From NCBI GenBank assembly GCA_036654455.1, contig JAVVRZ010000002.1:62001-126000 (forward strand): 64,000 nt of DNA, written 5' to 3'. The position numbers and the translations under genes are program-made. The stretch is from Clostridia bacterium. Its GTDB lineage: Bacteria > Bacillota > Clostridia > Christensenellales > CAG-314. Under the pieces are notes generated by a model. That model was not told the DNA's origin. It saw only the letters and a list, made by a program, of their open reading frames with translations, and ran no database searches. Positions within the stretch are counted from its first letter, which is position 1. Every line of letters starts with the position of its first letter. Below are positions 1 through 64,000 of this stretch, one piece after another.

Positions 1-311
1 CAAGAGAAATCGGCGTATTGCGTAGTTTAGGCGCTAGCAAAAAAGATATTATGGTCGTATTTATCTCCGAAACTTTTATAATCGGGCTTGTAGCAGGCGT
101 ACTGGGTATTGGAATAAGCTATTTCCTAAGTCTTATTATCAACCTAATAATGTCCTCAGTTGCTCCGCTACTGTCTTCGCTAGCAATGCTTAACCCCTTG
201 CACGCTCTTATGCTCGTAGGCATAAGCTTTGTATTAACGGTATTTGCAGGCGTAATACCCGCCCGCATTGCAAGCAACAAAGACCCCGTAACCGCTCTAA
301 GAACAGAATAA
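1..311 (+). CDS. FtsX/MacB-type ABC transporter permease, C-terminal fragment
   Basis: The reading frame enters the window already open and ends at a TAA at 309-311. The first residues read REIGVLRSLGASKKDI, the conserved cytoplasmic loop before the third membrane helix of FtsX/MacB permeases. Two further hydrophobic segments follow, and the protein ends in the family-typical PARIASNKDPVTALRTE. It would be the permease of an ABC system that exports or mechanically transmits across the membrane; the ATPase and the N-terminus lie outside the window. A TTG at 18 is in frame but is not the real start, because the family motif begins before it. Confidence 0.85.
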   Translation, partial: REIGVLRSLGASKKDIMVVFISETFIIGLVAGVLGIGISYFLSLIINLIMSSVAPLLSSLAMLNPLHALMLVGISFVLTVFAGVIPARIASNKDPVTALRTE

Positions 312-474
312 ACAATGTTTAGACTAATCTAGATATAGTCTTGATGCCTTAACCTTATAAACTTAACGCAAGACAAACAAAATAAATACGTTGTAAAAGC
401 AAGACAGACAAAATTTGTTTGGTAGCGCTACTCGGGTAAAACCAAAATAATTAAACAAATGTAACTATAACAAT

Positions 475-508
475 AAAAGACGCTTGTAAATATTTACAAG
501 CGTCTTTT
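475..508. terminator. Bidirectional intrinsic terminator
   Basis: A long perfect palindrome (arms GACGCTTGTAAA / TTTACAAGCGTC) has an A tract on the left and a T tract on the right. It sits between the converging permease gene and the pot operon and can serve both. Confidence 0.85.
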
Positions 509-542
509 TAATACAAAATTTAAAATACTATATTTTTATTAT

Positions 543-2105
543 TTAATCAAGTTTAACTCTTTTTTTGCGATAAGCTCTAATATAATAAACCGCAACCATA
601 ACGCCTACTACGGCAACGCAGAATGCAAGCACATAGAGCAGTAACGCCCAAGGAGATATACCGGTAGAACGAACTTTTTCCCACATAGTTACTACCGAAG
701 CGTTCTTATCGCCAAAATCGTGCATAACGCCTAGCGTAGGGTCGTCTATTGTTGGATAACGACGCAAGTCGTTAAAGAAATAGTCAAGCGAATCGTCTCT
801 TGCGGTTTGCAAAGCGTCTAATACTATTTCGTGAGTATAGCTATCGGGCAAAACTTCAAGCAATTTGGTAGCTAGGTCAATTTCAAACTGGTCGTTAGTT
901 GTTTCGGCTTGTCTATCTTCTCTTGCATTAGCCGTAACGTCGACAACTTTTTGATGAATATCGTCAAAGATATCTTCGGCTAAGTTAAGTTCGGCGTCCT
1001 CGTAAACTTCGTATACTTCATAATAAATAGATAGAGCATTCTCGTCCTGTTGTATTAAGTCTCTATTTACTGCGCTAGTATACCCTATCTCCATCATATT
1101 GTACATACCTACCGAGGTGCTATTTAAAAAGTCAATAAATATTTTTGCGCCTTCTAGATTTTTACAAGTCGTAGGTATTACCCAACCGTCAAACCATACG
1201 TTACCGCCAACTTTGGGAATAATATAGTCAAGATTAATGCCGACTGCTTCGGCTTCCTCGATGGCGTACATTGCGTCGCCCGACCAAGCAAGGTCAACGA
1301 GCGCTTGCTTTGCAATCATTTCATTCTTGCCAAAGTCAACCTCATAACCATATAGTTGGTCCTTCTGCTCGATTAAAACATCTTGCGAAAGCTGTAACAG
1401 GGTATCGTCAATAGTATTAATCAGTTGTTCAACCGTTAGTTTAGTATATTTTTCGGGTAACATATCGTATTCTTTAAGGTATAGTAAGGTTGCCGCATAA
1501 GCGTCACGTATGCTATCTTTCATATAAATTTTACCTAGAATATCTTGACTAACCAAACCGTTTGCATTCTTATTCCACAGTAACCCCCAGCCGGCTTGTT
1601 CAGCTTGTTCCCTAGTAATTACATCGGCATTAAATAGAATACCTAGCGTGCCATACATATACGGCACAAAATATTCTGTAAGGTCTATTCCTGTGCTTGC
1701 GGTATAATCGGCAAAACTTTCTTTTACTTTGTTTACTATATCGGGTTCGACGTTGCCGGAATTAGTGTAGAATGGGTCGTTAAAATAATCAATCTTCAAT
1801 AATTTATCAGCTACAAGTAATTTTTGTATAGCGTATTCGGACGGACAAGCTACGTCGATACTAGCGTCGTTATTCATAATTTTAGTGAGCATTGTTTCGT
1901 TAGTGTCAAATGTTACATATTTAAGAATAACGTCTCGCCCTGTCTTTTCTTTATAAAACGCCATAAAATCGTCTTCATAGTCGTAAATATAGTCTGCCCA
2001 GTTGTAAATTGTAAGAATATCGGCTTCTTCTGCGCAAGCGGTAAAAGTGAGTAGGGTGGTTGAAAGAAGAACTATAAGTATAATAATCGAAAGTGCCTTT
2101 TTCAT
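543..2105 (-). CDS. potD: Polyamine ABC transporter substrate-binding lipoprotein, PotD family, with C-terminal membrane anchor
   Basis: This is the extracytoplasmic binding component of the spermidine/putrescine importer. A lipoprotein signal ends in LTFTAC with the lipid-carrying Cys at residue 24, followed by the PotD-like TIYNWADYI strand (about 32-40) and a periplasmic-binding fold to about residue 385. At 520 aa it is about 150 residues longer than typical PotD. The extra part is a polar helical region (about 385-475) and then a hydrophobic helix (about 484-510) with a basic tail, so the protein may be anchored at both ends. The start has GGAGGTA 5 nt upstream and overlaps the potC stop by 4 bp (ATGA). 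It is the last gene of the operon. The family is clear from sequence and neighbours; the polyamine specificity is inferred. Confidence 0.88.
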   Translation of the reverse strand: MKKALSIIILIVLLSTTLLTFTACAEEADILTIYNWADYIYDYEDDFMAFYKEKTGRDVILKYVTFDTNETMLTKIMNNDASIDVACPSEYAIQKLLVADKLLKIDYFNDPFYTNSGNVEPDIVNKVKESFADYTASTGIDLTEYFVPYMYGTLGILFNADVITREQAEQAGWGLLWNKNANGLVSQDILGKIYMKDSIRDAYAATLLYLKEYDMLPEKYTKLTVEQLINTIDDTLLQLSQDVLIEQKDQLYGYEVDFGKNEMIAKQALVDLAWSGDAMYAIEEAEAVGINLDYIIPKVGGNVWFDGWVIPTTCKNLEGAKIFIDFLNSTSVGMYNMMEIGYTSAVNRDLIQQDENALSIYYEVYEVYEDAELNLAEDIFDDIHQKVVDVTANAREDRQAETTNDQFEIDLATKLLEVLPDSYTHEIVLDALQTARDDSLDYFFNDLRRYPTIDDPTLGVMHDFGDKNASVVTMWEKVRSTGISPWALLLYVLAFCVAVVGVMVAVYYIRAYRKKRVKLD

Positions 2106-2908
2106 ACCGCTACCTCCTTGCCTTTGCTTGAACGCTTTAAATTTGCAATTAGCAGTAGCGCAAGCACAACTACAAACAATATGCTAAATATTGCAAACCA
2201 AAACGGTTCAAGGCTCTTTAATCTTGCGTCCTCATAGATATAAGTCGACAAAGTTTCTATACCCGTTTGTCCCTTGTTGATTTGAGTTATGATAAAGTCG
2301 TCCATAGATAATGTAAACGCCATTACAAAACCCGAAATTACACCCGGTAAAACATAAGGGAATATTACCTTAAACATAGCTTTAAACGGTCTTACGCCTA
2401 AGTCAAGCGCAGCTTCATATAAATTAGGGTTCATTTGAGCAAGTCTTGGCATAACCGAAAGCACGACATAGGGCGTGCAAAATGAGATATGACCCAGTAT
2501 TAGTCTTACGTAACCTTGCGGAAAAGAAAAAGTTACAAAGAATATCATAAGCGAAACAGCCATAACTATCTCGCTATTTACCATTGGAAGTTGATTTACC
2601 GAAAGCGCAAGTTTCTTACTGCGTTTGCCTAAGTAGTGCATACCAACAGCGGCAAAAGTGCCTAATAATGTTGCAATTAGCGAAGAAGTTATAGCTATAA
2701 ACAAGGTATTTTTAAGCGCCGACAACAAAGTTTGAGTCTTGCTTGAAGTAAATATATCTACGTACGCCGAAAAAGTAAACCCTTGACTAAATGTAAAATT
2801 GCTGTTGCCCGAAAAAGAGAATACAATTATTACCAGAATTGGCAAATATAGCAAAGTAAGTATTAGGGCAAGGTAACTTTCGCCAAAAAATCTTTTTAAT
2901 TTCTTCAT
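2102..2908 (-). CDS. potC: Polyamine ABC transporter permease PotC
   Basis: This is a 268-aa inner-membrane permease with about six hydrophobic segments. The cytoplasmic EAA loop, EAALDLGVRPFKAMFKV, lies near residue 165 and contacts the ATPase PotA. The N-terminal FGESYLALILTLLYLPI is typical of PotC. The ATG overlaps the potB stop by one base (TAATG) and has GGGAGGGG upstream. It forms the channel heterodimer with PotB. Confidence 0.9.
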   Translation of the reverse strand: MKKLKRFFGESYLALILTLLYLPILVIIVFSFSGNSNFTFSQGFTFSAYVDIFTSSKTQTLLSALKNTLFIAITSSLIATLLGTFAAVGMHYLGKRSKKLALSVNQLPMVNSEIVMAVSLMIFFVTFSFPQGYVRLILGHISFCTPYVVLSVMPRLAQMNPNLYEAALDLGVRPFKAMFKVIFPYVLPGVISGFVMAFTLSMDDFIITQINKGQTGIETLSTYIYEDARLKSLEPFWFAIFSILFVVVLALLLIANLKRSSKGKEVAV

Positions 2909-3714
2909 TATAAAATTGCCCCTCCCTTATCCTTAGTGTCGCCAAATCTTGTAAGCACCAAATTAGATACTACTACAAGCAAAAGCATAACTAAACTCAT
3001 AACACTACCGACCCCGTACATATCTTGCATAAATTTAGTGTTGATTGAGTCGCCAAATAAGAAAATTTGACGATTGCTAAGCAACTCCGAAATTGCAAAA
3101 GTCGAAATAGTAGGAATAAAGACCATGGTTATTCCCGAAAGAATACCGGGTATTGACATAGGTAGCGTAGTCTTTAAAAAGACGCCAAAGTCGTCTAAGC
3201 CTAGGTCTTGCGCAGCCTCGTAGTAAGACTTGTCAATGCCCGACAAAACGGTGTGTAAAGGCAATATCATAAAGGGTAGGTAATTATATACCATACCAAA
3301 AAAGACCGTCCCCATACCTAGTTTTACGTCAAGGGCAAGAAAAATTGTCTTAATAGATAGTGTTCTTATTAAAAAGTTTACCCACATAGGTAGAATAAAT
3401 AAAAGTACGAGTATCTTATTTCCTGCGTGATATTTTGCCAATAAATACGCAACGGGGTAACCAAGCGCAAGACAAAACATTGTTGTTGCAAGCCCTATTA
3501 CAAGCGAATTGACAAGCACGCTAAACCCTGTGCTATCGGCAAAAAAGTCAACAAAGTTAGAAAAACTTATATGTCCGTCTACCATAAAAGCGTTGACAAG
3601 CACTAACACAAGAGGAATTACTATAAATACCATCATAAATAGTAGGTAAGGATAGGAAAAAGTTCTACGCTTTAAGGTGTAAAACCTACGCTTCGCAGAC
3701 AAATTTTTAATCAT
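2908..3714 (-). CDS. potB: Polyamine ABC transporter permease PotB
   Basis: This is a 268-aa permease with about six membrane segments and the EAA loop EAAQDLGLDDFGVFLKT. The chosen start is the ATG at 3714, beginning MIKNLSAKRR, because a strong GAGGAGG site (3721-3727) sits 6 nt upstream. An alternative start at 3729 would add five residues and leave that site inside the gene. The gene overlaps the potA end by 8 bp, which implies translational coupling. Together with PotC it makes the membrane pore. Confidence 0.9.
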   Translation of the reverse strand: MIKNLSAKRRFYTLKRRTFSYPYLLFMMVFIVIPLVLVLVNAFMVDGHISFSNFVDFFADSTGFSVLVNSLVIGLATTMFCLALGYPVAYLLAKYHAGNKILVLLFILPMWVNFLIRTLSIKTIFLALDVKLGMGTVFFGMVYNYLPFMILPLHTVLSGIDKSYYEAAQDLGLDDFGVFLKTTLPMSIPGILSGITMVFIPTISTFAISELLSNRQIFLFGDSINTKFMQDMYGVGSVMSLVMLLLVVVSNLVLTRFGDTKDKGGAIL

Positions 3715-5191
3715 TTGCAACCTCCTCAACCTCTATTTGAGTAACTCTAATTTTATCTTTATTGATAGAAATACCTACTCTATCGCCTTTAAGCCATTCG
3801 TCTTCGGTATCTACGAAAAACTCATAGTAGTCGTCGGTACGAACTATTGCAAGATAATAACTGCCCTTATATATCATATCGGTAACTTCACCGGCTATTG
3901 TTCCGTCGTTTTCGTCGTCGCAAAGAAGAACGTCGTCAAATTCTATGGCAACCGAAACCGCAGTGTCGCTTGGTAAATCTGCGTTGCAATCAAAGCGACC
4001 GCCACAAATTGTAACAACGTTAGGTTCGTACATAGTTGTTTCGATAGTGTTGACTACCCTAGACTTGCGCATTATGTGTAAGTCAAAAGGCTTGACGTAT
4101 AGTCCTATATCTTGCCCGACCTTACATTCGACATTGTCGTGAACTAACATTTCGTTTCGTTCGCTAGGGTCGGCATTATGAGTTAGGCAAGTAGTTTGGT
4201 AATACGTGCCTTTAAATACCGAACTGATTACTTCGGTAACAAGCATACACTTAGGAGAGTCGACATTTACAATTTTAATATCTTCGGGGCGAATAATTAC
4301 GTCGATTGGCTCATTCTTTTTAAAGCCTTTGTCAACGCATTCGTAAACGCCGTCTAAGAAACTTACCTTGTAGTCTTCGTTCATAATACCGGTAAATATA
4401 TTGCTTTCGCCTATAAAGTCGGCGACAAAAGCGTTAGCGGGCTCGTCGTAAATTTTTTGCGGAGCGCCAATTTGTTGAATAATGCCTCTTTCCATAACTA
4501 CGATAGTATCCGACATTGTAAGCGCCTCTTCTTGGTCGTGAGTGACATAGACAAATGTTATGCCTAGTTTTTTGTGCATTGACATAAGTTCTAGTTGCAT
4601 ATCTTTGCGCATCTTTAAGTCTAACGCTCCTAGTGGTTCGTCAAGCAAAAGCACTTGTGGCTCGTTGACAAGAGCACGAGCGATTGCAACACGTTGTTGC
4701 TGACCACCCGACAAGCTGTCGACTGCACGGTAACCATAGTCTTCAAGGTCGACCATTTTAAGCGAAGCGTTTACTTTTTCGGCTATTTCTAGCTTAGTTA
4801 ATTTGCGCATATCTTGGTAAGTGTTGCCTTTTTTAACATAAGGTTCGCCATTTGGCACTAATTTAACCTTTAAACCAAAAGCTATATTGTTAAACACGTT
4901 TAGATGGGGAAACAACGCATATTTTTGAAAAACCGTATTAATATTTCGGCAATATGGCGGTATTTTAGTAATATCTTCGCCGTCAAAAAATATTTGTCCG
5001 GAAGTAGGATTCTCAAATCCTGCAATCATTCTCAGCGTAGTTGTTTTGCCACAGCCCGAAGGCCCTAACAAAGTTACAAATTCGCCACGCTTAATTGACA
5101 AAGAAATGTTCTTAACTGCGGGGTTGCCATCATAAAATTTGCTTACGTTCTTTAACTCGATAATACGGTCGTTTTTAGTGTTTTGCACCAT
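3707..5191 (-). CDS. potA: Polyamine ABC transporter ATP-binding protein PotA, extended
   Basis: This ABC ATPase energises polyamine import. It shows Walker A GPSGCGKTT, a Q-loop (NTVFQKYALFPHL), the signature LSGGQQQR, Walker B LLLDEPLGALD and the switch histidine in YVTHDQEEA. At 494 aa it exceeds the usual 350-380. About 25 extra residues lie between the Q-loop and the signature (around VPNGEPYVKKGNTYQDM). The C-terminal region is long enough for two TOBE-like regulatory lobes. A GGAGAG site precedes the ATG, and the gene follows the XRE-cupin regulator by 48 bp. Confidence 0.92.
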   Translation of the reverse strand: MVQNTKNDRIIELKNVSKFYDGNPAVKNISLSIKRGEFVTLLGPSGCGKTTTLRMIAGFENPTSGQIFFDGEDITKIPPYCRNINTVFQKYALFPHLNVFNNIAFGLKVKLVPNGEPYVKKGNTYQDMRKLTKLEIAEKVNASLKMVDLEDYGYRAVDSLSGGQQQRVAIARALVNEPQVLLLDEPLGALDLKMRKDMQLELMSMHKKLGITFVYVTHDQEEALTMSDTIVVMERGIIQQIGAPQKIYDEPANAFVADFIGESNIFTGIMNEDYKVSFLDGVYECVDKGFKKNEPIDVIIRPEDIKIVNVDSPKCMLVTEVISSVFKGTYYQTTCLTHNADPSERNEMLVHDNVECKVGQDIGLYVKPFDLHIMRKSRVVNTIETTMYEPNVVTICGGRFDCNADLPSDTAVSVAIEFDDVLLCDDENDGTIAGEVTDMIYKGSYYLAIVRTDDYYEFFVDTEDEWLKGDRVGISINKDKIRVTQIEVEEVAND

Positions 5192-5239
5192 TTAATTACT
5201 CTCCTTATGTATTGATTGTATGTAAAATATGTTGTTTAA

Positions 5240-5773
5240 TCAAAAATTGCTTGGGGTGACTATCCAAAGCGCCTTAGCTACGCCTTTTCCACGATTTGTA
5301 ATGGTGTGCGAATATCTGCCGTCTAAGTAAAAGCTGTCGCCACGCTTAGCTTTATATGTCTTGCCATTTTGCTCTATTGCAATGCGACCTTCTAAAACAT
5401 AACCAAATTCTTCGCCCTCAAAGGGTTCTCTTTGGTCGGTAGAACCATTTTCTGCAAGCACGACTATTACAGGTTCCATTTGATTTTTTTGGCTATTTGG
5501 CACAAGCCAAATTAGGTCGTGAGAGTCATTGTTAGAAATAAAGAAGTCTTTTTCGGTAAATACTACTTGTTCGTCGACCTGTTCGGAAAAGAAAAATTGT
5601 AACGATACGCCTAGAATATTTAAAATATCTACTAGGGTAGCTATCGAGGGCGAAGCAAGGTCATTTTCAAGTTGACTTATGTAGCCCTTGGTCAACTCGC
5701 ACCTAGACGCAAGTTCCTCTTGTGTAAGTCCACGTTGCAATCTTATTTGCTTAATTTTAGCGCCTATATCCAT
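5240..5773 (-). CDS. XRE-family regulator with C-terminal cupin domain, first gene of the pot operon
   Basis: This 177-aa protein has an N-terminal helix-turn-helix (about residues 5-60, with IRLQRGLTQEELASRCELTKGYISQLE) and a C-terminal cupin (about 105-175, with EGEEFGYVLEGRIAIEQNGKTY and GDSFYLDGRYSHTITN). This layout is that of PuuR-like regulators, whose cupin commonly senses a small ligand. It is the promoter-proximal gene of the polyamine importer operon, so it likely controls that operon and itself. The 27-bp direct repeats upstream are candidate binding sites. The ligand is inferred to be a polyamine from context only. Confidence 0.88.
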   Translation of the reverse strand: MDIGAKIKQIRLQRGLTQEELASRCELTKGYISQLENDLASPSIATLVDILNILGVSLQFFFSEQVDEQVVFTEKDFFISNNDSHDLIWLVPNSQKNQMEPVIVVLAENGSTDQREPFEGEEFGYVLEGRIAIEQNGKTYKAKRGDSFYLDGRYSHTITNRGKGVAKALWIVTPSNF

Positions 5774-5806
5774 ACGTTATTCTTCCCCCTATATTTTATA
5801 AGAAAT

Positions 5807-5835
5807 ACAATATATTAAATAGTTACTGTTGTCAA
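5807..5835 (-). promoter_or_regulatory. Promoter of the pot operon
   Basis: Reading on the minus strand there is TTGACA at 5835-5830, a 17-bp spacer and TATTGT at 5812-5807, about 35 bp before the regulator's ATG. The -35 box overlaps the edge of the first direct repeat. Confidence 0.6.
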
Positions 5836-5919
5836 ACAATTTGATTGATTTTACTAAACTTTTTTTAAATATTTTTAAAATATAGTTTTTAGCAAACAAT
5901 TTGATTGATTTTACTAAAC
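5833..5919. repeat. Two perfect 27-bp direct repeats, 60-bp period, upstream of the pot operon
   Basis: Copies at 5833-5859 and 5893-5919 are identical and begin CAAACAATTTGATTGATT. The proximal copy touches the -35 box of the pot promoter. The arrangement suggests paired regulator sites, most simply for the XRE-cupin protein. Confidence 0.75.
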
Positions 5920-5927
5920 CTTTTGCC

Positions 5928-5965
5928 AAAAAAATAAGGCTTAACTTTGTTAAGTTAAACCTTAT
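5928..5965 (-). terminator. Intrinsic terminator of the tcdA / small membrane protein transcript
   Basis: On the minus strand a stem AAGG.TTAACTT / AAGTTAA.CCTT is followed by a run of seven Ts (A tract 5928-5934 on the plus strand). It lies downstream of the gene at 6054-6320. Confidence 0.75.
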
Positions 5966-6053
5966 ACTTGCTATGCTTTACCTAAATTGTTGATAAAATT
6001 GTTGATAAAATTAGTCATTACGCAATAAATATGAGTTTTACGCTAATTTACTT

Positions 6054-6320
6054 TTAGAAAAACATTGGCAAAATTACGGCTACTATGCCGACTACTACGG
6101 CGCACCAGAAAAACACGCAAACAACCTTAGTTTTGTGTGAAACGTAATAAAGGTAAGCGCAGTACACCATTGAAAATAGGGCAAATAACCTTAAAATGAG
6201 GTTGACAACATTTGAAATTGAGGCAAAAATTCCAAAAGCGTTAAGAATTGTGCCGATTGCCCAAAGAATAAATAGCACAAAACTAACAAGAGTAAAAGCG
6301 TTACTTGGTTTGTTTGACAT
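6054..6320 (-). CDS. Small membrane protein of unknown function
   Basis: I do not recognise this 88-aa protein. It is almost wholly hydrophobic, with about three predicted membrane segments (roughly residues 8-32, 36-58 and 64-86) and a short polar N-terminus MSNKPSN. A GGAGGG site lies just upstream of the ATG. It follows tcdA by 28 bp on the same strand and shares its terminator, so the two are probably cotranscribed; a functional link is not evident. Confidence 0.7.
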   Translation of the reverse strand: MSNKPSNAFTLVSFVLFILWAIGTILNAFGIFASISNVVNLILRLFALFSMVYCAYLYYVSHKTKVVCVFFWCAVVVGIVAVILPMFF

Positions 6321-6348
6321 AATTTAAGTCCCTCCAAAAATATTTAGA

Positions 6349-7023
6349 TTAATTGTTATCAATAATATGTTTAATTATATATTGGGCTATCAATAGTCCG
6401 GCTATTGCAGGAGCGTAAGAAATGCTCGAAAGCGGATTGACACATTTGACCTCGGCGGGCGAAAGAGAAACAAGAACGGGCAAACTCTTAATTGACTGTT
6501 TTCTAAGCAAAGTTCTAAATTTACTTGCAAGCGGACAATTAGAAGTGCTAAATACGTCTTTAATCACAAAGTCTGCGGTAGTGCGATTGGCTGTGCCCAT
6601 ACAAGAAATAATTGGAACATTAAATTGTTGAGCTTTTTTTACAATATCAACTTTGGCTACAAGGGTATCGATAGCGTCGACGCAAAAGGTAAGATTAGTA
6701 AAGTCAATATCGTTAATTGTTGAAGAATCTACAAAAAGTCGATGGGGCTTAACTACGCAATTTGGATTAATGTCGGCTATACGGCTAAATGCAACGTCTA
6801 CTTTAAATTGATTAATGGTGGAATTAAGAGCGAGTATTTGACGGTTGAGATTACTTATATCTATTTTGTCGCTGTCGATAAGAATAAGCTCCCCTACGCC
6901 TGCCCTTGCAAGCGCCTCGACAACATATCCCCCTACGCCGCCAAGTCCAAAGACAGCAATACGGCTACTTGCTAATTTAGCCAAGTTCTCTTTGCCTATA
7001 AGAAGTTCGGTTCTTTGAAACAT
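6349..7023 (-). CDS. tcdA: tRNA threonylcarbamoyladenosine dehydratase (TcdA/CsdL, E1-like)
   Basis: TcdA uses ATP to cyclise the t6A37 modification of ANN-decoding tRNAs to ct6A. The 224-aa sequence has the E1/ThiF nucleotide-binding motif VFGLGGVGGYVVEALARAG (about 25-43), the family strand LILIDSDKIDISNLNRQ, and the DAIDT and ISCMGTANRT segments. The start is placed at 7023 (MFQRTELL) because GGAGGG lies just upstream; a longer frame to 7098 adds an untypical hydrophobic N-terminus across the promoter region. It is divergent from the LURP-one-like gene. Confidence 0.88.
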   Translation of the reverse strand: MFQRTELLIGKENLAKLASSRIAVFGLGGVGGYVVEALARAGVGELILIDSDKIDISNLNRQILALNSTINQFKVDVAFSRIADINPNCVVKPHRLFVDSSTINDIDFTNLTFCVDAIDTLVAKVDIVKKAQQFNVPIISCMGTANRTTADFVIKDVFSTSNCPLASKFRTLLRKQSIKSLPVLVSLSPAEVKCVNPLSSISYAPAIAGLLIAQYIIKHIIDNN

Positions 7024-7044
7024 CGTATTCCCTCCGCTAAAACT

Positions 7045-7073
7045 ATTATAATACAAAAAAACAACTAAGTAAA
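7045..7073 (-). promoter_or_regulatory. Probable tcdA promoter
   Basis: On the minus strand there is TTTACT at 7073-7068, a 17-bp spacer and a perfect TATAAT at 7050-7045, about 22 bp from the reassigned tcdA ATG. Confidence 0.55.
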
Positions 7074-7080
7074 GAATGTA

Positions 7081-7109
7081 TTGACAGTTGCAAATCATAA
7101 GTTTATAAT
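7081..7109 (+). promoter_or_regulatory. Consensus promoter for the LURP-one-like gene
   Basis: A perfect TTGACA (7081-7086), 17-bp spacer and perfect TATAAT (7104-7109) lie 33 bp before the ATG at 7143. This is one of the best sigma-A promoters in the window. Confidence 0.85.
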
Positions 7110-7142
7110 ATAATAATAAAAATTGTTCTAAAAGGAGAAATT

Positions 7143-7652
7143 ATGAAGTATTTTATCAGCCAAAAATTTTTTACATTTACAAGAGAAGACATTGACATTT
7201 TAGACGAAAACGGCAACTTTGTATACAAAATATACGGACAACGTTTTTGGGCTGGCAAAAAATTAAGACTTCTCGACAAAGACGGCAATACCGTCTTCAC
7301 CCTAGTTAGAAGATTGTTTAGATTTCTTACAACTATTGATATCCTAGACAGAAATAATGAAAAAATTGCTAAGTTTAAACAAAAATTCCACATTGGCTTT
7401 GGCAAAAGGTTTTACATTAAAAGAGGCGAGGACAAATTTGACGTTAGCGGAAATTGGCTAGGACTTGACTATAATATAGTTACAACTTCTAAACAAAACC
7501 CAGTTGTAGTCGCAGTTATAGATAAACGCTGTTTATCGTTTGCCGATAGATATCAAGTAGAAATAAACGATAGCAGTTTAGTAGATTTAACGCTTTGTTC
7601 GGTATTATGCGTAGATATGTATAATCAACATAAATCTAATACTAACAATTAA
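7143..7652 (+). CDS. LURP-one-related (LOR/YxjI-like) protein
   Basis: This 169-aa soluble protein opens MKYFISQKFFTFTREDIDILDENGNFVYKIYG in pieces typical of the LURP-one-related/YxjI family, a tubby-like beta-barrel: paired strands such as KLRLLDKDGNTVFTLVRR and IDILDRNNEKIAKFKQK. The family's bacterial role is poorly known. AAAGGAG lies 7 nt before the start and a consensus promoter drives it. It is monocistronic and ends at the terminator near 7766. The family call is by pattern only. Confidence 0.7.
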   Translation: MKYFISQKFFTFTREDIDILDENGNFVYKIYGQRFWAGKKLRLLDKDGNTVFTLVRRLFRFLTTIDILDRNNEKIAKFKQKFHIGFGKRFYIKRGEDKFDVSGNWLGLDYNIVTTSKQNPVVVAVIDKRCLSFADRYQVEINDSSLVDLTLCSVLCVDMYNQHKSNTNN

Positions 7653-7765
7653 AACTTTTACTTATAGGCTAAATTACTTAAATATCTAGGTAATCACGCT
7701 GTTAATATCGTAAGTTTCAGCAAGTTCGATACTAACAAATAAATGTTTCTATTATGACATTATAA

Positions 7766-7795
7766 AAAGGTCGGTAAATTATTTTACCGACCTTT
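7766..7795. terminator. Bidirectional terminator between converging genes
   Basis: A 13-bp perfect stem (AAAGGTCGGTAAA / TTTACCGACCTTT) with a 4-nt loop sits between the LURP-one-like gene (plus) and the GltS-like gene (minus). Confidence 0.8.
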
Positions 7796-7857
7796 AAATT
7801 TAAAAAATTAATACATTAATAAAAATTAAAATTTGTAAGTCCTAGCAAACTAACATA

Positions 7858-9318
7858 TTACTCCGTTGTTTGGTCGCTTGACTCTTGCGTATCAGTTGAA
7901 GCATTTAAAACTAGACCTTTCTTTTTAAATATTTGTTTTCTAAATAATATAACGGTGTAAACGGCAAGCATTACTACCATTATAGCAAGCGAAAGGAAAG
8001 CCCACCCATTTACGCCCAGTGTGTCTTGCGGAGTTAGTCCCATAAGCAGTAGCAACGGGAAACCAAAAGCGATTGCGTATAGAGATTGATAAACTAGATT
8101 ATTTGCAGCCGGCGTATTATATTCGTTGTCAATTTGCCTAAGCAAAATCATACCCGTGCTAGCTGTGCCTGTTAACATACCAAACATTGACAAAAACGCT
8201 TCGTTTACATAAGTCGGGAAAAGTCGTTTGCAACAAAATTGCACTTGGAAGTATGTAATAACTCCGCCGGCTACGCATATTAAAGATAGCGGAAGTATAA
8301 ATTCGGGGTTTAAAAACGCCGAAAGACTAATTGCGCCCATACTAGCTACTATCATTATGTCAAAAGAGAAGCCCGACACTCGATTAAGCAAAGCGTCGTC
8401 GAGTATCTCAATACCTTTCTTATCTTCAATTTTTATTACTATTATCTTAATGACTGTGCCGACAACCATACCTATTAAGAAGTTAAATCCCCAAATAAGC
8501 GGGTTGACAGTCTTGGTGAAGAAGCCGTCGCCCATTGGTTCGATTAATTTTATTATGGCAAATAGACCGGACATAATTAAATATGTAATGATGTAACCTA
8601 AGAATATCAAAGCGCACTGTATTGTTAAGTTATCTACGCTTACGCTAGCCTTTGTGCGGTTAAGGCGTTGTTCGGGCAGTTCTGCAAGAATATCGGGGTT
8701 AATGCCTTGTTTATGTTTTATTCGTGACAAATATATCGCTCCGCCTATTGCAGAAGCAATAAAACCACAAGAAGCAACCGCAAGACCAAAGCTAGCTCCG
8801 TTAGTAAAGCCGTACGCCTCGTAATTTTTGCCCCAAATAAAAGCCTGACCCGGCCCTTGCCCATAGCCCATTGGAAGAATCATACCCGAACTTGCAAATA
8901 CTCCGCTAACAATATAAGACAAACCTAGCGTAATGACAAGTCCAACAATGCCTTGTAGAATATAACCCGAAACGGTAATGATGCCGGCATTGACAACATC
9001 GGTATTATTTATTTTACTTTTCTTTCTTGTGGGGTGTTTAAGGGCGATTGCTATAAAGCCTATGCCAAGACCGTGATAGGTTAAAATTTCCAGCGTAGAG
9101 GTTGACATTAAAGGGTTTGCTACGTGGTCGGGTACGCATAGATTATAGATTAATATCACAGCAAGTACCAAAAACCCGGCTAAAACCGGAACGGGCAATA
9201 ATAACTTACGCAAAAACTTAAATGTGTTAAATAGAATATTTACCAGCAAACACGCAACTAGCAAAATTGCTAGGGTTGTAACAAGCGACCAAACATCGCC
9301 GTCCCAAAAATTTGTCAT
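7858..9318 (-). CDS. GltS-like sodium:glutamate symporter family transporter
   Basis: This 486-aa integral membrane protein has about eleven to twelve hydrophobic segments in two inverted halves. The glycine-rich GYGQGPGQAFIWG stretch near residue 150 corresponds to the re-entrant loop region of sodium/glutamate symporters, and the N-terminal LLPVPVLAGFLVL also fits. It is longer than E. coli GltS (about 400 aa), with a polar acidic C-terminal tail. It starts 12 bp after the acyltransferase gene and is the last gene of that operon. Glutamate is the family substrate; specificity here is not shown. Confidence 0.7.
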   Translation of the reverse strand: MTNFWDGDVWSLVTTLAILLVACLLVNILFNTFKFLRKLLLPVPVLAGFLVLAVILIYNLCVPDHVANPLMSTSTLEILTYHGLGIGFIAIALKHPTRKKSKINNTDVVNAGIITVSGYILQGIVGLVITLGLSYIVSGVFASSGMILPMGYGQGPGQAFIWGKNYEAYGFTNGASFGLAVASCGFIASAIGGAIYLSRIKHKQGINPDILAELPEQRLNRTKASVSVDNLTIQCALIFLGYIITYLIMSGLFAIIKLIEPMGDGFFTKTVNPLIWGFNFLIGMVVGTVIKIIVIKIEDKKGIEILDDALLNRVSGFSFDIMIVASMGAISLSAFLNPEFILPLSLICVAGGVITYFQVQFCCKRLFPTYVNEAFLSMFGMLTGTASTGMILLRQIDNEYNTPAANNLVYQSLYAIAFGFPLLLLMGLTPQDTLGVNGWAFLSLAIMVVMLAVYTVILFRKQIFKKKGLVLNASTDTQESSDQTTE

Positions 9319-9330
9319 ATACTCTCCTTG

Positions 9331-10494
9331 TTATTTATCAATATTAACTTGCGCCTTATAATAATCAAAAAAATTAATAACTTTAACCGAATTAAGCCTT
9401 TTGGTAGGCACAATAAAGTAGTCGGCATCGCAAAAAAGCAATTCTATGCGGTTGCGTCCTAACATAGCTATGCTAGAAATGTCGCTAAAATTAAAAGTTT
9501 GCGTCCTATTATAAAAAGAAATGACTATTTTGTTAAAATAAAGTTGTATAGTCGAGCGACCGAATAGTTTCTTACGACGATTTTTTCCACCGGCAATTTT
9601 CAATTTTAAGGCTTTAATCGTATCGGTAAATATTGGCTTATCATTACTATAATCTATATTTTGTAAATAATCAAGCTGATATTTATGCCACTCGCCTGTA
9701 TTTTTAAAAGGTACGGGCGGTTCAAACGTAAGGTTAGGGGTATATTGCCAGGTTCGCTTACAGGTATTACAAGTGACAAAGTTGCCCTTAGAAACAAACT
9801 GTGTAAAACCGCAGTGTGGGCAAACATATAGCAATGTTTCTAAGTATTCCGCTCGTGCAGACGAAACATAAGGCGTAATCGCATTAAAATTATCTACGTC
9901 AAGTAGGCTACGAATAAGGTCGTACAGTTGCTGACTTGTTAGAGCGGAATATTCTTCAACCGAAATAATTCTTTTTACTTCTGCCGTTAAATACCCTTTA
10001 CGACGCTTATTACACCATCTAGGCATAGCGCCATAACCGCCTTCAATGTTGACAACAGCTATTGGAATATTAAGTAATTTAGCAAATTTACTTGTTGCGA
10101 TGCTAAAATCGCAAAGTCTACCGTCAAAGCTGAGGTTGCCCTCGGGAAAAAGCATAATGTTACCGCCCTCTTTTGCAATCTTTTTTGCTATGCGTATAGT
10201 TGCGATATCGCTATGAACTTTGCTCTTTGGTATAGGAGCGACAAGATAATTGATAATTTTACCCAAAACAGGCAAACTCGACAAGTCGTCACGCATTACA
10301 AAATATAATAGCTTGCCGAAAAATATTGACAACATAAATTGGTCTGCCTTAGTCAAATGGTTAGAAATAATAAAATGCGAACCGCTCGGCAAAGTATGCT
10401 TAGAATATGTAAAGTTACGCCTTCTAAGCGCACATTTAAAGAATGGCGCAAAAAATTTATATGTCCTTTGATGACGTTTTTGTATCCACTGCAT
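9331..10494 (-). CDS. Lysophospholipid acyltransferase (PlsC-like) fused to a zinc ribbon and a PH-like domain
   Basis: The N-terminal half (about residues 30-200) is a 1-acylglycerol-3-phosphate acyltransferase-type domain. It has the catalytic NHLTKAD (HX4D), a short MRDDLSSLPVLGKI segment and the acceptor motif FPEGNLSFDG. Unlike ordinary PlsC (about 240 aa), it continues with a CPHCG...CNTC zinc ribbon (about 223-245). A C-terminal beta-rich stretch follows (about 300-385, IQLYFNKIVISFYNRTQTF and FSDISSIAMLG), resembling a PH/GRAM-like fold. The enzyme would act at the membrane face in phospholipid synthesis or remodelling. It lies between the DUF362 gene (36 bp) and the GltS-like gene (12 bp). 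Confidence 0.78.
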   Translation of the reverse strand: MQWIQKRHQRTYKFFAPFFKCALRRRNFTYSKHTLPSGSHFIISNHLTKADQFMLSIFFGKLLYFVMRDDLSSLPVLGKIINYLVAPIPKSKVHSDIATIRIAKKIAKEGGNIMLFPEGNLSFDGRLCDFSIATSKFAKLLNIPIAVVNIEGGYGAMPRWCNKRRKGYLTAEVKRIISVEEYSALTSQQLYDLIRSLLDVDNFNAITPYVSSARAEYLETLLYVCPHCGFTQFVSKGNFVTCNTCKRTWQYTPNLTFEPPVPFKNTGEWHKYQLDYLQNIDYSNDKPIFTDTIKALKLKIAGGKNRRKKLFGRSTIQLYFNKIVISFYNRTQTFNFSDISSIAMLGRNRIELLFCDADYFIVPTKRLNSVKVINFFDYYKAQVNIDK

Positions 10495-10530
10495 TTGTTT
10501 GCCTCTTAAAAATTAACTGGCTATATTTTA

Positions 10531-11655
10531 TTATGGCTTGTCTATTGAAACTAGCTCGTATTCTTGTTCGCCTACGCCTAATTCTTGACAGTGCGTAAGA
10601 CAAGCTTGCCAGTCGCTATTTACATTAGTATTTTTAAAGTGTTCGTGTAAATCTGTGTGTTTAGCCAGTTGTTCGGCAAGTTGGCTGTTGGGAAGAACGG
10701 GCGCTTGATTGCATTTATCTACGCAAGCTTTGTCAAGAGCGACCGGGTCAAAAGAAGCTAGCATACCTATATCGGCAACTATTGGAGTATCATTTGCCGA
10801 ACGACAGTCGCACACAGGGGCTACGTCCATAATTAAATTGATATGAAAATTGGGTCTATTGCGTAAAACTGCGCTTGCGTATTCTGCCATCTTCATATTA
10901 AATAATTTAACCGAAGAATTATTACTGTTATGTATTGCGTTGAAATTACATTCGCCTAGACATCTACCACACCCTACGCATTTGTCAATGTTTATTACCG
11001 CTTTGCCGTCGCAGTTGAAGTAAATTGCGTCTTGGGCGCATTGTGTGGAACACTTGTGGCAACCTCTACACTTAGTAAGGTTTATGGTAGGTTTGCCGTC
11101 GCAATGTTGTTCCATCTTGCCCGCTCTTGAACCGCAACCCATACCGATATTTTTAATCGCTCCGCCAAAACCCGCAGTTTCGTGTCCCTTAAAATGATTG
11201 AGCGAAATAAATATATCTGCGTCCATAATAGCTTTACCTATTTTTGCTTGCTTGACATAAGTACCGCCGACTACTTCGACTAACTGTTCGTCTGTTCCAC
11301 GCAGTCCGTCGGCAATAATAGTATGACAGTTAGTAACAAGGGGGTTAAAGCCATTCTCATAAGCGGCGGTTAAGTGTTCAAGCGCATCTTTGCGATTGCC
11401 AACATAAAGAGTGTTGCAGTCGGTCAAGAAAGGTTTGCCACCCTTGCTCTTGACGTAGTCGACAATAACTCTTGCGTAGTTCGGTCTAAGATACGCCATA
11501 TTGCCGGGTTCGCCGAAATGCACCTTAATAGCTACGTATTTGTTGTTAAAATCTATATTATCAATACCTGCCTTAATAATAAGTTTTTTAAGTTTTTGAA
11601 GTAGGTTATTGCCCGGTTCGGCACGCATATCTGTAAAGTATACTTTCGAAGCCAT
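10531..11655 (-). CDS. DUF362 protein with two 4Fe-4S ferredoxin motifs
   Basis: The 374-aa protein carries the DUF362 domain (HFGEPGNMAYLRP near 47-60; GFGGAIKNIGMGCGSRAGK near 165). Two complete ferredoxin clusters are inserted at about 190-240: CRGCHKCSTQCAQDAI and CVGCGRCLGECNFNAI. It is probably a cytoplasmic electron-transfer protein; the family's reaction is not established. AAGGAG precedes the ATG. It is the first gene of a three-gene operon (DUF362, acyltransferase, GltS-like) driven by a strong promoter at 11794-11822. Confidence 0.85.
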   Translation of the reverse strand: MASKVYFTDMRAEPGNNLLQKLKKLIIKAGIDNIDFNNKYVAIKVHFGEPGNMAYLRPNYARVIVDYVKSKGGKPFLTDCNTLYVGNRKDALEHLTAAYENGFNPLVTNCHTIIADGLRGTDEQLVEVVGGTYVKQAKIGKAIMDADIFISLNHFKGHETAGFGGAIKNIGMGCGSRAGKMEQHCDGKPTINLTKCRGCHKCSTQCAQDAIYFNCDGKAVINIDKCVGCGRCLGECNFNAIHNSNNSSVKLFNMKMAEYASAVLRNRPNFHINLIMDVAPVCDCRSANDTPIVADIGMLASFDPVALDKACVDKCNQAPVLPNSQLAEQLAKHTDLHEHFKNTNVNSDWQACLTHCQELGVGEQEYELVSIDKP

Positions 11656-11793
11656 AAATTTTTCTCCTTGTAATTTAACCCGTAAATATTATTGTATTTC
11701 GTATGCCGTTAGACTAATTAAAAGTTATTTTTCTTCGGTTTTTTCGCACGCTAACATAAATTAATAAAGAATTTGCTACATACATTAAACGTT

Positions 11794-11822
11794 AGTATAT
11801 AGTTTTTGGTTGCAAATGTCAA
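11794..11822 (-). promoter_or_regulatory. Promoter of the DUF362-acyltransferase-symporter operon
   Basis: Minus strand: perfect TTGACA (11822-11817), 17-bp spacer, TATACT (11799-11794). The implied leader is about 130 nt. Confidence 0.75.
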
Positions 11823-11968
11823 TAGCGTTATTATTTAAATTTGCAAATTTAGCGAGAAAAATATTTTACAAAAATTATTCTTACGGCTAAATTTGTCAAC
11901 TATATACAAAAACTTGTGTCTATTTTAACAATTTATATAAAATAATGTAAATTTTTTTAAAAAAACTA

Positions 11969-11996
11969 TTGCGTTTTTTACAATTTGTTGTAATAT
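11969..11996 (+). promoter_or_regulatory. Probable promoter for the small membrane protein gene at 12034
   Basis: TTGCGT, a 16-bp spacer and TAATAT end 37 bp before the TTG start. Confidence 0.5.
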
Positions 11997-12033
11997 GGTA
12001 TTGAGGTTGTTGTAACAAAGTGGGGGTATTTGT

Positions 12034-12552
12034 TTGCTCAATTCGCTTTTTATTATTTTAATTATCTTTATTATAGCCGTAGTTGCGGACTTGATACTAT
12101 GGTTAATTAAGCGTTCGAATTTTTTCGCCCCAAATCAAATTTATTTAAATGAAAAACCAACTCAAACCGTTGTCGCCGATTGCCATTTTTCATTTGCATT
12201 TTTACTATTTGTTGGCGTAGGCATAATTTCTATCTTTGTTTCTATAAATTATGTAGAAGTTTCGAACTTTATTAAGTCTTATTTAACAGAAACGCAGGTT
12301 CAATTCGTAAGAGAAATAATCTCAAATATAACAAGCGGAACAGGTCTTGCCCTACTTGCTCAAACGCTTGCGTCGCAAATTTTTGTAGCGCTAAGCGTTT
12401 CGGTAATAATATATTCTATAAGCGGAGTCAAAGACTACGCAAAAATCTTCTTTAATCAATCTTTTTTTACTTTAAATTTCAAGCAACAAATTGTTCATTC
12501 TTTATTTTTTATTCGTAGAATTAATCTTCAATTTAGTCGTTTTAATCAATAA
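12034..12552 (+). CDS. Hypothetical membrane protein upstream of the giant pseudopilin
   Basis: I do not recognise this 172-aa protein. It has an N-terminal membrane helix (about 3-24), a second around 54-74 and a third around 113-128, and a basic, aromatic C-terminus. The start is a TTG preceded by GGGGG at 12022-12026; no in-frame ATG lies near. It precedes the giant pseudopilin gene by 145 bp on the same strand with no clear terminator between, so cotranscription is possible. The AT-rich sequence and rare start make it less certain than its neighbours. Confidence 0.55.
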   Translation: MLNSLFIILIIFIIAVVADLILWLIKRSNFFAPNQIYLNEKPTQTVVADCHFSFAFLLFVGVGIISIFVSINYVEVSNFIKSYLTETQVQFVREIISNITSGTGLALLAQTLASQIFVALSVSVIIYSISGVKDYAKIFFNQSFFTLNFKQQIVHSLFFIRRINLQFSRFNQ

Positions 12553-12697
12553 ATTTTAGTAATAACACAGTTTTTAATTCAACACGCTTATGTTTTACGC
12601 TTAAATTTTGTATGTCTAACTACAATTTTTTAGCGTACCAAATTTATATAATATATCAATAGCATAGCTATAAATAAAATTTATAAGGAGAAAATGT

Positions 12698-15600
12698 ATG
12701 AGAAAAAATACAAAAGGCTTTACATTAGTCGAATTGTTGGTTGTAATAGTTATTGTTGGCATACTTGCCGGCGTACTAATACCAACATTTGCGGGCGTGA
12801 TAAAAAGAGCGCACGTCGACACTGTTGTAGAAGCTACTAGCAACTTAAACACATCGATATCAATACTAAAAGCCGAAGGGCTTAAATTAGAAGATATCTA
12901 TGAAAACGGCGAACCTTCAATGGTTAAGCTTAAAGACAAACTTAAAACGGTAGACTCGAATGTCGAAGGACAATTTAAAACGCTTAACGCGGCTATTAAT
13001 AACGATTGTTACGTATTCTTCGACTATGCCACGCTTAGCTTTCTTATTAAAGATAGCGACGAAATAGTCGCTTTGGCAACGGGAACAAAAATTGCAAATA
13101 ATGTTATTAATCAAGCCTTTGCCGATATGCCTAAACTTTCTAGCAAAGATTATGCTTTTCCACAAAATCAAATAATTAAAGGTATGGGCATAGCTAATTA
13201 CGCTTCTGCCGACCAAAAAGGCAATAGGTCGGGAAATAAATTGATTGACAGCCTAAGTATCTACGAAGATATTATGGCAAACCGCAAAAAGAACGCCACC
13301 GAATACTATTCGGTAAACGATTATTTTAGCGCATTAGCAAATTTTAAGCAAAACGACGCTAGCAAACAAGGCTCGGCGGAAAATAGTCTTATCACAAACG
13401 CCCTTTCTAGGGTATTTGTAAATGTTACGGCAGCCAAACTCGAATCGGCTATTATACCAACTAGTACTCTTTTGACGTTACTTGGAAAATGCCCCCCCCC
13501 AACGGTAGCCAACACACCCGTACTGCCTAGCGCTGCCGCATTAAAACAAAGCGAAAAGACTTATGTATTGCCTAGCGACTTGTTCGCTCAATACCCTACT
13601 ACGGCAACGGTAAATATTACCATACCCGAAGACATCGCTATTCACTTAGACTTACTAGCTATGGTAGCGACTTGCCCTAGCGTAATAATCAATGTTACCG
13701 ATACAACTAAAATTAATACCGAAACAACAAATTCGGGCTTAACTGCAACTACTCAACCATATTCTACGGCAAAAGATACTCTACCTCAAAGCAACAACAT
13801 TGTAACTGTAACGCCCGGACAAAATACAAGGGTGACAAATATTAGTTACGCCGAAGGTTGCTTATTCTGGGATAGGAGCGAAAAAGCTACAAACTACACT
13901 GTTATTGTCAACGGCTTGTCACGCACTACAAGCGTTAACTTCTTGCAAGTTGACACTAACGCTTATCAAGTCGGCGATATAATTAGCGTAGAAATAATCG
14001 CAAAGGGTGGCAACCAAACTGACAGCTTGCCCTCTTGCGCAAGTTTTACAGCCGGCGCAAAAGTAGTCTACGAGGCTATTAAAAATGCTAGTGGCGACGT
14101 AATTGGACAAAAATCAACCGCAAGCAAGACTTATATACTGTTTAAAGGTATGACTTATGACTTTGCCGATGCGGTAATTTCAATAAATATGCAAACCGAC
14201 AACGCCTTTACTCTTAGCGAACAAAACAAAAAGCTAACTGCAAGTAGCGTTGGATACGGCGTTATTACCTTGACAAAGGGCGCAGACACCGCTACTTGGA
14301 AGGTAAGAATAGTCGAACATACCGCAACGCTTACGCTAGGAACTGATTACAATATTTATTGCGACAATATTAAAAATCTTCAAAGTGAGGGTTATATTGA
14401 CGCTACCGTAGTCCCCTATACCGTTGGCGCTTCAAACGTATTTATACCCGATATATTGATAAATATGCCCTTTGATAGCGGATACTTTAACTACGAGTTA
14501 AAGGAAGGAACAAACGGAACAAACGTCTTTGATACCTACGCTACAATAGTTAGCGGAGGCATACAATTTAATTTAACAGACCCCGACACCACAGGAACAA
14601 AGGCAAGCGCAGTTGGCAAGACATTCTTCCTTAAAATTACTTCTAAATATCAAACTAATTTGTCTGTTGAAATGAAAGTAACCGTAAACGACGGACATAA
14701 CGTATATACGCAGGAAGATATGAGAAATTGTTTTGCCGACCTTAATGTCCACACAGTTAATTTGCTAAGAACATTACGACTTAAAACTGCGCACACAAGC
14801 GCAAATTTCTATGACGCTGACACGGAATGTAATTGCGTTGGCAATATGTATTACGACCAAAAAGAGAATTTCTATCACGTAGTAGAAAAGACTGTTGGCG
14901 AATATAAAACTTACGTTTATAACCAAACCAAAGAAGGCGTAGTAACTTATGATGAAGTTGCTGTCAATCGTTCTACCGACGGCAAGACAATTAGCTTTAC
15001 AAGAACCAAAAAGGGCGTAGCCGAAGTAATTACGGCTTGGTTACTTGTAGACGAAAGTGGTAAGCCCTTAGGTCACGCTAGGGCAAACGACGGTAACTCT
15101 ATGGCTGGCGAAAAAGCGCAAAATTGCAACCCCTTTGTAAGATTTGAAGATACCGTCGCTAACACCATTACGGTAAACGGCAACTACTTTGCGGTAGACG
15201 GTTCAAGACTTGCTCGACTTGGTTATTGCGAAAATAAACACGGCGTATATAACGCTGTCGGCAATAGTAATGCTAAACTTGCAAATAGCTATCAAGCAAT
15301 CTTCCAAAGCGCTAGATGCGATAAAGTTGGAAATGCGGTGGTAGGAGCTAACGGTGTTAGATTTGGCGAGCTAAACAAAATGGTCTTTAATAATTTAAGG
15401 ATTATTGGCAACAACAAACGACCCGACGGCACTGATGTAAACGGCGACCCGGTAAATGAAAAATATTACGAAACAAGCGGTTTTATTTGCATTAAAGGTT
15501 TTGGCGACATCGATGTAACTAACTGCATATTAACTTCGGGTTCTAGCGGTATTACTTATCACGCTGACAAGATCAATACTGGCTTTTCGAAAAGTTACGT

Positions 15601-16483
15601 AAAGAATACTCGCATTTACAACACTACGACATTCAATCTTGATACCTTTGCTTGCTATGAAACAACGGTAGAAGATTGTCACTTGTCTAACTCGGGCGGT
15701 CCGTTAGTATACTTAATTGACAAATTCGAAGATACTACTAACAACTCTCCAACTAATAACCCTAAGTATATATTTAAAGGCAACAATACCTTTGACAACT
15801 GGGTATCCGGCACAGAACTGTGGTTTGTAGCAAGCGGATTTAGCGGTTTAGCGACTAACGTTAAGGGAACTGTTGAAGCAAATATCATACTATATACGGG
15901 AAACGCTATGCAAGCGATTAAAAAGGAAAACGCAACTGCGGTTGAAAAAATGAATTTTATTATGTGCGGAACGGGCGACGGAAGTAATCTCAACCCCTGT
16001 TGGGATATTAAATTTGTAAATAAAGAAGGGGCTGCTACTACTTATGCCTACGACCTTAGCCGACCGTTTTTCTTTAATCCAGATAGCGATGCCCAAACTC
16101 CCGATATCAATAACAACGACCCTCGCAAACAAGGCGGAGCATTTATGGCGCCTGTAAACGAGTATTCGCAAGTTACGGCATTTGCAGGAGCAGTAACTGC
16201 CGCACAGACAGAGGTTACAACGGCTCTCGGCAAAAATAATAGCGGACTTACCGAAAAAGAGCAATTTATTGTAAAGGTTTACGCTGACCAACTTGCGAAA
16301 CAAACCGGTAGCGACCAAGAAAAACAGCAAAAAGCTGCCGCCGCTACGGTCGCTTATATTGCAATGTATAATACTATGATGACAACTTCGAAGCTACCCA
16401 ATCAATTACTGCAAGCTATCGACGGAAGTGGCAGTATCAGCATTATGGCGGTAATCGAGTACTATACACCACCTAAACCTTAA
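12698..16483 (+). CDS. Giant protein with type IV prepilin N-terminus and large adhesin-like ectodomain
   Basis: The N-terminus MRKNTKGFTLVELLVVIVIVGILAG is a class III (prepilin) signal: basic leader, Gly at -1, Phe at +1, Glu at +5 and a hydrophobic helix to about residue 30. PilD-type cleavage is expected after residue 7. Normal pseudopilins have 100-200 residues; this has 1261. A fibronectin-III-like stretch lies at about 375-455 and a parallel beta-helix-like region at about 890-1080 (FNNLRIIG, FGDIDVTNCIL, VKNTRIYN, YETTVEDCHLS). AAGGAG sits 8 nt before the ATG. Nine consecutive Cs at 13492-13500 (residues 265-268) could make expression phase-variable. No pilus assembly gene is nearby. 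Surface display is inferred. Confidence 0.82.
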   Translation: MRKNTKGFTLVELLVVIVIVGILAGVLIPTFAGVIKRAHVDTVVEATSNLNTSISILKAEGLKLEDIYENGEPSMVKLKDKLKTVDSNVEGQFKTLNAAINNDCYVFFDYATLSFLIKDSDEIVALATGTKIANNVINQAFADMPKLSSKDYAFPQNQIIKGMGIANYASADQKGNRSGNKLIDSLSIYEDIMANRKKNATEYYSVNDYFSALANFKQNDASKQGSAENSLITNALSRVFVNVTAAKLESAIIPTSTLLTLLGKCPPPTVANTPVLPSAAALKQSEKTYVLPSDLFAQYPTTATVNITIPEDIAIHLDLLAMVATCPSVIINVTDTTKINTETTNSGLTATTQPYSTAKDTLPQSNNIVTVTPGQNTRVTNISYAEGCLFWDRSEKATNYTVIVNGLSRTTSVNFLQVDTNAYQVGDIISVEIIAKGGNQTDSLPSCASFTAGAKVVYEAIKNASGDVIGQKSTASKTYILFKGMTYDFADAVISINMQTDNAFTLSEQNKKLTASSVGYGVITLTKGADTATWKVRIVEHTATLTLGTDYNIYCDNIKNLQSEGYIDATVVPYTVGASNVFIPDILINMPFDSGYFNYELKEGTNGTNVFDTYATIVSGGIQFNLTDPDTTGTKASAVGKTFFLKITSKYQTNLSVEMKVTVNDGHNVYTQEDMRNCFADLNVHTVNLLRTLRLKTAHTSANFYDADTECNCVGNMYYDQKENFYHVVEKTVGEYKTYVYNQTKEGVVTYDEVAVNRSTDGKTISFTRTKKGVAEVITAWLLVDESGKPLGHARANDGNSMAGEKAQNCNPFVRFEDTVANTITVNGNYFAVDGSRLARLGYCENKHGVYNAVGNSNAKLANSYQAIFQSARCDKVGNAVVGANGVRFGELNKMVFNNLRIIGNNKRPDGTDVNGDPVNEKYYETSGFICIKGFGDIDVTNCILTSGSSGITYHADKINTGFSKSYVKNTRIYNTTTFNLDTFACYETTVEDCHLSNSGGPLVYLIDKFEDTTNNSPTNNPKYIFKGNNTFDNWVSGTELWFVASGFSGLATNVKGTVEANIILYTGNAMQAIKKENATAVEKMNFIMCGTGDGSNLNPCWDIKFVNKEGAATTYAYDLSRPFFFNPDSDAQTPDINNNDPRKQGGAFMAPVNEYSQVTAFAGAVTAAQTEVTTALGKNNSGLTEKEQFIVKVYADQLAKQTGSDQEKQQKAAAATVAYIAMYNTMMTTSKLPNQLLQAIDGSGSISIMAVIEYYTPPKP
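13492..13500 (+). repeat. Nine-C homopolymer inside the giant pseudopilin gene
   Basis: Nine consecutive Cs encode CPPP at residues 265-268 in an AT-rich genome. I saw no comparable C or G run elsewhere in the window. Gain or loss of one C would stop translation early. Confidence 0.9.
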
Positions 16484-16608
16484 ACATATTCGGCTAAGCG
16501 TTTAACTTAGAGGCGGATTTAGCTACAAAGAATAGTTTGCGACTAACAAAAATGTAAAAACTACATTACCCCCGTAGTTTATTACATATATCTTTCCTTT
16601 TTTATAAG

Positions 16609-16642
16609 ATACGCCCTAAGTATTGTTCACCTTAGGGCGTAT
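16609..16642 (+). terminator. Hairpin downstream of the giant pseudopilin gene
   Basis: A 12-bp perfect stem ATACGCCCTAAG / CTTAGGGCGTAT has a 10-nt loop and is followed by a short T run (GCTTTT). It is a likely terminator, although the T tract is weak. Confidence 0.55.
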
Positions 16643-16855
16643 GCTTTTGCCTAAAAACTTCTGTTCTACAATAATATTTCAAGAATTAAAGATACGGAAT
16701 ATAAGCTATTCTACTGCACGACAAAACAAGATAGGATAGCGTCCTTATCGGGTTAGTAAATTTGCAAAAAACAAAATTAAAGCTAAACAAAGACCAAGCA
16801 ATCCCCTACCCCGACAAATTAGTAATACCGCCTAACATTAGTACGACAAAATAAG

Positions 16856-16882
16856 TAATACCGCCTAACATAAGCGGTATTA
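16856..16882. terminator. Probable terminator of the PTS_EIIC-like gene
   Basis: A 9-bp stem TAATACCGC / GCGGTATTA with a 9-nt loop lies 75 bp past the minus-strand stop. The flanking U tract is poor. Confidence 0.45.
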
Positions 16883-16957
16883 TTCTATACTAAATATACT
16901 AATTATATTGCTACTATAAGCGTTATTTAAGTAAATTGACGCTTGCCTAGTTTGTAA

Positions 16958-18238
16958 TTAAAGACTAAGTTTGAGGTCGCCAGAAGATATCCAACCTACC
17001 TTTCTAAGCAGTAGACAAGTAAAATAACTTATAACCGCCGGCAAAACAAACATAAGCAAAATTATACCGCCGACAAGTAGCCAAACATTAAGACCTTGCG
17101 CAAGGCTTACGCTAATTGTATCTATCACGCCAACAAGCCCGGACGTACCCATACCTGCCCCGGTTGCGCAACGCAATTTAAATACCGTAGTAGCCAAAGG
17201 TCCGCATACAGCCGAAGCTACGACTGGGGGTATAAGAATACGAGGGTTACGCATTAAGTTGGGTATTTGTAACATACTTGTGCCTAGCCCCTGCGCAATT
17301 AGTCCGCCAAAGCCATTCTCCTTGTAACTCATAACGGCAAAGCCAACCATGTGGCAACAACAACCGACAACGGCAGCGCCGCCTGCAAGTAAAAGCGACT
17401 CTTGCGAAGGCGCTAAGGTTGCTAGCGTTACCCAAATTGCAGCGGACGAAGTAGGCAAGGTCAGTAGTAACCCCATTACTACGGCGATTACTATTCCCAT
17501 TAAGAAAGGACTCCACACTGTTGCCATAGCAATGCCCTGACTGAGCAGTCTAAGTAGATAGGTAACCGGCGGACACAAAGTAACAGCCACAATACAGGTC
17601 GTAGTAAGCGCTACAAGCGGTACAAGTAGTATGTCGAGCTTAGTCCTACCGGCAACAAGTTTGCCTAGCTCGGCGCTAGTAAGGGCGGTTAAATACGCTC
17701 CAATAGGGTTACCCGGTTGCCCGATAGCCGTAAAATTGATGGTGAAACTGCCAAGCCAACCGCTTGCGAATGCGCCTGCAAAACCTGCTACTGCGCACGC
17801 AAACATAGTTAGTTTGTCAGTCTTTAAACTATGCGCTATTCCTACGCCTATGCCTGCGCCCATTGAAGTTTTTGCCACTTTTGCTATAAAAACAATCAAG
17901 TTGCCTACGAGATTGTCCCCGATTAATTTACCGATTTGCTCAAAAATAGTGCCTGCGATTAAGGTTGCGAATAGCCCTAACGCCATACCCGAAAAAGCGT
18001 CGATAAACCACCGTTTAGACAATTTCTTAATAACCGAACCCAAAGTTTGTTTGGTCTTTGCTTGTTGAGATTGCTCTACTTGTTGAGGAGATTGCTCTAC
18101 TTGTTGAGGCGCTGTTTGCTCGGGCAGAGCGTCTTGCTCGCTAGATATGGTTTCGCCTGCAAAGGGAGTGTTTGAGCTATTTGGAAGTTCTTTTTTATCG
18201 TCTATATTTCCAAACGGAAGGTTAGTTTTTTTGTTCAT
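16958..18238 (-). CDS. PTS_EIIC_2 / PfoR-type membrane protein
   Basis: This 426-aa protein has a polar N-terminal arm of about 80 residues and then about nine to ten membrane segments. Motifs such as FEQIGKLIGDNLVGNLIVF, GAGIGVGIAHSLK, GFAVMSYKENGFGGLIAQGLGTSMLQIPN and CGPLATTVFKL are typical of the PTS_EIIC_2/PfoR family, a PTS-like sugar permease family often lacking its own IIA and IIB parts. None is encoded here. The arm contains a 21-bp tandem duplication (18067-18108) that repeats PQQVEQS. Only a weak AAAGGA site precedes the ATG. The substrate is unknown. Confidence 0.78.
   Translation of the reverse strand: MNKKTNLPFGNIDDKKELPNSSNTPFAGETISSEQDALPEQTAPQQVEQSPQQVEQSQQAKTKQTLGSVIKKLSKRWFIDAFSGMALGLFATLIAGTIFEQIGKLIGDNLVGNLIVFIAKVAKTSMGAGIGVGIAHSLKTDKLTMFACAVAGFAGAFASGWLGSFTINFTAIGQPGNPIGAYLTALTSAELGKLVAGRTKLDILLVPLVALTTTCIVAVTLCPPVTYLLRLLSQGIAMATVWSPFLMGIVIAVVMGLLLTLPTSSAAIWVTLATLAPSQESLLLAGGAAVVGCCCHMVGFAVMSYKENGFGGLIAQGLGTSMLQIPNLMRNPRILIPPVVASAVCGPLATTVFKLRCATGAGMGTSGLVGVIDTISVSLAQGLNVWLLVGGIILLMFVLPAVISYFTCLLLRKVGWISSGDLKLSL
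18067..18108. repeat. 21-bp perfect tandem duplication in the EIIC-like gene
   Basis: Two identical 21-bp units (18067-18087 and 18088-18108) encode repeated PQQVEQS in the cytoplasmic N-terminal arm; a partial third unit precedes them. Confidence 0.85.
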
Positions 18239-18372
18239 TTTTTTGTTTTTCCTTTTTTTGTGTTAACTTGACTAATATTTTTATCTTTACTGTGGCGTTA
18301 AACCTAATTTCTAAAAGTTAGACTTTTTAAGCTAATTTTAAAAGTACGTTTGACTAACTAAAATAAACTCTT

Positions 18373-20061
18373 TTATTCTTTTGGAGCTACCAAATCGTCT
18401 TGCAAATAGCCAATAGCCTTTTTAACGCTATCTTTTGCAAAAGGAGAAGATAAATGAGCATAACTAAGTAGGTCTAGATAAGTTTTGCTACCGCCTGCTC
18501 GACATAAATTTACATAATCGTTCCAAACTGTTTTGTCGGTCTTGCTCTTGCCGTAAAATTCGTAAGCGCCAAGTCTAGCTAAGGCGTAATCAATATAATA
18601 AAATGGATATAGGAAAATATGCTGTTTTTGCATCCAATAACCGCCCTTATCAAGGAAAGCGTTGTCGCCGTAGTCACGCCAAGGCATATAAACTCTTTCA
18701 ATTCTACGCCAAGTCGCCATACGTTGTTCGGCGGTTTGCTTAGGCGAAGCATAAACTTCGTGTTGGAATTCGTCGACTACGCACATATAAGTCATATTGT
18801 ATAAGCTTTCGACCAAGTGAGCGTAGCGAGCTTTATCCGCCTTGTCGCCAAAATATTTATCCCAGTAAGGATAGGTAAACATTTCCATACTCATTGAGTG
18901 AATCTCGTTGACTTCGCTTGTTGAAGAAACAAGACTAAGCAATTTATTGTGACGCATTGACAAATACATATTAAAGCAATGCCCGGCTTCGTGCGTCAAT
19001 ACTTGAACGTCTGCGCCTGTGCCGTTAAAATTGCTAAATATAAACGGAGCAAGATATTCGGGTAGAGTTGCGCAATATCCGCCCATGTGTTTGTTGGGTT
19101 TGGTTTCTAGGTCGAACAACTCGCCCGAACGCATAAATTTGAAGAACTCTTGGGTTTCGGGCGAAAGCGCCGTATAAATTTCCATAGTTTTATCAAGCAA
19201 TTCTTGCGTGCTACCTATGGGGTTAGCGTTGCCGTCGGCAAAAATAAGGCTTTCGTCATAAAAATGTATTTTGTCTACGCCTAAACGAACTCGTTGTTCT
19301 TCAATCAATTTTTGACATAACGGCGTAATCTCGTTAAGAACTTGTTTGCGGAAATTTTTAACGTCGTTTGCCGTGTAATCGTAACGGTGTCGCATAAGGT
19401 AAGCCATATCGGTATAATTTGAAAAACCTAATCTTTTTGCCATTTTTGTGCGAAGTTGCACAAGTTTAGAATAAAGCTTATCTAGTTGTGGCGAAAGCGA
19501 ACAATATAGATTTGACCATTTGCGTAACGCCTCTTGTCTTATTTCTCGGTCGGGGTCTTGCATATATTTAAGCAAACCATAGAAATTACAAGATTTGCCC
19601 ATAAACTCGGTTTTTGCGGAAGCTACTAGCTTGCTAAATTGCATTGATAGATTGCCTTCTTTAATGGTAGGCATAATATTTTTAAGCGATAGAAGTTTGC
19701 TGTCTGCCTCGGCGTTTAAAAAGATAACTTTGCCGTATTTATCCTCGAATTGCTTTCTAAATTTGCACATAAGCAAAAGCTTATATTCTTTCTTTTGTAG
19801 TGGCATAAGTAGAGTTACTTGCTTGTTAAGATACATAACTTCTTGTTCGTAGAATTTGTCGGCAGTATTTATGTCGTGACGAATGCTTGCAATAGCGCTT
19901 AGCGTAGAGATTTTTTTGCTCTCGCTGTCAAAAGCTAAATAAACTTCTTCCGCTTCCTCAAATGTAGACGCAGTCTTAAACTGTTTAAGCAAGCCCTTTA
20001 ACTTTGATTTAAGCTCGACAAAATTTGGTCTTACATACGCAAATTCACTAAATTTTTCCAT
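18373..20061 (-). CDS. M3-family oligoendopeptidase (PepF-like), copy A
   Basis: This 562-aa cytosolic zinc metallopeptidase has the HEAGH catalytic motif near residue 357, a downstream glutamate helix (TSEVNEIHSMSMEMF) and the M3-typical C-terminal Y/H-rich stretch PFYYIDYALARLGAYEF. M3 enzymes cut short peptides. A GGAGG-type site lies close to the ATG and a good promoter at 20119-20147. A paralogue of nearly equal length (22932-24617) lies 3 kb away on the other strand; the two align from the N-terminal YVR motif to the end but are clearly diverged. Confidence 0.92.
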   Translation of the reverse strand: MEKFSEFAYVRPNFVELKSKLKGLLKQFKTASTFEEAEEVYLAFDSESKKISTLSAIASIRHDINTADKFYEQEVMYLNKQVTLLMPLQKKEYKLLLMCKFRKQFEDKYGKVIFLNAEADSKLLSLKNIMPTIKEGNLSMQFSKLVASAKTEFMGKSCNFYGLLKYMQDPDREIRQEALRKWSNLYCSLSPQLDKLYSKLVQLRTKMAKRLGFSNYTDMAYLMRHRYDYTANDVKNFRKQVLNEITPLCQKLIEEQRVRLGVDKIHFYDESLIFADGNANPIGSTQELLDKTMEIYTALSPETQEFFKFMRSGELFDLETKPNKHMGGYCATLPEYLAPFIFSNFNGTGADVQVLTHEAGHCFNMYLSMRHNKLLSLVSSTSEVNEIHSMSMEMFTYPYWDKYFGDKADKARYAHLVESLYNMTYMCVVDEFQHEVYASPKQTAEQRMATWRRIERVYMPWRDYGDNAFLDKGGYWMQKQHIFLYPFYYIDYALARLGAYEFYGKSKTDKTVWNDYVNLCRAGGSKTYLDLLSYAHLSSPFAKDSVKKAIGYLQDDLVAPKE

Positions 20062-20389
20062 AGTTGCCCCTCCTAATTTTTAAGTAAATATTTATTTTGC
20101 ATAACTAATTTTATCACTATTCTACCACTTAACACGAAAATATGCAATAATAAATTTTGCATATAACTGACACAGCAAGGTATGCCTATGCATTGTTTGC
20201 TACATTTTGCTATATTTTATTATATTTAAAGAGTTTATATATAATTTCTACCGTTATGTCTGTTAAAACTGTCTTTTAGTTTTGTTATAAAAACAAAGTC
20301 GTTAAACTAAATTTACCTGTAACGCCGTACTTTTATTTATTATTTTTAGCTACATCTAAGTATAAAATAAAGTAAATAATGCAAACTTA
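20062..20389. other. 328-bp AT-rich intergenic region
   Basis: It holds the promoter of the M3 peptidase (20119-20147). I see no gene, repeat or convincing terminator in the rest. Confidence 0.6.
20119..20147 (-). promoter_or_regulatory. Promoter of M3 peptidase copy A
   Basis: Minus strand: TTGCAT (20147-20142), 17-bp spacer, TAGAAT (20124-20119). Confidence 0.6.
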
Positions 20390-21739
20390 TTAAATTTCTA
20401 TTTCTTCTAGTTTATTTTTGAGCAAAGACTTTTGAACGTATAAAAATAGCCCTAGCGATATAATTGAGGCAATAACCCACCCTATGGGCCACGACCACCA
20501 AATGCCGTTTATGCCCAAAGACTTTGCAAATATCGCCGAAAACGCTACTCTAATCACTAAGTCGGTAAGCGTAGAAATCATAAAACAACCCATTTTATTT
20601 GCCCCTCTTAGCACTCCGTCGGCAACTAATTTAATTGCAATCACAACATAAAACGGAGAAATAATAAGCAAGAATTGTTTGCCAACTTCAATAGCGGTAA
20701 CATCGCCGTCAATTATAAACAACCTTACAAGAGTAGCTCCAAATGGAATATAAATTGCTATAAATATCACTGCGCAAATGCAAGAAAGAACTATACCGCT
20801 TATAAAGCCTGTCTTTATGCGTTCGGGCTTGTTTGCCCCGAGATTTTGCGATGTGAAATTTGATACGCCACTGCCGATTGCGGTTATTGAAGTAATGGTC
20901 ATATTGTTCAACTTAACAGCCGCTGCATATCCCCCGATTGCAGACATACCAAAAGCGTTAATAAAACTTTGAATTACAATATTTCCCACAGAAATAAATG
21001 ATTGTTGTAATATGCTAGGTATTGCAATTTGAGATATTTCTTTTAAAATTTTAAAGTCAAAAAGACAAACTTTTTGAGCGAATATCTTTCTTGTCCTTAT
21101 AAGCGCATAGACAAGCGCTACCGTTCCGCATACGCCTTGACAAATAAAAGTTGCCCACGCAACTCCGCTAACGCCTAGATGCAAATATTTAACAAACACA
21201 ATATCCATAATTACGTTAGAAATTGAAGAAATTACAAGCAAAATAAAGGGAGTTTTTGAGTCGCCTAAGGCAGAAAAAATACCGTTAGCTATGTTATAAA
21301 GCAAAAGGAACAAATATCCGCCTATATAAATTAGTAAATATTTAGAAGAGTCTACAAAAATATTTTCAGGCGTATTAATAAGACGCAAAAGAGGATTTGC
21401 AAACACAAGCCCGAGCGTTGTTAAAACAACGCCTAATATCGAACTAAAAATAACCGCCGTATAAATTGTTGTTTTAGCTTTTGCCAAGTCTTTGCTACCA
21501 AAATATTTTGCCACGACAACCGAAGAACCAATGTTACAGCCAAAGGCAAAGGCAATAAAAATTAGCGTTATTTCATAAGAATTGCCAACGGCAGCAAGCG
21601 CCGACGTCCCTATATATCTACCGGCGATAAGACTGTCGGCAATGTTATAAAGTTGTTGAAATACAATACTGCCAAAGAGCGGTAATGCGTAACGTATTAA
21701 TACCGAAAATGGCTTGCCTACTGTTAAATCTTTTTGCAT
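20390..21739 (-). CDS. MATE-family multidrug/sodium antiporter
   Basis: This 449-aa protein has twelve predicted membrane segments. The N-terminal PLFGSIVFQQLYNIADSLIAGRYIGTSALAAVGNSYE is a clear MATE signature (read in parts), repeated in weaker form in the second half (PSILQQSFISVGNIVIQSFI). It would export cationic or other small molecules using a Na+ or H+ gradient. GAAGGAAG lies upstream of the ATG. It is monocistronic, between the M3 peptidase and the divergent radical SAM gene; the substrate is unknown. Confidence 0.92.
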   Translation of the reverse strand: MQKDLTVGKPFSVLIRYALPLFGSIVFQQLYNIADSLIAGRYIGTSALAAVGNSYEITLIFIAFAFGCNIGSSVVVAKYFGSKDLAKAKTTIYTAVIFSSILGVVLTTLGLVFANPLLRLINTPENIFVDSSKYLLIYIGGYLFLLLYNIANGIFSALGDSKTPFILLVISSISNVIMDIVFVKYLHLGVSGVAWATFICQGVCGTVALVYALIRTRKIFAQKVCLFDFKILKEISQIAIPSILQQSFISVGNIVIQSFINAFGMSAIGGYAAAVKLNNMTITSITAIGSGVSNFTSQNLGANKPERIKTGFISGIVLSCICAVIFIAIYIPFGATLVRLFIIDGDVTAIEVGKQFLLIISPFYVVIAIKLVADGVLRGANKMGCFMISTLTDLVIRVAFSAIFAKSLGINGIWWSWPIGWVIASIISLGLFLYVQKSLLKNKLEEIEI

Positions 21740-21888
21740 AAGTAATCTTCCTTCTATTTCTCAATTATAGCTTACTTAGTTAATAAAGTATAACATTTCA
21801 ATAAGCATAAAAATTAAAAAACAAACAAAAGTTTAATTGTTTAAGGTCAAATATATTTAATCAATTAAAAACAAACAAATAGCTTGCA

Positions 21889-21918
21889 TTGACTTAAAAG
21901 GCTAAGCTATGCTATAAT
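21889..21918 (+). promoter_or_regulatory. Promoter of the radical SAM gene
   Basis: TTGACT (21889-21894), 18-bp spacer, TATAAT (21913-21918). An imperfect inverted repeat TAGCTTGC / GCTAAGCTA flanks the -35 box. Confidence 0.7.
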
Positions 21919-21953
21919 TAATTTTATAAAAATCAATCGCAAAATAGGTTAAA

Positions 21954-22811
21954 ATGAAAAAAAGATTTAAACGTATGTACATAGAGATTACTAACCAGTG
22001 TAATCTAAATTGTCACTTTTGCCCAAAGACAAAGCGGAAAAAAGAATTTATGAGCGTCGAAAACTTTGAAAAAACGCTTAAAAAGGTCGACGGTTACACC
22101 GATTACATCTATCTTCACGTAATGGGCGAACCTCTCTTGCACCCAAAACTAGAAGAAATATTGTCGATTGCGACTAGCTATGACAAAAAAATTAACATTA
22201 CCACAAACGGAACGTTACTCGAACAAAACCTAAATATATTAAAAAATTGCAAAAATTTAAGAAAGATTAGCCTTTCTTTGCATAGTTACGAATCAAATAA
22301 TCAAGGCGGACTTGAAGAATATCTTGAAAAATGCCTAAACGCTTGCAAAATACTATCTCTAAACACAATTTGCGATTTAAGGCTATGGAACCTTGACGGA
22401 AACGAACTTGATATACCTACTAAAAACAATTTAAACGATAGGATATTAGACTATATTAAAAAGGCGTACAATATTTCCCAACTTAACATAGTCAATAACA
22501 CTGTAAAACTTGAAGAAAATACTTACATTGGCTTTGCAGAAAAGTTTGACTGGCCCGACACAACAAATAGCCACGCAAACGCAAACGGCTATTGCCACGC
22601 AATTATCGAACAACTTGCCATACTTGTTGACGGGACTGTTACGCCTTGTTGTCTTGATAACGAAGGGATAATTAATCTTGGTAATATTTACTCTAACGAC
22701 CTTGAAACTATTCTTGACACAAAAAGAGTTAAAGATATGGTAAAAGGTTTTCAAAACAGAACGCACGTTGAAGAACTCTGTAAACATTGTCAATTTTCTC
22801 AAAAATTTTAA
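21954..22811 (+). CDS. Radical SAM protein with short SPASM-like C-terminus
   Basis: This 285-aa protein has the radical SAM cluster motif CNLNCHFC near residues 16-23, the glycine-rich MGEPLLHPKLEEI and TTNGTLL segments. Its C-terminal cysteines (GYCHAI, TVTPCCLD, LCKHCQF) fit a partial SPASM domain binding a second Fe-S cluster. Such proteins modify peptides or proteins or mature other enzymes; the target cannot be told. The N-terminus is lysine/arginine rich and no strong ribosome site is visible. It precedes M3 peptidase copy B on the same strand, but that gene has its own promoter. No precursor peptide gene was found nearby. Confidence 0.85.
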   Translation: MKKRFKRMYIEITNQCNLNCHFCPKTKRKKEFMSVENFEKTLKKVDGYTDYIYLHVMGEPLLHPKLEEILSIATSYDKKINITTNGTLLEQNLNILKNCKNLRKISLSLHSYESNNQGGLEEYLEKCLNACKILSLNTICDLRLWNLDGNELDIPTKNNLNDRILDYIKKAYNISQLNIVNNTVKLEENTYIGFAEKFDWPDTTNSHANANGYCHAIIEQLAILVDGTVTPCCLDNEGIINLGNIYSNDLETILDTKRVKDMVKGFQNRTHVEELCKHCQFSQKF

Positions 22812-22847
22812 CCTTATGACAAATTAGCAAACTTTAAAAATTCGTTA

Positions 22848-22876
22848 TTGACTTAACTATGTTAAGTTGATATAAT
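22848..22876 (+). promoter_or_regulatory. Promoter of M3 peptidase copy B with embedded palindrome
   Basis: TTGACT (22848-22853), exactly 17 bp, TATAAT (22871-22876). A perfect palindrome ACTTAAC-TAT-GTTAAGT (22851-22867) starts inside the -35 box and fills most of the spacer, the position expected of a repressor operator. Confidence 0.75.
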
Positions 22877-22931
22877 TAAAGCTGTACAAAATATTTACAA
22901 AAAATAAAATTTCTACAAAAAGGAGAACATA

Positions 22932-24617
22932 ATGGAAAATTTTACCCAAATTAAGTATGTTAGATACACTATCGAGCAAGCTAAAACTGCCTACCTAGAA
23001 GTTTATAACTTGCTGGAAAACGCCAAAACCGTCAACGATTGTATTAACGCAAGAGAAAAACACATTCAAATTATTAAAAATTTCAACACGCCAAATCAAA
23101 TAGCCGAAGTGCGGTATTCCCTTAACACAAGGGACGAGTTTTATGCAAACGAAGTAGATTACTACAATCAAACAAGCCCTATGTTTAGCGAACTTATGCT
23201 TAAATATACCGAGTTGATGTTAAACACCCCTTTCCGCAAGCAACTTGAAAAACAACTTAATCCACAAGTTTACAAGATGTATGTGTGCCAAAGCAAAGCT
23301 TACTCGCCCATTATTCTTAAAGAAAAACAAGAAGAAAATACGCTGACTACAAAATATTCAACCTTGCTTTCGCAAATTCTTGTAGATTACAACGGCGAGA
23401 AAATACCATTTAGCATTATTCGTGGTAAATTAGAAGATAGCGATAGACAGGTGCGTAAAGATGTTTGTTGCGCTATCGGCGTAGCTTTACAATCTCATCA
23501 AGCCGAACTTGACGGAATATTTGACCAACTTGTTAAGGTAAGAGACGCTATGGCAAAGAAAATGGGTTACGCTAACTTTGTCGAACTAGGTTATTACCGT
23601 ATGCAAAGAATTGACTACGACCAACAAATGATATCTACATTTAGACAAAACGTATATCAATCAATAGTGCCGGTTGTAACCAAACTTAAAGAAGAAATAG
23701 CCGGCAAAATTGGCATTGCCCAAACTATGTTTTACGACGACGGCGTATACCTTTCAAATGGTAACCCTAAACCAATATTAAATAAAGACCAAATTTTTGT
23801 TCAAGCTAGCAAAATGTATAACGATATTAGCCAAAAAACCGGCGAGTTCTTTGACGAAATGGTTAAAAGCGAGGCCTTTGACGTAGTGGCTAGGGACGGC
23901 AAAATGGGAGGAGGATACTGTACTGATATAGCGGACTATGCTCAACCATTTATATTTGCAAACTTTAACGGTAGCTCTGCCGATATTGAAGTAATGACGC
24001 ACGAATTTGGTCACGCTTACGCCTATGGCGCTATGTTTGAAAAGGGCGACTACGAAATAAATATAGGCGGTTACGAAACAGCCGAATGTCACTCAATGAG
24101 TATGGAGTTCTTTTGCGGTAAATATATGCAAAAGTTTTTTGGAGAAGACACCAAAAAATATCTCTACAAACATATTTGCGCAGCGCTTTCGTTTATTCCC
24201 TATGGCGTTATGGTCGACGAATTCCAACATATAGTTTACCAACAACCCACTCTAACCCCCGACCAAAGATGCGAGAAATGGAAAGAACTCGAACACAAAT
24301 ACAAACCTTATATGTCTTGCGAAAATATACCTTACCTAGAAAGAGGCGCAAGATGGCAATATCAAGCGCATATTTATGAAAACCCCTTCTACTACATCGA
24401 CTATTGTCTAGCTCAAACGGTTGCGTTTGGTTTCCTTGTAGCTATGCAAAGCAATTATAAAAAAGCGTTTGACAAATATATTGAACTTGTTTATGCCGGT
24501 GGTAACAAAGGTTTTGATAAACTAATTAAAGATTCGGGCGTTGCTTACCCCTTTGCAAATGGCACGCTTGATAACGTTGCAAATGAAGTATTAAAAATAC
24601 TTAGCAAACTTAGCTAA
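22932..24617 (+). CDS. M3-family oligoendopeptidase (PepF-like), copy B
   Basis: This 561-aa zinc metallopeptidase has HEFGH near residue 357, the glutamate helix YETAECHSMSMEFF about 30 residues on, and the C-terminal NPFYYIDYCLAQTVAFGF. It is a paralogue of copy A (18373-20061), with the same domain order and length. AAGGAG lies 6-7 nt before the ATG. A consensus promoter with an operator-like palindrome suggests separate regulation from copy A. Predicted cytosolic role: breakdown of imported or processed oligopeptides. Confidence 0.92.
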   Translation: MENFTQIKYVRYTIEQAKTAYLEVYNLLENAKTVNDCINAREKHIQIIKNFNTPNQIAEVRYSLNTRDEFYANEVDYYNQTSPMFSELMLKYTELMLNTPFRKQLEKQLNPQVYKMYVCQSKAYSPIILKEKQEENTLTTKYSTLLSQILVDYNGEKIPFSIIRGKLEDSDRQVRKDVCCAIGVALQSHQAELDGIFDQLVKVRDAMAKKMGYANFVELGYYRMQRIDYDQQMISTFRQNVYQSIVPVVTKLKEEIAGKIGIAQTMFYDDGVYLSNGNPKPILNKDQIFVQASKMYNDISQKTGEFFDEMVKSEAFDVVARDGKMGGGYCTDIADYAQPFIFANFNGSSADIEVMTHEFGHAYAYGAMFEKGDYEINIGGYETAECHSMSMEFFCGKYMQKFFGEDTKKYLYKHICAALSFIPYGVMVDEFQHIVYQQPTLTPDQRCEKWKELEHKYKPYMSCENIPYLERGARWQYQAHIYENPFYYIDYCLAQTVAFGFLVAMQSNYKKAFDKYIELVYAGGNKGFDKLIKDSGVAYPFANGTLDNVANEVLKILSKLS

Positions 24618-24783
24618 AACTACCACAACAAAACCGGATAATTTTACTCAATGCTAATTTACCAAAATTTATAATATTTTATTTTTAAGCTAAGACTACT
24701 TTTTAAAAATATCAATATGGTTTAAAACGCTAATACTTCGTTTAGGGTAAGCCAAAACAATCTAATATTAATCTATCAATAAC

Positions 24784-24816
24784 AAAAGAATATCCCGAAA
24801 TTCGGGATATTCTTTT
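24784..24816. terminator. Bidirectional terminator between M3 copy B and the repeat protein
   Basis: A perfect stem AAAGAATATCCCGAA / TTCGGGATATTCTTT is flanked by A and T tracts on both sides. Confidence 0.85.
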
Positions 24817-24847
24817 TCGTTTGGTATTTAAATTTTATAAATAATTT

Positions 24848-27800
24848 TTATTTAAATAGAGGGTCGTCCGGTATAGAAGACATCGGGTTAGAAATTTTAT
24901 AAATCAACGAATTTATAAAGCCCGGCATAGAGCGAGTCGACCAACTATTGTCGCCAAAAATTCTAGTAAGATTAGTCTTGGTTTGAGAGTCAAAGTTAAG
25001 GACATTCATATCTATTAAGGTTTGAATCTTAGCTTTTTGCACCCAGGTTGTCAATTTGCCAGATATTGTATTAGCCTCGGCAATTTTAGTGTCCGCCATA
25101 ACCTTAGTTAAGCCGTCGCAGTCGGCAAACGCATACTCTGCTCCGCTTTGTTCGGCTTGATACCATTTTTCGCCTGATTTCATAATAATATTACCTATTG
25201 AGTCTTTTTTGACCATAGCGTTAACGGTTACGGTGTAGTTAGCAATATTAGTTACTTCCTTTGCCCAAACGTGAGCGCAACCAACAATAGAATGAAGGTG
25301 ACCCGGCGTAGGATTTGCGCAAGTCCAAATTAGCGTATAATCGAGTACTTCGCCTAAATATAGTTGGTCTAATCTTGACCCGATATCTCCTACCGTAGCG
25401 TTTGCAAGAAGTTTAAGCATAGGTGTGCCTGTGCAATCGATTAAGTCGGCAAGTTTAAGCCCGTTGACTTTGTTTTTAATTGTGACTGCGTCCATAGTTC
25501 CTATTGTAAGACCTGCAAGTGCGCCGTCAATACCGCTCGCTAATACATCGTTGCTTGCGTTGTTGTCGTCAGTATATGTTTTGTACCAAACTCCGTTTGC
25601 CTTTGTAAGCCCTAACACTACACCAACTTCAATTTTGTCAATAGCGCCGTTTTTAATATCATTTATAGATTTATCGGCAAGCGCGCCAAGCACGCCCTTA
25701 GTTGAAGAAGTAATATCTAGTAGCTCGCCTAATTTAATGTAGTTAACTTTTGAGTCAACAATAGAGCTGTTGCCAAACTCTTTAATGGTTAAATCTGCAA
25801 GAGCGGAATAAATTCCCTTTGCCTTGACGTTTATAGTAGCGTCGGTATAACTTTCGTACCATATTCCGCCTACTTCGATAAGACCTAGCACAACGCCAAC
25901 TTTTACATTATCAACCGCAGTGCCATTTTTAAGTTCGGCTACCGTCTTATTTGCAAGCGAACCCATAATGCCCGTTTCTTTGCCTGTTAGGTTGAGTAAT
26001 TCGCCTAACTTGATACCGTTAATCGCTCTGTCCATTACGGTGTTGCCATTTGCGTCCTTAGTAGTGTCGCCAAGCTCCTTAACGGTTAGGCTTGCAAGCG
26101 CAGAATAAATTCCCTTTGCCTTAACGTTTGTAGTAGCGTCGGTATAACTTTCATACCAAATTCCGCCTACTTCGGTAAGACCTAGAACAACGCCAACTTT
26201 TACAGTGTCGATTGCAGTGCCATTTTTAAGTTCGGCTACTGTCTTATCTTTAAGAGAACCAAGAATACCTTTTTCGCCATCTTTGATATTGAGCAATTCG
26301 CCTAACTTAATGCCATTAATCGCTCGGTCGATTGCGGTGTTGCCATCTATGTCCTTAGTAATGTCGCCAAGCTCCTTAACAGTTAAGCTTGCAAGAGCGG
26401 AATAGAGTCCTTGCGCCTTAACATTTGTAGTAGCGTCGGTATAACTTTCGTACCATATTCCGCCTACTTCGGTAAGACCTAGAACAACGCCAACTTTTAC
26501 AGTGTCGATTGCAGTGCCATTTTTAAGTTCGGCTACTGTCTTATCTTTAAGAGAACCAAGAATACCTTTTTCGCCATCTTTGATATTGAGCAATTCGCCT
26601 AACTTAATCGTGTCAATCTTTGCGTTAAGTTTGGTTGAGTCTGCCAAATCTTTAATAGTCATATCGGCGAGAGCTTTATTTATACCGCTTGCTAAGACAT
26701 CGTTGCTTGCGTTGTTGTCATCGGTATATGTTTCGTACCAAACTCCGCCAACGTTGATAAGACCTAGCGTAACGCCGACCTTTAAATTATCTATGGCTGT
26801 GCCATTCTTTAAGTCAGCTATTGTTTTGTCGCCGAGTTCTTTCATAATGCCGGTTTCCGTTCCCTTAAACTCTAACAAATCTTTAATTTTTGCCGTATCT
26901 AGCTTGTCGTTAAATACTGCGCTATTAGATAATTCGCTAATCTTTAAGTCGGCAAGAGTCTTAAATATGCCTGTCGCTTCCTTATTTAAAGGGTCATTTT
27001 CGGCGACAAATGTTTCGTACCATATATTATTATGTTTTACTAGATTAAGTACTTCGCCAAGAAGAATATTATCGATTGCGCCATTTTTAAGGTCATTGAC
27101 TGTCTTATTCTTTAAAACTGCCATAATACCCGTCGCAGTATCGCTTAGACCAAGTAGAGAACCTAGTTTTACGTCGCCAACAATGCCCATAGCGTCAAAT
27201 TTACCGCCTGTAATATCTGTTAGCTTGACGTTAGCCATAGAAAGTTCAAGTCCTTCTACCGCTGTGCCGGAATTATCCCAAGCATACTTAGGGGTAATAG
27301 TTGGGTCTATATCTGTTTCGGCTTTATTTGTCTGTTCGCCCTTAGTATATTTCATAACTTCGCCAATATATAAGTCACCCAGTAACGAATTAAAGTCTAT
27401 CGACCCGCCCGAGATAAGTTTGCCTAGTTCGATGTCGGCAAGAGCGGTCATTAAAGCGTCTACTTTAACGCCCTTGTCTTGCCAAACAAGTTCTTCTATT
27501 GCTGGGTCGGGGTTAACGTCTACGTGGTCATATTTGAGTAATGCGCCAACATAAAGCCCGTCGAAAAGTCCGCCGAGTTCAAGTTTTGCAACGTTGCCTG
27601 TAATTTTAATTAAATCGGCAATCTTCTTATCTTTGACAATATTACCAAAACCCGTATCTTTAAGAAGTTCGTCAAGTTTAAGCTCGCCTAGGCTTTTTAG
27701 TCCGCCATTCTCGCTTGCAATTGCCATAAGAATATCTTCTCCGCCTAAGATAACGCCGGCAACCGAACCAATCGAACAGTTAGCAAGTAACCCAAGTACG

Positions 27801-28396
27801 CCTGCGCTAGTGCCGGGAATAGCCGTATATTCGTAAATTCCACTACCTAGCGGAGTTTCTACTTCGGTAAATTTACTGCCCAAAACAGCGCCGAGTTTAA
27901 CGTCTTTAAGCAAGCCGACAAGTTGCGTAGTGTCGCCTAAGGCGCCTAATAATTGAGTTAAGCTAATATCTTTAAGCTGTTCGTAACCGCCCTTAGATAC
28001 TACGCCATCGGCAAATACTAAGCCTACGCCTAAATTAATTGTATTTAAAAAGCCGTTAATATCGCCTTGCAAAATAAACCCGAGTTTAGCGTCTTTAATT
28101 TCTTCGTAAAATCCTTGCTTAATAGTGTCAAGCCCTACTAAGCTATTTAAGTCAAAGCCGTACTCGGTATTAAGATATGTAAGCGTACTATTATCGGGAT
28201 TTTTGCTCATATTGATAATTACATCAATCAAATTCTCGACTTTCATACTTTGGAATTGACCTAATGCGTCGTTTTTGATACCAACCATTTCTAACGTGCC
28301 TTCTTTGTAGGCGTAAAAACCTACGCCAAAAATTGCGGCAAAAAGAAATATTATACCAAATAACATACCCAGTATAAAACACAACCCTCTGTTCAT
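24848..28396 (-). CDS. 1182-residue membrane-anchored protein with about 99-residue tandem repeats
   Basis: I do not recognise a named family. The N-terminus is a membrane anchor (about residues 4-30), followed by an extracellular region built on a recurring LG(E/V)(L/V)L theme. Between about residues 405 and 1000 there are at least six units of about 99 residues. Each has the pattern KLGELL...GI(L/M)xxLxDKTxxxLKNG...VKVGVVLGL...WYExYTD...ALAxLTxKEL. Degenerate units continue on both sides. GGGAGG precedes the ATG. A hairpin separates it from the ABC exporter genes upstream, so it is probably its own unit. It is likely a surface or spacer protein; function unknown. Confidence 0.8.
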   Translation of the reverse strand: MNRGLCFILGMLFGIIFLFAAIFGVGFYAYKEGTLEMVGIKNDALGQFQSMKVENLIDVIINMSKNPDNSTLTYLNTEYGFDLNSLVGLDTIKQGFYEEIKDAKLGFILQGDINGFLNTINLGVGLVFADGVVSKGGYEQLKDISLTQLLGALGDTTQLVGLLKDVKLGAVLGSKFTEVETPLGSGIYEYTAIPGTSAGVLGLLANCSIGSVAGVILGGEDILMAIASENGGLKSLGELKLDELLKDTGFGNIVKDKKIADLIKITGNVAKLELGGLFDGLYVGALLKYDHVDVNPDPAIEELVWQDKGVKVDALMTALADIELGKLISGGSIDFNSLLGDLYIGEVMKYTKGEQTNKAETDIDPTITPKYAWDNSGTAVEGLELSMANVKLTDITGGKFDAMGIVGDVKLGSLLGLSDTATGIMAVLKNKTVNDLKNGAIDNILLGEVLNLVKHNNIWYETFVAENDPLNKEATGIFKTLADLKISELSNSAVFNDKLDTAKIKDLLEFKGTETGIMKELGDKTIADLKNGTAIDNLKVGVTLGLINVGGVWYETYTDDNNASNDVLASGINKALADMTIKDLADSTKLNAKIDTIKLGELLNIKDGEKGILGSLKDKTVAELKNGTAIDTVKVGVVLGLTEVGGIWYESYTDATTNVKAQGLYSALASLTVKELGDITKDIDGNTAIDRAINGIKLGELLNIKDGEKGILGSLKDKTVAELKNGTAIDTVKVGVVLGLTEVGGIWYESYTDATTNVKAKGIYSALASLTVKELGDTTKDANGNTVMDRAINGIKLGELLNLTGKETGIMGSLANKTVAELKNGTAVDNVKVGVVLGLIEVGGIWYESYTDATINVKAKGIYSALADLTIKEFGNSSIVDSKVNYIKLGELLDITSSTKGVLGALADKSINDIKNGAIDKIEVGVVLGLTKANGVWYKTYTDDNNASNDVLASGIDGALAGLTIGTMDAVTIKNKVNGLKLADLIDCTGTPMLKLLANATVGDIGSRLDQLYLGEVLDYTLIWTCANPTPGHLHSIVGCAHVWAKEVTNIANYTVTVNAMVKKDSIGNIIMKSGEKWYQAEQSGAEYAFADCDGLTKVMADTKIAEANTISGKLTTWVQKAKIQTLIDMNVLNFDSQTKTNLTRIFGDNSWSTRSMPGFINSLIYKISNPMSSIPDDPLFK
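25405..27180. repeat. Tandem 297-bp repeat array inside the 1182-residue protein gene
   Basis: At least six units; the clearest pair is offset by exactly 297 bp. 26160-26311 and 26457-26608 are identical over about 150 bp, while outer units are diverged, indicating recent duplication or gene conversion in the centre. Confidence 0.85.
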
Positions 28397-28477
28397 AATT
28401 GACCTCCCTATATAAATAAATATATATGCAATTTGTTTTTTAAATTATATGCTAATACTCATTAAAAGTCAATAATA

Positions 28478-28511
28478 AAATAAATTAACCTTAAAAAGGT
28501 TAATTTATTAT
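28478..28511 (-). terminator. Probable terminator of the ABC exporter operon
   Basis: The minus-strand stem AAATTAACCTT / AAGGTTAATTT with a 3-nt loop is followed by ATTTTATT, 25 bp past the stop at 28537. Confidence 0.6.
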
Positions 28512-28536
28512 TTAATGCAACTTGCCAAACTTCACT

Positions 28537-30465
28537 TTAATCTAACTCTAACATACCATTATATAGTTCGTAATACTTGCCTTTTGCCGAAAGTAAAGAA
28601 TCGTGATTGCCACGCTCGATTATTTCGCCTTTTTCTAGTACTAAAATGGCCTTAGAATTGCGTACGGTAGACAGTCTGTGAGCTATTACGAATACCGTTC
28701 TACCTTTCATTAATCCGTCCATACCTTTTTCAATCAATTTTTCAGTGCGGGTATCAATGCTACTTGTAGCTTCGTCAAGTATAAGCACCGGCGGGTCGGC
28801 AACGGCAGCACGAGCAATAGCCAGTAATTGCCTCTGCCCCTGCGACAAATTAGCGCCGTCTGCGGTAAGCATTGTTTGGTACTTGTTGGGCAAACACGAG
28901 ATAAAGAAATCTGCATTTGCAAGTTTTGCCGCATTGATACATTGTTCGTCGGTCGAAGACAAATTGCCATATCTAATATTGTCCATAACCGTACCTGTAA
29001 ATAGGTGGGTATCTTGTAGCACCATAGCAAGAGAACGCCTTAAATCAGCTTTTTTAATGTTATTAATGTCAATGCCGTCGTAAGTGATATTGCCGTCGTC
29101 AACGTCATAAAACCTATTAATTAGGTTGGTTATTGTTGTTTTGCCTGCGCCCGTACTGCCAACAAAAGCAATTTTTTGACCCCGTTTCGCATATAAAGAA
29201 ATATTTTTTAGCACGACCTTGTCAGACTCGTAACTAAACGTAAGATTTTTAAAGTCAATATCGCCTTGAAGTTTAACGTATGTCGGCTGATTGTCTACTA
29301 TGTTCTTCCACGCCCATAAGCCGGTATGAATAGAACTCTCGGTTAACTTGCCGTCGACTATTGAAGCGTTAACTAAGGTTACTTGACCGTCGTCTATTTC
29401 GCTAGGTTGGTCAAGCATAATAAATACCCTTTCCGCTCCTGCAAGAGCATTAAAAATAGAATTAAATTGTTGCGACAAGTTAGTAATGGGCATAGAAAAT
29501 CTACGGCTATAATCTAAAAAAGTCACAAGACTACCCACCGAAACGGCAATGCTCAACCCTGCCAAAGTAAAGACTCCGTTTGCCGAATAAAAAATCATTA
29601 ACGCCCCGACGACTACGATAATTGCGTAAAATATATGCGCAGTGTTACCCATAATAGGCATAAGAATATTTGCGTAAGTATTTGCCCGAGTTGAGCTTGC
29701 GCACAATTTTAGATTAAATTCGTCAAAGTCTTGCTTTGCCTTTTGCTCGTGATTAAATACCTTAATTACTTTTTGCCCCTCGATGGCTTCTTCGATGTTA
29801 CCGTTAATTTCACCCATAGAGCGTTGTTGAGCGACATAATTATTTTTACTGCGTTTACCGATACCGCCGATAATAAATACGTTGACTATAACTTGAACAA
29901 TACAAATTATAATCAAGAACCAATTAAGCAATATCATAGCTACTAAAAAACCGATAATCGTAGTTAGCGACTGTATCAACTGAGGAATACTGCGGGCTAA
30001 CATTTCACGCATAGTATCAATATCGTTTGAATAAAGCGACATTATTTCTCCGTGAGTGCGTTTGTCAAAATAGCTAATAGGCAAAGTTTGCATTTTGTCA
30101 AAAGCCGAAAGTCTAATATTATAAAGAACACCGCTACTAACGTCTACCATTATTCGTTGATACGCCATTAGCGAGCTTGCGCCAACAAAATAAATCAATC
30201 CCATAATAAGTAGATATTGTTTAAGCAGTCCTAAGTCGCCTTTAATAATAGCGTTGTCAATAATAGGTTTGAGCAAGTAGCTACCGGCTATATTAGAAAT
30301 GGCGGCAAGCATAACAAACACAGTTACAAGTATCATTTGAAAAGTATAAGGTTTGAGGTAATAAAATAGACGGGCTAGCGTTTGCTTAGTGTTTTTGGGT
30401 TTGCCGGGCTTTCTTACGCCCATTTGAGCCCGTCCGTTAACTCCGTTGCTAAACATCGATTTCAT
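28537..30465 (-). CDS. Heterodimeric ABC exporter, half-transporter with the consensus ATPase site
   Basis: This 642-aa half-transporter has a six-helix membrane domain (about 50-340) and a nucleotide-binding domain. The latter shows Walker A GSTGAGKTT (about 433), signature LSQGQRQ and Walker B VLILDEATSSIDT with the catalytic Glu (about 560). A loop of about 40 residues precedes the ATPase domain. The start is set at 30465 (MKSMFSNG) because GGAGGGG lies 6 nt upstream and the ATGA overlaps the partner's TGA by 4 bp; a frame to 30513 would bury that site. With 30462-32195 it forms an exporter of the BmrCD/TM287-288 type. The substrate is unknown. Confidence 0.9.
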   Translation of the reverse strand: MKSMFSNGVNGRAQMGVRKPGKPKNTKQTLARLFYYLKPYTFQMILVTVFVMLAAISNIAGSYLLKPIIDNAIIKGDLGLLKQYLLIMGLIYFVGASSLMAYQRIMVDVSSGVLYNIRLSAFDKMQTLPISYFDKRTHGEIMSLYSNDIDTMREMLARSIPQLIQSLTTIIGFLVAMILLNWFLIIICIVQVIVNVFIIGGIGKRSKNNYVAQQRSMGEINGNIEEAIEGQKVIKVFNHEQKAKQDFDEFNLKLCASSTRANTYANILMPIMGNTAHIFYAIIVVVGALMIFYSANGVFTLAGLSIAVSVGSLVTFLDYSRRFSMPITNLSQQFNSIFNALAGAERVFIMLDQPSEIDDGQVTLVNASIVDGKLTESSIHTGLWAWKNIVDNQPTYVKLQGDIDFKNLTFSYESDKVVLKNISLYAKRGQKIAFVGSTGAGKTTITNLINRFYDVDDGNITYDGIDINNIKKADLRRSLAMVLQDTHLFTGTVMDNIRYGNLSSTDEQCINAAKLANADFFISCLPNKYQTMLTADGANLSQGQRQLLAIARAAVADPPVLILDEATSSIDTRTEKLIEKGMDGLMKGRTVFVIAHRLSTVRNSKAILVLEKGEIIERGNHDSLLSAKGKYYELYNGMLELD

Positions 30466-32195
30466 TTTGCCCCTCCTTCTTGCGAATAGTAAACTTCTTG
30501 GTAAATTTTGCAATCATTAAGTAATTGTTCGTGCGAACCTACCGAAACAATTTGCCCCTTGTCAAGTACGACAATTTTGTCGCAAGCGATTACCGAGTCT
30601 ACACGTTGAGCGATAATAATCTTTGTAACGTTAGGAATATTTTTAAGTTCTTGTCTAATCTTAGTGTCGGTATTTGTGTCTACTGCGCTAGTAGAGTCGT
30701 CAAGAATTAGTATCTTAGGCTTTTTAAGTAACGCCCTAGCTATACACAAACGCTGTTTCTGTCCGCCTGAAATATTTACTCCGCCTTGACCTAGCAAAGC
30801 GTCGTAGCCATTGGGAAATGACATTATAAATTGATGCGCTTGACAAGCCTTGCAAGCGTCGATAATTTCTTGCTCGGTTGCGTTAGCGTCGCCCCACCTT
30901 AAATTATCGGCGATTGTACCCGAAAAGAGAATGTTCTTCTGTAATACCATCGCTACGTTAGAGCGCAGTTCTTGCATAGAATATTCTTTAACGTTGATGC
31001 CGTCTACGAACACATCTCCCTTGTCTACGTCGTAAAGACGAGGTATAAGTTGCACAAGACTACTCTTGCCCGAACCTGTTCCGCCAATTATACCTACGGT
31101 TTCGCCCGAATTGATGTTGAGATTAATATTTTTAAGCACTGCGTCGTCGATATTGTTATCGTAAGAAAAGTCAACGTCACAAAAACTAATCGAACCGCTG
31201 TTTATTTGTCTATTATTTGTTCCGTCTTTCATATCTTCGTTAGTTTGAAGAACTTCGCAAATACGAAATATTGACGCTCGACTTGTAACGTAGGTGACCG
31301 CTACGTTAGAAAGCATCATAAGGCTGTTGAGAATTTGAACTGCATAAGTAATCATTGCCGAAAGGTTGCCTATTTCTAGCGTGCCTTCGATAGCAAACGT
31401 TCCGCCTATACCGGTAATGGCAAGTTTGCAACCATACATTACCAACTGCATTAAGGGCATTTGTAGCACAAATATGCGTTCGGCGGCTATTTGCCATTTA
31501 AGTAAAGCGCCTGCGCCCTTGCGAAATTTCTCCTTCTCGTAATCTTCTCTTACAAAAGACTTAACAACTCTAATATTAATTAAATTCTCTTGAACGTCTT
31601 GGTTCATTTCGTCGTAGCCTTTGAGCAACTTCTTAAATTTAGGAAAAGCAAGCGCAAGCGATACCGTAACCGTAGCTACAAGCAGTGGCACTGCAACCAC
31701 AAATATTAACGCCATACGAGAGTCAATGTTAAACGCCATAACTATTGATAACGCAAACATAAGCGGCGCTCGAACCATAATGCGTATTAACTGCATAAAG
31801 CAAACTTGAACGTTGTTAACGTCGGTAGTACACCGAGTAACTAGCGAAGCCGTCGAAAAAGTGTCGACATTTTTAAAAGTAAAACCTTGAATCTTATAGA
31901 ATAAACTGCGTCTTACATTTGAACTAAATCCTACGCTAGCCTTACTTGCGACATACGCCGAAGCCATACCGCAAAGCAAGGACGCAAGCGCCATAGCTAT
32001 CATAATTAATCCGCTTTGCAATATAAACTCGATTTGAGGTTTAGCGGTTTGAATATAATTTACAATAACCGCCATTTTTGCAGGTATCAACACTTCAAAA
32101 ATTACTTCGCCTATCATAAATAACGGACTAAGAATGGTTGGAAGAACATATCCCTTAACATTTCCAAACAGACTAACTAAACCCTTCTTTTTCAT
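30462..32195 (-). CDS. Heterodimeric ABC exporter, half-transporter with the degenerate ATPase site
   Basis: This 577-aa half-transporter has a six-helix membrane domain and an ATPase domain with Walker A GGTGSGKSS (about 373), signature ISGGQKQR and Walker B ILILDDSTSAVDT. The catalytic glutamate is replaced by aspartate (LDD), as in the degenerate subunit of heterodimeric type IV exporters. It is the promoter-proximal gene and is coupled to its partner by a 4-bp overlap. It lies downstream of nothing cotranscribed; dnaE ends 135 bp away on the same strand. Confidence 0.9.
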   Translation of the reverse strand: MKKKGLVSLFGNVKGYVLPTILSPLFMIGEVIFEVLIPAKMAVIVNYIQTAKPQIEFILQSGLIMIAMALASLLCGMASAYVASKASVGFSSNVRRSLFYKIQGFTFKNVDTFSTASLVTRCTTDVNNVQVCFMQLIRIMVRAPLMFALSIVMAFNIDSRMALIFVVAVPLLVATVTVSLALAFPKFKKLLKGYDEMNQDVQENLINIRVVKSFVREDYEKEKFRKGAGALLKWQIAAERIFVLQMPLMQLVMYGCKLAITGIGGTFAIEGTLEIGNLSAMITYAVQILNSLMMLSNVAVTYVTSRASIFRICEVLQTNEDMKDGTNNRQINSGSISFCDVDFSYDNNIDDAVLKNINLNINSGETVGIIGGTGSGKSSLVQLIPRLYDVDKGDVFVDGINVKEYSMQELRSNVAMVLQKNILFSGTIADNLRWGDANATEQEIIDACKACQAHQFIMSFPNGYDALLGQGGVNISGGQKQRLCIARALLKKPKILILDDSTSAVDTNTDTKIRQELKNIPNVTKIIIAQRVDSVIACDKIVVLDKGQIVSVGSHEQLLNDCKIYQEVYYSQEGGAK

Positions 32196-32330
32196 CTATT
32201 TTATCGTACCTTCTTAAATATATTTAATAGTTAATGTAAAAATAAAAATTAACACAACAAGGTAATTATAAACTTACTTACTTGTTGTGTCAATGTCAGT
32301 GTGAAATATGGTTATTAAACATAACCTAAT

Positions 32331-35300
32331 TTAAGCCTTCTTTTCTGCAAATACAACGTTGCCTTGACCTAAAATATTAGTTAATTCGTATTCTATGCCC
32401 TTGCATTGCCTTACGGTTGAAGGCATAGAGTATTTCTTCTCGCCGATTACTAAAATAACTGGAAAATCGCCCTCGTAATTTTGTAAGATAGAAGAAATTT
32501 GTTCATAAACGCCGTTGTCTTTTTTAAGCATTCTTAGATATAGAGCAGTTGACACCTTCTTTTCCTCTTTGTCTTGCCAAGGTATAATCTTATCTACAAA
32601 TACTTTGGGAACGTCTTCGCTCTTTACCGAAAGAGTGCCTATTACGGTAACCATAGTATCTTCTACGATATATTTTTTGTTACGCTCGTAACTGTTAGCA
32701 AACATCATTAAGCTAATAGTACCAGTCATATCTTCTAATTTTGCAGTGCAGAGTAATTTATTAGTGCGTTTGGTGTAAGTTTTAGATATGTCGCTGAGAT
32801 TGCCGCCTAAGGTCACCTTTTTGCCGTCATATTCTTGTTCGAGCGTAGTTTCGCCGTCTTCGGCTTGCTCGGTGGCAAAAAGCATACTGCTGTTAAAATC
32901 GTATTCTTTAAGGCGTTGAGCGTATTCGGAAAGAGGATTGCCCGAAACACACATACCCAAAACTTCTTTTTCAAGCGACAGCTTATATTTAAGTCCGTAT
33001 TCTTTAATCGTACCAAATTCGACGTCGCTAAAAGCCGAGTCTTGTCCTAACATATCAAACATTGAAAATTGCCCTATCTCACGCTTCTTCTTATCGTTAG
33101 AAATACGCTCCATTATCGGCTCGTAAGTCGCCATCATCTCGGCTCGGGAAACATTAAAACAGTCGAAAGCTCCGCCTTTAATTAAATTCTCAACTAAGCG
33201 CTTGTTTAATGCCTTGCTGTCTACCCTTGTTAAAAAATCTTTCAAGCTGGTAAACTCGCCCGAAATATTGCGCTCTTCTATTATACGCTCGATTGCAATT
33301 CGACCTATGCTCTTAATGCCAAGTAGCCCAAAGCGAATATGTCGGCTTTCAACCGAAAAATCTAGACTTGACTTATTGATGTCGGGAACAAGAATTTCTA
33401 CGCCCTTTTCTATTGCGTAAGCGATATATTTCTTTATTTCGTCAACTTTGCTTGTGCGATTGTTGAGAACGGAACAAATATATTCGACAAAATAATACCT
33501 CTTTAAATATGCGGTTTGATAAGCTAAATAAGCGTAACCCGCTGCGTGCGATTTGTTAAAAGCGTATTGCGCAAAGTCAGTCATTTGGTCAAAAATATCG
33601 TTGGCTATTTCTTTGCTAACCCCCATATTAACTGCGCCCTTAGTTACTAGCTCGCCTTTTTCATTTTTCTTGCCGTTGACAAAGTACTCTCGTTGATTGC
33701 TCATTTCGTCGGCATTTTTTTTGCTCATAGCTCGACGAATAGAGTCGGCTTCGCCATAGGAAAAGCCTGCAAGTTCACGCACAATTTGCATAATTTGCTC
33801 TTGGTAGACCATACAACCATAAGTGTTTTTAAGTATATTTTCAAGTAAAGGGTGTTTGTAAACTACCTTGTCTTGATTATGCTTGCCCCAAACGTAGTCG
33901 CCAATAAATTGCATAGGTCCGGGACGATAAAGAGAAATTCCTGCTATAATATCTTCAAGACAGTTAGGGCAAAGCTCTTTCATTAGCTTAGTCATACCGC
34001 CCGATTCTAGTTGAAATATTGCCTGCGTATCGCCGGAAGAAATAAGTTCGTACACGCCTGCGTCGTCGTAATTTGACTTGCTAAAATCTATGACTTCACC
34101 GCTAGTTTCCTTAACCAGTCTAATAGTTTTGTCAATATCGGTTAAGTTGGTAAGCCCTAAAAAGTCTATTTTAAGAAGTCCTAATTCTTCGACTTCCTTC
34201 ATATTAAATTGCGTGGTAATATCTTCGCCGTTCTTTTGTAATGGAACGTGGTCGCAAATACGCTCTCGGCAAACTACTACGCCTGCGGCGTGCGTGCTAC
34301 AATGCCTAGGACTGCCTTCTAGCTGTAAAGCAAGATTAATAACCTTCTTCATTTGATAGTCTTGCTCGTAAATCTCTTTAACTTCGGGTATAGATAGGTC
34401 GTTGCCGTCTTTATCTTTGCTTAGCCCGATAATTTGAGAAATTGTAGCCTTAGTGCCATCGGGAATAAGTTTGCTTATCTTAGTTACGTCGGCAAAAGGT
34501 ATTTTTAGCACTCTTGCTACGTCTTTAATTGCGCCTTTGCAAGCCATTGTTCCAAAAGTGATAATTTGAGCTACGTTATCTTTGCCATATTTATTAAATA
34601 CATAATCGATAGCTTCGCCTCGCCTATCCATACAAAAGTCTATGTCAAAGTCGGGCATTGTCTTTCTTTCCGGGTTTAAAAAGCGTTCAAAAATTAAATT
34701 ATAGCGAAGCGGTTCAACCTTAGTTATACCTATCGCATAGGCAATTATGCTACCTGCTCCGCTACCACGACCCGGGCCTACGGCTATGCCTTGACGCTCA
34801 GAATAGTGTATAAAGTCCCAAACGATTAGATAATACTCGATATATTTCATCTTCTTAACTACGTCAAACTCATAATTTGCTCGGGACAACACTTCTTGAC
34901 TAAGCGGAGTAGGATATTTTTCATTAAGCCCTTCCATCATTAAGCTATATAAAAAGTCCTCCGGCGAAAGTCCGTTGTCGGGAATATAGTTAGGAATAAG
35001 CGTTTCGTCTTTTTGAATAGTTACGTTACACTGTTTGGCAATCTCGATAGTATTTGCAATAGCTTCGGGAGCAAAGGGGAATAAATCAAGCATTTCTTGG
35101 TAGGACTTTAAATAAAATTCGCTACCCTCAAATTTAAGTCTATCGGTGTCGTCAATATATTTGCCAGTTTGTACGCAAAGCAAAATGTCGTGCATTTCGG
35201 CGTCGGCTCGATTTAAATAGTGAACGTCGTTAGTGGCTACAAGCTTGACGTTACACTTTTTGGCAAGTTCAACTAAACGAGGAATACAATATTTTTCTTC

Positions 35301-35948
35301 GGCTATGCCGTGATCTTGTATTTCTATGTAATAATCTTCGCCAAACATTTTTTTATATTGTTCTACGGCTTTTTCTGCGTCGGCTTCTCGATTATCCAAC
35401 AAAAGTTGAGGTATTTGCCCGGCTATGCACGCCGACATACAAATTAGTCCTTCGGTATGCTTTGCAAGAAGGCTTAAATCTATGCGGGGTTTGTAATAAA
35501 AGCCTTCGGTAAAAGCAAGGCTGTCTAAGTTCATTAAGTTGCGGTAACCGACATTATTTTTTGCAAGCAAAATTAAGTGGTTAAACTCTCTGTCGACCCT
35601 GCCGGAACGACGGTTCATATCGTCGGTGACATAAAATTCGCAACCGATAATTGGCTTTACTACAAATTCTTCCTCGTAACTTGGGGGAATATCAATATAT
35701 TCTAGCCCTTTGCTTTCGGCTTCTTTACGATTGCTTCGATTGAGTTTTTCACGCTTTTCTTTAAGATTATTGCGACGCTTTTTGTCTGCGCAATAAAAGT
35801 GGTAAGCGCCGTACATATTGCCGTGATCGGTAATAGCGACATAATGCATATTCATTTTGACGCACTTTTCAAATAAACTTTCTATATGCGCAGCGCCGTC
35901 AAGCAAACTATATTCGGTATGTAGATGTAGATGTGCAAATTCTTCCAT
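32331..35948 (-). CDS. dnaE: DNA polymerase III alpha subunit, DnaE type
   Basis: This is the replicative DNA polymerase subunit, 1205 aa. The N-terminal PHP domain opens with HLHTEYSLLDGA (residues 7-18). The polymerase active-site aspartates lie in PDFDIDF (about 433), preceded by GPGRGSGAGSI. A helix-hairpin-helix (GIKSIGRIAIERI) lies near 875 and an OB-fold (about 1035-1110). The length fits the family. The ATG overlaps the whiA stop by one base (TAATG), so the two are coupled. No exonuclease insertion is present, so it is not PolC. Confidence 0.97.
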   Translation of the reverse strand: MEEFAHLHLHTEYSLLDGAAHIESLFEKCVKMNMHYVAITDHGNMYGAYHFYCADKKRRNNLKEKREKLNRSNRKEAESKGLEYIDIPPSYEEEFVVKPIIGCEFYVTDDMNRRSGRVDREFNHLILLAKNNVGYRNLMNLDSLAFTEGFYYKPRIDLSLLAKHTEGLICMSACIAGQIPQLLLDNREADAEKAVEQYKKMFGEDYYIEIQDHGIAEEKYCIPRLVELAKKCNVKLVATNDVHYLNRADAEMHDILLCVQTGKYIDDTDRLKFEGSEFYLKSYQEMLDLFPFAPEAIANTIEIAKQCNVTIQKDETLIPNYIPDNGLSPEDFLYSLMMEGLNEKYPTPLSQEVLSRANYEFDVVKKMKYIEYYLIVWDFIHYSERQGIAVGPGRGSGAGSIIAYAIGITKVEPLRYNLIFERFLNPERKTMPDFDIDFCMDRRGEAIDYVFNKYGKDNVAQIITFGTMACKGAIKDVARVLKIPFADVTKISKLIPDGTKATISQIIGLSKDKDGNDLSIPEVKEIYEQDYQMKKVINLALQLEGSPRHCSTHAAGVVVCRERICDHVPLQKNGEDITTQFNMKEVEELGLLKIDFLGLTNLTDIDKTIRLVKETSGEVIDFSKSNYDDAGVYELISSGDTQAIFQLESGGMTKLMKELCPNCLEDIIAGISLYRPGPMQFIGDYVWGKHNQDKVVYKHPLLENILKNTYGCMVYQEQIMQIVRELAGFSYGEADSIRRAMSKKNADEMSNQREYFVNGKKNEKGELVTKGAVNMGVSKEIANDIFDQMTDFAQYAFNKSHAAGYAYLAYQTAYLKRYYFVEYICSVLNNRTSKVDEIKKYIAYAIEKGVEILVPDINKSSLDFSVESRHIRFGLLGIKSIGRIAIERIIEERNISGEFTSLKDFLTRVDSKALNKRLVENLIKGGAFDCFNVSRAEMMATYEPIMERISNDKKKREIGQFSMFDMLGQDSAFSDVEFGTIKEYGLKYKLSLEKEVLGMCVSGNPLSEYAQRLKEYDFNSSMLFATEQAEDGETTLEQEYDGKKVTLGGNLSDISKTYTKRTNKLLCTAKLEDMTGTISLMMFANSYERNKKYIVEDTMVTVIGTLSVKSEDVPKVFVDKIIPWQDKEEKKVSTALYLRMLKKDNGVYEQISSILQNYEGDFPVILVIGEKKYSMPSTVRQCKGIEYELTNILGQGNVVFAEKKA

Positions 35949-36898
35949 TAGTATTCCTCTTTGGCTAAATCAAGCAATTTATTCATTCTGTGAACCGCTC
36001 CGCTCTTAGTAATATTAAGTAGCGTTGCAAGTTCGGCGATAGTTGCGTAGGGGTGTTCTATTCTTGCTTCGGCAAATTGTTTTAGTTTGTCGTCAAGCAA
36101 ATTCATTTTACCTTGCGCTATCAATAAGTGGATAGCTTGCATTTGTTTGTTTGCCGACTCGGTGCTTTTATCAATATTTGCAATCGTGCAGTTAGCTTGT
36201 CTATTAGCCTTATTTCTCATAGAACGGTTAATTTTTAAGTCCTCTACCTTAAACATACTTTGACTAGCGTTAAATAGTTTAAGACAATCGCTAATTGCGT
36301 CGCTTTCTTTAATATATACTATATAGCTATCCTTCTTTTCTAAACTCTTAGAATTTATACCAAAGGAAGATAGAATTTCTTGCAACATAACCGAACTTTC
36401 AAGAGTGTTGAGCGAAAACTCTAAATGATATCCTGTTTTTCCCTCGCCAGTATCGCTACTTTCGGGCAAACTTAAACTACCGCCTACCAAAAAACAAGCT
36501 TTAACAAATGTTTTTTTGCAACAATCGTCTTCGCACATATATTTTTCTACGCTTTTTGCAATTTGAGTTAAGCCGTCTTGGTCGTAATACAAGACCTTAC
36601 AGTCGTTAAGCAGTTGGGAATTTATTAACGTTATGACATATTTTACCCGTGTTTTGCTAAGTTGTTCTACCACAATGTCGCTTTGTTGGTTGTACAGTTT
36701 GAGCGTAAGAGAACAAATATATTTTATGTAATCTAAATTTGCCGAAGTTATACAAAAACCCAGCCCTTGTTGATTAATGACTATTTCACTATTTAATATT
36801 GAGGTAGCCAAAAAAACCTGCATACAACAGGGAGAAATTTTCTGTTGTTGCAGTTTTTCTAGTGTTTCATCTTTAACTATTTGCGAGAACGTTTTCAT
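35948..36898 (-). CDS. whiA: DNA-binding protein WhiA
   Basis: This 316-aa protein has the WhiA layout: an N-terminal LAGLIDADG-like domain (about 85-210, FVKACFLVGGSLSLPE) and a C-terminal helix-turn-helix (about 280-312, IAELATLLNITKSGAVHRMNKLLDLA). WhiA is a conserved regulator of division and cell-cycle genes in Gram-positive bacteria. Here it is followed directly by dnaE with a one-base overlap, joining a cell-cycle regulator and the replicative polymerase in one transcript. The sequence is strongly diverged but the pattern is clear. Confidence 0.93.
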   Translation of the reverse strand: MKTFSQIVKDETLEKLQQQKISPCCMQVFLATSILNSEIVINQQGLGFCITSANLDYIKYICSLTLKLYNQQSDIVVEQLSKTRVKYVITLINSQLLNDCKVLYYDQDGLTQIAKSVEKYMCEDDCCKKTFVKACFLVGGSLSLPESSDTGEGKTGYHLEFSLNTLESSVMLQEILSSFGINSKSLEKKDSYIVYIKESDAISDCLKLFNASQSMFKVEDLKINRSMRNKANRQANCTIANIDKSTESANKQMQAIHLLIAQGKMNLLDDKLKQFAEARIEHPYATIAELATLLNITKSGAVHRMNKLLDLAKEEY

Positions 36899-37099
36899 TT
36901 CTATCCTTACAAAATATAATTATTAGCAAAATAAGGCTTATAACATAATGTTAAGTTTGCCTTTAATTTATTAGCAACTTAATATTTTATAATCTTTAAA
37001 TTGGTTAGATATTAGTAATTTATTTTAGTTGGTAATTAGATGCCCTTAATTAGTTAGTTAATTAGCAAATTTATTCTATTAGTTATATCTATAAATTAA

Positions 37100-37846
37100 C
37101 TATCTTTTAATAAACGACACTTCTTTGTCCCAGTTTACAATCTTATCTTTGTTGAGTTTAAGCCTATCCACAACGCCAAGCGGAACGGTAAAATCGCCCA
37201 CCCTATCACACCTATGAGCGTCCGAATTGACAATAAAGTTTGTGCCTAAATCTTGTAACTGCAAGACTTGTTGGTCGCTCATACTTACTTTCTTGCCGTT
37301 AAGCTCCATCAACACGCCATAATCAAGAGCAGCCTTGCCGACTTCTACTATATCCATAGGCAGAGCGTAACAAGGGTGCGAAATAATATTTACCCTACCG
37401 TGCTTGATAGCGTTAATAAAAGTCGAGGTATATAGTTTAATTTCACTTTTGCTAAAATAATGTAGTTCGCAAAAAAAACCGGGAAGGTTGTACCTAAACA
37501 TATCTATAAAATCTTTTGCCCAAACACCCTTGTGAAAGCCTGCGATAATATAATCAAAGTTATCGTAGTCTTCGGGGCGTAAATCTATCGAACCGCTTGA
37601 AGAATAAATATTAGTTTCAATACCGTAGTATAATTTAATCTGCGGGTATTTTATTTTAAGTTCTTCTAATTTTTGCCGAGCTAGTGGTATTTCTTTTCGA
37701 GTTAACCCAAATGCAACGTGTCTTAGCCCGTGGTCGGTAATGCCAAATTGTTTTAAGCCTTTGTCAACCGCAGCGCTAACCATATCTTCCATTTTGTTTT
37801 TTCCGTCGCTAAACTTAGTATGAGCGTGAAAATCTCCAAAAATCAT
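37100..37846 (-). CDS. PHP-domain phosphoesterase (YcdX-like)
   Basis: This 248-aa protein of the PHP metal-dependent phosphoesterase fold has metal ligands visible in DFHAHTKFSDGKN (5-17), GITDHG, YYGIETNIY, ISHPCY and VNSDAHRCDRVG. These fit YcdX-type phosphatases. AGGAG lies just before the ATG. It lies between murB and whiA on the same strand, with gaps of 132 and 201 bp. The substrate is unknown. Confidence 0.88.
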   Translation of the reverse strand: MIFGDFHAHTKFSDGKNKMEDMVSAAVDKGLKQFGITDHGLRHVAFGLTRKEIPLARQKLEELKIKYPQIKLYYGIETNIYSSSGSIDLRPEDYDNFDYIIAGFHKGVWAKDFIDMFRYNLPGFFCELHYFSKSEIKLYTSTFINAIKHGRVNIISHPCYALPMDIVEVGKAALDYGVLMELNGKKVSMSDQQVLQLQDLGTNFIVNSDAHRCDRVGDFTVPLGVVDRLKLNKDKIVNWDKEVSFIKR

Positions 37847-37978
37847 TTGTTATCTCCTAAACTGTTTACTTGGTAATACTTCTTTTATTGTAACACATTT
37901 TAGGGAAATTTTTTCATACTTTAACAAAAAATAATAATACTTTTTTCATTTTTATAAAAATTTGTCGTTATTATTATT

Positions 37979-38863
37979 TTACTTTATAAAAACAACTTCT
38001 TTAACAAGTTTAACTTGATATTTAGTAAAAATATTATTTTGAATTATTTCTATCAATTTAACTACGTCTTGACTTGTGGCGTGTCCGCAATTTACAATAA
38101 ATCCCGAATGAATTGGGCTAATTTGAGCGTCGCCGACTTTAATGCCTTTAAGCCCGGCAAGCTCGATTAATTTTGCCGGAATTATCTCGCCTTGTCGCAA
38201 AAAAATACTGCCCGAACTTGGATAATTTAACGGTTGAGTCGCTAATTTTTGTCTTTTTAATTGCGTTATCTTTTCTTCTATGGCATTTCTATCGCCTTTT
38301 TTTAATTTAAATTTAACTTTTAGCGCTATTTTATCGCTGTCTTTAATCAATGAAGTTCGGTAATTAAACTTCAATTCGCTTGCCGAATACCACCTTGTGA
38401 CATATCCGTCGGTTAGTAATGCCGAACTAACTATATCGCAAATCTCTTGCCCAAAGCAACCGCAATTACTTGTAACGCCACCGCCGACCGAGCCGGGCAA
38501 AGTCGCTAAAAATTCCGCTCCGCTAAGTTGCCGTTTGAGGCAGAGCTGAGCTACTTGGGCAAGCGGAGCGCCTGCGCACGCAACCACGCTGTCGCCATAA
38601 CTAGCTATGCTAGAAAAATTATTTGCAAGCAAAACAATTACGCCGTCGTAGTCCCCGCAGGCTATACAGTTGCTACCTCGTCCTAAAACAAAGTACTTAG
38701 TTTTGCTTTCTTTAAGAATATTAATAAGTTGTATTATTTGTCTTACTAAATAAGGTTCGACAACCAATAAAGCTTTTCCGCCTACTTTCATTGTCGTAAG
38801 GCTAGAAAAGTCAACGTCGTGTCTTATTACTAAATTCTCAATTTGTTGGTAAGCTGTAATCAT
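37979..38863 (-). CDS. murB: UDP-N-acetylenolpyruvoylglucosamine reductase MurB
   Basis: This flavoenzyme reduces UDP-GlcNAc-enolpyruvate to UDP-MurNAc in peptidoglycan synthesis. The 294-aa sequence shows the FAD-binding GRGSNCIACGDYDG (about 60), PGSVGGGVTSNCGCFG (about 125-140), the YR of FNYRTS and the catalytic-serine region YPSSGSIFLRQ (about 215). The late GLKGIKVGDAQISPIHSGFIVN segment also fits. The length and the SSGSIF motif fit the type II (Gram-positive) form. A GGGG run precedes the ATG. Confidence 0.95.
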   Translation of the reverse strand: MITAYQQIENLVIRHDVDFSSLTTMKVGGKALLVVEPYLVRQIIQLINILKESKTKYFVLGRGSNCIACGDYDGVIVLLANNFSSIASYGDSVVACAGAPLAQVAQLCLKRQLSGAEFLATLPGSVGGGVTSNCGCFGQEICDIVSSALLTDGYVTRWYSASELKFNYRTSLIKDSDKIALKVKFKLKKGDRNAIEEKITQLKRQKLATQPLNYPSSGSIFLRQGEIIPAKLIELAGLKGIKVGDAQISPIHSGFIVNCGHATSQDVVKLIEIIQNNIFTKYQVKLVKEVVFIK

Positions 38864-38972
38864 ATTCCCCCAAACACTCTTTGCAATTATTTAAAGTAAG
38901 TAAATATAAATTTTATAAATAGTTAGCATTATTGTATATTTTCTAAATAATAACTGACATTTCTATCGGCAT

Positions 38973-40088
38973 TTAAAAACATTTAAGCAAATATTTCTTT
39001 ATATCGACGCTATCGTCATATAAGCCCAGCAAGCTTTCTTGCCTTAATTTATCTATAATCGCTATGTCGCAAAAGGCATTAATAACATAGGGGCAAACAA
39101 GCGCTCGCTCGCAAGCTGATAGATGTCCCTCTTGATAAATTGTTATGTCAAGAGGCGACAGCACGCCATAATTTGCCAACCTTTTTTGCGTTTCTTGGCA
39201 GGTAACTAGCTCGATTAAATTTGTGCATTGCCTAACTTTTGTTGTGAAAGAACTTATTGCAAAACACATAATAAGGTCGGTAAATTCGCCTAGTGGTTCG
39301 ACTAAAATTTCGCCTATTCGGTTACTTCTAATTCTTCCTTCTATGCGAGAAATATCACGTTGCGTAGCTAGTAAAACGTTACACTCGCCGTTTATGAACC
39401 CGCTAAACGCCTTGTATTGACTCTCTTTTGGGCAAAAGGTATTAGGCATACTTTTGTCCGGTCGTGAAGACGTGGCAAGGTAGAGGGCTGTAAGAGGGCT
39501 AGAAAACTCGCTGTAACCACTGCAAAATGCGTTGACAGCTAGGACGTTTTTACCGACTTTTCTATCGCTAGAAAGCGTAAAAATTCTATCTTTAAGCGTA
39601 GTAAAATTAGATGTTTGGTCGCAAAAAGACTTGGTCGCAATTAGGCTATAACAACCTATTAAATACGGCACGGCAAACATCTTGCCACTGACTTCGCCTA
39701 CGCTTTGAAAGCAATCCTTGGCAAATACTGCGCCTTCGTAGGCTTGTAAATAGGGCAAAAATTTAGCGCCCGAACCAGCCGAAAATGATAATATGTCAAA
39801 ACGTTCACCTTTGCTAAGTTTATCTAACGCTTGATTATATGTCAATATGTCAATATGAACATAAGAACCTAAGTAAATATGTTCATATTTACTTACAAGA
39901 TTTTTAAGAATATTTCCGCAACTGACGTTACCGCCCTCAAAACTGTCTATGTGCCAAACCGTAATAATGCTGTCATATTTTTTGCCGTCTATTCCCGACT
40001 CGTTTTGAAATGGCAAATACGCCACGCCTAAAAGCAAAGTAAACACAAAAATTAAAAGGATAATAATTGAAATAATTTCTTTTTTCAT
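38973..40088 (-). CDS. Orphan solute-binding-like membrane-anchored protein
   Basis: This 371-aa protein has an N-terminal membrane helix (about 5-24) and a fold resembling family-1 extracellular solute-binding proteins (ITVWHIDSFEGGN, KGERFDILSFSAG, MFAVPYLIGCYSLIATK, LANYGVLSPLD). Unlike true binding lipoproteins, no lipobox cysteine follows the helix and no permease or ATPase gene is nearby. It has many cysteines for an exported protein. It may be a sensor or envelope protein that reuses the fold. A short GGGG site precedes the ATG. It lies 109 bp upstream of murB on the same strand. Confidence 0.65.
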   Translation of the reverse strand: MKKEIISIIILLIFVFTLLLGVAYLPFQNESGIDGKKYDSIITVWHIDSFEGGNVSCGNILKNLVSKYEHIYLGSYVHIDILTYNQALDKLSKGERFDILSFSAGSGAKFLPYLQAYEGAVFAKDCFQSVGEVSGKMFAVPYLIGCYSLIATKSFCDQTSNFTTLKDRIFTLSSDRKVGKNVLAVNAFCSGYSEFSSPLTALYLATSSRPDKSMPNTFCPKESQYKAFSGFINGECNVLLATQRDISRIEGRIRSNRIGEILVEPLGEFTDLIMCFAISSFTTKVRQCTNLIELVTCQETQKRLANYGVLSPLDITIYQEGHLSACERALVCPYVINAFCDIAIIDKLRQESLLGLYDDSVDIKKYLLKCF

Positions 40089-40413
40089 ACCCCTATCTTA
40101 TGAAAGAAAACCGCAATTTACCACGCTAAAAACCAAAAATAAAGTTTAAAAAACTTGTCGAAAATAATAAGACAAAAATATATATAGTTAAACAAAAAAC
40201 ATTATAATTTGCAAATGTCAAAATAACGCAAAAAATAACAAATTTTGCAACTGTAAAAATTTGAAAAATTGTTAATTATTCTTTTTTATATAATTTAAAA
40301 TTGGGTAAACAAAAATTTATTATACTATTTCTAACATAAAAAAAATTATGGGGTTTACAATTACAAAAAAATGTAGTAGAATAATTACGCATATTACCTT
40401 AGGAGGGTTAGTT
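40089..40413. other. 325-bp AT-rich divergent intergenic region
   Basis: It contains the MFS promoter (40354-40382) and ribosome site (AGGAGGG at 40401-40407). Nothing else was recognised. Confidence 0.6.
40354..40382 (+). promoter_or_regulatory. Promoter of the MFS permease gene
   Basis: TTTACA (40354-40359), 17-bp spacer, TAGAAT (40377-40382). Its position supports the ATG at 40414 rather than an upstream in-frame ATG at 40348. Confidence 0.6.
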
Positions 40414-42117
40414 ATGAAACTTAATTACAAGAAAACTTTTTTGGTAGGCTTGGCATTTTTCTTAATATGCGCCTTTTGGTCTACTTACGATTCTTTGGTT
40501 GCGCTTACGCTGACAAATAAATATGGTATGAGCCACACCCTCTCGGGCGTAATTATGGCGCTTGACAACATACTTGCCTTATTTATGCTACCATTGTTTG
40601 GCGCATTGTCGGATAAAGCCGACGGCAAAATCGCTAAGAAGTTTGGCAAACGCACGCCATTTATCGTAATAGGTACGGTAATAGCCGTCGTTTGCTTTTT
40701 CTTTATGTCGGTTGCCGACGCCGGGCAAGCTACCAAAATGCAAAGCTATTCTAATCCGCAAACAGTATCTAGTGTAATGTGGGAAGAAAATCGTGAAATA
40801 GATAACCCTTACTTCAATTACACTTACACTAAGATGGATAAACTTTACAAAAAAACCGACGCTACTAAATATTTTGATACTACGATTGAAAAAGGCACGC
40901 TTAAACAACTCTATATAGGCGAGGCTGAAATACCATTTGAAAATTTAATTTTTCCTGCTTCGAGCGATGAAAAATTAACCGACGAACAGAAAAAAGAGAT
41001 AACCGCTCAAAAACAACTATATAGCGACCTTGTTATCCCCGTAAGAGACGCTTACGCAAAGAGCGTGACTATGGACAACCCCGCAAGTTTAATCGCCTTT
41101 ATCGCAATATTATTCTTCGCCTTGCTATCTATGGCTACCTTCCGTAGTCCTGCCGTTGCGTTAATGCCTGCAATTACAATTAAACCCTTGCGCAGTAAAG
41201 CTAACGCTATTATCAACATTATGGGCGTAATAGGCGGTTCGATAATACTTGGTCTAGGTATGGTAATAGGCACAGGTAACGCAAGCAACGCTCTTATGAG
41301 TTACATACCTATGATAGGTATAACTTGTATAATTATGGTTGTTGCGTTAATAGTCTTTATCCTTACCGTAAGAGAACCTAAACTTTGCGCTGAAATGGAA
41401 GCCGAAACTGCAAAATACGGTCTTGACAAAGAAAAAGATATTGTCGTCGACCAAACCGGCAAGCAAAAACTTGGCAAAGCAAGAATTAAATCTTTGGTCT
41501 TTATGATGTTGTCAATTATGTTCTGGTTCTTTGGTTATAACGCCGTAACAAGCAAATATTCGGTTTACGCTTCGGTTGTGCTTAACGTGGACTTCAACTT
41601 TACTCTTTTAATCGCTCAAATAGCCGCTTTAATCGCATTCTTCCCGGCTGGGTTACTCGCTAGCAAGATTGGGCGTAAAAAAACAATTATGGGCGGAATA
41701 ATCATACTTACCGCTTCTTTTGCCGTAGCTAGTTTTATGGGCGCAGGTACTTCTTCGATTGTTATGAGCTTGCTATTTGTGCTTGCGGGCATTTCTTGGG
41801 CGGCAATCAACGTAAACAGTTTGCCTATGGTAGTAGAGCTTGCAACCGGCGCAGACGTAGGCAAATTTACAGGGTTCTATTATACTGCAAGTATGGCTGC
41901 GCAAACATTGACGCCTATTATTTCGGGCGCTCTTATGGAGGCGTTAGATATGCGTAGCGTATTATTCCCCTATGGCGCTATCTTTGTTGCGTTGTCATTT
42001 GTAACTATGATATTTGTAATGCACGGCGACAGCAAACCCGAAGCGAATAAAGGGCTTGACGCTCTTGCCGAACCCGAAGAATTGTTAGAAGTTAGCGACA
42101 GTCCAACATCAAAATAG
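40414..42117 (+). CDS. MFS/GPH-type permease (SLC45-like) with a large insertion
   Basis: This 567-aa membrane protein has about twelve helices. Features of the sugar-transporting GPH/SLC45 branch are LSGVIMALDNILALFMLPLFGALSDK with the RTPFIVIG loop (read in parts), and the second-half motif SKIGRKKTIMGG. An extra polar segment of about 110 residues (about 104-215) follows the third helix and is probably outside the cell. The start at 40414 (MKLNYKK) has AGGAGGG 6 nt upstream. It is monocistronic with its own promoter and terminator. Sugar or glycoside uptake is the family expectation only. Confidence 0.85.
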   Translation: MKLNYKKTFLVGLAFFLICAFWSTYDSLVALTLTNKYGMSHTLSGVIMALDNILALFMLPLFGALSDKADGKIAKKFGKRTPFIVIGTVIAVVCFFFMSVADAGQATKMQSYSNPQTVSSVMWEENREIDNPYFNYTYTKMDKLYKKTDATKYFDTTIEKGTLKQLYIGEAEIPFENLIFPASSDEKLTDEQKKEITAQKQLYSDLVIPVRDAYAKSVTMDNPASLIAFIAILFFALLSMATFRSPAVALMPAITIKPLRSKANAIINIMGVIGGSIILGLGMVIGTGNASNALMSYIPMIGITCIIMVVALIVFILTVREPKLCAEMEAETAKYGLDKEKDIVVDQTGKQKLGKARIKSLVFMMLSIMFWFFGYNAVTSKYSVYASVVLNVDFNFTLLIAQIAALIAFFPAGLLASKIGRKKTIMGGIIILTASFAVASFMGAGTSSIVMSLLFVLAGISWAAINVNSLPMVVELATGADVGKFTGFYYTASMAAQTLTPIISGALMEALDMRSVLFPYGAIFVALSFVTMIFVMHGDSKPEANKGLDALAEPEELLEVSDSPTSK

Positions 42118-42168
42118 AGTATTACTGTATTAAATTAGAGTTTATTGACAAAACTATTAATTAATCTA

Positions 42169-42206
42169 TAAAAATAACCGAGATAAAAGATTATCTCGGT
42201 TATTTT
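42169..42206. terminator. Terminator of the MFS gene
   Basis: A perfect stem AATAACCGAGATAA / TTATCTCGGTTATT with a 4-nt loop, flanked by A and T tracts. Confidence 0.85.
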
Positions 42207-42401
42207 TATAGCCTTTGCTATTCTTTACAGTTTTAGCTATGTCCGTTAGCGTATGGTCGTTACTAAATATATGATAGTATTGTTCTTTTTCAATTATCTT
42301 TACCGCTGACTTTTGATTACGCTAAGATTACATTTGCTGTTGACTTATCTTGATTATACTTTAATTGACCTACCGCTACGTCATTGCTTTTAATCGATAG
42401 G

Positions 42402-42445
42402 CATTTAAAAAAAGAAAGAGCGCAGAGGGGGTAAACTCTGCGCTC
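42402..42445 (-). terminator. Terminator of the 42488-43561 lipoprotein gene
   Basis: A minus-strand stem GAGCGCAGAG / CTCTGCGCTC is followed by TTTCTTTTTTT. Confidence 0.85.
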
Positions 42446-42487
42446 AACATATTTGCTTAGTTCGTTCTAAGCTAAGGGATAGGAAGA

Positions 42488-43561
42488 TTATTTAGCTACT
42501 TGGATAGTTTCTACAAAACCGTTGTCATAAGTAACTGTTAGTTGTTCGGCTGTTCTTACGATTGTTAGGCTACCTGTCGAACCGTTAAAGTCATAACTTA
42601 CGCTGTAAGTGTTCTCTTTGGTAAGCTCGATTTCGTACATATTAAGGGGTTCTTTGCCTTCTACTACTGCTGTGAACTCTAATTCAATGGCCTTTTCGCC
42701 TTGTTCGTTCTCCCAGCTAACATTTGTTTCATTTACAAGTTCGCCTTTTTCATAGATTGAGTAAGCAAACTCAACTTCTTCTAGCTCAACTTCTTGTTTA
42801 ACTACGATATAGTTATCAGGGTTAGCTTCGCTACGGGTTGTAAACTCAATTTCAACTTCTTTCTCTTCGCCTTCGATTGTAACTTCTTTTTCGCCGGAGA
42901 TGGTAAATACTTGGTTATTATAGATTAGTACGCCCGTAAGAGTTGTGGAAACTTCGTCTTCTTGTTCCTCTGTTTCTTCTTCCTCGTCGGCTGGCTTATC
43001 GCTTTCGTTTTCTTCTGTGTTAGCGTCAGCATTTGCAGGGTCTTTTTCAGGAACTTCTTCGGGGTTAGCGTCTGCCGCTTGCGCAGTTTCGTTATAGTAC
43101 ATAACATAAGTTACGGTTTCGCCAAGAGCGTTTGTTGTGGTTACAGTTTGTTTAATTTGGTATGTTGCATACTCGCCGTCTTCGGCTGTGGGAGCGCCTG
43201 TGGTTTGTTGAATTCCGCTAGGAGTCATATAGCCTTCAAACATTTTGATATAACGAGCTAATTCGTTAACATCTTGTGTAAAGCTAGCGGGTCTTGCAAG
43301 CTCTTGAACAGGAGCTGTTTCGGCATTAAGCACTAATCTAGGTGATAACTTAGCAAACATATTGCCGTTTGTGTTAACGCTAGCTGCGCCGGGCATATTT
43401 GATAAATACTCTACGCTTGTCATTGCTGAGAAAGCATATACCTCTTTGGATTTAACTCCGCCCTTACTTGCTATGGTCTTGCCTGTGCAAGCTGACAAAG
43501 CTGTGGTGATTAGCGCTAAGGCAAGAATCACCGTTAAAATTACACTTAATCTTTTTTTCAT
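42488..43561 (-). CDS. Acidic lipoprotein of unknown function, ECF-cluster member
   Basis: This 357-aa protein has a lipoprotein signal ending LSAC (Cys at about residue 25). A very acidic, low-complexity stretch (about 165-205, rich in Glu, Asp, Pro and Asn) is followed by a beta-rich C-terminal domain (about 205-355) of alternating short strands, such as LTGVLIYNNQVFTISG and YSVSYDFNGSTGSLTIVR. No family is recognised. GGAGG lies upstream of the ATG. Its upstream region shares an element with the ECF sigma gene at 47053-47589, so it is a likely target of that sigma factor. Confidence 0.75.
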   Translation of the reverse strand: MKKRLSVILTVILALALITTALSACTGKTIASKGGVKSKEVYAFSAMTSVEYLSNMPGAASVNTNGNMFAKLSPRLVLNAETAPVQELARPASFTQDVNELARYIKMFEGYMTPSGIQQTTGAPTAEDGEYATYQIKQTVTTTNALGETVTYVMYYNETAQAADANPEEVPEKDPANADANTEENESDKPADEEEETEEQEDEVSTTLTGVLIYNNQVFTISGEKEVTIEGEEKEVEIEFTTRSEANPDNYIVVKQEVELEEVEFAYSIYEKGELVNETNVSWENEQGEKAIELEFTAVVEGKEPLNMYEIELTKENTYSVSYDFNGSTGSLTIVRTAEQLTVTYDNGFVETIQVAK

Positions 43562-43592
43562 TTTTTTGTTCCTCCGTTTTTGTTTTACACTA

Positions 43593-43626
43593 TATATACA
43601 TTCGTACCCTTCTAATTTTCTAACAA
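43593..43626 (-). promoter_or_regulatory. Candidate ECF promoter of the lipoprotein gene
   Basis: On the minus strand TTGTTAGAAA (43626-43617) is followed, with the same spacing as at the sigma gene, by GTACGAATGTATATA. It differs from the TTGACA/TATAAT promoters elsewhere. Confidence 0.6.
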
Positions 43627-43809
43627 TTTTAACAAATACTTTAAATTATTTTAAAAAACTTTTATTATTACTATTATTTCTAATAACTGTAATTAAATGT
43701 TAGATAATACCGTGTATTTTTATTTTTTATTAGTCTAAAAGAATTAATCTAGCTTTCGTTAGCCTTTCTTCTAAACAAATTCTAGGCAATTTAGAGCTAT
43801 TTGCCACTT

Positions 43810-43846
43810 AAAAAAATTTACCCTTTACTTATTTGTAAAGGGTAAA
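43810..43846 (-). terminator. Terminator of the beta-sandwich membrane protein gene
   Basis: A minus-strand stem TTTACCCTTTAC / GTAAAGGGTAAA is followed by a T tract. Confidence 0.85.
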
Positions 43847-43919
43847 CATATTATTAATTTAACTTTAAATTGTAGCGTAACCTTTTTGACCGTATTAATT
43901 ATTGTTCTAACTTAACCTT

Positions 43920-45635
43920 TTACTGCTTTGGAGCTACGACTATTGTAATCGTCTTAGTTGCCGAATCAACAATTACCGAACTAACCTTATAGTAACCGTC
44001 TTGCCCCATTGATTCGTCTAAATATATTGAAACGTCAAACTCTGTATTAGCGCCCTCGTATAGAGTAATTGTCGTATTCTGCTCTGGCATTTCGCCGGTT
44101 GTAAAAGTAATAGATGCTTTAAATAATTGTCCGTCTTTGTTTATAAATTTAACGTATTTGCCTATCGAAGAAGTATCGCTTTCGTTAATAAAACTACCGT
44201 CTTCGAATTTAAAGATTACATTGTAGACCGCTTTTTTAGCTACGTATAAATGTAATTCTCCCTGCTTAACTTCTTCCCAAATATTTGCAACTTTATAACT
44301 ATCGCCAACTTTTGTCAAAAGAAAATCGTCGATAAACAAAGCGTCATTTTTGGGTATAGCTACGCAAAAACTGCCTAATCCTTGCAAGTCGTATTCGCAC
44401 TCGTAGGCGTATCCTTGTTTAGATACGTATACGTTTAGGCTATTTGCTTTTGTAGGGTCGTTAATTGTCCCTTTAAATACTTGCGACTCAACGGCGACTA
44501 TCATACCGCTAATACAGCTATTATAAATTTTGAAGGTATAGCCGACATCACCTACGACGGCGTAAGCTGTGATATATTGACCTTGCTCAAAATATTGCTT
44601 TTGTAAAGATGGTATGCTTAGCTTATCTTTAACTACAATCTTGTAGAAATTGCCAACTTTTTGGCTTGAAGCAGGTTGACCTTGGCACATACCAATACCA
44701 ATATAGACATAGACATCGCCTGCAATAGGTTTGCCCGAATTGTCTACAAATGTATATTCTACCGCAGTAGACTTTTTGGCGATGTATCTGCCCTTAATTA
44801 CTCGGTTGTTATCTAGCTTGTTGATAGCGTAGTACGAATCAAATTCAAAATTACCGCTACTATCTTTAACGCTTATTATTACTTGGTCTTTTGGAATTTG
44901 TAGTTTTACGCTTCCTTTATTATCAGTTTCGGCAATTTTTACAGCGTCGACATAAATGTCAAGTCCTTTCAAATTGTTGCCATTTAAATCTACCATACGT
45001 ATGGTTAGTTCAGTCTGCTTATACGTTAAGGTCGTAGTATAAAGAGTTTTATTATTATCTAATATTGTTTGTGAAGCGCCTTCGACATAGTCGTTAGGCA
45101 ATATTTCTATCTTGTCGCCTATGCTAGCGGTGACGGTTAAACCATAACTATTGCCGGCGGTATATTTATATGTTTTGTCGCCTACGGTAAAATCTACGTC
45201 GATATTTATTGGCGCATTGGTTTCGTCTACAAATCTAACTGTAATAGTATTTATTGCTTGTTCGCCTAAGGTAGCGACAACGTCTTGTTTCTGCCCCTTT
45301 TTGTTAACAAAAACCGAACTGGGGTTGAAGTTAAAGCCAAATTTTTCGTAAGTAATGGTAGCCGCCTCGTATAAATTTATTGCATATTGCCCTTGCGAGT
45401 CGGTTACGTCAACTTCCATTGTTCCATACTTCACCTTAACGCCGGGCAAACCTGCGCCATTAAAGGTTACTACGCCCGAGATGTCAATTTTATTTCCACC
45501 AGTTCCGCTGTCGCCATCGTCAACTAAGGATATTATTAAGAATGTAATGGCTGTTAGCGCAAGAATAGAGGCTATTACAATTAAGCTTATAAGTAATCCT
45601 TTTTTGTTTGTAGTTTTATAAGTTTTGTACTTCAT
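43920..45635 (-). CDS. Membrane-anchored protein with repeated beta-sandwich (carboxypeptidase-regulatory-like) domains
   Basis: This 571-aa protein has a short basic cytoplasmic N-terminus (MKYKTYKTTNKKG), one membrane helix (about 14-36) and an extracellular series of Ig-like modules. The first (about 50-85, ISGVVTFNGAGLPGVKVKYG with SQGQYAINL) matches the carboxypeptidase regulatory-like pattern. Weaker copies follow (TVRFVDETNAPINIDV, TIRMVDLNGNNLKGLDIYV, YTFVDNSGKPIAGDVYV). The start at 45635 has GGAGA upstream; a longer frame to 45653 lacks that. It lies between the RsgI-like gene and the lipoprotein on the same strand. A structural or sensing envelope role is inferred. Confidence 0.75.
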   Translation of the reverse strand: MKYKTYKTTNKKGLLISLIVIASILALTAITFLIISLVDDGDSGTGGNKIDISGVVTFNGAGLPGVKVKYGTMEVDVTDSQGQYAINLYEAATITYEKFGFNFNPSSVFVNKKGQKQDVVATLGEQAINTITVRFVDETNAPINIDVDFTVGDKTYKYTAGNSYGLTVTASIGDKIEILPNDYVEGASQTILDNNKTLYTTTLTYKQTELTIRMVDLNGNNLKGLDIYVDAVKIAETDNKGSVKLQIPKDQVIISVKDSSGNFEFDSYYAINKLDNNRVIKGRYIAKKSTAVEYTFVDNSGKPIAGDVYVYIGIGMCQGQPASSQKVGNFYKIVVKDKLSIPSLQKQYFEQGQYITAYAVVGDVGYTFKIYNSCISGMIVAVESQVFKGTINDPTKANSLNVYVSKQGYAYECEYDLQGLGSFCVAIPKNDALFIDDFLLTKVGDSYKVANIWEEVKQGELHLYVAKKAVYNVIFKFEDGSFINESDTSSIGKYVKFINKDGQLFKASITFTTGEMPEQNTTITLYEGANTEFDVSIYLDESMGQDGYYKVSSVIVDSATKTITIVVAPKQ

Positions 45636-45799
45636 AGTTATCTCCGTCCACAATATTTAATTAATATTTGTATATTCTTATGTAATTAATATAATTATAA
45701 CACATTTTGAAATCTCTGCAAGTTTTATCTATTAATTTTTAATCGTTTAAAAGATAATTTAGCGTAAATAGTTATTTTTTTGTCCTATAAATTACAAAA

Positions 45800-45823
45800 A
45801 ACACTCAAATTGCGTTGAGTGTT
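45800..45823 (-). terminator. Terminator of the sigma/anti-sigma operon
   Basis: A minus-strand stem AACACTCAA / TTGAGTGTT is followed by TTTTTT. Confidence 0.8.
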
Positions 45824-45908
45824 AAAATTTCGATATAATAAGACATATTTTTAGAACAAAGTTTAATTCTAGTAACAGTAGTGCGCTTCAACTTATGTAA
45901 CTTAGAGT

Positions 45909-47063
45909 CTATTCGTCGGTAGGCGGATTGTCGGGATTATCGGGGTTATCTGGATTATCGGGGTTATCGGTAGGATTATCTGGGTTGTCGGTAGGGTTGT
46001 CGGTTGGGTTATCGGGATTGTCGGTAGGGTTATCAGGGTTATCGGTAGGCTTGTCCTCAGTGCTAGTGTCTTCTTCGGGGTTTTCGTCTTGATTGCTCCC
46101 GTCCTTATCAAGTAAGTCTTCGGAAGCAATTTCAAACAAATCTTCTAATTTATCTTTATAATCTTCTTCTGTTTTTGACCCGTCAATTAATTCGGCTTGA
46201 ATTTTTTCCAGGTCTACAAGCTGTTCGTCAATTTTTGTAGCTAACTCGTCAAGCTTATCGGCAAGTTCTTCTTTATCAGTGGTGTCAAGTTCGGTTGTAT
46301 CAAAGTCAAGTTTGTATTTAAATACCGCTAAGGTTTCTTTAAGTTCATTTAAGGTAATTTTACCCTCTTTGCAACCTGTTACTTTGTTTGAAAGATTGGT
46401 TAATTCGTCAATCTTTGTTTTTAAGCCGTTTTTAATTTTTAGTTCAAAGTCTTTGATAAGTTGCGTTTGATATTCGTTTAATTTTTTCTCGTCTAGTTGG
46501 TCGAGCAACGTTTCTATTTCGTCCTCGCTTAAAGATAGAACGTCGGCGTTAGCGATATTTGCTTGTTGTAGCGCCGACATAACATCGGCAAGTATACCTG
46601 TATAGACGCTTTCTTGGGTTTTTTTGTCCTTGCTAACAACCCCTAACTTTAACTGTCCGTTATCTTTAAGATAGCCTAACTTCTTGGCTCGCTCGATTAC
46701 AATTTTTGTAGCTTCCTTAATATCCTTGCCCACGAGATTGTTGTTAAGTAGCAGTTTGACGCCGTCTTCGTTTAAGGCTTGTTGAGCCGTAACAATGTTA
46801 TCCTTATTTACTTCGAGCTGTACGCGAGGGTTGATAGACATTGTAACGCAATATGCTTGGCTAGTTACGCTTGGCAGGAATACGGTAAGCGACACAATCA
46901 AGAGTATTACCGCAAGGGCTGAGGCAAATGTCATTTTAAACACAAGCGGACGCTTACTCTTTTTTGCATTCTGCCAGTTGACGCTACTAAGAATATATTG
47001 CTTATCGACTTTAATTTTGCTGTCTAACTCTTGATTAATAGCGTGTTTATATTTATCTTTCAT
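45909..47063 (-). CDS. RsgI-like membrane anti-sigma factor
   Basis: This 384-aa single-pass protein has a cytoplasmic N-terminus (about 1-40) expected to bind the sigma factor and a membrane helix (about 43-63). Just outside follows the RsgI-type middle domain CVTMSINPRVQLEVNKDN...ALNEDGVKLL. A helical region comes next (about 150-320), then a Pro/Asp/Asn tail of repeated TDNPDNP (about 335-384). The start at 47063 has AAGGAGG just upstream and overlaps the sigma gene by 11 bp; the frame extends to 47156 but only inside the sigma gene. It probably holds the ECF sigma at the membrane until an envelope signal releases it. Confidence 0.82.
   Translation of the reverse strand: MKDKYKHAINQELDSKIKVDKQYILSSVNWQNAKKSKRPLVFKMTFASALAVILLIVSLTVFLPSVTSQAYCVTMSINPRVQLEVNKDNIVTAQQALNEDGVKLLLNNNLVGKDIKEATKIVIERAKKLGYLKDNGQLKLGVVSKDKKTQESVYTGILADVMSALQQANIANADVLSLSEDEIETLLDQLDEKKLNEYQTQLIKDFELKIKNGLKTKIDELTNLSNKVTGCKEGKITLNELKETLAVFKYKLDFDTTELDTTDKEELADKLDELATKIDEQLVDLEKIQAELIDGSKTEEDYKDKLEDLFEIASEDLLDKDGSNQDENPEEDTSTEDKPTDNPDNPTDNPDNPTDNPTDNPDNPTDNPDNPDNPDNPDNPPTDE
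45915..46060. repeat. Pro-Asp-Asn coding repeat in the RsgI-like gene
   Basis: Short imperfect repeats (TTATCGGGGTTATCTGG-like units) encode (T)DNPDNP about a dozen times. Such tracts readily change copy number. Confidence 0.75.
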
Positions 47064-47589
47064 CGTACACCTCCTTGTAATAGTGTTTAACTTTTTCGAT
47101 GGCTTTATTATATTGCCAGTAAATTGTGGCAAGAGGCTTACCCAGCATATTGGCAATTTCGGTTCTATTGTAACCTTGTATTACAGCAAGCTCGATTAAC
47201 TGCCATTCCTCAGCCGGCATCTTCTCCTTGCATAATAGTAGTAGAGGCGTGTCTATGCTATCAAATATAGTAGGAGCTTCGGCAGATAGAAATTCTTCAT
47301 TCTCGATGCTTGCGGTAAATCTACGTTGATTATATACGTTAATTGCTTTGTTGCGAGCAATCGTAAGTAGATATGCGTGAAAATTTTTATCGCAATCTAG
47401 GCTAATAAGGTTGTTGAGGAAAGTTATGTAAGTTTCTTGCATAACGTCGTTAGCTTCCTCTTGATTTTTAAGTACGCTAAAAGTAATGTAAAACACAGCA
47501 TTTTTCGTCAATTCAAAGAATTCGTCAAAATACTGTTGCTTACCTTTTTTTAGCTCCTTAACGCAACGGTTTAGTCTTATGTTGTCCAT
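47053..47589 (-). CDS. ECF-family RNA polymerase sigma factor
   Basis: This 178-aa sigma-70-like factor has region 2 (about 15-80, with EEANDVMQETYITFLNNL) and region 4 (about 115-170, AEEWQLIELAVIQGYNRTEIANMLGKPLATIYWQYNKAIEK) and no region 3, as in extracytoplasmic-function sigmas. The start at 47589 (MDNIRLNRC) gives the usual length; a TTG frame to 47640 would run through the candidate promoter. It overlaps the RsgI-like anti-sigma gene by 11 bp, so the two are coupled. The upstream element (47607-47640) is shared with the downstream lipoprotein gene and suggests autoregulation. Confidence 0.88.
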   Translation of the reverse strand: MDNIRLNRCVKELKKGKQQYFDEFFELTKNAVFYITFSVLKNQEEANDVMQETYITFLNNLISLDCDKNFHAYLLTIARNKAINVYNQRRFTASIENEEFLSAEAPTIFDSIDTPLLLLCKEKMPAEEWQLIELAVIQGYNRTEIANMLGKPLATIYWQYNKAIEKVKHYYKEVYDER

Positions 47590-47606
47590 ACTCTTTTCTA
47601 CTACCT

Positions 47607-47640
47607 TATATACAATTATACTAGCTCGAATTTCTAACAA
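47607..47640 (-). promoter_or_regulatory. Candidate autoregulated promoter of the ECF sigma gene
   Basis: Minus strand: TTGTTAGAAA (47640-47631), then at the same distance as in the lipoprotein promoter GTATAATTGTATATA. The 34-bp windows match at 23 positions without gaps. Confidence 0.6.
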
Positions 47641-47728
47641 ATTGCATAATTATTTGATTATTTTCTATATTGTACCATCTAGGCAGGTTATTTGCAATAA
47701 TTATTCCTTTATTTTTCTTAAACAATGA

Positions 47729-47767
47729 TAAAAAAATAGATACGCAATTATTCTAGCGTATCTATTT
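47729..47767 (-). terminator. Terminator of tRNA-Arg
   Basis: A minus-strand 12-bp stem AAATAGATACGC / GCGTATCTATTT is followed by TTTTTT. The stem begins at the last base of the encoded CCA. Confidence 0.85.
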
Positions 47768-47843
47768 GGCGAACCATAGAGGATTCGAACCTCCGACCTT
47801 TGCGTCCGTAGCGCAACGCTCTATCCAGCTGAGCTAATGGTCC
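47767..47843 (-). tRNA. tRNA-Arg (anticodon ACG)
   Basis: The 77-nt cloverleaf on the minus strand has acceptor GGACCAT paired with ATGGTTC, D-arm TAGCTCAGCTGGATAGAGC, anticodon stem TTGCG/CGCAA with loop CTACGGA (anticodon ACG, presumably deaminated to ICG), T-arm with GGTTCGAATCC, discriminator G and encoded CCA. It has its own promoter (47921-47949) and terminator. Confidence 0.95.
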
Positions 47844-47920
47844 ATATTGCTGATAAATTTGTTAAGCAATAAGATAAATTTGCTTTTTTGCTAAGCAATA
47901 TTTACTAATTTACCTAGCAT

Positions 47921-47949
47921 ATTATATACCGACAAAATAAAAAAGTCAA
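47921..47949 (-). promoter_or_regulatory. Promoter of tRNA-Arg
   Basis: Minus strand: TTGACT (47949-47944), 17-bp spacer, perfect TATAAT (47926-47921), giving a leader of about 70 nt before the tRNA. Confidence 0.75.
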
Positions 47950-48101
47950 TCACTTAAATAATATTTCAACAATTTGGCTTGTTAAATTTAAACAAGACAT
48001 AAGTTAAATTGTAAATTATAGCAAGACAGTAATATATTTTGCCACTTGATAAACTTTTAAAATTGTGTTAAACTTAGCTATATTACTCTTAGGAGAAAGA
48101 A

Positions 48102-49139
48102 ATGAAATTAATACATTGTTCGGATTTACATCTAGATTCGTCGCTAAACGCTTTGCCTAGCGAACTGGCAAAAAAACGCAGAATGGAGTTAATTACTACT
48201 TTTGTAAGGCTTACCGAGTACGCAAATGATAACGGAGTTAGCGTTATTATGCTTGCCGGCGATATTTTTGACACTAACTTTGCAACTTTTGCCACAAAAG
48301 AACGGTTTGCTTCGATAATCAAATCAAATGCAAACATTGACTTCTTGTGTCTTGAAGGCAATCACGACGAACAAAATTTCCTCTCCACTTTAAATTATCC
48401 CAACCTTAAACGCTTTAATTCGACTTGGACAAGTTATAGTTACGGCAACGTTGTCATTTGTGGCGCAAGCTGTGGCGAAATATCTTGCCTTGCTAGCTCT
48501 TTGTCGCTTAGCCCTACAAACCAAAATATCGTTCTTCTTCACGCTCAAATTGCAAGTCGTTCGCAAAATGACAATCTTAACCTTGTAGACTTTACAAACA
48601 AAAATATTGACTATCTCGCCTTAGGGCATTTGCACGCATTTAGACAAGACAAACTTGACAGGCGAGGCAAATATTGTTACTGCGGTTGTCTTGAAGGCAG
48701 AGGGTACGACGAGCTTGGGCAAAAAGGCTTTGTTCTATTAGACACTTGCGACAATATAAAGTCGACATTTATCCCCTTTGCATACAGGCAAGTCGAACAA
48801 ATCAGTCTTGACTTAACTTCGCTTAATTATGCGCAAATACTTGACTCGGCAAAAACTTTACTTAAAAATGTAAATCCTACCAGTATAGTTCGTTTGGTGT
48901 TAGAGGGTAGTTACAAAATAGACACTTATACGGGCATAAAAGAACTTGAAGAAATATATTCGCAAAAGTTCTTCTACTTCTGCGTAAAAGACGCTAGCAA
49001 ACCCGAAATTGATAAAAGTCAAGAAATATGTTTGAGCAATCAATTTATGTCTTATGTGGCGTCGTCTACGCTTACCGAGCAACAAAAAGGCAAGGTAATC
49101 GAGTACGGGCTTAAAGCGTTAAGGGGAGAAAACTTATGA
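48102..49139 (+). CDS. YhaO/SbcD-like metallophosphoesterase
   Basis: This 345-aa nuclease-family protein has the five metallophosphoesterase motifs: HCSDLHLDSSL (5-15), GDIFD (about 53), GNHDE (about 86), a histidine in LLHAQI and GHLHAF (about 175). This pattern is that of the SbcD/Mre11 and YhaO group, which process DNA ends with an SMC-like partner. The partner is the YhaN-like gene at 49291. AGGAG lies before the ATG. The gene's last 143 bp are part of a 155-bp tandem duplication, so the original 4-bp overlap with the partner has been pushed apart. Confidence 0.85.
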   Translation: MKLIHCSDLHLDSSLNALPSELAKKRRMELITTFVRLTEYANDNGVSVIMLAGDIFDTNFATFATKERFASIIKSNANIDFLCLEGNHDEQNFLSTLNYPNLKRFNSTWTSYSYGNVVICGASCGEISCLASSLSLSPTNQNIVLLHAQIASRSQNDNLNLVDFTNKNIDYLALGHLHAFRQDKLDRRGKYCYCGCLEGRGYDELGQKGFVLLDTCDNIKSTFIPFAYRQVEQISLDLTSLNYAQILDSAKTLLKNVNPTSIVRLVLEGSYKIDTYTGIKELEEIYSQKFFYFCVKDASKPEIDKSQEICLSNQFMSYVASSTLTEQQKGKVIEYGLKALRGENL

Positions 49140-49306
49140 GAATTATTTCTTGCAAACCCGAAATTGATAAAAGTCAAGAAATATGTTTGAGCAATCAATT
49201 TATGTCTTATGTGGCGTCGTCTACGCTTACCGAGCAACAAAAAGGCAAGGTAATCGAGTATGGGCTTAAAGTGTTAAGGGGAGAAAACTTATGAGAATTA
49301 TTTCTT
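48997..49306 (+). repeat. 155-bp tandem duplication across the YhaO/YhaN junction
   Basis: Copy 1 at 48997-49151 and copy 2 at 49152-49306 differ at only two positions, both C to T (near 49115/49270 and 49127/49282). Each copy carries the 3' end of the YhaO-like gene and the first codons of the YhaN-like gene. Confidence 0.95.
49136..49294 (+). pseudogene. 52-codon hybrid reading frame created by the duplication
   Basis: It starts at the old YhaN-type ATG (MRIISC) and then runs into the duplicated YhaO C-terminus (KPEIDKSQE...LRGENL), ending at the TGA that overlaps the current YhaN start by 4 bp. It retains the original ribosome site, so it may be translated and keep coupling intact, but it has no independent domain. 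Confidence 0.7.
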
Positions 49307-51270
49307 GTCATATAGATGGTTTTGGCAAATTAGTAAATCTAGATTACGAATTTGCCCCCACCCTAAACTCAATATGTCAACCTAACGGCTGGGGAAAAAC
49401 CACGCTTGCGGTATTTATTAAAGCTATGCTTTATGATATTCAGGACGTTAGAAAAGACTCTATTTGCGACAACGAATACGACAAATACAAGCCTTTCGCC
49501 GATTGCGTGTTTGGCGGAAGTTTAATTTTTAGTCAAAATGACAAGATATACCGCATTGAACGCACTTTTGGAAGGACAAAAGACAAAAAATCTTGCGTTG
49601 TATACGACCAAAAAACCAATATGACGACCACGGACTACGATAATACGCAAGAAATAGGCGTTCAAGTGTTGGGAGTAGATGTAAACACCTATATGCGTAG
49701 CTACTATTTGCCACAAAATATAGAACTAACGTCGAGTGACGAGAATAGTAGTTTAAACAGCTTGCTTGCCGGTCAAAGCGAGGAAAATTACAAAAAAGCG
49801 CTTGACATTCTTGACAAAAAAAGAATGTCTTACAAACTTAAAAAAGGGCGAGGCGGACTGATTTGTAAATTGGAGGATAAAATTAGCCAACTTCAACTGG
49901 ACGAAAACCAAGCTAGAAAGGCTCAAAATCAAGTCGAAGTTTTTGAAAAACAGCTAGACTTTACAAATCAACAAATTAAGGAACTTGAAACGCAAATAAT
50001 AACACTTAAACAAAAAATAGCTTTGTCCACAAAACAAAGCCAACAAAATATATATTTAGAGCATATTAAAACGTTAGAGAATAAGCTAGACGAACTTATA
50101 GAACAAACTAAGAGCCTTAAAGAGAGTCTGCCCTTAGATATACTTGACGAAAACAAAATTTCTCAACTTATGGATAAAAACACCGAGTTAATAGAACTGG
50201 CTCAAACTAAACTAAACTTAGACCTTCAACCTACGCAAACTAATCAAAAAACTTTGTCTGGTAAATCAAAGATTGCTTTTTATGCCCTTATCGCAATGTT
50301 TATAGCTTGTTTAGTTGGCGGTTGCGTAGCTTTCGTATACGATACTTTAATCGGCATAATTTTAATAGCCCTAGCTTTTGTATGTTCGGCTGTAAGTTTT
50401 GTCATATTCTATAACAATAAATTAAACCAAAATACAATGTACTCTAAGCAAACAAACGACGAGCAAACCTTAAAAAATAGACAAGCCGAGATTGAAGGCA
50501 AGATAGCTAATATTAACGAATACTTATCTAAATATTTTGGTAAAATTTGCTTAAATTACTCAAATGAAATTATTGCCCTGCAACAAAAGTTGTCTTTGCT
50601 AAGTCAAAACTGTAAACAAATTAACGAGCTTAAACAAGAAATTGCCGATTACAAAACCGAACACAATCTTGAAGGCAAACAATTATCCGTTCAAAATATA
50701 GAATTGCTTCAAAGACAGCTAGATTTAAGCATCGCAAAGATTAACGCCCTTACTCACGACCTTGCCACAGAAGAAAGTCAAATAAAAACGTACAAAAATT
50801 TGGCAGATAAACTTGTAGAAATTGTTGAGCAACAAGAATATTTGGGCGAAGAACTTAAAAAATGCGAAGAAGAATTTACCTTGATTGACTATACTTCTAC
50901 CTTTTTAAAAAAGGCAAAACAAGAACTTGCGTTAGAATATTTGCCAAAATTAAGACAAAACTTTAAACAACTAATCAACATTTTTACCGAGCTTAACTTT
51001 GACCTAGACATCAATTTAACCCCGTCTTTTACCTTGCTTGGTCAAACAAGAAAATATGATTTTTTGTCGCAAGGGTACAAAGATATTGTCAAGCTGTGTT
51101 CTAGGCTGGCTCTATGCGGGTGTCTTGACAACAAAAATAACTTCTTAATATTAGACGACCCCTTAGCTAATATGGACGACGACAAACTTGTAGAGGCTAA
51201 AAGACTGCTTGTCGAACTTTCGAAACAATATCAAATAATATATATCGTCTGTCACAGTAGTCGTAGCTAA
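49291..51270 (+). CDS. YhaN/SbcC-like ATPase with coiled coils and a central membrane hairpin
   Basis: This 659-aa SMC-like ATPase has Walker A PNGWGKTTLA (about 31-40), long coiled coils (about 190-310 and 390-560), a signature-like FLSQGYKDIVKLCSRLALCG (about 590) and Walker B LILDDPLANMDDD (about 625). Two adjacent hydrophobic helices (about 330-375) interrupt the coil, as in Firmicutes YhaN, and would tether it to the membrane. It partners the YhaO-like nuclease in DNA-end processing. The start lies in copy 2 of the 155-bp duplication with a GGGGAG site intact. Confidence 0.85.
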   Translation: MRIISCHIDGFGKLVNLDYEFAPTLNSICQPNGWGKTTLAVFIKAMLYDIQDVRKDSICDNEYDKYKPFADCVFGGSLIFSQNDKIYRIERTFGRTKDKKSCVVYDQKTNMTTTDYDNTQEIGVQVLGVDVNTYMRSYYLPQNIELTSSDENSSLNSLLAGQSEENYKKALDILDKKRMSYKLKKGRGGLICKLEDKISQLQLDENQARKAQNQVEVFEKQLDFTNQQIKELETQIITLKQKIALSTKQSQQNIYLEHIKTLENKLDELIEQTKSLKESLPLDILDENKISQLMDKNTELIELAQTKLNLDLQPTQTNQKTLSGKSKIAFYALIAMFIACLVGGCVAFVYDTLIGIILIALAFVCSAVSFVIFYNNKLNQNTMYSKQTNDEQTLKNRQAEIEGKIANINEYLSKYFGKICLNYSNEIIALQQKLSLLSQNCKQINELKQEIADYKTEHNLEGKQLSVQNIELLQRQLDLSIAKINALTHDLATEESQIKTYKNLADKLVEIVEQQEYLGEELKKCEEEFTLIDYTSTFLKKAKQELALEYLPKLRQNFKQLINIFTELNFDLDINLTPSFTLLGQTRKYDFLSQGYKDIVKLCSRLALCGCLDNKNNFLILDDPLANMDDDKLVEAKRLLVELSKQYQIIYIVCHSSRS

Positions 51271-51304
51271 AAATAGTCATTTACAAAAAACTACTTCTCA
51301 ACTT

Positions 51305-51339
51305 AAAACAGCCATGGGTAATTACCTACGGCTGTTTTT
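51305..51339. terminator. Bidirectional terminator between YhaN-like and proS
   Basis: A stem AAACAGCC / GGCTGTTT with an inner GGTAATTACC hairpin, flanked by A and T tracts. Confidence 0.85.
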
Positions 51340-51381
51340 GTTTGGTATATTAGTTATTATTTGTAAAAACTAAGCGACGTT

Positions 51382-52806
51382 TTAGTAAGCTCTTGCAAAT
51401 ACCATCTCAATCATTTTACCTGACTTACCGCAACATATACATTTACCGTTAACGTCGGTTTTGAGCATAACTCTGCTTGACGCTTGGAATTTTTCTTTAA
51501 TCTTAGCCTCGCATTCCGCACAACCGCACCAACAAGCCTTAGTCATATTGCCACCGTCTAATGCAACGCCCATTTCTTCAAGCGTATCTACCCGCACAAG
51601 GTGAGAAGACATAAAGTTTTGCGAAGAAGTAAGCATATCGGCTTGTATTGTCTTTAACAACTTCTTTACCGACGCAATGTCGTATAGAGGCAAATTGTTC
51701 TTACTGTAATCGTCCCTTCTTACGCAACACATAACGTTGCTAGCTATATCTCTTGGCCCAACTTCAATTCTTAGCGGAACGCCTTTCATTTCATATTGAT
51801 TAAACTTCCAACCTTCTCTTTGGTCGGTAAAGTCGCCCTTTGCCCTAATATTTGCCTTGTTAAGCATTTTAACAAGTTTTTCGGCTGTTTCTTGCACGCC
51901 CTCTTTATAAGAGGCGATTGGAATTACTATAACTTGCGTAGGAGCAACCTTAGGCGGAAGAATTAGCCCTCTTTGGTCGCCGTGCGCCATTATTAGCGCC
52001 CCGATTAACCTTGTAGATACGCCCCAACTAGTTTGCCATACATATTGTTGCTTGCCTGATTTGTCAAGATATTTAATATCATAAGCGCGCGCAAAATTAT
52101 CGCCAAAAAAGTGCGAAGTACCCGCCTGTAAGCTCTTGCCGTCAAGCGTCATAGACTCCATACCATAGGTAGCGACTGCGCCTGCAAACTTCTCTTTTTC
52201 ACTCTTTTTACCGGTAAGGACATCCATAGCTAAAAATTTGCGACAGAAATCTTTGTACATTGCCAAAATATCTAGCGTTTCTTTGATAGCTTCCTCTTTT
52301 GTGGCGTGAATTGTGTGTCCTTCTTGCCATAAAAATTCTCTGGTGCGTAAAAAAGGTCGTGTGGTCTTCTCCCATCTTACAACGTTTGCCCATTGATTGT
52401 AAAGCATAGGCAAATCTCTATACGACTGCACCCATTGTGAATAAGCCGTTGAAAATACCGTTTCGCTAGTAGGACGAACTACTAATGTCTCAGTCAACTC
52501 TTCCTTACCGCCCCTAGTGATAGTGGCAACTTCGGGGGCAAAACCTGCAACGTGTTCCGCCTCTTTTTCAAGCAAAGAGGTGGGGAAAAACAAGGGGAAA
52601 TATACGTTTTCGTGTCCCATTGCCTTAATACGCTTGTCAAGTTCGTGTTGAATATTCTCCCAAATAGCGTAACCATAAGGTCTAAATATGATTGTGCCTC
52701 TTGCTGCGCCATAGTCGGCTAGCTCGGCCTTTTTAACTACGTCAGTGTACCACTGTGGAAAATCTAAGTTGATATCGGCAACTTCTTTAACAAATTCTTT
52801 CTGCAT
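51382..52806 (-). CDS. proS: Prolyl-tRNA synthetase, archaeal/eukaryal-type (ProS type 3)
   Basis: This enzyme charges tRNA-Pro. The 474-aa sequence has class II motifs: motif 1 region YGYAIWENIQ, RPTSETVF, motif 2 RPFLRTREFLWQEGHT and motif 3 GVSTRLIGALIMAHGD. A C-terminal zinc-binding part (CWCGCAEC...CICCGKSG) follows, with the family's terminal tyrosine (ARAY). It lacks the long INS editing domain of the usual bacterial form. The start at 52806 (MQKEFVKEV) has GGAGA upstream; a frame to 52845 does not. No T-box leader was seen. Confidence 0.95.
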   Translation of the reverse strand: MQKEFVKEVADINLDFPQWYTDVVKKAELADYGAARGTIIFRPYGYAIWENIQHELDKRIKAMGHENVYFPLFFPTSLLEKEAEHVAGFAPEVATITRGGKEELTETLVVRPTSETVFSTAYSQWVQSYRDLPMLYNQWANVVRWEKTTRPFLRTREFLWQEGHTIHATKEEAIKETLDILAMYKDFCRKFLAMDVLTGKKSEKEKFAGAVATYGMESMTLDGKSLQAGTSHFFGDNFARAYDIKYLDKSGKQQYVWQTSWGVSTRLIGALIMAHGDQRGLILPPKVAPTQVIVIPIASYKEGVQETAEKLVKMLNKANIRAKGDFTDQREGWKFNQYEMKGVPLRIEVGPRDIASNVMCCVRRDDYSKNNLPLYDIASVKKLLKTIQADMLTSSQNFMSSHLVRVDTLEEMGVALDGGNMTKACWCGCAECEAKIKEKFQASSRVMLKTDVNGKCICCGKSGKMIEMVFARAY

Positions 52807-52979
52807 AAATTTCTCCCATATTTCATTACTATAAATATAATACATTACGACTGTTTAGTCAAGAAAAAAACCTTACCGCAAATTAAAGTAAAGAAATAGT
52901 TTTTTGCTTAGTAACCAAAAAACTTATTTAAAAATTAATCTAAAACAAATAATTATAGTCAAAAAGTCATATTGCAAAT

Positions 52980-53010
52980 AAAAAAGACTGGGTTATTTAT
53001 ACCCAGTCTT
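52980..53010 (-). terminator. Terminator of the 53029-54432 lipoprotein gene
   Basis: A minus-strand stem AAGACTGGGT / ACCCAGTCTT is followed by TTTTTTA. Confidence 0.85.
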
Positions 53011-53028
53011 AATCAAAAAAATTAAATA

Positions 53029-54432
53029 TTATTTAGTTGGGTCAAGTACGGGTATAACATACTTGGTTAAATCAAATAGTTTTTCTTCCCTTAGGTTAGC
53101 AAGCTCGACGCAATTTAATGGATAAACATTTCTTCTCTTATCGGCTTTTTCCGAATTGATAAAGAAAACATATCCGTACGCTACGTCAATAGAGGCAAAG
53201 TTTGTATAAATCTTTTTAGAAGTTATAAATTCTTCAACAAGCTTGTCGGCTGTGATGTCAACTCTATATATACCATCTTCGATTGCCGTATTCTTGCATT
53301 CGCTTAAAGTGTAGTATAGGTAGTTGCCTATAACCGAGATAAAGCTAATTGAGGCTTTTGTTTCGGTTGTGTATTTATAAGAATTTGTTGCGCTGTCATA
53401 TACGCCTACGCTACCTTGTCCGCTTACAAATAGATATCCGTTTGCAAGCCCTCTAAACGTCGAGTATATATAATTAGAAATAACTGAAATTGTTCCATCG
53501 GGTTTTACTGTCTTAATAGTAGCAATTCCGTCTGCCTTTTTAGTGGTCTTGATAAATAATTGGTCGTCTACAAGGTTGAGGAATTCGAGTTTTTCTTCCG
53601 TAGACTTGATTACCGTAGTGGGCTTACCGCCTACGACGTATTTCTTTATTTCGTTCATATCTTGATTGAGGTAGTAAGCTACGCCGGTTTGCCAGTTGTA
53701 TTTAACTACGACAATTTCTGTTTCTGCGTCAATTTGTTCGACTAGTCCGCTAGCTACGTCAAGAACAAATAGTTTATTCTCATATTCCTTAAATTCTTTG
53801 TTATACTTAACTTTATCTTTTTCGGCAAGACCTGCGTCGGCGGTCTTAGTAATATAGTTAAAAGTAACAAATAGTTTGCCGTCAACATTAGATAACGAAC
53901 TTAACACTGCGCTAACTGGGTTAGTCTTAAAGGTGTAAAGGTGCTGAGTATCTGTTCCATCAAGAGCGCAACTCTTTAAGCAAGTTTCGTAGTACATAAT
54001 AGCTGCATTTCTATCTAACTCTGTGCTTGGAGTGTAATAATAAATACGGTCTTCAAAAATATAAATACCGCTATTGATACGGTCTTGTAATTGACCTTGA
54101 TAGAATATCTTGGGAACTACAACTTGCGATTTGCTAGCTATTTCCTCAGTAACTGTGCTAGATTTGACAGCGCTGTCAAAATCGGTCTTTAAAATACGAC
54201 AAATCGAGCCTTCGATTACTTCGCCAAAGTTGTTGCTTGAATTGTTTGCTACTGCGCCGTTAATGTAGTAAAGGTAATCGCCTTTTTCCACAACAACACC
54301 GCCGTTAGAGCTAACTAAGCCTTTCGTATCGCCTTTTAATCCGCTAAACGTGTAGTCTTCGGTTGCGCAACCTGCAAATATACAAGTCGCCAACATAAGA
54401 ATAGATAATAATAACGCTATCTTTTTTGCCAT
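53029..54432 (-). CDS. Lipoprotein with probable beta-propeller (DUF5050-like)
   Basis: This 467-aa protein has a lipoprotein signal ending IFAGC (Cys at about 22) and then repeated blades with a recurrent pattern of (V/K)GDYLYYING, QDRINSGIYIFEDRIYYYTP, VDGKLFVTFNYI, GNYLYYTLSE and AYGYVFFINSE. This is typical of DUF5050/WD40-like propellers in Clostridia lipoproteins. It is presumably attached outside the membrane; function is unknown. Its own terminator follows. Confidence 0.7.
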   Translation of the reverse strand: MAKKIALLLSILMLATCIFAGCATEDYTFSGLKGDTKGLVSSNGGVVVEKGDYLYYINGAVANNSSNNFGEVIEGSICRILKTDFDSAVKSSTVTEEIASKSQVVVPKIFYQGQLQDRINSGIYIFEDRIYYYTPSTELDRNAAIMYYETCLKSCALDGTDTQHLYTFKTNPVSAVLSSLSNVDGKLFVTFNYITKTADAGLAEKDKVKYNKEFKEYENKLFVLDVASGLVEQIDAETEIVVVKYNWQTGVAYYLNQDMNEIKKYVVGGKPTTVIKSTEEKLEFLNLVDDQLFIKTTKKADGIATIKTVKPDGTISVISNYIYSTFRGLANGYLFVSGQGSVGVYDSATNSYKYTTETKASISFISVIGNYLYYTLSECKNTAIEDGIYRVDITADKLVEEFITSKKIYTNFASIDVAYGYVFFINSEKADKRRNVYPLNCVELANLREEKLFDLTKYVIPVLDPTK

Positions 54433-54557
54433 AATATACTCCTTAGTCTATCAATTTAAGTCTAGACATTTATTATATATTATAAACTTTAATATTGCAA
54501 GTGAAATAATTAAAAAACACTTGTAGAAAAGGTAAAACTGCCTACCTTATGGTAATT

Positions 54558-55472
54558 TTAATCGTTTTTAGTCAATTTTCCGCTTTCGGCGTCTTGAAAA
54601 ACATAGGTAAAGTCGTTTGGACTAAGGCAATCTTGATTTGATAAATTCTTAGGCACGGCGTAACAAATATACTTAGGTCTAGCGTCTTGTATAAGAAGTC
54701 CTAGACAAAAGAAGCGTTTGTCGGCGTGAGATATCTTGACAAAGATAGAATTATCGATTGAAGAAGTAAGCATTGGATATCTTGGATAAGCGTCGATTAT
54801 TCTTAAAAGAATACTTTTTACGCTATTATAATAGCCTGATTGCTTATTTTCATAGAAATTATTTAAAGATGTTTTATAGCTGTTTAAAAGTTTTGCGCCT
54901 TCCCTACCATCATAATAATTGTCGGTAGCGGTAACAAACTTCTCATATTCGGTTAAAGCCTCTTCAACTAAAACGGGTTGGGATTGTTTTGCCGTACTTA
55001 TTTGCTTAGGTTTGACCTCGCTAGCAAAGAAATGTTGGGTAGAAATATCTTCTTGAAGGTCGTGGGGTCTAGCGGACTTCTCTTGTTGCGTTTGTAAAAT
55101 CGGGCTAGAAAGTTCTTTCTTACCGCCTAGCAAAAGAAGTAAAAGATTGCTGTCGTAGTTAAGCTCGTTAAGAGTAGAACCAAAGCACAACGGAACTAAC
55201 TTTTTTTCTTGCCTTGCAATAAGCACTTTTACCACCCCGATATAATCTTGGTTTATCTCAAATTCGTAATTAATCAACGTGTCTAACTCAAAAGAATAGG
55301 TCTTTGCATTTAAAAACATTGCGCACTTATATAGACCGTAATTTCTAGAATCTACGTTAGCAAGCGAAAGCGTACCGCTAACTGTCTTGCCTGAACAAAA
55401 CAATTTACAAATACCTTTACAGCCTTTACCCTGTTCGGTTGAATGTAATAAGATTATTTTTTTGCTATACAT
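54558..55472 (-). CDS. Protein of unknown function (304 aa)
   Basis: I do not recognise this protein. It lacks a signal peptide or membrane helix, so it is probably cytoplasmic. The N-terminal part (about 1-110) is beta-rich with a cysteine pair around GKGCKGICKLFCSG; the middle (about 120-165) is polar and likely disordered; the C-terminal part (about 165-290) looks alpha/beta, with SILLRIIDAYPRYPML and FFCLGLLIQDARPKYICYAVP. No Shine-Dalgarno site is visible; a 14-bp perfect stem-loop ends 15 bp before the ATG. It follows the gcv operon on the same strand and precedes the lipoprotein by 125 bp. Confidence 0.6.
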   Translation of the reverse strand: MYSKKIILLHSTEQGKGCKGICKLFCSGKTVSGTLSLANVDSRNYGLYKCAMFLNAKTYSFELDTLINYEFEINQDYIGVVKVLIARQEKKLVPLCFGSTLNELNYDSNLLLLLLGGKKELSSPILQTQQEKSARPHDLQEDISTQHFFASEVKPKQISTAKQSQPVLVEEALTEYEKFVTATDNYYDGREGAKLLNSYKTSLNNFYENKQSGYYNSVKSILLRIIDAYPRYPMLTSSIDNSIFVKISHADKRFFCLGLLIQDARPKYICYAVPKNLSNQDCLSPNDFTYVFQDAESGKLTKND

Positions 55473-55486
55473 ACTATTAAAATATT

Positions 55487-55522
55487 ACAATACTCGTGTT
55501 ATAAGAACAACACGAGTATTGT
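55487..55522 (-). promoter_or_regulatory. 14-bp stem-loop immediately upstream of the unknown gene
   Basis: Arms ACAATACTCGTGTT and AACACGAGTATTGT are separated by 8 nt. On the minus strand the trailing T tract is poor, so it may be the gcv operon terminator or a leader structure for 54558-55472. On the plus strand it is followed by TTTTTTT. Confidence 0.6.
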
Positions 55523-55605
55523 ATTTTTTTGTATTTGTTTGTATAAAGTGAAATTTGCTTAAAATAAATAAAAGTTTAACTTAAAGTTTATATGTTATGC
55601 CGATT

Positions 55606-57009
55606 TTACTTTTGATACCTTGTGATAGGTTGCCTTGCTGCGGCTACTTCGTCGGCTCGACCTACGGGAGCTTTTGTTGGACAAACGTGTAAATCTTCGC
55701 CCGAATGCGCTCTAAGCGCAATTTCGCTCATTATGCTAGCTACGCTTTCTAGCGTTTCTTTGCTTTCTGTTTCGGTAGGTTCAAACATCAATGCCTCGTG
55801 TACGATTAAAGGGAAGTACATTGTTGGAGGGTGAAGTTTGTAGTCCATCATAGCTTTGGCTATATCAAGCGCACTGGTATTAAAATCACGCTTAAAATTA
55901 GATAAATCTAGCACAAATTCGTGCATGCAAGTACGATTATAAGCGCAAACATAGTCTTTGCTTAGCAACAGTTTAAGATAATTTGCATTGAGTACGGCAA
56001 GTTGACTAGCTTGTTTGAGCCCCTCTTTGCCAAGAGTTAACATATATGCGTAACCTCTTAGATAAACTGGGAAATTGCCAAAAAAACTTCTTACTTTGCC
56101 GATTGAATTTACACTATCTATTTTGTTAAAAGTAGGCGTGGGCAAAAACTCGGCAAGAATTTGTTTACAACCAACAGGTCCGCTACCAGGCCCTCCACCG
56201 CCGTGAGGGGCTGAGAGAGTCTTATGCACGTTAAGGTGAACTACGTCAAAACCCATATCGCCCGGACGGCATACGCCCATAACTGCGTTAAGATTTGCTC
56301 CGTCGTAATAGCATAAACCGCCTACTAAGTGAATCATATCGGTTATCTTCAAAATATTTTTGTCAAATAACCCTAGCGTGTTAGGGTTGGTAAGCATTAA
56401 ACCTGCGGTATCTTCGCCGATTAAGGTGGCTAACGCCTCTATGTCTACTCCGCCTTCGGCGTTACTTGGAACAGTCACGACCTCAAAGCCGTTCATATTT
56501 GCGCTTGCGGGGTTTGTGCCGTGCGCCGAATCGGGAATAATAATTTTTGTGCGTTTCTTATCCCCTCTTACGTCGTGATATTTTTTTATCAACATCATTC
56601 CGGTGTATTCGCCGTGCGCCCCTGCCGATGGTTGAAGGGTAAAAAAGTCCATACCAGTTAACGAACACAGCGCTTGTTGCATATTCTCTATAATTGTAAG
56701 GCTACCTTTTACTTCGCTAAGTTCTTGCGTGGGGTGAACGTTGGCAAAACCTTCAAGTCTTGCAAGTTCCTCGTTAAGCTTAGGATTATACTTCATTGTG
56801 CAACTGCCTAACGGGTAAAAACCTTCGTCTACGCCATAAACTTGCTTAGAAAGAGCGGTAAAATGCCTTACTACGTCAAGCTCGCATAGACTTGGTAGTT
56901 GCGCCTCTACCTGTCTAGTCTTACAGTTTAAATTATATTGCGGAACGGTAGAAATAGGAAATTCGTATCCGCTTCTGCCTTCTACGCTTCTCTCAAATAC
57001 TAATTTCAT
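55606..57009 (-). CDS. gcvPB: Glycine dehydrogenase (decarboxylating), subunit 2
   Basis: This is the PLP-binding half of the split P-protein, which decarboxylates glycine and passes the aminomethyl group to lipoyl-GcvH. At 467 aa it shows PSAGAHGEYTGMM, DSAHGTNPASANMNGF and the PLP-lysine loop LNVHKTLSAPHGGGGPGSGP. Subunit 2 functions only with subunit 1, encoded just upstream with a one-base overlap; GGGAGG precedes the ATG. It is the last gene of the lplA-gcv operon. Confidence 0.96.
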   Translation of the reverse strand: MKLVFERSVEGRSGYEFPISTVPQYNLNCKTRQVEAQLPSLCELDVVRHFTALSKQVYGVDEGFYPLGSCTMKYNPKLNEELARLEGFANVHPTQELSEVKGSLTIIENMQQALCSLTGMDFFTLQPSAGAHGEYTGMMLIKKYHDVRGDKKRTKIIIPDSAHGTNPASANMNGFEVVTVPSNAEGGVDIEALATLIGEDTAGLMLTNPNTLGLFDKNILKITDMIHLVGGLCYYDGANLNAVMGVCRPGDMGFDVVHLNVHKTLSAPHGGGGPGSGPVGCKQILAEFLPTPTFNKIDSVNSIGKVRSFFGNFPVYLRGYAYMLTLGKEGLKQASQLAVLNANYLKLLLSKDYVCAYNRTCMHEFVLDLSNFKRDFNTSALDIAKAMMDYKLHPPTMYFPLIVHEALMFEPTETESKETLESVASIMSEIALRAHSGEDLHVCPTKAPVGRADEVAAARQPITRYQK

Positions 57010-58304
57010 TATTTGCCTCCCAAAAAGGCTACGCTCGCCTTATCTAACTCTTGTTTGGTTTGTTTTTCGGTTGCGCACCACAAAGTATCTTGACCAAGAC
57101 TCAGTCCGCCTAAAATATCTTGACATTTAAGCCTTTCTACTACGTCTTTACCGCCGTTGACTACAAATTCGTTGAAAAACTCTCCCGAATATTTAAGCTT
57201 TCCGCCATTATTTACAATTTGATTTGCAAGATAATGCGCATTGTTTACACATTGTTTAGCTAGTTGCTTAAACCCTTCTTTGCCGATTGTCGACAGATAA
57301 ACTAGGGCGGTAAAAGCGTTGAGGGCTTGGTTAGAACAAATTGAGCTTGTAGCTCTTTCACGTTTAATATGTTGTTCTCTTGCTTGTAAAGTCAAGACAA
57401 AAACTCTGTTTCCCTGTCCGTCTACGGTTTGACCGACAATTCGTCCCGGCATTCTTCTCATCATAGTCTTGCTACAAGTTAAAATTCCAAGCGCCGCTCC
57501 GCCGTAATACATATTCATTCCTAGCTGTTGACCTTCGCCGACGGCTATATCTGCGCCACATTCTGCCGGAGTAGGTAATAACGCCAAAGCTATCGGGTTA
57601 AACACATAGATAAATTTAACATTATTTTCTTTGCAAAGTTGACCTATCAACTCCATATCTTCGATTAAACCATAATAATTTGGACTTTGGGCAACTACGC
57701 ACGCTGTGTTAATGTCAATAGCATTCTTGATTGCGTCAATATCGGCAAGACCGTCTTTATCTTCTATAAAGACAATTTCTTTATTGTGCGCATAGCAATA
57801 TGTAGAACAAACTTGCTTGTACTCGGGGTTTACTTGTCCTAGAACTATGGCTTTATTTTTCTTTTCGGCGCACATTATTATAGCTTCGGCGACTGCGCTT
57901 GCTCCGTCGTACATAGAAGCGTTGCTTACTTCCATACCCGTAAGCGAACACATTAACGATTGATACTCAAATATGCCCTGTAATACGCCTTGACTAATTT
58001 CGGCTTGGTAAGGGGTGTATGCGGTAACAAATTCTTCTTTGTTGACAATCGCCCCTACTACGCTAGGAATAATGTGGTCGTAAATACCTGCGCCTCTAAG
58101 TATAGTAGAGTAGCATTTGTTAATTTTTGCATAAGACTTGATTTGTTGGCTTACCTCGTACTGAGATAAACCGCTTGCTATATCTAAATTTTTACACGCT
58201 ATGTTTTGAGGAACATCGGCATAAAGCTCGTCAAGGCTTGTCATATTTAACGAAGCCAACATCGATTTAATTTCCTCTTGCGTGTGCGGAGTATATTTTG
58301 ACAT
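57009..58304 (-). CDS. gcvPA: Glycine dehydrogenase (decarboxylating), subunit 1
   Basis: This is the first half of the split P-protein, 431 aa, with the family segments FLRGAGIYDHIIPSVVG-like (ILRGAGIYDHIIPS), TAYTPYQAEISQG, YDGASAVAEA and GGAALGILTC. It pairs with GcvPB to form the glycine-decarboxylating heterotetramer. AAAGGAG lies 6 nt before the ATG; gcvH ends 10 bp upstream. Confidence 0.96.
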   Translation of the reverse strand: MSKYTPHTQEEIKSMLASLNMTSLDELYADVPQNIACKNLDIASGLSQYEVSQQIKSYAKINKCYSTILRGAGIYDHIIPSVVGAIVNKEEFVTAYTPYQAEISQGVLQGIFEYQSLMCSLTGMEVSNASMYDGASAVAEAIIMCAEKKNKAIVLGQVNPEYKQVCSTYCYAHNKEIVFIEDKDGLADIDAIKNAIDINTACVVAQSPNYYGLIEDMELIGQLCKENNVKFIYVFNPIALALLPTPAECGADIAVGEGQQLGMNMYYGGAALGILTCSKTMMRRMPGRIVGQTVDGQGNRVFVLTLQAREQHIKRERATSSICSNQALNAFTALVYLSTIGKEGFKQLAKQCVNNAHYLANQIVNNGGKLKYSGEFFNEFVVNGGKDVVERLKCQDILGGLSLGQDTLWCATEKQTKQELDKASVAFLGGK

Positions 58305-58314
58305 ATTAGCTCCT

Positions 58315-58671
58315 TTATTTTACCATTGCGTCGTATTCTTCCTGACTAAGTAGCTCTTGTACGCTTGTAACTTCGATTTGAGCAATCCAGTTAGCGTATG
58401 CGTCCTCATTGATTAATTCGGGGTGGTCGATAAGCTCTTGGTTTGTCGCTACAACAGTCCCATTTGCCGGGCTAAGTATTTCGCTACTTGCTTTTACCGA
58501 CTCAATATCGCAAAGCATTTTGCCTGCTTCGACCTTTGAACCAACTTCGGGTAGATTTACATACACTATGTCGCCTAGCTCGCTAGCGGCGTAGGAAGAT
58601 ATTCCTACAAGATATTTGCCATCTTTTTCACATAACCATTCGTGTGATTTGTTAAAACGGATATTACTCAT
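58315..58671 (-). CDS. gcvH: Glycine cleavage system H protein
   Basis: This is the small lipoyl carrier of the glycine cleavage system, 118 aa. The lipoylated lysine is in DIESVKASSE (about residue 59), within the hammerhead GDIVYVNLPEVGSKVEAG...SPANGTVV. It shuttles the aminomethyl group between P and T. The lipoate is presumably attached by the LplA encoded at the head of the operon. AAAAGGAG precedes the ATG. Confidence 0.97.
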   Translation of the reverse strand: MSNIRFNKSHEWLCEKDGKYLVGISSYAASELGDIVYVNLPEVGSKVEAGKMLCDIESVKASSEILSPANGTVVATNQELIDHPELINEDAYANWIAQIEVTSVQELLSQEEYDAMVK

Positions 58672-58708
58672 TTTTCTCTCCTTTTTGTCTTATAGACCGA
58701 TATATTTT

Positions 58709-59785
58709 TTATATAATAACTTGTCTTTTATAGAAGGGTGTCTTTACAAATTCGGCTTTAAGTTTCTTGCCTCTTACTTCGATATAGCAGTAAGGTTGAT
58801 TATAATCTTTATCAATTCTTACCATAGCTATTGCCGAATTTAAGGTTGGCGACATTGTGCCTGTTGTAACAAAACCTATTTGCTTGTCATCGCTAAATAC
58901 TGGGAAATGTTCTCTTGCAATACCTCTATCGATAAGCTTAACGCCTTTGCGTTTGTATTTAGGGGCAAAAGCTTGCAAAGAAGCTTTGCCGATAAAGTCT
59001 TTATCCATTTTTATAAAGAAATTAAGACCAACTTCGGTTGCTAAATAGTCTTCGCCTAGTTCGTGACCATAAAGGGGCATATAAGCTTCAAATCTAAGCG
59101 TATCCCTACAACCTAGCCCGCAAGCAAGCAGTCCGTCGTCTTTGCCTAGTTCTAGTAATTTAAAGAACAACTTCTCGGTATATTTTTCAGGAACATAAAT
59201 TTCAAACCCATCTTCGCCGGTATAACCAGTTCTGGAAATTACACATTTTGCGCCAACTAATTTAACGTTGTCTACAAAAGTATAGGCTTCTTGCGGAAAA
59301 GTATCGGTTAACTTTTTGAGAATTTCTTGGGCTTTTGGCCCTTGTAAGGCAAGTTGACCATAGTCGTTTGAAGCGTCGACAAATTTAACTTGGGAAAATA
59401 AATGGCTATTTATCCACTCGGCGTCCTTATCTCGATTACTTGCATTGACTACAAGCCAGAATTTCTCTTGATTAATGCAGTAGACTATAAAGTCGTCAAT
59501 TATTCCGCCTGCGTCGTTAAGCATTAACGTATAACGGCATTGACCTTCCTTGATGTCGCTCATTTCGTTTGTTACAAGAAAATTAATAAATTCTTTGGCT
59601 CGCTTACCGCTAATTTCAAATTCGCCCATGTGCGAAACGTCAAATAAGCCGGCGTTATGCCTTACCGCATTATGCTCGGCGACAATGCCTGTTGGGTATT
59701 GAATTGGTAGATAGTAACCGGCAAACTCTACAACCTTGCCTTCGAGTTTGTTGTGAGCTTCAAAAAGAGGTGTTTTCTTAATCAT
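58709..59785 (-). CDS. gcvT: Aminomethyltransferase (glycine cleavage T protein)
   Basis: This tetrahydrofolate-dependent enzyme releases ammonia from aminomethyl-lipoyl-GcvH and makes methylene-THF. At 358 aa it has the YLPIQYPTGIVAEHNAVRHNAGLFDVSHMGE-type N-terminus (read in parts), the catalytic aspartate in the DVSHMGE region, GYTGEDGFEIYV and CGLGCRDTLRFEA. It follows lplA by 17 bp and precedes gcvH by 37 bp. Confidence 0.97.
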   Translation of the reverse strand: MIKKTPLFEAHNKLEGKVVEFAGYYLPIQYPTGIVAEHNAVRHNAGLFDVSHMGEFEISGKRAKEFINFLVTNEMSDIKEGQCRYTLMLNDAGGIIDDFIVYCINQEKFWLVVNASNRDKDAEWINSHLFSQVKFVDASNDYGQLALQGPKAQEILKKLTDTFPQEAYTFVDNVKLVGAKCVISRTGYTGEDGFEIYVPEKYTEKLFFKLLELGKDDGLLACGLGCRDTLRFEAYMPLYGHELGEDYLATEVGLNFFIKMDKDFIGKASLQAFAPKYKRKGVKLIDRGIAREHFPVFSDDKQIGFVTTGTMSPTLNSAIAMVRIDKDYNQPYCYIEVRGKKLKAEFVKTPFYKRQVII

Positions 59786-59802
59786 ACTTTTTCCTTATCT
59801 CC

Positions 59803-60765
59803 TTATTTATTTATTAAATTAATTACATCGTTAATAATTGTAAGCTTATTTTGCTCAAACAATGAACCGTCAACTTGATAGGTAAGCGGATTGACGCCAA
59901 CTAAGAATTGTTCTGCCTCGCTAATTTGTTCGACAAAGAGCGAATCGGTAGTAATTTTAATGTTAGCTATTTTTCCTTTTTCGACGGTGTAGAACACTTT
60001 GGCATTGCCCCAACTAAAACTGCCCTCTGCTTGACTTACGTAATTATCAAATCCATATAGCCATTGCGAGCTAGAAAGAAATTCTATTTGTTGCGTTATA
60101 TAGTCGTTTTGCTCTTGGTTAAACTCAATTTGCTTAGCCTTATCTACTTGACTGATTGAAATAATAGCGTTAATTAAGTCAAGTTTGGTAATACTAGAAT
60201 TTAACTCTTTAAGATTGACTACCCTACTTATTACCGAATCTACGCCGTGACCTACCAACTTACGCTTGTTTACAAGTAGCAGTTTTTGCATTAAAGCTAT
60301 GTCGGTATCAATCAACAGCGTGCCGTGATGCACTATTGCGCCGTCTTTGGTATAAAATGCGTTGCCCGAAAACTTTCTTCCGCTAGACTCTAAATCGTTG
60401 CGTCCGCTAAGACTTGACTCTATTCCAAACAGTCTTAACGCCTTAATAATTATATCATAGTTTTGAGAAATATTAAAGATATTCTTGTTGCAAATAAATG
60501 AAAAACAAAGGTTGTGCTTGTCGTGATAGACCGCCCCTCCGCCGGATAATCGCCTTGCAAGCAAGCCTTGATTGTTAAAAAGTTCGGCTATGTTACATTC
60601 CAAATTAGCGAGTTGATGTTTGCCTATTACCACGGTATTGTCGTTGCTCCAAAGATATAACGTAGGACAAAAACTGTAATATTTATGCAAACAACATTCT
60701 ATGGCGATATTGCGATAAACATTTGAACTATTAGAGATATATAATTGTAAATTATCCATACGCAT
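59803..60765 (-). CDS. lplA: Lipoate-protein ligase
   Basis: This 320-aa enzyme of the lipoate ligase family attaches lipoate to H-protein lysine using ATP. It shows RRLSGGGAVYHDKHNLCFSF (about 72-91), the lysine region GRKFSGNAF and HHGTLLID, and a C-terminal accessory part. It leads the operon lplA-gcvT-gcvH-gcvPA-gcvPB, which fits its role in maturing GcvH. The start could be 60765 (MRMDNLQ) or 60759 (MDNLQ); no good ribosome site is seen for either, and the nearby promoter would give an almost leaderless message. Confidence 0.9.
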   Translation of the reverse strand: MRMDNLQLYISNSSNVYRNIAIECCLHKYYSFCPTLYLWSNDNTVVIGKHQLANLECNIAELFNNQGLLARRLSGGGAVYHDKHNLCFSFICNKNIFNISQNYDIIIKALRLFGIESSLSGRNDLESSGRKFSGNAFYTKDGAIVHHGTLLIDTDIALMQKLLLVNKRKLVGHGVDSVISRVVNLKELNSSITKLDLINAIISISQVDKAKQIEFNQEQNDYITQQIEFLSSSQWLYGFDNYVSQAEGSFSWGNAKVFYTVEKGKIANIKITTDSLFVEQISEAEQFLVGVNPLTYQVDGSLFEQNKLTIINDVINLINK

Positions 60766-60767
60766 AT

Positions 60768-60796
60768 ATATTAATAAACCTTATCAATCTTGTCAA
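60768..60796 (-). promoter_or_regulatory. Possible lplA-gcv operon promoter
   Basis: Minus strand: TTGACA (60796-60791), 17-bp spacer, TAATAT (60773-60768). Its closeness to the start codon would imply a leaderless or very short leader. Confidence 0.45.
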
Positions 60797-60802
60797 TTAA
60801 TA

Positions 60803-60831
60803 TTGAAGTTTTATAATTTATTTGCTATACT
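60803..60831 (+). promoter_or_regulatory. Promoter of the HAD phosphatase gene
   Basis: TTGAAG (60803-60808), 17-bp spacer, TATACT (60826-60831). Confidence 0.6.
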
Positions 60832-60924
60832 ACTATCAATTAGTTGCTATTTTGCTTATAATAAATTATAAGTGGTTAATTATATGCGTAATTACATTTC
60901 GTCTTTAAACAATAAGGAGAAACT

Positions 60925-61764
60925 ATGACTTCTATATCTAATATTACCAACATAGCTTTGATGTATGACTTTGATAAAACTCTGTCTACTAAGGATATGC
61001 AAGAATACGACTTTATCCCCAGTCTATCTATGACTCCCACGCAATTTTGGACGGCATCTGACCAATTTGCAAAGCAACACAAGATGGACCATATACTGTC
61101 GACAATGTATTTAATGATAGACAAGGCAAAAAGAGGCAATATTAATTTGTCGCAAGAAAGTCTTCGTGAACAAGGCAAACAAATTGAACTTTTTCCGGGC
61201 GTGCTAGACTGGTTTGAACGCATAACAAATTACGGCTTAACTTTGGGACTTAACGTACGACACTATATAATATCTAGCGGACTGAAAACTATGATAGAAG
61301 GCACTCCCATCGCTAAATATTTTACTCAAATCTTTGCAAGCGACTTTTTATACGACCAACAAGGTTTTCCAGTTTGGCCAAGTATGGCTATTAACTTTAC
61401 CTCAAAGACACAATTTCTATACCGCATTCACAAGGGCGTTGAGGATACCGCCGAACATATCAAACTCAACCGCAAACAAGATAAAAACGAAGTTCAAGTG
61501 CCATTTTCCAATATGATATATTTTGGCGACGGCTTTACCGACGTGCCTAGTATGAAACTTACTCGTCTTAACGGCGGTTATTCGGTAGGGGTTTATCAAA
61601 ATCAAGATAACAATTATTTGGTTGCCGACGACCGTGTTAGTTTCTACGTGCCTGCCGACTATCGAGAAGGCTCGCTTTTAGACAAAACCATTAAAGCTAT
61701 AATCAATCGTATGTCGGCAGACGCCGAGCTAGCAAAACTTGGCTGGGATAAATTAGTTGATTAA
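60925..61764 (+). CDS. HAD-superfamily phosphatase (HAD-IB/PSPase-like)
   Basis: This 279-aa cytosolic protein has motif I YDFDKTLS (Asp nucleophile near residue 14), motif II in YIISSGLK (about 117), a lysine-containing region, and motif IV YFGDGFTDVPSM (about 200). A helical cap follows motif I. Such proteins are phosphoserine-phosphatase-like hydrolases; the substrate is unknown. AAGGAG lies 6 nt before the ATG and it has its own promoter, divergent from lplA. Confidence 0.88.
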   Translation: MTSISNITNIALMYDFDKTLSTKDMQEYDFIPSLSMTPTQFWTASDQFAKQHKMDHILSTMYLMIDKAKRGNINLSQESLREQGKQIELFPGVLDWFERITNYGLTLGLNVRHYIISSGLKTMIEGTPIAKYFTQIFASDFLYDQQGFPVWPSMAINFTSKTQFLYRIHKGVEDTAEHIKLNRKQDKNEVQVPFSNMIYFGDGFTDVPSMKLTRLNGGYSVGVYQNQDNNYLVADDRVSFYVPADYREGSLLDKTIKAIINRMSADAELAKLGWDKLVD

Positions 61765-61853
61765 TTGACAAAATTGACAAAATTGACTTATATAGCAACA
61801 AACGCTAGTGAAGCTTAAAAAAACAATCTGGTTTTTGATACTATAAACCTAAA

Positions 61854-61994
61854 AATTTGGACAAAATACAATAAAGATTGAGTAAAATTTAGCTCAATAA
61901 AATTTGGACAAAATACAATAAAGATTGAGTAAAATTTAGCTCAATAAAATTTGGACAAAATACAATAAAGATTGAGTAAAATTTAGCTCAATCT
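61854..61994 (+). repeat. Three tandem 47-bp units, each containing a terminator-like hairpin
   Basis: Units begin at 61854, 61901 and 61948 with AATTTGGACAAAATACAATA and are essentially identical apart from the last few bases of the third. Each holds ATTGAG...CTCAAT inverted arms. Confidence 0.9.
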
Positions 61995-62000
61995 TTTTTA
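61967..62000. terminator. Intrinsic terminator formed by the last 47-bp unit
   Basis: Stem AAAGATTGAG / CTCAATCTTT with a 10-nt loop, followed on the plus strand by TTTTTT. Only this copy has the T run. Confidence 0.75.
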
Positions 62001-62019
62001 ATATTATAGATAAACCCAC

Positions 62020-62679
62020 TTACTTTTCAATTTGCCTATGACTCTTAGTCTTATATCTTGACATTATTCGGTCAAGGGCAAAAAAAAGTAAACTAACGAC
62101 TAAAAAACTTACCATAAGTAGGCTTACATATTTAAGAACTTGCCCTATTCCTAACAAATCAAAATCTAAAAAAAAGTATGGATAGCGTGTTTTTACGCCG
62201 TCAACATTAAAAGTTCCGCCTAAAAAGGCGTAGCCGTAGCAATATAGGGGATATAATAAAAAAATTGAAAGGTAACTAAACGAATGCCACCACTTGATTA
62301 ACCCCTTGTTGTCATATAGACAGTAGTCAACAAAAATTAACGAGGGCGCTAAGTAGTGCAATATAAAACTAGAAAAAGTAAGCTCGGTAGAAATATCTAT
62401 TAAACTCATTGCGGGAGTAAGCACAAAACCATATATTACAAAAGTAACCAAGATGCCCTGTGTGACTAGCATCTTGGCAAATTGAAGTTTTTGACTAAAT
62501 CCCCCGTTAATTGTTTTTACTAATACAAAACAAAATACCACCAAAGCGCCAAAATTACTCAGCACAGTAAAATAGAAAAAGCTAGGTACAATGTCGCTTT
62601 TTCCTAAAAAGTGTGTTGTTAAGCCCACAATCTCGCAAATAACTATTAAAAATTTATTGATAATCGATAGCTTTCTCAT
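62020..62679 (-). CDS. Pr6Pr-family membrane protein
   Basis: This 219-aa protein has six predicted membrane helices. The HYLAPSLIFVDYCLYDNKG segment (about 130-150) and YPLYCYGYAFLGG followed by YPYFFLDFDLLG are characteristic of the Pr6Pr family, of unknown function. The start at 62679 (MRKLSIIN) has AAGAGG just upstream; a TTG frame to 62706 is less likely. It ends at the triplicated terminator unit shared with the converging HAD gene. Confidence 0.7.
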   Translation of the reverse strand: MRKLSIINKFLIVICEIVGLTTHFLGKSDIVPSFFYFTVLSNFGALVVFCFVLVKTINGGFSQKLQFAKMLVTQGILVTFVIYGFVLTPAMSLIDISTELTFSSFILHYLAPSLIFVDYCLYDNKGLIKWWHSFSYLSIFLLYPLYCYGYAFLGGTFNVDGVKTRYPYFFLDFDLLGIGQVLKYVSLLMVSFLVVSLLFFALDRIMSRYKTKSHRQIEK

Positions 62680-62820
62680 ATCGCCTCTTATAGATATATT
62701 GCTCAAAACTTACTTTTTTTATCCAGAATAAAAATTGACGGCTTAATAAATATCAATATCGTTGACTTATAATATTTCTTCAATTACAATATCACTATAA
62801 TAAAAAAGGAGCGACATCAA

Positions 62821-63297
62821 ATGCAATTAATTAAAATAACTATGGAAAACGACAAAACTATGGTTGCCGAATTATACGAAGAAATTTCGCCTATTACAGT
62901 TGCTAACTTTGTAGAATTGGTTAAAGCTAACTTCTATGACAGCTTAATCTTTCACCGTGTAATTAGTGGTTTTATGATACAAGGCGGAGACCCAAAGGGT
63001 ACGGGTATGGGCGGTAGCAAAAAGACAATTAAAGGCGAATTTAGTTCTAACGGCATAGCTAACAGCCTTAAACATACCAGGGGCGTGCTAAGTATGGCTC
63101 GTTCAAATTCTCCAAATAGCGCAAGCAGTCAATTCTTTATTATGCACAAGGATAGCCCCCATCTTGACGGTCTTTACGCTAGCTTTGGCAAAGTAATTAC
63201 AAACTTAGAAGTATTAGACGAAATAGCTTCTACAAAAACCGATTATAACGATAAACCTATCGTTCCGCAAGTAATCAAAAAGATTGAATTAATCTAG
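62821..63297 (+). CDS. Cyclophilin-type peptidyl-prolyl cis-trans isomerase
   Basis: This 158-aa enzyme catalyses proline isomerisation in protein folding. It has the cyclophilin core FHRVISGFMIQGGDPKGTGMGG (read in parts, about 41-62), SMARSNSPNSASSQFFI with the catalytic region (about 100-117) and LDGLYASFGKVI. There is no signal peptide, so it is cytoplasmic. AAAGGAG lies upstream of the ATG and a strong terminator follows. Confidence 0.95.
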   Translation: MQLIKITMENDKTMVAELYEEISPITVANFVELVKANFYDSLIFHRVISGFMIQGGDPKGTGMGGSKKTIKGEFSSNGIANSLKHTRGVLSMARSNSPNSASSQFFIMHKDSPHLDGLYASFGKVITNLEVLDEIASTKTDYNDKPIVPQVIKKIELI

Positions 63298-63366
63298 ATT
63301 ATTTAAGCTATATAATAGTTTAAATTAGTTACCAAACTATTTATAATTTTAATTTACCACCTTATT

Positions 63367-63397
63367 ACGGCTACAACCTCAAATGTAGCCGTTTTTT
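63367..63397 (+). terminator. Terminator of the cyclophilin gene
   Basis: Stem ACGGCTACA / TGTAGCCGT with an 8-nt loop, followed by TTTTT. Confidence 0.9.
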
Positions 63398-63428
63398 ATG
63401 CAAAAAAATTTATCAAGTATGTAATTTT

Positions 63429-63457
63429 TTGAAATATTTGGCAAAAATTACTATACA
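63429..63457 (+). promoter_or_regulatory. Promoter of the nitroreductase-like lipoprotein gene
   Basis: TTGAAA (63429-63434), 17-bp spacer, TATACA (63452-63457), then AAAGGAG before the ATG at 63483. Confidence 0.6.
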
Positions 63458-63482
63458 ACTTTAATTAAAGGAGAATAAAAAA

Positions 63483-64000
63483 ATGAAGAAACTAAGAATA
63501 GTCGCTTTGTTTGTAGTGTTAATTCTTGCTATTTCTTGTTTTGTCGCTTGCGGTCAAGACCCTGCTAACGACGCTGAGATTAAAAAGCTTCAAGAGCAAC
63601 TCACCGCAAAAGAAACAGAAATTAAGAACCTAAAAGAACAAGCGAAAGGCAAAATTAATCCGGCTACCGATTACGCAGAGTGGTTCAAAGAACAAATTTG
63701 GCGAACGGTAAATAACGGCAGTTGGAGCGAAAACGAAGCCGACAAACCCACAACGGCTCAAATTGAAACCATGCTTGCATTTGCCTCTAAAATGGCTTGC
63801 TCGGGCGGAAAAGGCGACTACTTTATGGTAGCTATTCCAGACTATAACGAACAAGTTAAGGCGGTAGGTCAGGTCGATACCGCAAAACGAGTTACAAAAG
63901 GCACGGTAACCATTCTTGTCTTTGGCGATAGAATATATTCTAACGCATTTAAAGAGGGCTATAAGATTAAAAATCCCGACTTTGTAGCAGGCGGAGCGTA
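63483..64000 (+). CDS. Nitroreductase-like lipoprotein, truncated by the window edge
   Basis: The frame stays open to the window end (172 codons seen). The N-terminus MKKLRIVALFVVLILAISC continues to FVAC, a lipobox with Cys at residue 23. A short coiled coil follows (about 32-55, EIKKLQEQLTAKETEIKNL), then a region resembling the start of nitroreductase-fold flavoproteins (TAQIETMLAFASKMACSGG, DYFMVAIPD, GTVTILVFGD). A surface-attached flavoprotein would be unusual; the assignment needs the missing C-terminus. Confidence 0.55.
   Translation, partial: MKKLRIVALFVVLILAISCFVACGQDPANDAEIKKLQEQLTAKETEIKNLKEQAKGKINPATDYAEWFKEQIWRTVNNGSWSENEADKPTTAQIETMLAFASKMACSGGKGDYFMVAIPDYNEQVKAVGQVDTAKRVTKGTVTILVFGDRIYSNAFKEGYKIKNPDFVAGGA

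Follow-up and report, generated by a model that had tools for sequence, protein, structure and literature searches.

A probable autoregulated ECF sigma switch in a Christensenellales genome, with a predicted self-cleaving RsgI-type anti-sigma factor and an acidic lipoprotein of a sensor-domain family

The genes described here lie in a window of 64,000 nt, the whole stretch of DNA that we have analyzed, from Clostridia bacterium (Christensenellales; CAG-314; GCA_036654455.1, contig JAVVRZ010000002.1, positions 62,001-126,000). Their coordinates are shown in Table 1. Four open reading frames follow each other in order on one strand, as an earlier note on this DNA had described, and the lipoprotein among their products has a lipobox.

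Table 1. Features of the sigma factor region (positions within the window)
Feature	Position	Strand	Remarks
Putative ECF promoter of the sigma/anti-sigma operon	47607..47640	-	TTGTTAGAAA-N16-TGTATATA; exact match, 17 nt from the ATG of the sigma gene
ECF sigma factor gene, 178 aa	47053..47589	-	ATG 47589, stop 47053
RsgI_M/SEAL anti-sigma factor gene, 384 aa	45909..47063	-	ATG 47063, stop 45909; PF23750
Asn78-Pro79 codons, predicted self-cleavage bond	46827..46832	-	
Repetitive acidic tail of the anti-sigma factor, rich in PDN	45909..46076	-	Tandem repeats; pLDDT <50 over residues 294-384
Terminator-like hairpin closing the sigma/anti-sigma unit	45800..45823	-	
Beta-sandwich membrane protein gene, probable passenger	43920..45635	-	ATG 45635 to 43920; weak CarbopepD_reg_2 match below cut-off
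Terminator-like hairpin after the beta-sandwich gene	43816..43847	-	
Putative ECF promoter 5' of the lipoprotein gene	43593..43626	-	Identical element; exact match, 31 nt from the ATG of the lipoprotein gene
Acidic lipoprotein gene, 357 aa	42488..43561	-	ATG 43561, stop 42488; lipobox ..ALSAC
Terminator-like hairpin 3' of the lipoprotein gene	42418..42445	-	

The first gene codes for a short sigma factor with regions 2 and 4 alone, as is characteristic of the ECF family. It matches Sigma70_r2 (E 2.3e-11) and TIGR02937 (sigma70-ECF, E 8e-19), both above cut-off; the region 4 models fall below it (Sigma70_r4, E 2.5e-4). It is the single match to its ECF group in its own genome at E<=1e-8. A plasmid search gave no match, and neither did an initial scan of the genome contigs with the sigma factor. 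The start of the anti-sigma gene overlaps the sigma gene, and its ATG is preceded by an aaggag ribosome-binding site.

The anti-sigma factor consists of a short cytoplasmic helical segment, a transmembrane helix at about residues 43-60, a SEAL domain at 69-173, a helical region and the PDN tail. RsgI_M (PF23750) matches residues 73-184 with an E value of 1.5e-17, over the Pfam cut-off. The structure model has low confidence (mean pLDDT 53), with helices at residues 2-16 and 21-27, also of low confidence, and further helices over 192-293; its six best fold matches are all RsgI, with Z from 14.5 to 9.5. The RsgI central domain is genuine. Pro79 aligns with the residue at which the autocleaved chains 8u9o_B, 8her_B, 8hep_B, 8heq_B and 8hdj_B begin. 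In the 16 anti-sigma factors which we have aligned, Asn78 is invariant and Pro79 nearly so.

The RsgI_M domain and the six RsgI fold matches could suggest an ordinary SigI/RsgI system which has been mis-typed. Nevertheless, RsgI_N is missing (0 matches in the genome, none in the Pfam scan), and full-length SigI is missing from the genome, where the best match has an E value of 9.6e-8. The ECF profile match and the absence of SigI refute this alternative, to which we give practically no credit. The earlier note was right in placing an RsgI-domain anti-sigma factor beside an ECF sigma factor, instead of a SigI/RsgI pair. No carbohydrate-binding or enzyme module has been found by Pfam at the C-terminus of the anti-sigma factor; such a module is not a strict requirement for RsgI.

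The RsgI middle domain, the helical region and the PDN-rich tail proposed earlier are all present, and the tail is a genuine tandem repeat at the DNA level. It is missing from the four aligned close relatives, which keep the RsgI_M domain and the helical region and also retain the sigma factor, the anti-sigma factor and the lipoprotein. We have therefore rejected the tail as a conserved sensor, and the suggestion that it replaces the usual sensory module is not supported. A disordered RsgI tail is not new either, since PMC10128001 describes a disordered region in RsgI of B. subtilis.

The beta-sandwich protein has matches in only three of the 101 genomes, its own and two with weak partial matches, so it has been rejected as a member of the system and is probably a passenger. 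The sole full-length relative that we have found is encoded elsewhere in the same genome, where its neighbors are a giant surface-type protein and a prepilin-like ORF. Three terminator-like hairpins mark off three units in the region, although such hairpins are not enriched over the whole stretch when compared with shuffles (6 found, 4.9 expected). The idea that all four genes form one envelope-sensing operon, with the disordered PDN tail as the sensor contacting the lipoprotein, agrees with the order of the four genes on one strand and with the predicted disorder. It does not agree with the hairpins, with the unconserved beta-sandwich gene or with the close relatives which have no tail, and this non-conservation largely refutes it; we consider it very improbable. 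What survives of that proposal is envelope sensing, which is probable, and the co-occurrence in relatives of three of the genes: sigma factor, anti-sigma factor and lipoprotein.

The lipoprotein is the true partner of the sigma/anti-sigma pair: 47 of 61 homologous lipoprotein loci adjoin such a pair, 22 of them with a SEAL-type anti-sigma factor and 25 with an anti-sigma factor carrying the lipoprotein domain. These sigma genes are scarce, from 0 to 6 per genome in the 22 genomes searched. The other 14 loci have no sigma gene nearby, and five genomes which contain the lipoprotein (G183, G225, G260, G047 and G076) have no such ECF sigma factor at E<=1e-8, so the lipoprotein must also have a role without the switch. 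The mature protein has 64 D/E and 22 K/R residues. Strong acidity is found in all 51 members of the family that we have measured, with a median net charge of -44 (range -58 to -19).

No Pfam or NCBIfam model covers this family, which we have found only in the order Christensenellales. Foldseek gave no significant match (best E 0.029), and a separate fold comparison gave assorted beta-barrels with Z values up to only 8.4, so we make no claim about its fold. Two identities have been considered and rejected: a divergent SEAL domain (hhalign A3 vs A2, probability 4.9 over 11 columns) and FlgH, a weak Pfam match below cut-off in one of 24 members.

The exact promoter element occurs twice in the 1.37 Mb genome, before the sigma gene and before the lipoprotein gene. 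By itself this pair is only moderately unusual, since its level is reached in 3 of 527 pairs of control regions and in 5 of 1500 shuffles. A 36-base ungapped identity comparison of the upstream regions was uninformative, as the DNA is AT-rich. In relatives, we have trained a motif on 50 sigma upstream regions: 36 of 45 lipoprotein upstream regions exceed the 95th percentile of 250 control upstream regions (AUC 0.90, p 3e-18, an optimistic value since the sequences are related). The window lipoprotein promoter scores 3.2 with this family motif, under the control threshold of 8.6. The shared element and the motif test in relatives point to the lipoprotein as a target, and expression of this acidic surface protein is probably activated by the sigma switch. 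Another part of the genome holds a SEAL lipoprotein-like gene (C3), whose promoter looks sigma-A-like by eye and which has no sites of the ECF element.

Pairs of ECF sigma factor and RsgI_M anti-sigma factor are frequent in the order Christensenellales and are also found across Clostridia. The window is therefore not unique in having such a pair. There are 25 loci where the lipoprotein domain stands in for the RsgI domain as the ectodomain of the anti-sigma factor itself. The two types are separate: all 23 anti-sigma factors of one type have SEAL, all 25 of the other have the lipoprotein domain, and none has both. Both types have a common N-terminal segment (23/24 match its profile at E<=1e-4, compared with 0/2400 shuffles), the training set of the profile including locus L142, of the lipoprotein-domain type. 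The segment of the window anti-sigma factor is a weak match, with an E value of 0.05. The sigma factor tree requires at least six changes of ectodomain, two of them forced by well-supported branches.

In 24 of the 25 loci with a lipoprotein-domain anti-sigma factor, a further member of the lipoprotein family is encoded beside it as a protein of its own, and a secreted protein with an RsgI domain is found beside the RsgI-domain anti-sigma factor in 8 of 15 loci. Three combinations have been seen: an RsgI sensor accompanied by an RsgI secreted protein, a sensor with the lipoprotein domain accompanied by that same lipoprotein, and, as in the window, an RsgI sensor accompanied by the lipoprotein. 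The lipoprotein might nevertheless be a mere protective output of the regulon, for instance one that soaks up cations or cationic peptides at the surface, with no action on the switch; its likeness to an ectodomain would then be due to domain recruitment. The uniform acidity of the family, the sigma-type promoter before the gene and its retention in genomes without this sigma factor agree with such a role, but a pure effector would not predict these sensor-like proteins beside both types of anti-sigma factor. We regard this alternative as a serious one, somewhat short of even odds.

Our preferred explanation, to which we give a probability of about 65%, is that the ECF switch regulates itself, that its RsgI-type anti-sigma factor is self-cleaving, and that its main target is a lipoprotein from a family of sensor domains. 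The sigma factor would be held by the short cytoplasmic segment at the N-terminus of the anti-sigma factor. Outside the membrane, the SEAL domain would cut itself at Asn78-Pro79, as suggested by the conserved site and the fold, its halves remaining joined through the beta-sheet. As in RsgI, an envelope signal, perhaps a pull on the helical ectodomain and the acidic tail, may part the halves; a site-2 protease, for which the genome has Peptidase_M50 candidates (best E 1.5e-59), would then remove the stub and release the sigma factor. Once free, it would transcribe its own operon and, from the matching promoter 4 kb off, the acidic lipoprotein.

Since the lipoprotein family also forms the ectodomain of sister anti-sigma factors, the lipoprotein may bind the ligand or partner of the sensors and so damp or tune the signal, a feedback which we consider less likely than not. 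It is also conceivable, though again less likely than not, that this is a general design in the order. Each sigma factor would make a free membrane-anchored copy or substitute of the sensor of its own anti-sigma factor, which would compete for the ligand or bind the sensor in a feedback loop, and several swaps of sensor domains would have taken place while the sigma-binding end stayed conserved.

In summary, the self-cleaving RsgI sensor domain appears as a portable module, found with two unrelated anti-sigma ends and two kinds of sigma factor. The lipoprotein family is flagged as a likely main output and a possible feedback element, and a mechanical or ligand-based model of sensing becomes directly testable. 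Our literature search has given no description that we recognized of RsgI_M anti-sigma factors with ECF partners, and we do not claim its absence from print.

The window system may be compared with three known ones. It resembles SigI/RsgI of Bacillus subtilis and Clostridium thermocellum in the periplasmic RsgI_M (SEAL) domain with its Asn-Pro autocleavage site, the single transmembrane helix, the sensory C-terminal part and the anti-sigma gene directly 3' of the sigma gene. It differs in that the partner is an ECF sigma factor, a short helical N-terminal segment replaces RsgI_N, there is an additional lipoprotein gene with a matching promoter and Pfam gives no carbohydrate-binding module. We know of no carbohydrate-binding or enzyme C-terminal module in B. 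subtilis RsgI. In RsiV/SigV and RsiP/SigP of Bacillus, a membrane anti-sigma factor also senses extracellular signals and then undergoes regulated intramembrane proteolysis. The site-1 step requires a protease in these systems, whereas in the window it is a predicted self-cleavage; to our knowledge, they have no sigma-controlled homologue of the ectodomain. ECF systems with class I or class II (short, CnrY-like) membrane anti-sigma factors share with the window the ECF sigma factor, the overlapping anti-sigma gene and the single transmembrane helix. The class II domain is a segment of two helices that binds sigma 4 and sigma 2. According to PMC7406223, class II N-terminal segments are shorter than 50 aa, and so is that of the window anti-sigma factor, whose ectodomain, unlike theirs, is a predicted autocleaving SEAL domain.

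The window sigma lies above the cut-off of the ECF superfamily model, and the only Pfam match above cut-off in its anti-sigma is the RsgI central domain (RsgI_M or SEAL, PF23750; E 1.5e-17). The pairing of an ECF sigma with an RsgI-like anti-sigma, proposed in the earlier note, is confirmed. A SigI/RsgI system is ruled out: The window's genome contains neither RsgI_N, the cytoplasmic domain of classical RsgI, nor a full-length SigI (best match 9.6e-8). Within the order, SigI is matched at E<=1.2e-32 in 13 of 151 genomes.

Other genomes share this pairing. Of 29 relatives' loci with RsgI_M anti-sigmas, 15 have an ECF sigma as partner and four SigI; ten have none within a short flank, and longer flanks reveal an ECF gene in five of these. 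We have also examined 50 loci across the class (30 loci listed by the class-wide search, which are mostly its top matches, and 20 picked lower down): 33 have SigI, 14 an ECF-like sigma, several of them with a low score on the ECF profile used, and three have none. At two class-level loci (L166 in G554, L167 in G477) the sigma adjoining the RsgI_M anti-sigma scores poorly on ECF and SigI profiles alike; perhaps the SEAL domain also pairs with another type of sigma.

Features of the window and of related loci
Feature	Location	Strand
ECF sigma, overlapping membrane anti-sigma, beta-rich membrane protein, lipoprotein	window 47589-42488	minus
tRNA-Arg(acg), directly upstream of the sigma gene	window 47767-47843	minus
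Beta-sandwich paralogue, own genome	contig C5, 23681-25390 (locus L144)	
Second RsgI_M protein, own genome	contig C3, 93796 onwards (locus L033, 7797-8999)	
SEAL anti-sigma, ECF-partnered	L043:7974-9461	
SEAL anti-sigma, aspartate-rich tail	L041:6978-8339	
SEAL anti-sigma, aspartate-rich tail	L115:4274-5248	

The four genes had been described as one envelope-sensing cluster, which does not hold. Terminator-like hairpins, no commoner here than in shuffles, split them into three units, and the beta-sandwich protein has matches in 3 of 101 genomes, full length in its own only. Co-occurrence in relatives fails for this protein and stands for the lipoprotein, which adjoins an ECF sigma and anti-sigma in 47 of 61 loci. 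On one side of the beta-sandwich paralogue (42% identity) is a surface-type protein of 1710 aa, on the other a prepilin-like ORF of 738 aa that starts with GFTLVELLIVIVIIGILAG.

A profile search finds the lipoprotein at E<=1e-3 in 108 of 297 genomes of the order, many through the signal peptide alone; the loci analyzed are the stronger, mostly full-length matches. These 61 loci exclude the window and comprise 57 plus four more, including L034 from an earlier search. Some of the 14 without an adjoining sigma and anti-sigma are at contig ends. In the class's other orders the lipoprotein is not found: Two of 341 genomes of the class matched, both from this order. The named relatives are uncultured Clostridia, one of them Candidatus Caccovivens faecavium. 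No Pfam or NCBIfam model fits the family (24 members scanned). Among 51 members the median net charge is -44, and such strong acidity hints that they may bind cations or cationic peptides. Some genomes that lack the sigma retain the lipoprotein. This favours an independent role and sustains the explanation that it is a protective output of the regulon, without action on the switch.

Exact copies of TTGTTAGAAA-N16-TGTATATA precede the sigma and lipoprotein genes. With up to three mismatches the genome has 14 sites, two of them exact, and a reversed control pattern has eight. This pair alone is moderately unusual, equalled by 3 of 527 control pairs and 5 of 1500 shuffles. An independent and stronger test comes from relatives: With a motif trained on 50 sigma upstreams only, the window's among them, 36 of 45 lipoprotein upstreams score above the 95th percentile of control upstreams (n=250). 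The window's lipoprotein falls outside this group; a different -35 seems to be used in its lineage. A bipartite element in common with the sigma gene is found in four of eight SEAL-lipoprotein loci (score at least 18), and by eye similar elements are present in some of the others.

The sensor domain is exchanged between loci. SEAL-type anti-sigmas are found in 22 lipoprotein loci (SEAL domain in 23 of 23 such proteins), a lipoprotein-family domain takes its place in 25 (25 of 25 anti-sigmas), and the two domains never occur together in these 48 proteins. The two sets share a related cytoplasmic segment at the N-terminus: A profile built from the SEAL set is matched at E<=1e-4 by 23 of 24 lipoprotein-domain anti-sigmas and by none of 2400 shuffled sequences; the segment of the window's anti-sigma gives only a weak match (E 0.05). 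The tree of 63 sigmas has at least six changes of ectodomain type, two forced by well-supported branches. Where ECF/SEAL loci lack this lipoprotein, 8 of 15 have a second SEAL protein, with an N-terminus of signal-peptide or lipoprotein type (two of the eight checked with Pfam). The second RsgI_M protein on C3 is lipoprotein-like, with no adjoining sigma and, by eye, a sigma-A-like promoter; perhaps it is the sensor domain in free form, encoded at an unlinked site. Sensor tails also differ: By eye, the C-terminal part of the L043 anti-sigma resembles a series of PepSY-type units. Given the aspartate-rich tails in L041 and L115, acidic low-complexity tails recur among SEAL anti-sigmas, but not as PDN repeats.

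The model of the window anti-sigma is poor overall (mean pLDDT 53), and its six best fold matches are six RsgI structures, led by B. subtilis RsgI (Z 14.5, rmsd 2.1, 102 residues). Pro79 aligns with the first residue, a proline, of five solved autocleaved RsgI chains, and N78 is invariant in 16 of 16 aligned anti-sigmas, from which we infer that the protein probably cuts itself in the RsgI manner. According to PMC12203970, RsgI autocleavage is followed by RseP and ClpXP; site-2 protease candidates are present in the window's genome.

At the sequence level we find an ECF sigma, a SEAL domain with a conserved cleavage site, conserved lipoprotein linkage, a shared promoter element and ectodomain exchange. 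In the switch we propose, the N-terminal segment of the anti-sigma would bind the sigma and its SEAL domain would self-cleave; a signal would release the sigma, which would induce the lipoprotein, and this may feed back on the switch. ECF/anti-sigma systems and RsgI systems are both known: The window system is a new variant of them.

Follow-up and report, generated by a model that had tools for sequence, protein, structure and literature searches.

In the 64,000-nucleotide stretch of Clostridia DNA analysed here (the window), the assembled sequence contains the boundary between a nuclease-like and an ATPase-like gene twice in tandem. This raises the question of whether the locus records a genuine duplication or an assembly error and, if genuine, whether the short open reading frame (ORF) that bridges the two genes is of any consequence.

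The gene pair and its repeated boundary

The following features were annotated at the locus:

48102..49139, + strand: Mre11/SbcD-like (YhaO-like) metallophosphoesterase gene, intact; 345 aa; PF00149 4e-12, Mre11/SbcD models
48997..49151, + strand: repeat copy 1; YhaO-like gene end (46 full codons plus stop), then first 16 nt of a YhaN-like start
49121..49128, + strand: Shine-Dalgarno-like AAGGGGAG, upstream of the relay ORF; from sequence
49136..49294, + strand: hybrid relay ORF, 52 aa; MRIISC (YhaN-like start) plus 46 C-terminal residues of the YhaO-like protein
49152..49306, + strand: repeat copy 2; two C-to-T differences, 49261 synonymous and 49272 Ala to Val in the relay frame
49276..49283, + strand: Shine-Dalgarno-like AAGGGGAG, second copy, upstream of the YhaN-like gene; from sequence
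49291..51270, + strand: Rad50/SbcC-like (YhaN-like) ATPase gene, intact; 659 aa; PF13476 1e-9; Thermotoga Rad50 1e-5

The YhaO-like protein matches PDB profiles of Mre11/SbcD down to 5e-18, and its metallophosphoesterase motif residues (D8, H10, D54, N87, H88, H147, H176 and H178) are invariant in an 18-sequence alignment. Its best score against the curated SbcD/Mre11 models (53.8 bits) lies far below the cut-off of 500, and the protein is thus described as 'like', that is, as a relative of SbcD and Mre11 and not as either protein itself. No CxxC zinc hook, a trait of Rad50/SbcC, was identified in the 659 aa of the YhaN-like protein, and a search of the genome contigs with this protein as query returned no relative. 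'YhaO/YhaN-like' is a reasonable label for the pair. The mid-region of the YhaN-like protein (residues about 328-372) contains two strongly hydrophobic, membrane-span-like segments, which are also present in 23 of the 27 related loci checked; this segment pair suggests that the Mre11-Rad50-like complex could be membrane-anchored.

The tandem pair consists of copies 48997-49151 and 49152-49306 with a period of exactly 155 and an identity of 153/155 (98.7%), as originally predicted, and was also recovered by TRF (score 608) and by a separate repeat search. A 155-bp pair of this identity cannot have arisen by chance. Matching positions extend from 48997/49152 through 49152/49307 and are interrupted by two mismatches only, 49106 C / 49261 T and 49117 C / 49272 T, which agrees with the two C-to-T differences reported earlier. 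The homology at the joint is likewise as small as had been claimed, the run of matches ending after a single shared base (G); the only other likeness there is CTAG/CTTG, a 3/4 match. A possible bias of both C-to-T changes towards CG sites was considered and dropped, as 8 of the 24 C of the repeat lie in CG and two out of two would occur by chance with a probability of about 0.1.

Other repeats in the window include a tandem array in which a 297-bp unit recurs about 2.8 times (25768-26608; roughly 88-93% alike) and three perfect tandem copies of a 47-bp unit (61852-61992). On the - strand, 45909-47640 contains a Sigma-70-family factor gene and, after it, a second gene whose product combines an RsgI-like anti-sigma domain at its centre with a tail of NPD/TDNPDNP-type repeats.

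Geometry and translation signals of the relay ORF

The original prediction had also emphasized that both genes stay intact. Both are indeed whole, and this is uninformative, as it holds for any tandem duplication from gene 1 into gene 2: a duplication that begins in the first gene and ends in the second leaves both intact without any need for selection. The bridging frame follows from similar arithmetic. Gene 2 starts at an offset of 2 (modulo 3) from the reading frame of gene 1, and the period of 155 likewise leaves a remainder of 2, which puts the copied start in frame with the copied tail; an in-frame relay is expected for one duplication length in three. The 52-codon ORF at 49136-49294 lies between the two genes as described, and each overlap within the trio 48102-49139, 49136-49294 and 49291-51270 is an ATGA, the two ATGA overlaps at the relay ORF ends being copies of one another.

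Gene pairs with ATGA overlaps couple by termination-reinitiation, often with the help of a Shine-Dalgarno motif (PMC6728339), and translational coupling through the relay ORF is plausible. Since AAGGGGAG lies inside the duplicated segment, the YhaN-like gene still has an initiation signal of its own, and the relay may be dispensable for it. RNA folding around both start sites was no better than in shuffled sequences.

Origin of the repeat and possible role of the relay peptide

Among 61 genomes searched, the nuclease gene was matched in 41, and a second match to the nuclease C-terminus occurred only in the window's own genome. The junction is single-copy in all 28 related loci read, all from outside the genus, with no 15-mer repeated within 500 bp, in line with the expectation that relatives carry one copy. 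The extra copy is therefore derived here, which fits a gain in this genome and not losses elsewhere, and in the assembled sequence the two adjacent direct copies constitute a tandem duplication relative to the relatives. The duplication is likely to be recent. The 4-nt gene overlap is the same in 19 of the 28 related loci, where starts were taken from the longest frame and some of the other distances may reflect start choice. The neighbouring prolyl-tRNA synthetase was used as a query to reach the corresponding locus in close genomes; its best match had 64% identity (nearest named relatives uncultured Clostridia), and none of the loci reached carried the YhaO/YhaN-like pair. The viral contigs searched did not contain the exact junction sequence.

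We consider the duplication quite probably real. An assembly artefact, in which contig ends of two co-existing strains with a 155-bp overlap and two SNPs were joined end to end without being merged, would account for several features: the abrupt joint, whose 1 base of homology is at chance level, as a chimeric join would give; the assignment of each copy to its own haplotype, at a divergence (1.3%) typical of strains; and the nature of the assembly, which comprises 36 contigs and can be inferred to derive from a metagenome because the named genomes closest to it are metagenome bins. Literature on false duplication in metagenome bins yielded nothing useful. Direct repeats of 155 bp should furthermore be easily lost, and the two differences that the copies have nevertheless accumulated were counted against a genuine duplication. 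Nonetheless, this explanation appears unlikely, if well short of negligible. The two copies are not identical, which speaks for a real duplication, and the usual failure of short-read assembly is collapse, not expansion. No other clean two-copy tandem duplication of similar size was found in the 793 kb of genome scanned, and the sampled stretches of the genome contain no N letters, which argues that the assembly is not generally prone to such repeats. The longest stretch identical in both copies is 109 bp (48997-49105), so 150-base reads would be able to distinguish them. In addition, one of the differences affects Ala339, which is conserved in 25 of 28 relatives, kept in copy 1 (the tail of the real gene) and replaced by Val in copy 2, a change less expected of a strain polymorphism than of a redundant copy.

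A genuine duplication could in principle have been selected. In Mre11, a C-terminal helix-loop-helix binds Rad50. The 46 residues that the relay ORF takes over from the nuclease subunit make up its complete C-terminal element; the duplicated tail is alignable and partly conserved among relatives, and the 52-aa peptide is predicted from its single sequence to form a helical hairpin (H14-28 and H33-47; mean pLDDT 82.6). The full-length model of the YhaO-like protein (mean pLDDT 44) is too poor to judge this element, and the 52-aa peptide proved too insensitive a query for counting relatives across the family, missing even their own tails. Judging from the predicted hairpin, it is conceivable that a free copy of the nuclease C-terminus could compete for the docking site on the ATPase. 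That the relay ORF is a selected innovation, either because its peptide, by binding the Rad50-like partner, competes with or tunes the complex or because its translation usefully lowers ATPase synthesis, would be consistent with the completeness and partial conservation of the hairpin, with an ORF equipped with a start, a Shine-Dalgarno-like sequence and a stop of its own, and with the persistence of the repeat, two differences included, despite its expected instability. We nevertheless regard such selection as very improbable: the duplication is present in one genome only, the kept frame is a one-in-three outcome, and one of the two changes alters a conserved residue, which argues against constraint on the relay peptide. 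It is just as doubtful that a new small gene arose here by one-step duplication, encoding a free ATPase-binding helix-loop-helix translated in step between the subunits and able to occupy the docking site.

The explanation that we favour, and hold to be probable, is that a 155-bp tandem micro-duplication, genuine and specific to this lineage, formed with almost no homology. It might have arisen, for example, by end joining or by a backward template switch at a replication fork, and would have been tolerated because it spans the gene boundary. The sequence shows that gene 1 runs through copy 1 to its normal stop and that gene 2 starts from copy 2, where a Shine-Dalgarno-like sequence of its own precedes it. 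Ribosomes that finish gene 1 may reinitiate first on the 52-codon relay ORF and then on gene 2, the relay product probably being a by-product and copy 2 presumably drifting.

The locus thus probably represents an ordinary micro-duplication and not a new system, and, as far as any evidence shows, it is a coincidence that a DNA-end-processing locus was the one duplicated; the event says little about DNA-end processing itself. If real, it is a neat case of a micro-duplication that, by spanning a gene boundary, keeps both genes whole and creates in a single step a short ORF equipped with a ribosome-binding signal and a complete predicted protein-binding module. Should it be an artefact, its only value would be as a warning.

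Comparison with known systems

As in other Mre11-Rad50 / SbcD-SbcC (YhaO/YhaN-like) pairs, a metallophosphoesterase gene is followed by an overlapping Rad50-like ATPase gene. Unlike in these pairs, 155 bp are inserted between the two genes, and the ATPase combines two hydrophobic segments with the lack of a CxxC hook. The repeat resembles small bacterial tandem duplications attributed to template switching or illegitimate recombination in its head-to-tail direct copy, abrupt joint and limited homology. In contrast, verified spontaneous duplications in Salmonella had at least 11 bp of junction homology, compared with 1 bp here, and tested candidates with 7 and 9 bp failed (PMC3411829). The arrangement shares with ATGA termination-reinitiation coupling (PMC6728339) the 4-nt overlap and a Shine-Dalgarno-like sequence within the upstream gene, but differs in having two successive overlaps bridged by a 52-codon ORF.
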